Source: Candidatus Tectimicrobiota bacterium
GTDB lineage: Bacteria > UBA8248 > JACPRG01
NCBI GenBank assembly: GCA_016190025.1
Contig: JACPRG010000035.1
Location: forward strand, 1 to 14,106
Direction: 5' to 3'
Length of the DNA: 14,106 bases
Below the pieces are notes generated by a model. That model worked only from the letters and a program-made list of their open reading frames with translations. It ran no database searches and was not told the origin of the DNA. The translations under genes and the position numbers were made by a program. Of this stretch, positions 1 to 14,106 are shown one piece after another; position 1 is the first letter of the stretch; every line of letters starts with the position of its first letter.

Positions 1-428
1 AGGAAATTCGCGAGGCGACCCGCGTACCGGCCCGCCTGCTCCAGGGATTTCCGGTTCACCCCTTCCACAAACAGGTCCTTCATCACCTTGGAGGCCTGCC
101 CGTACAGGAGCCCCGAGCGCCTCTCCAGGGGGATCGATTCATCGGACAGGACCGCCCCAACCCGGGATTCCACATAGTCGTCGTACTCGAAGACGTACCG
201 GGCCTTGGTGAAAACCCTGGACCCGGGGAGGTGGTCGATGGCCGCCTTGATTTTCTCCGTGAACCGCTGGTTGCGGTTGAGGAGCAGGACGTATCGGCCC
301 CACCCGTCGCCCATCTGATAGACGGGAAATTGCAGGTCGGAATCCACTTTCAGGATATCCGCCTCGATAGGCACCATCGCATTGGGCTCTGCGATCTCGC
401 TCCTTTCCACTACCCCGTTGGAACTCAC
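1..428 (-). CDS. Probable HD-GYP-type signalling protein, N-terminal part (cut by left edge)
   Basis: An open minus-strand frame runs off the left edge and gives about 142 N-terminal residues. I chose the GTG at 428, which has an AGGGG-type ribosome site about 8 bases upstream; the ATG at 377 (MVPIEADIL) is an in-frame alternative with a poorly spaced site. The visible part has a small beta-rich segment (VDSDLQFPVYQM, then YVLLLNRNQRFTEK) followed by a helical stretch (IPLERRSGLLYGQASKVMKDLF). This order resembles the N-terminal module before the HD-GYP domain in many bacterial cyclic-di-GMP phosphodiesterases. The catalytic domain itself would lie beyond the window, so the call rests on resemblance of the leader module only. 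It follows the cyclase gene on the same strand after a 289-bp gap and is probably transcribed separately. Confidence 0.55.
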   Translation of the reverse strand, partial: MSSNGVVERSEIAEPNAMVPIEADILKVDSDLQFPVYQMGDGWGRYVLLLNRNQRFTEKIKAAIDHLPGSRVFTKARYVFEYDDYVESRVGAVLSDESIPLERRSGLLYGQASKVMKDLFVEGVNRKSLEQAGRYAGRLANF

Positions 429-717
429 TTCCTGTCCCCTCTGGGCTCGATCCCGTATGGGAAGATTCTCCCGAGTCAGGCAAACAAGCCCGTGGCCGGA
501 CGACAAGGATCCCCGCCAACCCGATCCCTCTTTCTCATCCACGCCACCTGCGTTTCTCGCGCCTCCTGACCCTGCGGGCTCACCGGCGCCCGCGCGGACC
601 CCCGCCGGTGACCTCCCGAAATCCCCCCGCACCGGAAATGATCTGTCCTCTCTTTTTCATTATCGGAAGGGGACGGGATTCGGATTAGCGGCGAGCCGTC
701 CCGGCGGCCCTCACCGC
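429..717. other. Intergenic gap with inverted repeat and weak promoter candidate
   Basis: No convincing gene lies between the two minus-strand genes. An inverted repeat pairs CACCGGCG (581-588) with CGCCGGTG (603-610) around a 14-base GC-rich loop; no T-run follows on either strand, so it is not a standard terminator. On the minus strand GATAAT (664 down to 659) resembles a -10 box, but no good -35 box lies in front of it. The promoter of the leftmost gene is probably somewhere here. Confidence 0.3.
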
Positions 718-1437
718 TCAATCCTCCAGGATGGCCACCGCTCGGACGGGAGATCCGGTGGCGCCCCTCCACTTCACCGGAAGAACGGAAACCGTGAAGC
801 CGTAGGGCCTCGGGATGGACGCCAGGTTGGAGAGGTTCTCGATGTGCCAATACTCTCTTTCCTTGTACAGCCGGTGACAGGGCCAGAGGTCTTTGCGCTC
901 GAACATCTTCGGGATGGGCAGGTCGAACCCCACCGCGTCGATCCCGATCACCTTGATCCCCCGGTCCAGGAGCCACTCGCAGCTCTCCCGGATCATGCCC
1001 GGATGGTCCGTCAGGTATTCCGGGCGGTCCGCCTTCTTGGACGCGTCGGTCCGCAAGAGGACGATGTCCCGGGGCCTCAGCCGGTAGCGGATGCGGCCCA
1101 GGGCGGCCTCCAGGTCAGCGACCTCGATGGCCTCCCCCCCTTTCTTGTGGGTCAGATCCAGGACCACCCCGGGACCGTAGCAGCACTCCAGGGGGATCCG
1201 CTCCGCGGCGGGCCCCCCGGGATCGCCGTGGAAGATGGAATCGATGTGGGTCCCGTGGTGATCGCTGAGAACCACGAGGCAGTGGCTGAACAGGGTGTCC
1301 GCCCCGTACCGCTCCGCCCCCAGACGGGCCGCGGACTCATGGTGGTCCTCCAGAACCCGGATCACCGGGCTGACCGTGCCCGGGTACACCTGCATGAACC
1401 GGTGAACTTCCATGCTGAGGTCGATGATCTTCGGCAT
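718..1437 (-). CDS. Cyclase-family metal-dependent hydrolase (kynurenine formamidase-like fold)
   Basis: The 239-residue product belongs to the cyclase/kynurenine formamidase family, soluble metal enzymes that hydrolyse amide, lactone or related bonds. The signature HGTHIDS is at residues 61-67, followed by H70, in the expected place for the HGTHxDxPxH metal site; the usual Pro is Ile here. The later conserved segments are also present: IGIDAVGFD (about 164-172) and HIENLSNLASI (198-208). The ATG at 1437 has a strong AGGAGGGG ribosome site. Length is normal for the family. The substrate cannot be told from sequence: kynurenine formamidase (KynB), cyclic-imide or isatin hydrolase are all possible, and no tryptophan-degradation genes are nearby. 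It is divergent from the M48 protease gene. Confidence 0.85.
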   Translation of the reverse strand: MPKIIDLSMEVHRFMQVYPGTVSPVIRVLEDHHESAARLGAERYGADTLFSHCLVVLSDHHGTHIDSIFHGDPGGPAAERIPLECCYGPGVVLDLTHKKGGEAIEVADLEAALGRIRYRLRPRDIVLLRTDASKKADRPEYLTDHPGMIRESCEWLLDRGIKVIGIDAVGFDLPIPKMFERKDLWPCHRLYKEREYWHIENLSNLASIPRPYGFTVSVLPVKWRGATGSPVRAVAILED

Positions 1438-1742
1438 GTTTGCCCCTCCTCGCTTTCGGCTCCGGATGCCCTCCGGCGGTCGGGCGAGACCTTTCGGGGA
1501 AGCGAACGCGGGAAGTGCGAAGGGGTCGAACCCGCCGCCCGTGTCCCATCGGCGCCCCCGCGCGCCATTCTATCGGAAAGAGCGGAACCCTCGGAATAAC
1601 CGCGGCGGATGGGGATTCTAGAAAGGGGGGGGCCAAGGCTTTGCGATTTTCCCTCGCGCGATGGATCGCCGGGCACTATCTTTGGAGCAGTGAGTCTGGA
1701 GCCTGTCTTTTATTCCCGCCGGGGAGGGCGTGGAAAAGGGAG
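1438..1742. other. Divergent intergenic region between cyclase and M48 protease genes
   Basis: This 305-bp stretch must carry the promoters of both flanking genes. Apart from the strong ribosome site of the cyclase gene at its left end and the AAGGGAG ahead of the protease, I see no clear -35/-10 pair, repeat or RNA gene. A plus-strand open frame from 1440 runs through it in phase with the protease, but its Arg/Pro-rich translation before residue MPQVSH looks non-coding. Confidence 0.35.
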
Positions 1743-2777
1743 ATGCCTCAGGTGAGCCACAGGTTCTATCTCCGGTCATGGCTATCGGCCGCAGCCGCCA
1801 CGCTCCTGGCCTTCTTGGTGTTCTACGCTTTTCCCGCTCCCGCGAAGGCCCAGGGCGTCTCGATCATCAGCGAGGAAACGGAGAAAAACATCGGGAAGAG
1901 CATGGACCCGGTGGTCCTCAAGCAAATGGGCTATTACGCCGACCCGTTCTTGCAGGAGTACGTCAAGCGCATCGGGCAGAGGCTGGCCGCGGTCGCCGAC
2001 AAGCGGGCCATCCAATACGACTTCAAGGTGGTGGATGAATACCGGGAGAACGCCATGGCCCTGCCGGGCGGTTACATTTACATCACCCGGGGGATGCTGG
2101 CGACGCTCAACAGCGAGGCGGAACTGGCCGGCGTCCTGGGGCACGAAATCGGCCACGTCACCCAGCGGCACGGCGCCCGGCAACTGACCAAGGCCCTGGG
2201 CGCCCAGTTCCTCACGCTGGCGGCGGCGGCCGGCGGCGCGCTGGCCGGCGGAGGCGCGGCCATCGCGCCCGCCGTCACCCTCACCCAGGCCGTGATGAGC
2301 AACATCCTGACGGGCCACGGCAGAGAATTCGAATTCGAGTCCGACGAGAAGGGCATCTACTACGCCTGGAAGGCGGGGTACGACCCCCGCGAAGCCGCCA
2401 AGTTCATGCGCCGCCTCCGCCAGCTGGAGCGTCTGCGGGGCATCGGCTACCACGGTTTCGGGGCCACCCACCCGGAAACCACGATGCGGATCCTCAAACT
2501 GGATGAGCTGGCCGCCGCCCTCGTGCGCCCGGGACAAAAGCTTCTTATCAACGCGGACCCCTTCAAGGCGCAACTCTCCGGTCTCGTGTACGGAGAGCGG
2601 AAAGAAGGGCTGCGCATCCGCACGTACACCGCCAAAGGAGGAGAAACCCTCCGAGCCGTCGCGGGCGAGATCCTCGGCAATCAGAACCTCGCTCTGGAGA
2701 TCTCCCTCTTGAACGACCTCGACGAAAGCGCGACCCTCCAACCCGGCCAGAAGGTCAAGCTCCTCATCCGCAAGTAG
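1743..2777 (+). CDS. Exported M48-family zinc metalloprotease with LysM-like C-terminal domain
   Basis: The 344-residue product starts with a signal peptide: a basic start, a hydrophobic core at about 14-30 and a likely cleavage at PAPAKA-Q (residue 37), so it acts in the periplasm, possibly as a lipid-free soluble enzyme. HEIGH at 134-138 is the HExxH zinc site, and the EFEFESDEKG segment (195-204) supplies the third ligand. A Gly/Ala-rich hydrophobic stretch lies at about 155-180. The C-terminus (about 291-342, with YTAKGGETLRAVA and LQPGQKVKLLI) looks like a LysM domain, which usually binds peptidoglycan. This resembles BepA-like outer-membrane quality-control proteases, although BepA carries TPR repeats instead. 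ATG 1743 is chosen; the in-frame GTG at 1752 has better spacing (9 bases) from AGGGAG and is a real alternative. Confidence 0.88.
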   Translation: MPQVSHRFYLRSWLSAAAATLLAFLVFYAFPAPAKAQGVSIISEETEKNIGKSMDPVVLKQMGYYADPFLQEYVKRIGQRLAAVADKRAIQYDFKVVDEYRENAMALPGGYIYITRGMLATLNSEAELAGVLGHEIGHVTQRHGARQLTKALGAQFLTLAAAAGGALAGGGAAIAPAVTLTQAVMSNILTGHGREFEFESDEKGIYYAWKAGYDPREAAKFMRRLRQLERLRGIGYHGFGATHPETTMRILKLDELAAALVRPGQKLLINADPFKAQLSGLVYGERKEGLRIRTYTAKGGETLRAVAGEILGNQNLALEISLLNDLDESATLQPGQKVKLLIRK

Positions 2778-2847
2778 CCCGCCTCCTGAAAAAACTGCCG
2801 GGCAGAAGCGAACCGACGCCCCCGCAGGTCCGGGGACGCCCGTCTCC

Positions 2848-5025
2848 TCAGCCCACGTCGGCCAGATCAACCCGCTCGCCCCAACGCCTCTCAACCCACG
2901 AGCGCAGACCCGCCTGGCGGGGATCCGAAAGCTCCGGGTCCCGCCCGACCAGATGGAACGCGTCCTCCCGGGCCTGGGCCAGCAGGTCCGCGTGGCGCAA
3001 AAGATGGGCGAAAGGCACTTCCGGCGCGCCCGCCTGCCGGGTCCCGAACACCTCCCCCGGACCCCGGATCTCCAGGTCGCGGTCGGCGATCCGGAAGCCG
3101 TCGGAGGTCTCGGCCATGACCGCCAGCCGGACCTCGGCCTCCTCCGTCATCGGGGGATGGGCCCGGAGGATGCAATAAGACTTCCCCCCGCCCCCGGGCG
3201 GGCCGGGTCCGCGCCCGACGCGCCCCCTCAGCTGATGGAGCTGGGCCAGGCCGTAGTGCTCCGCGTGCTCGACCCACATCACGGTGGCGGCCGGCACGTC
3301 CACGCCCACCTCCACCACCGACGTCGTGACCAAAAGGCGGACCCGGCCCGCCCGAAAGTCCCGCAGGACGGCCTCTTTCTCCTCTCCCCTCATCCGCCCG
3401 TGGAGAAGCCCCACCCCGATCAGGTCGAACCGGCGGCGCAGGCGCTCGGCCGTCCCGACGGCGGCCTTGAGGTCGGACCTCTCGGTCTCCTCCACCAGCG
3501 GCAAGACGAAGTAGGCCTGCCGCCCGCCGTCCAGCTCCTCCCGGAGAACCCGCCAAGCCTCTTCCGCCCGCCCTCCCATATACACCCGGGTCTCCACCGG
3601 CATCCGGCCGGGCGGCATTTCGTCGAGGACCGAAAGATCCAGATCCCCGTAGAGGGTCAGGGTGAGGCTCCGCGGGATCGGCGTCGCCGTCATCACCAGC
3701 ACGTCCGGGTCGCCCCCCTTCCCGCGGAGGACCGAGCGCTGCAGGACGCCGAACCGGTGCTGCTCGTCCATCACGACCAGCCCCAGGGACCGGAACCGCA
3801 CGTCTTCCTGAAGCAGCGCGTGGGTTCCCACCAGGAGGGAAACGGCGCCGCCGGCCACCTGTCCCAGCAATTCCTCCCTGGCCCTCCCCTTGACCCGGCC
3901 CGTGAGAAGGGCGGACCGGACGCCCAGGGGGTCGGTCCACCGCAGGATGTTGGCGGCGTGCTGCTCCGCCAGGACCTCCGTCGGGGCCATGACCGCTGCC
4001 TGGCGCCCGCTCTGGACGGCCGCCAGGGCCGACCAGACGGCCACGACCGTCTTGCCGCTTCCCACGTCTCCCTGGAGAAGACGGTTCATGGGGGCGGGGG
4101 ACGCCAGGTCCCGGCCGATCTCGCGGAGGACCCTCGCCTGCGCCGCGGTGAGCGCGAAGGGGAGTCCCCGCAGAAACCCCTCCGTCAGAGGCCCGTCCAG
4201 GCGATACCCTCTCGCGCGCCGGCGGCGCTTCCACCGGCCTTTGCGCAGGGCGAGGGCCGTCTGCAAGGCAAACAACTCATCGTAGATGAGCCGGCGGTGC
4301 CACGGGGACCGGCCGGCGTTGAGGGTTTCCACGTCCGCCCCCTCGGGGGGAAAGTGAACCGCCCGCAGGGCCTCCGTCAGGGGCGCGAGCCGCCTTCGGA
4401 GGACGAACTCCCGCGGGGTCGCCTCGACGACCCGGCCGGAGAAATCATCGACCACCCGTTTCATGAAGGAGCGGAGCGCGCGCTGGTTGATGCCCTCCGT
4501 CGCGGGATAGAAGGGAACGATCCTCCCCGTGTGGAGGGCCTCCCGGCCGCCCTCCGGATCCGCCTCCTCCACCTCGGGGTGATGGATCTCCAGGCGCTCC
4601 CTCCGATACGGATTGGACCGGACAACCCCGCTGAGAAGAAACCGCCGCCCCGGCCGGTAGCGCTCTTTCATGTAGCCCGCCCGGAAGGCGAACCAGACCC
4701 CCGTCACAACCCCCGCCGAACCGCCCCCGGCGGCGTCGCCAAAAAACACCTCGTACACCCGGCGGCCCCGGCCGATGAACCCCACGCCGCCCCCCAGCAC
4801 CGTCGCCAGGAACGTCTCCTCCCGGCCCGGGCGGAGGCCCGCGACGGGCTGGAGACGCGAGCGGTCCACATACCGGCGGGGGAGAAAGAACAGCGCGTCG
4901 GCGACGGTCTCGATCCCGAGACGGGAGAGCGTCTGCGCCCGCCGCGGCCCGACCCCGTGGACGCTCTGGACGGGCTCCGCAAAAAGGGGTCTTCGCAGCT
5001 TGGAGAGGGCGTCCGCCTTGGCCAT
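2848..5025 (-). CDS. recG: ATP-dependent DNA helicase RecG
   Basis: The 725-residue product is a full-length RecG, the monomeric helicase that remodels stalled replication forks and Holliday junctions. An N-terminal HhH-like segment (VHGVGPRRAQTLSRLG, about 22-37) leads into the wedge/OB region (about 55-150). All helicase motifs are visible: Walker A GDVGSGKT (319-326), MAPTEVLAEQH (346-356), DEQH (420-423), TATPIPR (446-452), TTSVVEVGVDVPAAT (567-581) and QLHQLRGRVGRG (595-606). The DGFRIADRDLEIRGPGEVFGTRQ segment is the usual C-terminal RecG (TRG-region) signature. The ribosome site is weak (GGTGG about 10 bases upstream). It ends 70 bp from the convergent M48 gene and is divergent from rpmB. 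Nothing looks broken. Confidence 0.97.
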   Translation of the reverse strand: MAKADALSKLRRPLFAEPVQSVHGVGPRRAQTLSRLGIETVADALFFLPRRYVDRSRLQPVAGLRPGREETFLATVLGGGVGFIGRGRRVYEVFFGDAAGGGSAGVVTGVWFAFRAGYMKERYRPGRRFLLSGVVRSNPYRRERLEIHHPEVEEADPEGGREALHTGRIVPFYPATEGINQRALRSFMKRVVDDFSGRVVEATPREFVLRRRLAPLTEALRAVHFPPEGADVETLNAGRSPWHRRLIYDELFALQTALALRKGRWKRRRRARGYRLDGPLTEGFLRGLPFALTAAQARVLREIGRDLASPAPMNRLLQGDVGSGKTVVAVWSALAAVQSGRQAAVMAPTEVLAEQHAANILRWTDPLGVRSALLTGRVKGRAREELLGQVAGGAVSLLVGTHALLQEDVRFRSLGLVVMDEQHRFGVLQRSVLRGKGGDPDVLVMTATPIPRSLTLTLYGDLDLSVLDEMPPGRMPVETRVYMGGRAEEAWRVLREELDGGRQAYFVLPLVEETERSDLKAAVGTAERLRRRFDLIGVGLLHGRMRGEEKEAVLRDFRAGRVRLLVTTSVVEVGVDVPAATVMWVEHAEHYGLAQLHQLRGRVGRGPGPPGGGGKSYCILRAHPPMTEEAEVRLAVMAETSDGFRIADRDLEIRGPGEVFGTRQAGAPEVPFAHLLRHADLLAQAREDAFHLVGRDPELSDPRQAGLRSWVERRWGERVDLADVG

Positions 5026-5085
5026 CAGAAACCATCCACCGGCCGCCTTCGATCCAGGCGGAAGGGGCGCGGCAACAAAAAAGAT

Positions 5086-5114
5086 TTGCGGGAGGGGCGG
5101 CCGTGGATTAATCT
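5086..5114 (+). promoter_or_regulatory. Candidate sigma-70 promoter for rpmB
   Basis: TTGCGG (5086-5091) and TAATCT (5109-5114) are 17 bases apart, inside the 146-bp recG/rpmB divergent gap and in an AT-richer patch. Each box matches only about half of the consensus, so this is a weak positional inference. Confidence 0.22.
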
Positions 5115-5171
5115 ACAAGCTCTGTTCGGGAAAGTCCGGCTCGGAACGTGACCCATGAGAGGAAGGGGACT

Positions 5172-5405
5172 GTGGCGCGACGTTGCGAAATCTGCGGAAA
5201 GCACCCGGTCGTCGGCAACCAGATCAGCCATGCGCACAACGTTTCCAAAAAGCGCTGGCAGCCGAACCTGCAGCGGGTTCGGGTTCAGGTGGACGGCGGC
5301 ACTCGCCGGATGACGGTCTGCACCGCGTGCATCCGGTCCGGAAAGGTCCAAAAGGCCCTTCGCAAAAGCCCGCGGCCGAAGAGCGAAGCGGCTGCTTCCT
5401 CCTAG
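5172..5405 (+). CDS. rpmB: 50S ribosomal protein L28 (bL28, zinc-ribbon form)
   Basis: The 77-residue product is ribosomal protein bL28. The family start [10 protein letters not shown] and the conserved [18 protein letters not shown] stretch (19-36) are clear. Two Cys pairs, C5/C8 and C50/C53, form the zinc-binding ribbon of the C+ type of L28. The GTG at 5172 is chosen because it gives the family N-terminus and has AGGAAGGGG just upstream; an upstream GTG at 5148 would add eight residues not found in the family. The C-terminal tail (about 66-77, Ser/Ala/Lys-rich) is a little longer than usual. It is divergent from recG and convergent with rel; recG and rpmB are often close together in bacterial genomes. 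Confidence 0.96.
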
Positions 5406-5477
5406 AGCTCCCTTCCCGGGCGGGCGAATCGGGCCCCCTCCTCCCAGGGACCGCGACCTTGCGGCCCGCCGGAGCGG

Positions 5478-7658
5478 CTAAGGGCGGACCGAGATCCCCC
5501 TCACGCGCTCGACTTTCAACACCCCTTTGACGCCCCGAAGCCCGTGGAGCACCCGATCGAGGTGGCTCAGGTCCCGGATCTGGACCGCCACCTGGATGAT
5601 GGCCCCTCCTTCTCCCGTATCGGTGTCCGCCTGCAGGTGGCCGATGTTGGCGTTGTTCTCGGCGATCACGCCGCTGATCTTGGCGAGTATCCCCGGCTCG
5701 TCCACCGTTTCCAGGTGAATCTCCACCGTATGCTGGCCCTCGGCGCCCGCCTCCCATTCCACCTCGATGCGCCGCTCGGGCTCGATGTCCAGGACGTGGA
5801 TGTTCGGGCAGTCGGCCGAGTGGATGGTGACGCCGCGGCCGCGGGTGATGAACCCCACAATGGGGTCCCCCGGCACCGGGTTACAGCACCCCGCAAAGCG
5901 GATCAGCATGTCCTCGATGTTTTTCACCTTGACGCCGCCGGTCCGCGCCGGGGAGCCGGGCGCGGGCGCCTCCTGGGCCGGGGGCCGGACCCCTTCCTTC
6001 GCCTGGGCCTGGATCACCTCGGGCGGCAGGAGCTTCACCAGGACCTGCCGGGGGGACAGCCGGCCGAAGCCCACCGCCTGAATCAGGTCTCTCGCCGAGG
6101 GCAGGTCGAGCTCTTGGGCGGCGGCCTCCAGCTTCTTGTCCTTTAGAAATCCGCCCTCCGCGCTCTGTCCGTAGCGGGCGAGCTCCTTCTCCAGGATCTC
6201 CCGCCCCAGGTCCAGGGAGCGCTCCTTTTCTTCCAGGCGCAGGAAGGCGCGGATCTTGGAGCGGGCTCGCCCCGTCTGGACGAACTTCAGCCAGTCCCGG
6301 CTCGGCTTGCGGTGGGGGGAGGTGAGGATCTCGACGGTGTCGCCGTTGTGGAGGGCCTGCTTCAGGGGGGCGATCTTTCCGTTGACCTTCGCGCCCACGC
6401 AGTGGTTGCCCACATCCGTGTGGATGAAGTAGGCGAAATCCACCGGCGTGGCGTCCCGGGGCAGCTCCACCACCTCGCCCTTCGGCGTGAAGACGTAGAC
6501 CTCTTCCGGGAAGAGGTCGATGCGAAGGTTGCGCAGGTACTCGCGGGGGTCCTGGACCTCCCGCTGCCACTCCAGAAGCTGCCGCAGCCAGTTGAACCGC
6601 TCGTCGTCCTTCGCCTCCAGCGGCCGCCCCTCTTTGTAGCGCCAATGGGCGGCGACGCCCACCTCGGCCACCCGGTGCATCTCCTCGGTGCGGATCTGAA
6701 ACTCCACCCGGGGGCCGCCGGGCCCGATGACGGTGGTGTGCAGCGAGCGGTACATGTTGGCCTTGGGAAGGGCGATGAAGTCCTTGAACCGTCCGGGGAC
6801 GGGCTTCCACAGGGAATGGATGATCCCCAAGACCGCGTAACAGTCCCGAACGGAGTCGGTGATGATCCGCAGGGCCGTGAGGTCGTTGACCTGATCCAGG
6901 GTGATATTCTGGGCCGCCAGTTTCTTGTGGATGCTGTGAATGCTCTTGGTCCGGCCCATGATGCGGGTCCGCAAAGAGGACTTCTGGATCTCGGCCTCCA
7001 GGATCTGGGTGACCTCCTCCAGGTGCGCCTGCCGGTCCTTCTGGCCGGCCGTCAGGCGGCGGTGGATGTCCTCATACTCCTCGGGGCGCAGGTGGCGAAA
7101 CGCCGTCTCCTCCAGATCCTCCTTCACCCACCCCATCCCCAGCCGGTTGGCCAGCGGGGCGTAGATGTCCATCGTCTCCCGGGCGATGGCCTGCCGCTTC
7201 TCGGGCGGCTGGTACTGGAGGGTGCGCATGTTGTGAAGGCGGTCGGCCAGCTTCACGAAAATCACCCGCGGGTCCCGGGACATGGCCATGAGCATCTTGC
7301 GGAAGCTGTCGGCCTGCCGCTCCTGCCAGCTGGTCGCCTCGAGGCGGCTGATCTTCGTGACGCCGTCCACCAGGTCGGCCATGGTGTCGCCGAAAAGACG
7401 CCGGATGTCCTCCAGGTGGGCGAGGGTGTCCTCCACGGTGTCATGCAAGAGCCCGGCCGCCACGCACGTGGCGTCGAGCCGCAGACTCGCCAGGATGCCC
7501 GCCACCTCGAGCGGATGGGAAAGATACGGCTCTCCCGACAGGCGGACCTGGCCGCGATGGACCTTGGCGGAGTAGACGTAGGCCTTGCGGACGAGGTCGA
7601 TGTCCTCCTCCGGCAGGAAAGCCTCCAACTGGCGGATGATGTCTTCGAGGCGAATCAT
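5478..7658 (-). CDS. rel: Bifunctional (p)ppGpp synthetase/hydrolase, RelA/SpoT family
   Basis: The 726-residue product is a full-length Rel protein that makes and degrades the stringent-response alarmone (p)ppGpp. Domains in order: HD hydrolase (about 25-190) with HDTVEDT at 72-78; synthetase (about 230-340) with GRTKSIHSIHKK (235-246), RFKD (290-293), YRSLHTTV (303-310) and EFQIRTEEMH (319-328); TGS (about 386-447); a conserved Cys region with CC at 591-592 and C617; and a C-terminal ACT domain (about 645-725). The intact HD box and the RxKD motif mark a bifunctional enzyme rather than a synthetase-only RelA, which has ExDD. A Pro/Ala-rich linker lies at about 555-572. Where relatives usually have Tyr in GRPKxIYSI this protein has His241. 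The ribosome site is weak. It lies 97 bp downstream of the tatA-like gene on the same strand. Confidence 0.96.
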   Translation of the reverse strand: MIRLEDIIRQLEAFLPEEDIDLVRKAYVYSAKVHRGQVRLSGEPYLSHPLEVAGILASLRLDATCVAAGLLHDTVEDTLAHLEDIRRLFGDTMADLVDGVTKISRLEATSWQERQADSFRKMLMAMSRDPRVIFVKLADRLHNMRTLQYQPPEKRQAIARETMDIYAPLANRLGMGWVKEDLEETAFRHLRPEEYEDIHRRLTAGQKDRQAHLEEVTQILEAEIQKSSLRTRIMGRTKSIHSIHKKLAAQNITLDQVNDLTALRIITDSVRDCYAVLGIIHSLWKPVPGRFKDFIALPKANMYRSLHTTVIGPGGPRVEFQIRTEEMHRVAEVGVAAHWRYKEGRPLEAKDDERFNWLRQLLEWQREVQDPREYLRNLRIDLFPEEVYVFTPKGEVVELPRDATPVDFAYFIHTDVGNHCVGAKVNGKIAPLKQALHNGDTVEILTSPHRKPSRDWLKFVQTGRARSKIRAFLRLEEKERSLDLGREILEKELARYGQSAEGGFLKDKKLEAAAQELDLPSARDLIQAVGFGRLSPRQVLVKLLPPEVIQAQAKEGVRPPAQEAPAPGSPARTGGVKVKNIEDMLIRFAGCCNPVPGDPIVGFITRGRGVTIHSADCPNIHVLDIEPERRIEVEWEAGAEGQHTVEIHLETVDEPGILAKISGVIAENNANIGHLQADTDTGEGGAIIQVAVQIRDLSHLDRVLHGLRGVKGVLKVERVRGISVRP

Positions 7659-7755
7659 GCGGCTTCAGGAAACCCCCAGGGGGCCTTCGGCTCATCCGGC
7701 CGGCCGTCGAGAGCCAGACACCGGTCCGCCCGGACCGCACGCCGAAAGCCCCGAC

Positions 7756-8001
7756 TCAGGACGCTCTGCCGGCCTTTTTCCCCCCGGTTTCCGTCTCCGA
7801 CCGCCGACCCGGTGAGGCGGCGGATTTGCCCTCGTCGTTCCGGGGCGGAGTCACATCGATTTCATCGGACTCCCGCATGGACCGCTTGAACGCCTTGATG
7901 GCCTTCGCCAACCCGGAGCCGACCTCGGGAAGACGCCTGCCTCCCACCAAAAGGAGAATGATCCCCACGATCACCAGGAACTCGAACAGACCGAAACCCA
8001 T
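7756..8001 (-). CDS. tatA: Twin-arginine translocase subunit, TatA/TatE family
   Basis: The 81-residue product has the TatA layout: a short N-terminus, one membrane helix (about 5-20, FEFLVIVGIILLLVGG), a hinge, an amphipathic helix starting LPEVGSGLAKAIKAFKRSM (24-42) and a charged, low-complexity tail. TatA oligomers form the membrane passage for folded proteins carrying twin-arginine signals. The hinge reads VGGRRLPE rather than the common FGPxKLPE, a common kind of variation. The ATG at 8001 is chosen because the TatA N-terminus begins there and AAGGG lies 5-6 bases upstream; the frame stays open upstream but gives no Tat-like sequence. No tatC or tatB is nearby. It may be co-transcribed with rel, 97 bp downstream. 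Confidence 0.9.
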   Translation of the reverse strand: MGFGLFEFLVIVGIILLLVGGRRLPEVGSGLAKAIKAFKRSMRESDEIDVTPPRNDEGKSAASPGRRSETETGGKKAGRAS

Positions 8002-8150
8002 CGAAGCCCTTACACCTCGGTCCTCTGCAGGCGTCCAAAGACCCACATCCCCACTTTGACCATAGTTCCGGGGGCCTGGAAATGTCAAGAAAATTCAATG
8101 TGTTAAGCCGTCCGCCGGGGAAGTTTGAGATTCCGGATGTAGCCGCGACC

Positions 8151-8177
8151 CCCTGCCTTCGCAGAAGGCAGGGTTTT
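8151..8177 (+). terminator. Perfect 10-bp hairpin followed by TTTT (terminator-like)
   Basis: CCCTGCCTTC (8151-8160) pairs perfectly with GAAGGCAGGG (8164-8173) across a 3-base GCA loop, and TTTT follows at 8174-8177. The shape is that of an intrinsic terminator on the plus strand, but no plus-strand gene ends nearby. Read on the minus strand, as the end of the P1 peptidase transcript, the hairpin is followed by a G-run and not by T. It may instead be part of a repeat element. Confidence 0.4.
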
Positions 8178-8227
8178 GAGCGGAGCGGAATCGAAGAGCG
8201 GAGCTAAATCGCGGGGGGCACCGCGCC

Positions 8228-8254
8228 TGAGGTCTGTAACCTCTTGAGGTCTGT
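8228..8254. repeat. Direct repeat TGAGGTCTGT x2 with alternative hairpins
   Basis: Two identical 10-base copies start 17 bases apart (8228 and 8245). The ACCTC between them (8239-8243) can pair with GAGGT on either side (8229-8233 or 8246-8250), so two small hairpins exclude each other. The element is short, and chance or repeat decay remains possible. Confidence 0.4.
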
Positions 8255-8283
8255 GAGCTCCCGGCGTCTCGCGCGGGGGGATC

Positions 8284-9258
8284 TCAGGCCCGCTTCAGGT
8301 CCCTCGCGGCGGGTAGCCCGCCCAGGGCTCGGGTCTCGGTGACGGCCCGATTGACAGAGGCCGCGACGGCCTCCTCGGCCAGAAGCCCCAGGATGTTCAG
8401 GTCCTCCTCCAGTGTCCCGGCGGACACGGCGATGATGACGTCTCCGTCCAGGGTGCTGAAGGCGGGCCGGAGCGTCTTCACCAGACCCCCGGCGGCCATC
8501 TGCGCCAGCTTTTCGGCCGAGACCCGGTCCAAGCGCGCGTCGGTCGCCACGCAGCAGAGGGTGGTGCTCTCCCCATCGAACCGGGACCGGCTGATCCCGC
8601 GGCGCATCCTCTCGGCGGTGTCGGCCAGCTCGAGGGAATCCGCAGCCGTGCGGGCGCCGGCCAGGATGCGCCCCGTCCGGGCGCAGATCACGTCCCCGAA
8701 GGCGTTGACGACGGCCAGGGCGCCCACCGTCGCGCCGCGGGGAGACCGCACCGACCAGGACCCGACCCCTCCCTTCATGGCCTGGGCAGGACCGAAAAGC
8801 TTGCCGACGGTGGCGCCGGCCCCCGCGCCCACCGAGCCTTCGGCGGGAGACCGGCCCCGGGGGCCCTCCGCGGCCAGGCAGGCCGCCCGCGCCATCTCAG
8901 GCGTCGGCCGGACGCGGTGGCTGCCAACGCCCAGGTCGTACACGATGGCGGCGGGGACGATGGGAACCGTCGTCTCCCGCGTCGGGAAGCCGACCCCCTT
9001 CTCCTCCAGGTAACGCATGACGCCGGCGGCGGCGTCCAGGCCGAAGGCACTCCCCCCGGCGAAGAAGACCGCGTCGATCCGCTCCACCAGGTGGAGGGGC
9101 CTCAGGGCGTCCATCTGCCGGGTGCCGGTGGCGGTCCCGCGCATGTCGAGCCCGCCGGCGGCGCCCTTCTCGAAGAGGACCACCGTGCAGCCGGTGAGGG
9201 CGTCCAGGTCCTCGGCATGGCCGACCCGCACGCCGGGCACGTCGCTCAGGGTGGGCAA
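8284..9258 (-). CDS. P1 family (S58, DmpA-like) self-processing aminopeptidase
   Basis: The 324-residue product belongs to the P1/DmpA family, Ntn-fold peptidases that cut themselves into two chains and then release N-terminal residues from peptides, including D- or beta-amino-acid peptides in some members. Typical segments are DVPGVRVGH (6-14), FFAGGSAFGLDAAAGV (65-80), GSVGAGAGATVGKLFG (141-156) and the processing-site region ESTTLCCVATDARLDR (230-245). In relatives the cut precedes a Thr or Ser in an N-T-T context, so T232 is the likely nucleophile, with Ser231 in the place of the usual Asn. No signal peptide is seen. The start is a TTG at 9258 with GGAGAG about 7 bases upstream and gives the family N-terminus. 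It follows the selenoprotein gene by 40 bp on the same strand, so the two are probably co-transcribed. Confidence 0.9.
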   Translation of the reverse strand: MPTLSDVPGVRVGHAEDLDALTGCTVVLFEKGAAGGLDMRGTATGTRQMDALRPLHLVERIDAVFFAGGSAFGLDAAAGVMRYLEEKGVGFPTRETTVPIVPAAIVYDLGVGSHRVRPTPEMARAACLAAEGPRGRSPAEGSVGAGAGATVGKLFGPAQAMKGGVGSWSVRSPRGATVGALAVVNAFGDVICARTGRILAGARTAADSLELADTAERMRRGISRSRFDGESTTLCCVATDARLDRVSAEKLAQMAAGGLVKTLRPAFSTLDGDVIIAVSAGTLEEDLNILGLLAEEAVAASVNRAVTETRALGGLPAARDLKRA

Positions 9259-9298
9259 GGGCTTCTCTCCGGGAAAATCGCCGGGGTCCAGCGGCCGC

Positions 9299-9925
9299 TT
9301 AGGCCTCCCCCTCGGCCCCGAGAATCCGCTCGATCGCCCGCTCGTACTCGACGCGGGGGACGGCCCCCGTCAAGACCCGCTTGCGGCCGATGATGACGGT
9401 GGGGATGGCCCGCACGCCGAAATTCCGCACCCCCTCCACGTACTCGCGCAGGACCCCGTCCCTCTGGGAGCCGCTCAACAGGTCCTCTTGGAACCGGGGC
9501 GCGTCCAGCCCTTGCTCCTCCGCGATCCGGACCAGGACCCGGGGATCGCTGATGTTCCGGCTCTCCTCGAAGATGGCCCGCAGCAGGGCGAAGTGGTAGC
9601 GGCGGAACGCCTCCTCCCCTTGCAGGGCGGCGCACCTGGCGGCCTCCGAGGAGGGGAGGCTGTGATTGGGGAAGGGCTCCTCGCTGTGCCAGGGGTGGAA
9701 GGCCCCTCCGTCTCCCTGGGCGTTGGCGCGAAGCCAATGCTGGCGGCGGTAGTCGTTGAAGACGGAGTCGGGGTCGGGCTCGGCGCGCAGGAGGAAGGCG
9801 CGGTAGTGGACGGCGACGCGGCCCCCGTATTTTTCCCTCAGCTTTTCCAGCCGAACGGCGGAATTGTAGCACCAGGGTCAGCAGTAATCGTGATAGACGA
9901 GGATCTCCAGCGCCTCTTGGCTCAT
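9299..9925 (-). CDS. Selenocysteine-containing DsbA/FrnE-like thiol oxidoreductase (in-frame TGA = Sec16)
   Basis: Read through the in-frame TGA (9880-9878), this gene gives 208 residues ending in TAA at 9299. The N-terminus is a thioredoxin-type strand (EALEILVYHDYC), then Sec16-P17-W18-C19, exactly the CPWC active site of DsbA/FrnE proteins with the first Cys replaced. The rest matches the family: VRLEKLREKYG helix (24-34), VHYRAFLLRAEPDP (39-52), an inserted helical domain with NHSLPSSEAARCAA (87-100), and the cis-Pro loop VRAIPTVIIG (171-180). No signal peptide is present, so it is probably cytoplasmic like FrnE. ATG 9925 has AAGGGGAG about 7 bases upstream. A SECIS-like hairpin follows the TGA. 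Frameshift is excluded, as one frame runs throughout; a nonsense mutation is the alternative. An annotation that treats TGA only as a stop would lose or truncate this gene. The substrate is unknown. Confidence 0.88.
9835..9880 (-). promoter_or_regulatory. Putative bacterial SECIS element directly after the in-frame TGA
   Basis: Counting the U of UGA (9880) as nucleotide 1, UUCC (18-21) pairs with GGAA (33-36) and GCC (22-24) with GGC (29-31), with one bulged U (32) and apical loop GUUC (25-28). This hairpin spans 9863-9845. CCCU (4-7) can also pair with AGGG (43-46) as an outer stem. Bacterial SECIS hairpins need a G among the first two loop bases at roughly this distance from the UGA, to bind SelB; the loop G at nucleotide 25 (position 9856) meets this. 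The E. coli fdhF element also has a bulged U, but on the other arm. Confidence 0.75.
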
Positions 9926-10298
9926 GACGTCGCTCCCCTTGGCGAAGGTCGTGAAAGGTCTCCCTTCTTAGTTTAACCCTCCCGCCGGCCTTCTTCCAGG
10001 CGGAACGGCGATCCGCGTCACATCTGGAAAAGGACGAGGCCCATCCCCGGCGTGAGACCCCGGGGAGCGCCCCTTTCTGAAAGCGAGGGCGCATCGCCGG
10101 AGGGCCGCCGCCGTTGACGACGGATCTTGTTTTTGCTAAGAGTTTCTGGATCCAGCATGCTTTCATCCCTGAGAGAGAGTGCGGGAAGGTCCGGGGAAGC
10201 GTCTTTTGACAATGGGCGCGGGAGGAGCGTGAGATGAAACGAGGGGTTCTCAGTTGAGCGCTCCGGGGGATACGGAAGGTAGAGGGAGTTCGAACGCA
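9926..10298. other. Divergent control region between selenoprotein gene and catabolic operon
   Basis: This 373-bp region separates the two divergent transcription units and should hold both promoters. A GC-rich inverted repeat (CCCCGG with CCGGGG, about 10044-10065) and a T-run (10130-10135) are present. The short minus-strand open frame at 10018-10299 has no ribosome site or recognisable features and is not called. A perfect -35 box lies at 10206-10211. Confidence 0.35.
10206..10235 (+). promoter_or_regulatory. Candidate promoter of the aminotransferase-hydantoinase operon
   Basis: TTGACA (10206-10211) is a perfect -35 box. The best -10 candidate is TGAGAT (10230-10235) after an 18-base spacer, matching TATAAT at only three positions. 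If used, transcription would start near 10242, about 57 bases before the ATG at 10299. The weak -10 box suggests either an activator-dependent promoter or a chance match. Confidence 0.3.
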
Positions 10299-11654
10299 AT
10301 GGGACCGGTTGGGGCGCTGAGCCGATTGTCGCTGGACTCTCTTCTTCGGGCCTACGAGCGGGCGACGCCCGCCTCCAGGGCCCTTCAGGAACGGGCGCGG
10401 GCCTCTCTTCCCGGCGGGAACACCCGGGCGACCGTCTACTTCGACCCCTACCCGGTCTTCATGGCCCGGGGCGAGGGCTGCCGGGTGACGGACGTGGACG
10501 GGACGGCCCGGCTGGATTTCAACAACAACTACACGACCCTCCTGCTCGGCCACAACCACCCGGCCGTCGCCGAGGCCGTCCGGGCGCAGCTGGAGAGGGG
10601 GACTGCCTTCGGGGCGCCCACGGAGCTGGAAGAGGCCGTGGCGTCGCGCCTTTGCGCGCGGCTGGCCGGGGTGGAGCGGGTCCGGTTCTGCTCCACCGGG
10701 ACCGAGGCCAACATGAACTGCCTGCGCGTCGCCCGGGCCTTCACCGCAAAGCCCAAGGTGGCGAAGTTCCTGGGGCACTTCCACGGGTCGGCCGAGTCCG
10801 TGGAGGTCTCCATCTTCCCCGCCCTGGAGGAGGTGGGAGACCCCTCCCGTCCCAGGAGTGTCCCCTCCTCGCCGGGCATCCCCGAGGGCGTGGTCCGGGA
10901 CGTCATCACCCTCCCCTTCAACGACGCGGACCGGGTGGAGGCGATCGTCCGGGCCCGCCGGGACGAGCTGGCGGCGGTCATCGTCGAGCCCATCGCCGGC
11001 GGCGGGGCCATCGTCCCAAGAGACGGCTTCCTGCAGGACCTGCGGCGCATCTGCACCGAGAACGATGTCCTTTTGATCTTCGACGAGGTGATGATGTTCC
11101 GCCTGGCCCGCGGCGGGGCGCAGGAGTTCTTCGGGGTGCGGGCGGACCTCACCGCCCTGGGCAAGACCATCGGCGGGGGGCTGCCCATCGGGGCCTTCGG
11201 GGGCCGGGCGGACGTGATGGGGCTTTTCGACCCGTCGGGCGGGGGACCGGCCGTCCGGCACTCGGGCACGCACAGCGGGAGCCCCCTGTCGCTGGCGGCG
11301 GGCGCGGCGGCCCTGGACCGGATGACGCCCGAGCTCTATCCCCGGCTGAACGCCCTGGGCGAGAGGCTCCGCGCCGGCCTCCGGGAGGTCTTCGCCGAGA
11401 TGGGCGTGGCGGCCCGGGTGACGGGGGCGGGCTCGGTCTTCTCCGTCCACTTCACGGAGGAGGAGGTCTGGGACTACCCGGCCTACGCCCGGGCGGACAA
11501 GGCGGCACTGAAGAAGATGTTCATCGGGTGGCTGCTCAAAGGGGTCTTCCTGACCTCGCGGGGGCTGGGCTGCCTGTCCGCCCCGATGACCGAGGCCGAG
11601 GTGGAGGAGTTCCTCCAGGCGACCCGGGACCTCCTGGCCCGGGGAATCCCGTAG
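10299..11654 (+). CDS. Class III PLP-dependent aminotransferase (glutamate-1-semialdehyde aminomutase-like)
   Basis: The 451-residue product is a fold-type I, class III aminotransferase of the glutamate-1-semialdehyde aminomutase subgroup. Landmarks are the phosphate-binding STGTEANMNCLRVAR (132-146), KFLGHFHG (156-163), FDEVMMFR (261-268, with D262 contacting the PLP ring) and ALGKTIGGGLPIGAFGG (286-302), whose K289 should bind PLP. As the first gene of an operon with amidohydrolases, it more likely handles an omega- or beta-amino acid such as beta-alanine than heme synthesis, and no other hem genes are present. ATG 10299 (AGGGAG 10 bases upstream) is chosen; TTG 10254 with GAGGGG at 7 bases is an in-frame alternative adding 15 residues with no family likeness. 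The gap to the next gene is 87 bp. Confidence 0.88.
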   Translation: MGPVGALSRLSLDSLLRAYERATPASRALQERARASLPGGNTRATVYFDPYPVFMARGEGCRVTDVDGTARLDFNNNYTTLLLGHNHPAVAEAVRAQLERGTAFGAPTELEEAVASRLCARLAGVERVRFCSTGTEANMNCLRVARAFTAKPKVAKFLGHFHGSAESVEVSIFPALEEVGDPSRPRSVPSSPGIPEGVVRDVITLPFNDADRVEAIVRARRDELAAVIVEPIAGGGAIVPRDGFLQDLRRICTENDVLLIFDEVMMFRLARGGAQEFFGVRADLTALGKTIGGGLPIGAFGGRADVMGLFDPSGGGPAVRHSGTHSGSPLSLAAGAAALDRMTPELYPRLNALGERLRAGLREVFAEMGVAARVTGAGSVFSVHFTEEEVWDYPAYARADKAALKKMFIGWLLKGVFLTSRGLGCLSAPMTEAEVEEFLQATRDLLARGIP

Positions 11655-11741
11655 AACCAGCCCCGCCGGGAAAACCCGCCCGCGGCCGACGGACGAGATC
11701 CCGCAACCCGCGACGCGCGCATTCGGAGGAAGCGTTCCGCC

Positions 11742-12563
11742 ATGCCGAGAATCGCCCTGATCCAGATGTCGTGCAAAGACGACCCCGCGCCCAACCTGGC
11801 CAAGGCCCTCAGGCTGATCGACCGGGCGGCGGAGAAAGGAGCGCAGGTCGTCGCCCTCCAGGAGCTTTTCAATACGCCCTATTTTCCGAACCGCCCGCGG
11901 GACAAGAAATACCTCGCCCTGGCGGAGCCGATTCCGGGACCGACCACGGAGCGGGTGGCCGCGAAGGCGAAAGAGCACGGGGTCCTCATCATGGCGCCCG
12001 TGTACGAGAAGGAGATGGCCGGGGTGTACTACAACTCCGCGGCCCTCCTCGGCCCCGACGGGGAGATCCTCGGAACGTACCGCAAGATGCACATCCCCCA
12101 CAGCGACAACTTCATCGAGAAGTATTACTTCAAGCCGGGGAACCTGGGGTTCCCCGTCTTCGACACCCCCTTTGGCAAGATCGGCATCCTGATCTGCTAC
12201 GACCGCCATTTCCCGGAGGGGGCGCGCGCCCTCGGCCTGGGCGGCGCCGAGATCCTCCTGGTCCCGGTGGCGAGTCCCAGGCCCACGGCGAGCGAGGTCT
12301 TCATCAAGGAGCTGATGGGAATGGCCATCGCCAACCAGCTCTTCGTGGCGGCGGTCAACCGCGTCGGAAAAGAGGCGGACGACCGGTTCTACGGGTCGAG
12401 TCTGGTGTGCGACCCCCGGGGGAACGTCCTCGCCATGGCCGGCGACAAGAAGGACGAGGTCCTCGTGGCCGACATCGACCTGTCCCAGGTGGCCGCCACC
12501 CGGAACAACTGGCTCTTCTACCGGGACCGCCGGCCCGACGCCTACGGCGCCTTGACGCGCTGA
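11742..12563 (+). CDS. Nitrilase-family amidohydrolase, N-carbamoyl-amine/amino-acid type
   Basis: The 273-residue product is a carbon-nitrogen hydrolase with the full catalytic triad: Glu41 (ALQELF), Lys115 (YRKMHIP) and Cys152 (LICYDRHFPEGARALGLGGAE). The segments around Lys115 and Cys152, with EKYYFKPGNLGFPVFDTPFGKIG between them, resemble N-carbamoylputrescine amidase (AguB) and beta-ureidopropionase, enzymes that split a carbamoyl group to amine, CO2 and ammonia. Placed between an aminotransferase and a hydantoinase, it most likely hydrolyses the N-carbamoyl product of the latter. No arginine-decarboxylase or agmatine deiminase gene is nearby, which argues mildly against the polyamine role. 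The ATG at 11742 follows GGAGGA by 11 bases, a rather long spacing. It is a cytosolic enzyme of normal length. Confidence 0.9.
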   Translation: MPRIALIQMSCKDDPAPNLAKALRLIDRAAEKGAQVVALQELFNTPYFPNRPRDKKYLALAEPIPGPTTERVAAKAKEHGVLIMAPVYEKEMAGVYYNSAALLGPDGEILGTYRKMHIPHSDNFIEKYYFKPGNLGFPVFDTPFGKIGILICYDRHFPEGARALGLGGAEILLVPVASPRPTASEVFIKELMGMAIANQLFVAAVNRVGKEADDRFYGSSLVCDPRGNVLAMAGDKKDEVLVADIDLSQVAATRNNWLFYRDRRPDAYGALTR

Positions 12564-12601
12564 GACGGCTCCCCGGCGCCCCGGGCCGCGCGAGGCATTG
12601 G

Positions 12602-14011
12602 ATGAGAGAGCAAAAACCGGCCATGGATCTCCTCCTGAAAAACGGCGCCGTGCTCACCCCCCAGGGTCCTGTCCGGGCGGACCTCGGCATCCGGGGGGAG
12701 GTCATCAGCTACATCGGCGCGGCGGACGCGGCCCCCGCCCGCGAGACGCTGGACTGCTCCGGCTGCCTGTTGCTGCCGGGCGTCATCGACGCCCACGTGC
12801 AGCTCGAGGCGTCCTTCGGCGCCGGCGAGCTCCGGGACGATTTCCGCTCGGGGAGCCGGGCGGCCGCCTGCGGCGGCGTGACCACCCTCATCGACTACGC
12901 GCGCCAGCGCAAAGAGGCGAGCCCGCTGGAGGCGCTGCGCGCCCGCAAACGGGCGGCGGACGCCAAGGTGGGGATCGACTACACGCTCCACCTCACGCTG
13001 ATGGCCCCGACGCCCGAGGCCGTGGCCGAGGCCCCCCGGGCCTGCGAGGAGGGGATCCGGAGCTTCAAGGTTTATATGGCGTACGGCAAGGCGGGCCGCC
13101 GGACGGACGACGGGGCCCTCCTGGCCCTCATGCGGGCCCTCGCGGGACGGGGGGCCCTGCTGGGGATCCACGCCGAGGTGGACGAGCACATCAACCGGGC
13201 GACGGAGGACCTCCTGCGGTCGGGGAAGACCCGCCCCCGCTATCACGGCGAGGCGCATCCGCCCATCTCCGAGGTCGCGGCCGTCGAGTCGGCCGTTCGG
13301 ATGTGCCGGGAGACGGGCTGCGAGATCTACATCAAGCACGTCTCGACGGCCGAGGCGGCCTCCCTCATCGGGAAGGCCCGCCGGGAGGGGCTTCCCGTCT
13401 GGGGAGAGACCTGCCCCCACTACCTCGTCCTGGACGAGGGGAGATACAAAGGGAAGGACGCGCCCCTGTTCATCATGAGCCCTCCCCTCCGCTCCCGGGA
13501 CAACCAGGAGGGGCTGTGGGCCGCCCTCGCCTCGGGGGACCTCCAGGTGGCCGCGACGGACCACGCCTCCTACAGCCGGGCGCAGAAGCTCCAGAACGCC
13601 TCCACGTTCGAAGGGGTGCCTCCGGGGGTCCCGGGGATCGAGACCCTCCTGCCGGTTCTCTACACGCACGGCGTCTGCGGGGGCCGCCTGTTCCTGCCGC
13701 GGCTGGCCCAGGTCCTGGCCGAGGGACCCGCCCGTGTCTTCGGCCTGTACCCCAAAAAGGGGGTCCTGCAGATCGGCGCCGACGCGGACGTGGTGGTCTA
13801 CGACCCCGGGCCCCGGGGCGTCATCGACGCCTCCCGGCTCGCCATGAACGTGGATTACAGCCCCTTCGAGGGGATGCCCGTCCAGGGGCGGGTGAGAGAG
13901 ACGTTTTGCCGGGGGCGCCTGGTCGCCCGCGAGGGCCGCTGGGCGGGGGAAGAAGGCTGGCGGGGAGAATTCGTCCCGGTTCAACAATCCGCGGGGGTGA
14001 AGCGAACATGA
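12602..14011 (+). CDS. Dihydropyrimidinase/D-hydantoinase-family cyclic amidohydrolase
   Basis: The 469-residue product is an amidohydrolase of the dihydropyrimidinase/hydantoinase/allantoinase group, which open cyclic ureides to N-carbamoyl compounds. The N-terminal strand domain (about 8-58) leads to VIDAHVQLE (61-69), the metal site. Other ligands are intact: Lys156 (SFKVYMAY, normally carbamylated), His190 (GIHAEVDEH), His246 (IKHVST) and Asp320 (ATDHAS). ETCPHYL (269-275) and MSPPLRSRDNQEGLW (292-306) are family signatures. The oddity is HVQ at 65-67, where members have HxH. ATG 12602 has GAGG 6 bases upstream; ATG 12623 also fits the family start. Its stop overlaps the start of the SDR gene (ATGA), so the two are translationally coupled. 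The substrate (dihydrouracil, hydantoin or other ureide) is inferred only from context. Confidence 0.9.
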   Translation: MREQKPAMDLLLKNGAVLTPQGPVRADLGIRGEVISYIGAADAAPARETLDCSGCLLLPGVIDAHVQLEASFGAGELRDDFRSGSRAAACGGVTTLIDYARQRKEASPLEALRARKRAADAKVGIDYTLHLTLMAPTPEAVAEAPRACEEGIRSFKVYMAYGKAGRRTDDGALLALMRALAGRGALLGIHAEVDEHINRATEDLLRSGKTRPRYHGEAHPPISEVAAVESAVRMCRETGCEIYIKHVSTAEAASLIGKARREGLPVWGETCPHYLVLDEGRYKGKDAPLFIMSPPLRSRDNQEGLWAALASGDLQVAATDHASYSRAQKLQNASTFEGVPPGVPGIETLLPVLYTHGVCGGRLFLPRLAQVLAEGPARVFGLYPKKGVLQIGADADVVVYDPGPRGVIDASRLAMNVDYSPFEGMPVQGRVRETFCRGRLVAREGRWAGEEGWRGEFVPVQQSAGVKRT

Positions 14012-14106
14012 ACAGACTGAAGGGTCGGGTGGCCCTCATCACGGGGGGAAGCCGCGGACTGGGCCGGGGGATCGCCCTGGCCTTCGCGGAGGAGGGAGCC
14101 AAGGTC
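14008..14106 (+). CDS. Short-chain dehydrogenase/reductase (SDR), N-terminal part (cut by right edge)
   Basis: Only the first 33 residues are inside the window. They read MNRLKGRVALITGGSRGLGR and onward, the classical SDR start: first beta strand, then TGGSRGLG, the TGxxxGxG motif that binds NAD(P). A helix (GIALAFAEEGAKV) follows. The ATG overlaps the hydantoinase stop codon by four bases, and GGGGG lies about 12 bases upstream, so this is the fourth gene of the operon. Within the proposed pathway it could reduce a semialdehyde made by the aminotransferase, but SDRs are too diverse for the substrate to be read from this fragment. Confidence 0.9.
   Translation, partial: MNRLKGRVALITGGSRGLGRGIALAFAEEGAKV

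Follow-up and report, generated by a model that had tools for sequence, protein, structure and literature searches.

DsbA-like selenoproteins with a UxxC motif, which the preliminary description of the locus studied here noted from bacterial and metagenomic surveys, have indeed been in print since 2005. The published work describes nine DsbA-like UxxC sequences from the Sargasso Sea, assigned to COG2761 (PMC1088965), the GOS forms DsbA 1 and DsbA 2 with UxxC and DsbA 3 with UxxV (PMC2398784), and DsbA-like selenoproteins in later catalogues (PMC1794560, PMC5029168, PMC9312934 and PMC13188914). In the last of these, DsbA-like form 1 is the UxxC kind, and a table gives form 2 the motif DxxUP, with an example annotated as a crotonase family protein. 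FrnE is presented in PMC8945050 as a cytoplasmic disulfide reductase, and a C-terminal CxxxxC motif is ascribed there to many, not all, of its members. In the literature on selenoproteins or selenocysteine (Sec) combined with Nitrospinota or Tectomicrobia, we found no report of a DsbA-like member from this lineage, and the string 'Nitrospin' is absent from the main text of PMC13188914, PMC9402790, PMC12013277, PMC5029168 and PMC9312934. Literature pairing selenoprotein with FrnE contained, judged by title, nothing on bacterial selenoproteins.

We analyzed a stretch of DNA of 14,106 nucleotides (the window), one gene of which very probably encodes, on comparative sequence evidence, an oxidoreductase of DsbA fold, cytosolic and similar to FrnE, in which the UGA at codon 16 is read through as Sec.

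Gene, predicted fold and proposed chemistry

The minus-strand frame of the gene contains a single in-frame stop, the TGA at codon 16, in the context DYC-U-PWCYN (Table 1). Translated through the TGA, the frame gives a PF01323 (DSBA) match that spans residues 8–193 at 67 bits, against a cut-off of 25.6; both flanks of this codon therefore lie in a single domain, as the preliminary description had proposed from a frame broken only by this codon. The NCBIfam model NF041057 was reached at 35.4 bits, below its cut-off of 190. Scans of the window gave no Rfam matches, and tRNA scans of the window and of the related locus L001 gave no tRNAs.

Table 1. Features of the locus in window coordinates.
Feature	Positions	Strand	Remarks
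Predicted DsbA/FrnE-like selenoprotein gene, probable Sec at codon 16	9299..9925	-	208 residues, then TAA
In-frame TGA, probably read as Sec16, at the first-Cys place of CPWC	9878..9880	-	TGA in 19/19 DNA sequences
Cys15 codon, directly 5' of the Sec codon, not conserved	9881..9883	-	Leu in 18/18 other DNA sequences
Cys19 codon, likely resolving residue of UPWC	9869..9871	-	Invariant in alignment A2
Pro175 codon, cis-Pro of the AIPT loop	9401..9403	-	I174 and P175 invariant in alignment A2
Putative SECIS hairpin	9845..9863	-	7 pairs, bulged U, loop GUUC at 9856-9853, 21 nt past the UGA
Shine-Dalgarno-like AAGGGGAG	9933..9940	-	Read in the sequence, seven bases 5' of the ATG
S58 (P1-type) peptidase gene	8284..9258	-	PF03576, 131 bits; 40 bases past the selenoprotein gene

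The AlphaFold2 model, built from the 13 rows of alignment A1, has a mean pLDDT of 94.1 and a pTM of 0.90. Two features of the DsbA family are seen: in the model residue 16 directly precedes a helix (17–36), which places the redox motif before helix 1, and the cis-Pro loop AIPT, noted earlier, has I174 and P175 invariant in alignment A2. The best profile match in the PDB is FrnE of Deinococcus radiodurans (E 1.8e-18), and the first five Foldseek matches are all to that protein, with TM-scores of 0.77–0.82. UPWC fits the CP(W/F)C active site of the FrnE subfamily, and the Cys homologues have CPWC. The protein is presumably cytosolic, given its likeness to FrnE and a start with, by eye, no evident signal peptide.

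In the mechanism that we propose, SelB and tRNA-Sec would insert Sec at codon 16, guided by the hairpin some 20 nt downstream. The attack on a substrate disulfide would then come from Sec16, with Cys19 as the residue that resolves the resulting Se-S intermediate and Pro175 giving the substrate site its shape. By analogy with what has been proposed for Deinococcus FrnE, the likely role would be disulfide reduction or isomerisation in the cytosol. The main functional rival is a selenoprotein with a glutathione-linked role, comparable to DsbM or the kappa-class GST, in place of the reductase role of FrnE. Kappa GST and Pseudomonas aeruginosa DsbM do appear among the fold matches, at ranks 16–21, but FrnE comes first by sequence and fills the first five places by fold, and the UxxC pair is kept; we consider the glutathione-linked role unlikely, if worth bearing in mind, and retain the FrnE-like assignment.

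Conservation of the TGA and the selenocysteine machinery

The RelA/SpoT protein encoded in the window is 81% identical to that of a MAG named Nitrospinota bacterium (the best 7994 candidates being scored), a genome assigned by NCBI to the Nitrospinota/Tectimicrobiota group; on these grounds the window most likely belongs to the same group, on a branch outside the 18 genomes considered below. A scan of genome contigs yielded one relative of the selenoprotein gene, L001, from a MAG named Nitrospinae, with 47% identity and a TGA at the equivalent codon. With alignment A1 as query, 18 genomes of the phylum of L001 were then searched for orthologues. An orthologue with one in-frame TGA at the codon 16 position was found in 17 of the 18, the exception being G014, where only a distant paralogue is present; a second copy (L035), also with TGA at this position, occurs in genome G018. 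Together with the window these make 19 DNA sequences, every one of which has TGA, and no other codon, at the active-site place; TGA-bearing homologues, which the preliminary description had suggested looking for, do exist. The codon before the TGA, by comparison, specifies Cys in the window alone and Leu in the 18 relatives, and the idea that Cys15 is a conserved extra Se-S partner was accordingly rejected.

This sequence set shows purifying selection on both flanks of the TGA: among the 19 sequences pN/pS amounts to 0.22 for the 10 codons that precede it and to 0.17 for the 30 that follow, and among the 18 relatives alone it is 0.15 on either side. A control stretch upstream of the start codon has 0.90. 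The recurrence of the TGA at the equivalent codon in 17 of 18 genomes, with pN/pS this low relative to the control, indicates more than chance. That the UGA at codon 16 is read through in the protein is shown by comparison, at the level of sequence.

The protein collection searched comprises 5.8 billion proteins; 15 proteins from one search and the best 120 of 196 from another gave 125 different homologues, all of which were aligned, with source names that include Candidatus Tectomicrobia, Nitrospinota and Deltaproteobacteria. Cys occupies the position of codon 16, in a CPWC motif, in 66 of the 67 listed homologues that span it, the remaining one (P0188) having Ser, which agrees with the earlier assignment of the TGA to the nucleophile of CPWC and with the Cys homologues anticipated there. 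The other 58 of the 125 do not extend back as far as residue 16, among them P0186, an odd protein of 152 residues. The 50 closest (P0143–P0185 and P0002–P0008) begin at window residues 21–45, past the TGA, and the active site of the UPWC group is therefore missing from the databases, much as had been predicted of standard gene callers. We infer that the database relatives beginning past residue 16 would have a TGA there. Seven distant homologues (P0011, P0193, P0212, P0224, P0233, P0240 and P0252) likewise begin past the active site, one of which bears the name Candidatus Methylomirabilales and is flagged as partial in its source record; it is possible that these are Sec forms in other lineages.

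These truncated entries bear on a second explanation, that translation ends at the TGA and restarts downstream, the product being the shortened protein listed in databases. The called starts of the relatives, at residues 21–45, are what such a restart would look like; against it, the codons before the TGA are selected as protein (pN/pS 0.15–0.22 versus 0.90), and the product would be without the active site, which makes a restart highly improbable.

Components of Sec insertion are widespread in the same 18 genomes. Under strict E-value limits set by us, with which fragments may go unlisted, tRNA-Sec was over the cut-off in 16 of them and SelA, SelB and SelD in 14 each, one more SelB falling below the cut-off; all four occur together in 11. 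By extension from these relatives, the window's own genome presumably has this machinery. Each of the 14 SelD matches (e.g. L067 and L068) contains a single in-frame TGA, as would be expected if SelD were a selenoprotein too.

Stop codon reassignment occurs in some bacteria, and in principle the TGA might be read as another amino acid, such as Trp or Cys; yet it sits at the place of the catalytic Cys, tRNA-Sec and SelB are present in the relatives, and TGA ends genes that include L019 and L031, all of which leaves a changed code barely conceivable. A pseudogene or sequencing error, which a stop in the only copy at hand might have suggested, is a negligible prospect given the identical stop at the identical codon in 17 of 18 genomes and selection on both flanks. 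All three explanations were thus judged unlikely from the conserved TGA, selection, the Sec machinery and the homologues, and the preferred reading remains the FrnE-like UxxC selenoprotein of the preliminary description, with TGA homologues in 17 of 18 genomes and FrnE as its closest solved structure.

An element just past the TGA is well supported by synonymous constraint, the hairpin structure itself being putative. Across 18 sequences (the window and L017–L033), the excess of synonymous identity peaks in the 8 codons starting at +6 past the TGA, at rank 1 of 201 windows along the alignment, with a synonymous identity of 0.81 versus 0.38 expected. The window hairpin has an energy of -8.1 kcal/mol and fits the SECIS limits quoted in PMC13188914. 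The window and L032 vary from the other sequences at several third positions yet, by eye, still pair, and the stem register is not alike between the window, L032 and the remaining sequences. The orthologues' own hairpins are in many cases weak (-3.6 to -4.3 kcal/mol). Compared with synonymous shuffles, the window hairpin gives p=0.14, and L032, at p=0.023, is the only one below 0.05 of 19. The loose form of the published SECIS rule is permissive, being satisfied by 217 of the 292 TGAs in the window, and the script applying it chose a hairpin other than that in Table 1 for the codon 16 TGA; a SECIS claim on folding energy alone was rejected in view of that p value and of this permissiveness.

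Neighbouring and related genes

The S58 peptidase gene lies next downstream in all 17 orthologue loci (L017–L033), its products being 43–53% identical, in a count in which L001 and L017 are one place and L035 runs into the end of its contig. It probably shares an operon with the selenoprotein gene. No relatives of the selenoprotein were found in viral contigs, and the single phage record and 103 plasmid records found were all below 60% identity.

The phylum genomes contain other DsbA-family matches with one in-frame TGA, whose active sites were read in fetched DNA. These are of the types UAWC (7 loci: L036–L039, L043, L044 and L113), UPYA (9 loci, 8 genes: L040–L042, L045, L046, L110, L111, L114 and L115), UP[FY]C (16 genomes; L034, L069, L075 and others), UPWA (6 loci: L099–L103 and L116) and U[PS]HC (L104, L106 and L109 read, out of six loci of this type). 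In UPYA and UPWA the TGA is at the nucleophile place and Ala stands where the motif would have its second Cys. Single genomes, for example G004 and G018, gave four types as read in DNA, and a fifth is present by the match tables. Plasmids gave one record of the UPWA type and five of the UPYA type, distant only.

A tentative reading, which we hold to be quite possible but rather short of probable, is that the lineage maintains DsbA-fold selenoproteins as a dedicated set, with up to five of the six TGA types (UPWC, UAWC, UPYA, UP[FY]C, UPWA and U[PS]HC) per genome, two of them having Sec without a second Cys, and that the UPWC type works with the conserved S58 peptidase. If this holds, the selenol of the proteins that lack the second Cys would have to act without forming an Se-S bond within the molecule. 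The lineage would in any case combine Sec machinery with several candidate DsbA-fold selenoproteins per genome.

Comparison with described DsbA-fold proteins

Like FrnE of D. radiodurans (PDB 5cp1, 5co3 and others), which has CPWC at the place of the window's Sec, the window protein appears to use a redox pair of the CPWC type, but the Deinococcus protein has Cys there, not Sec, and the two share 23–24% identity. D. radiodurans FrnE also has the C-terminal CxxxxC, which is absent from the window protein, where no Cys occurs past residue 98. We file the protein as FrnE-like, not as FrnE.

Closer to hand, Cys homologues of the same subfamily (for example P0009, P0192 and P0217) read SD(Y/F)LCPWC(Y/F)N at the Sec place; they carry Cys, not Sec, and sit on separate branches of the tree. 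In that tree, computed from 80 chosen rows of 132 with the active-site columns left out, Sec labels were given to 7 DNA-confirmed and 17 close truncated sequences and Cys labels to 49, including P0188; the labels need one change, with the 7 distant truncated rows uncounted, many forks open and support values taken from a quick search. In this lineage, a single FrnE-like enzyme could be compared directly in its Sec and Cys versions.

By their published descriptions, the DsbA-like UxxC selenoproteins resemble the window protein in the PF01323 fold and in the replacement of the first Cys by Sec. By motif alone it is also comparable to DsbA-like form 2 of PMC13188914, residues D13 to P17 reading D-x-x-U-P. 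The window protein is an addition of the Nitrospinota/Tectimicrobiota lineage to the already known DsbA-like UxxC selenoproteins.
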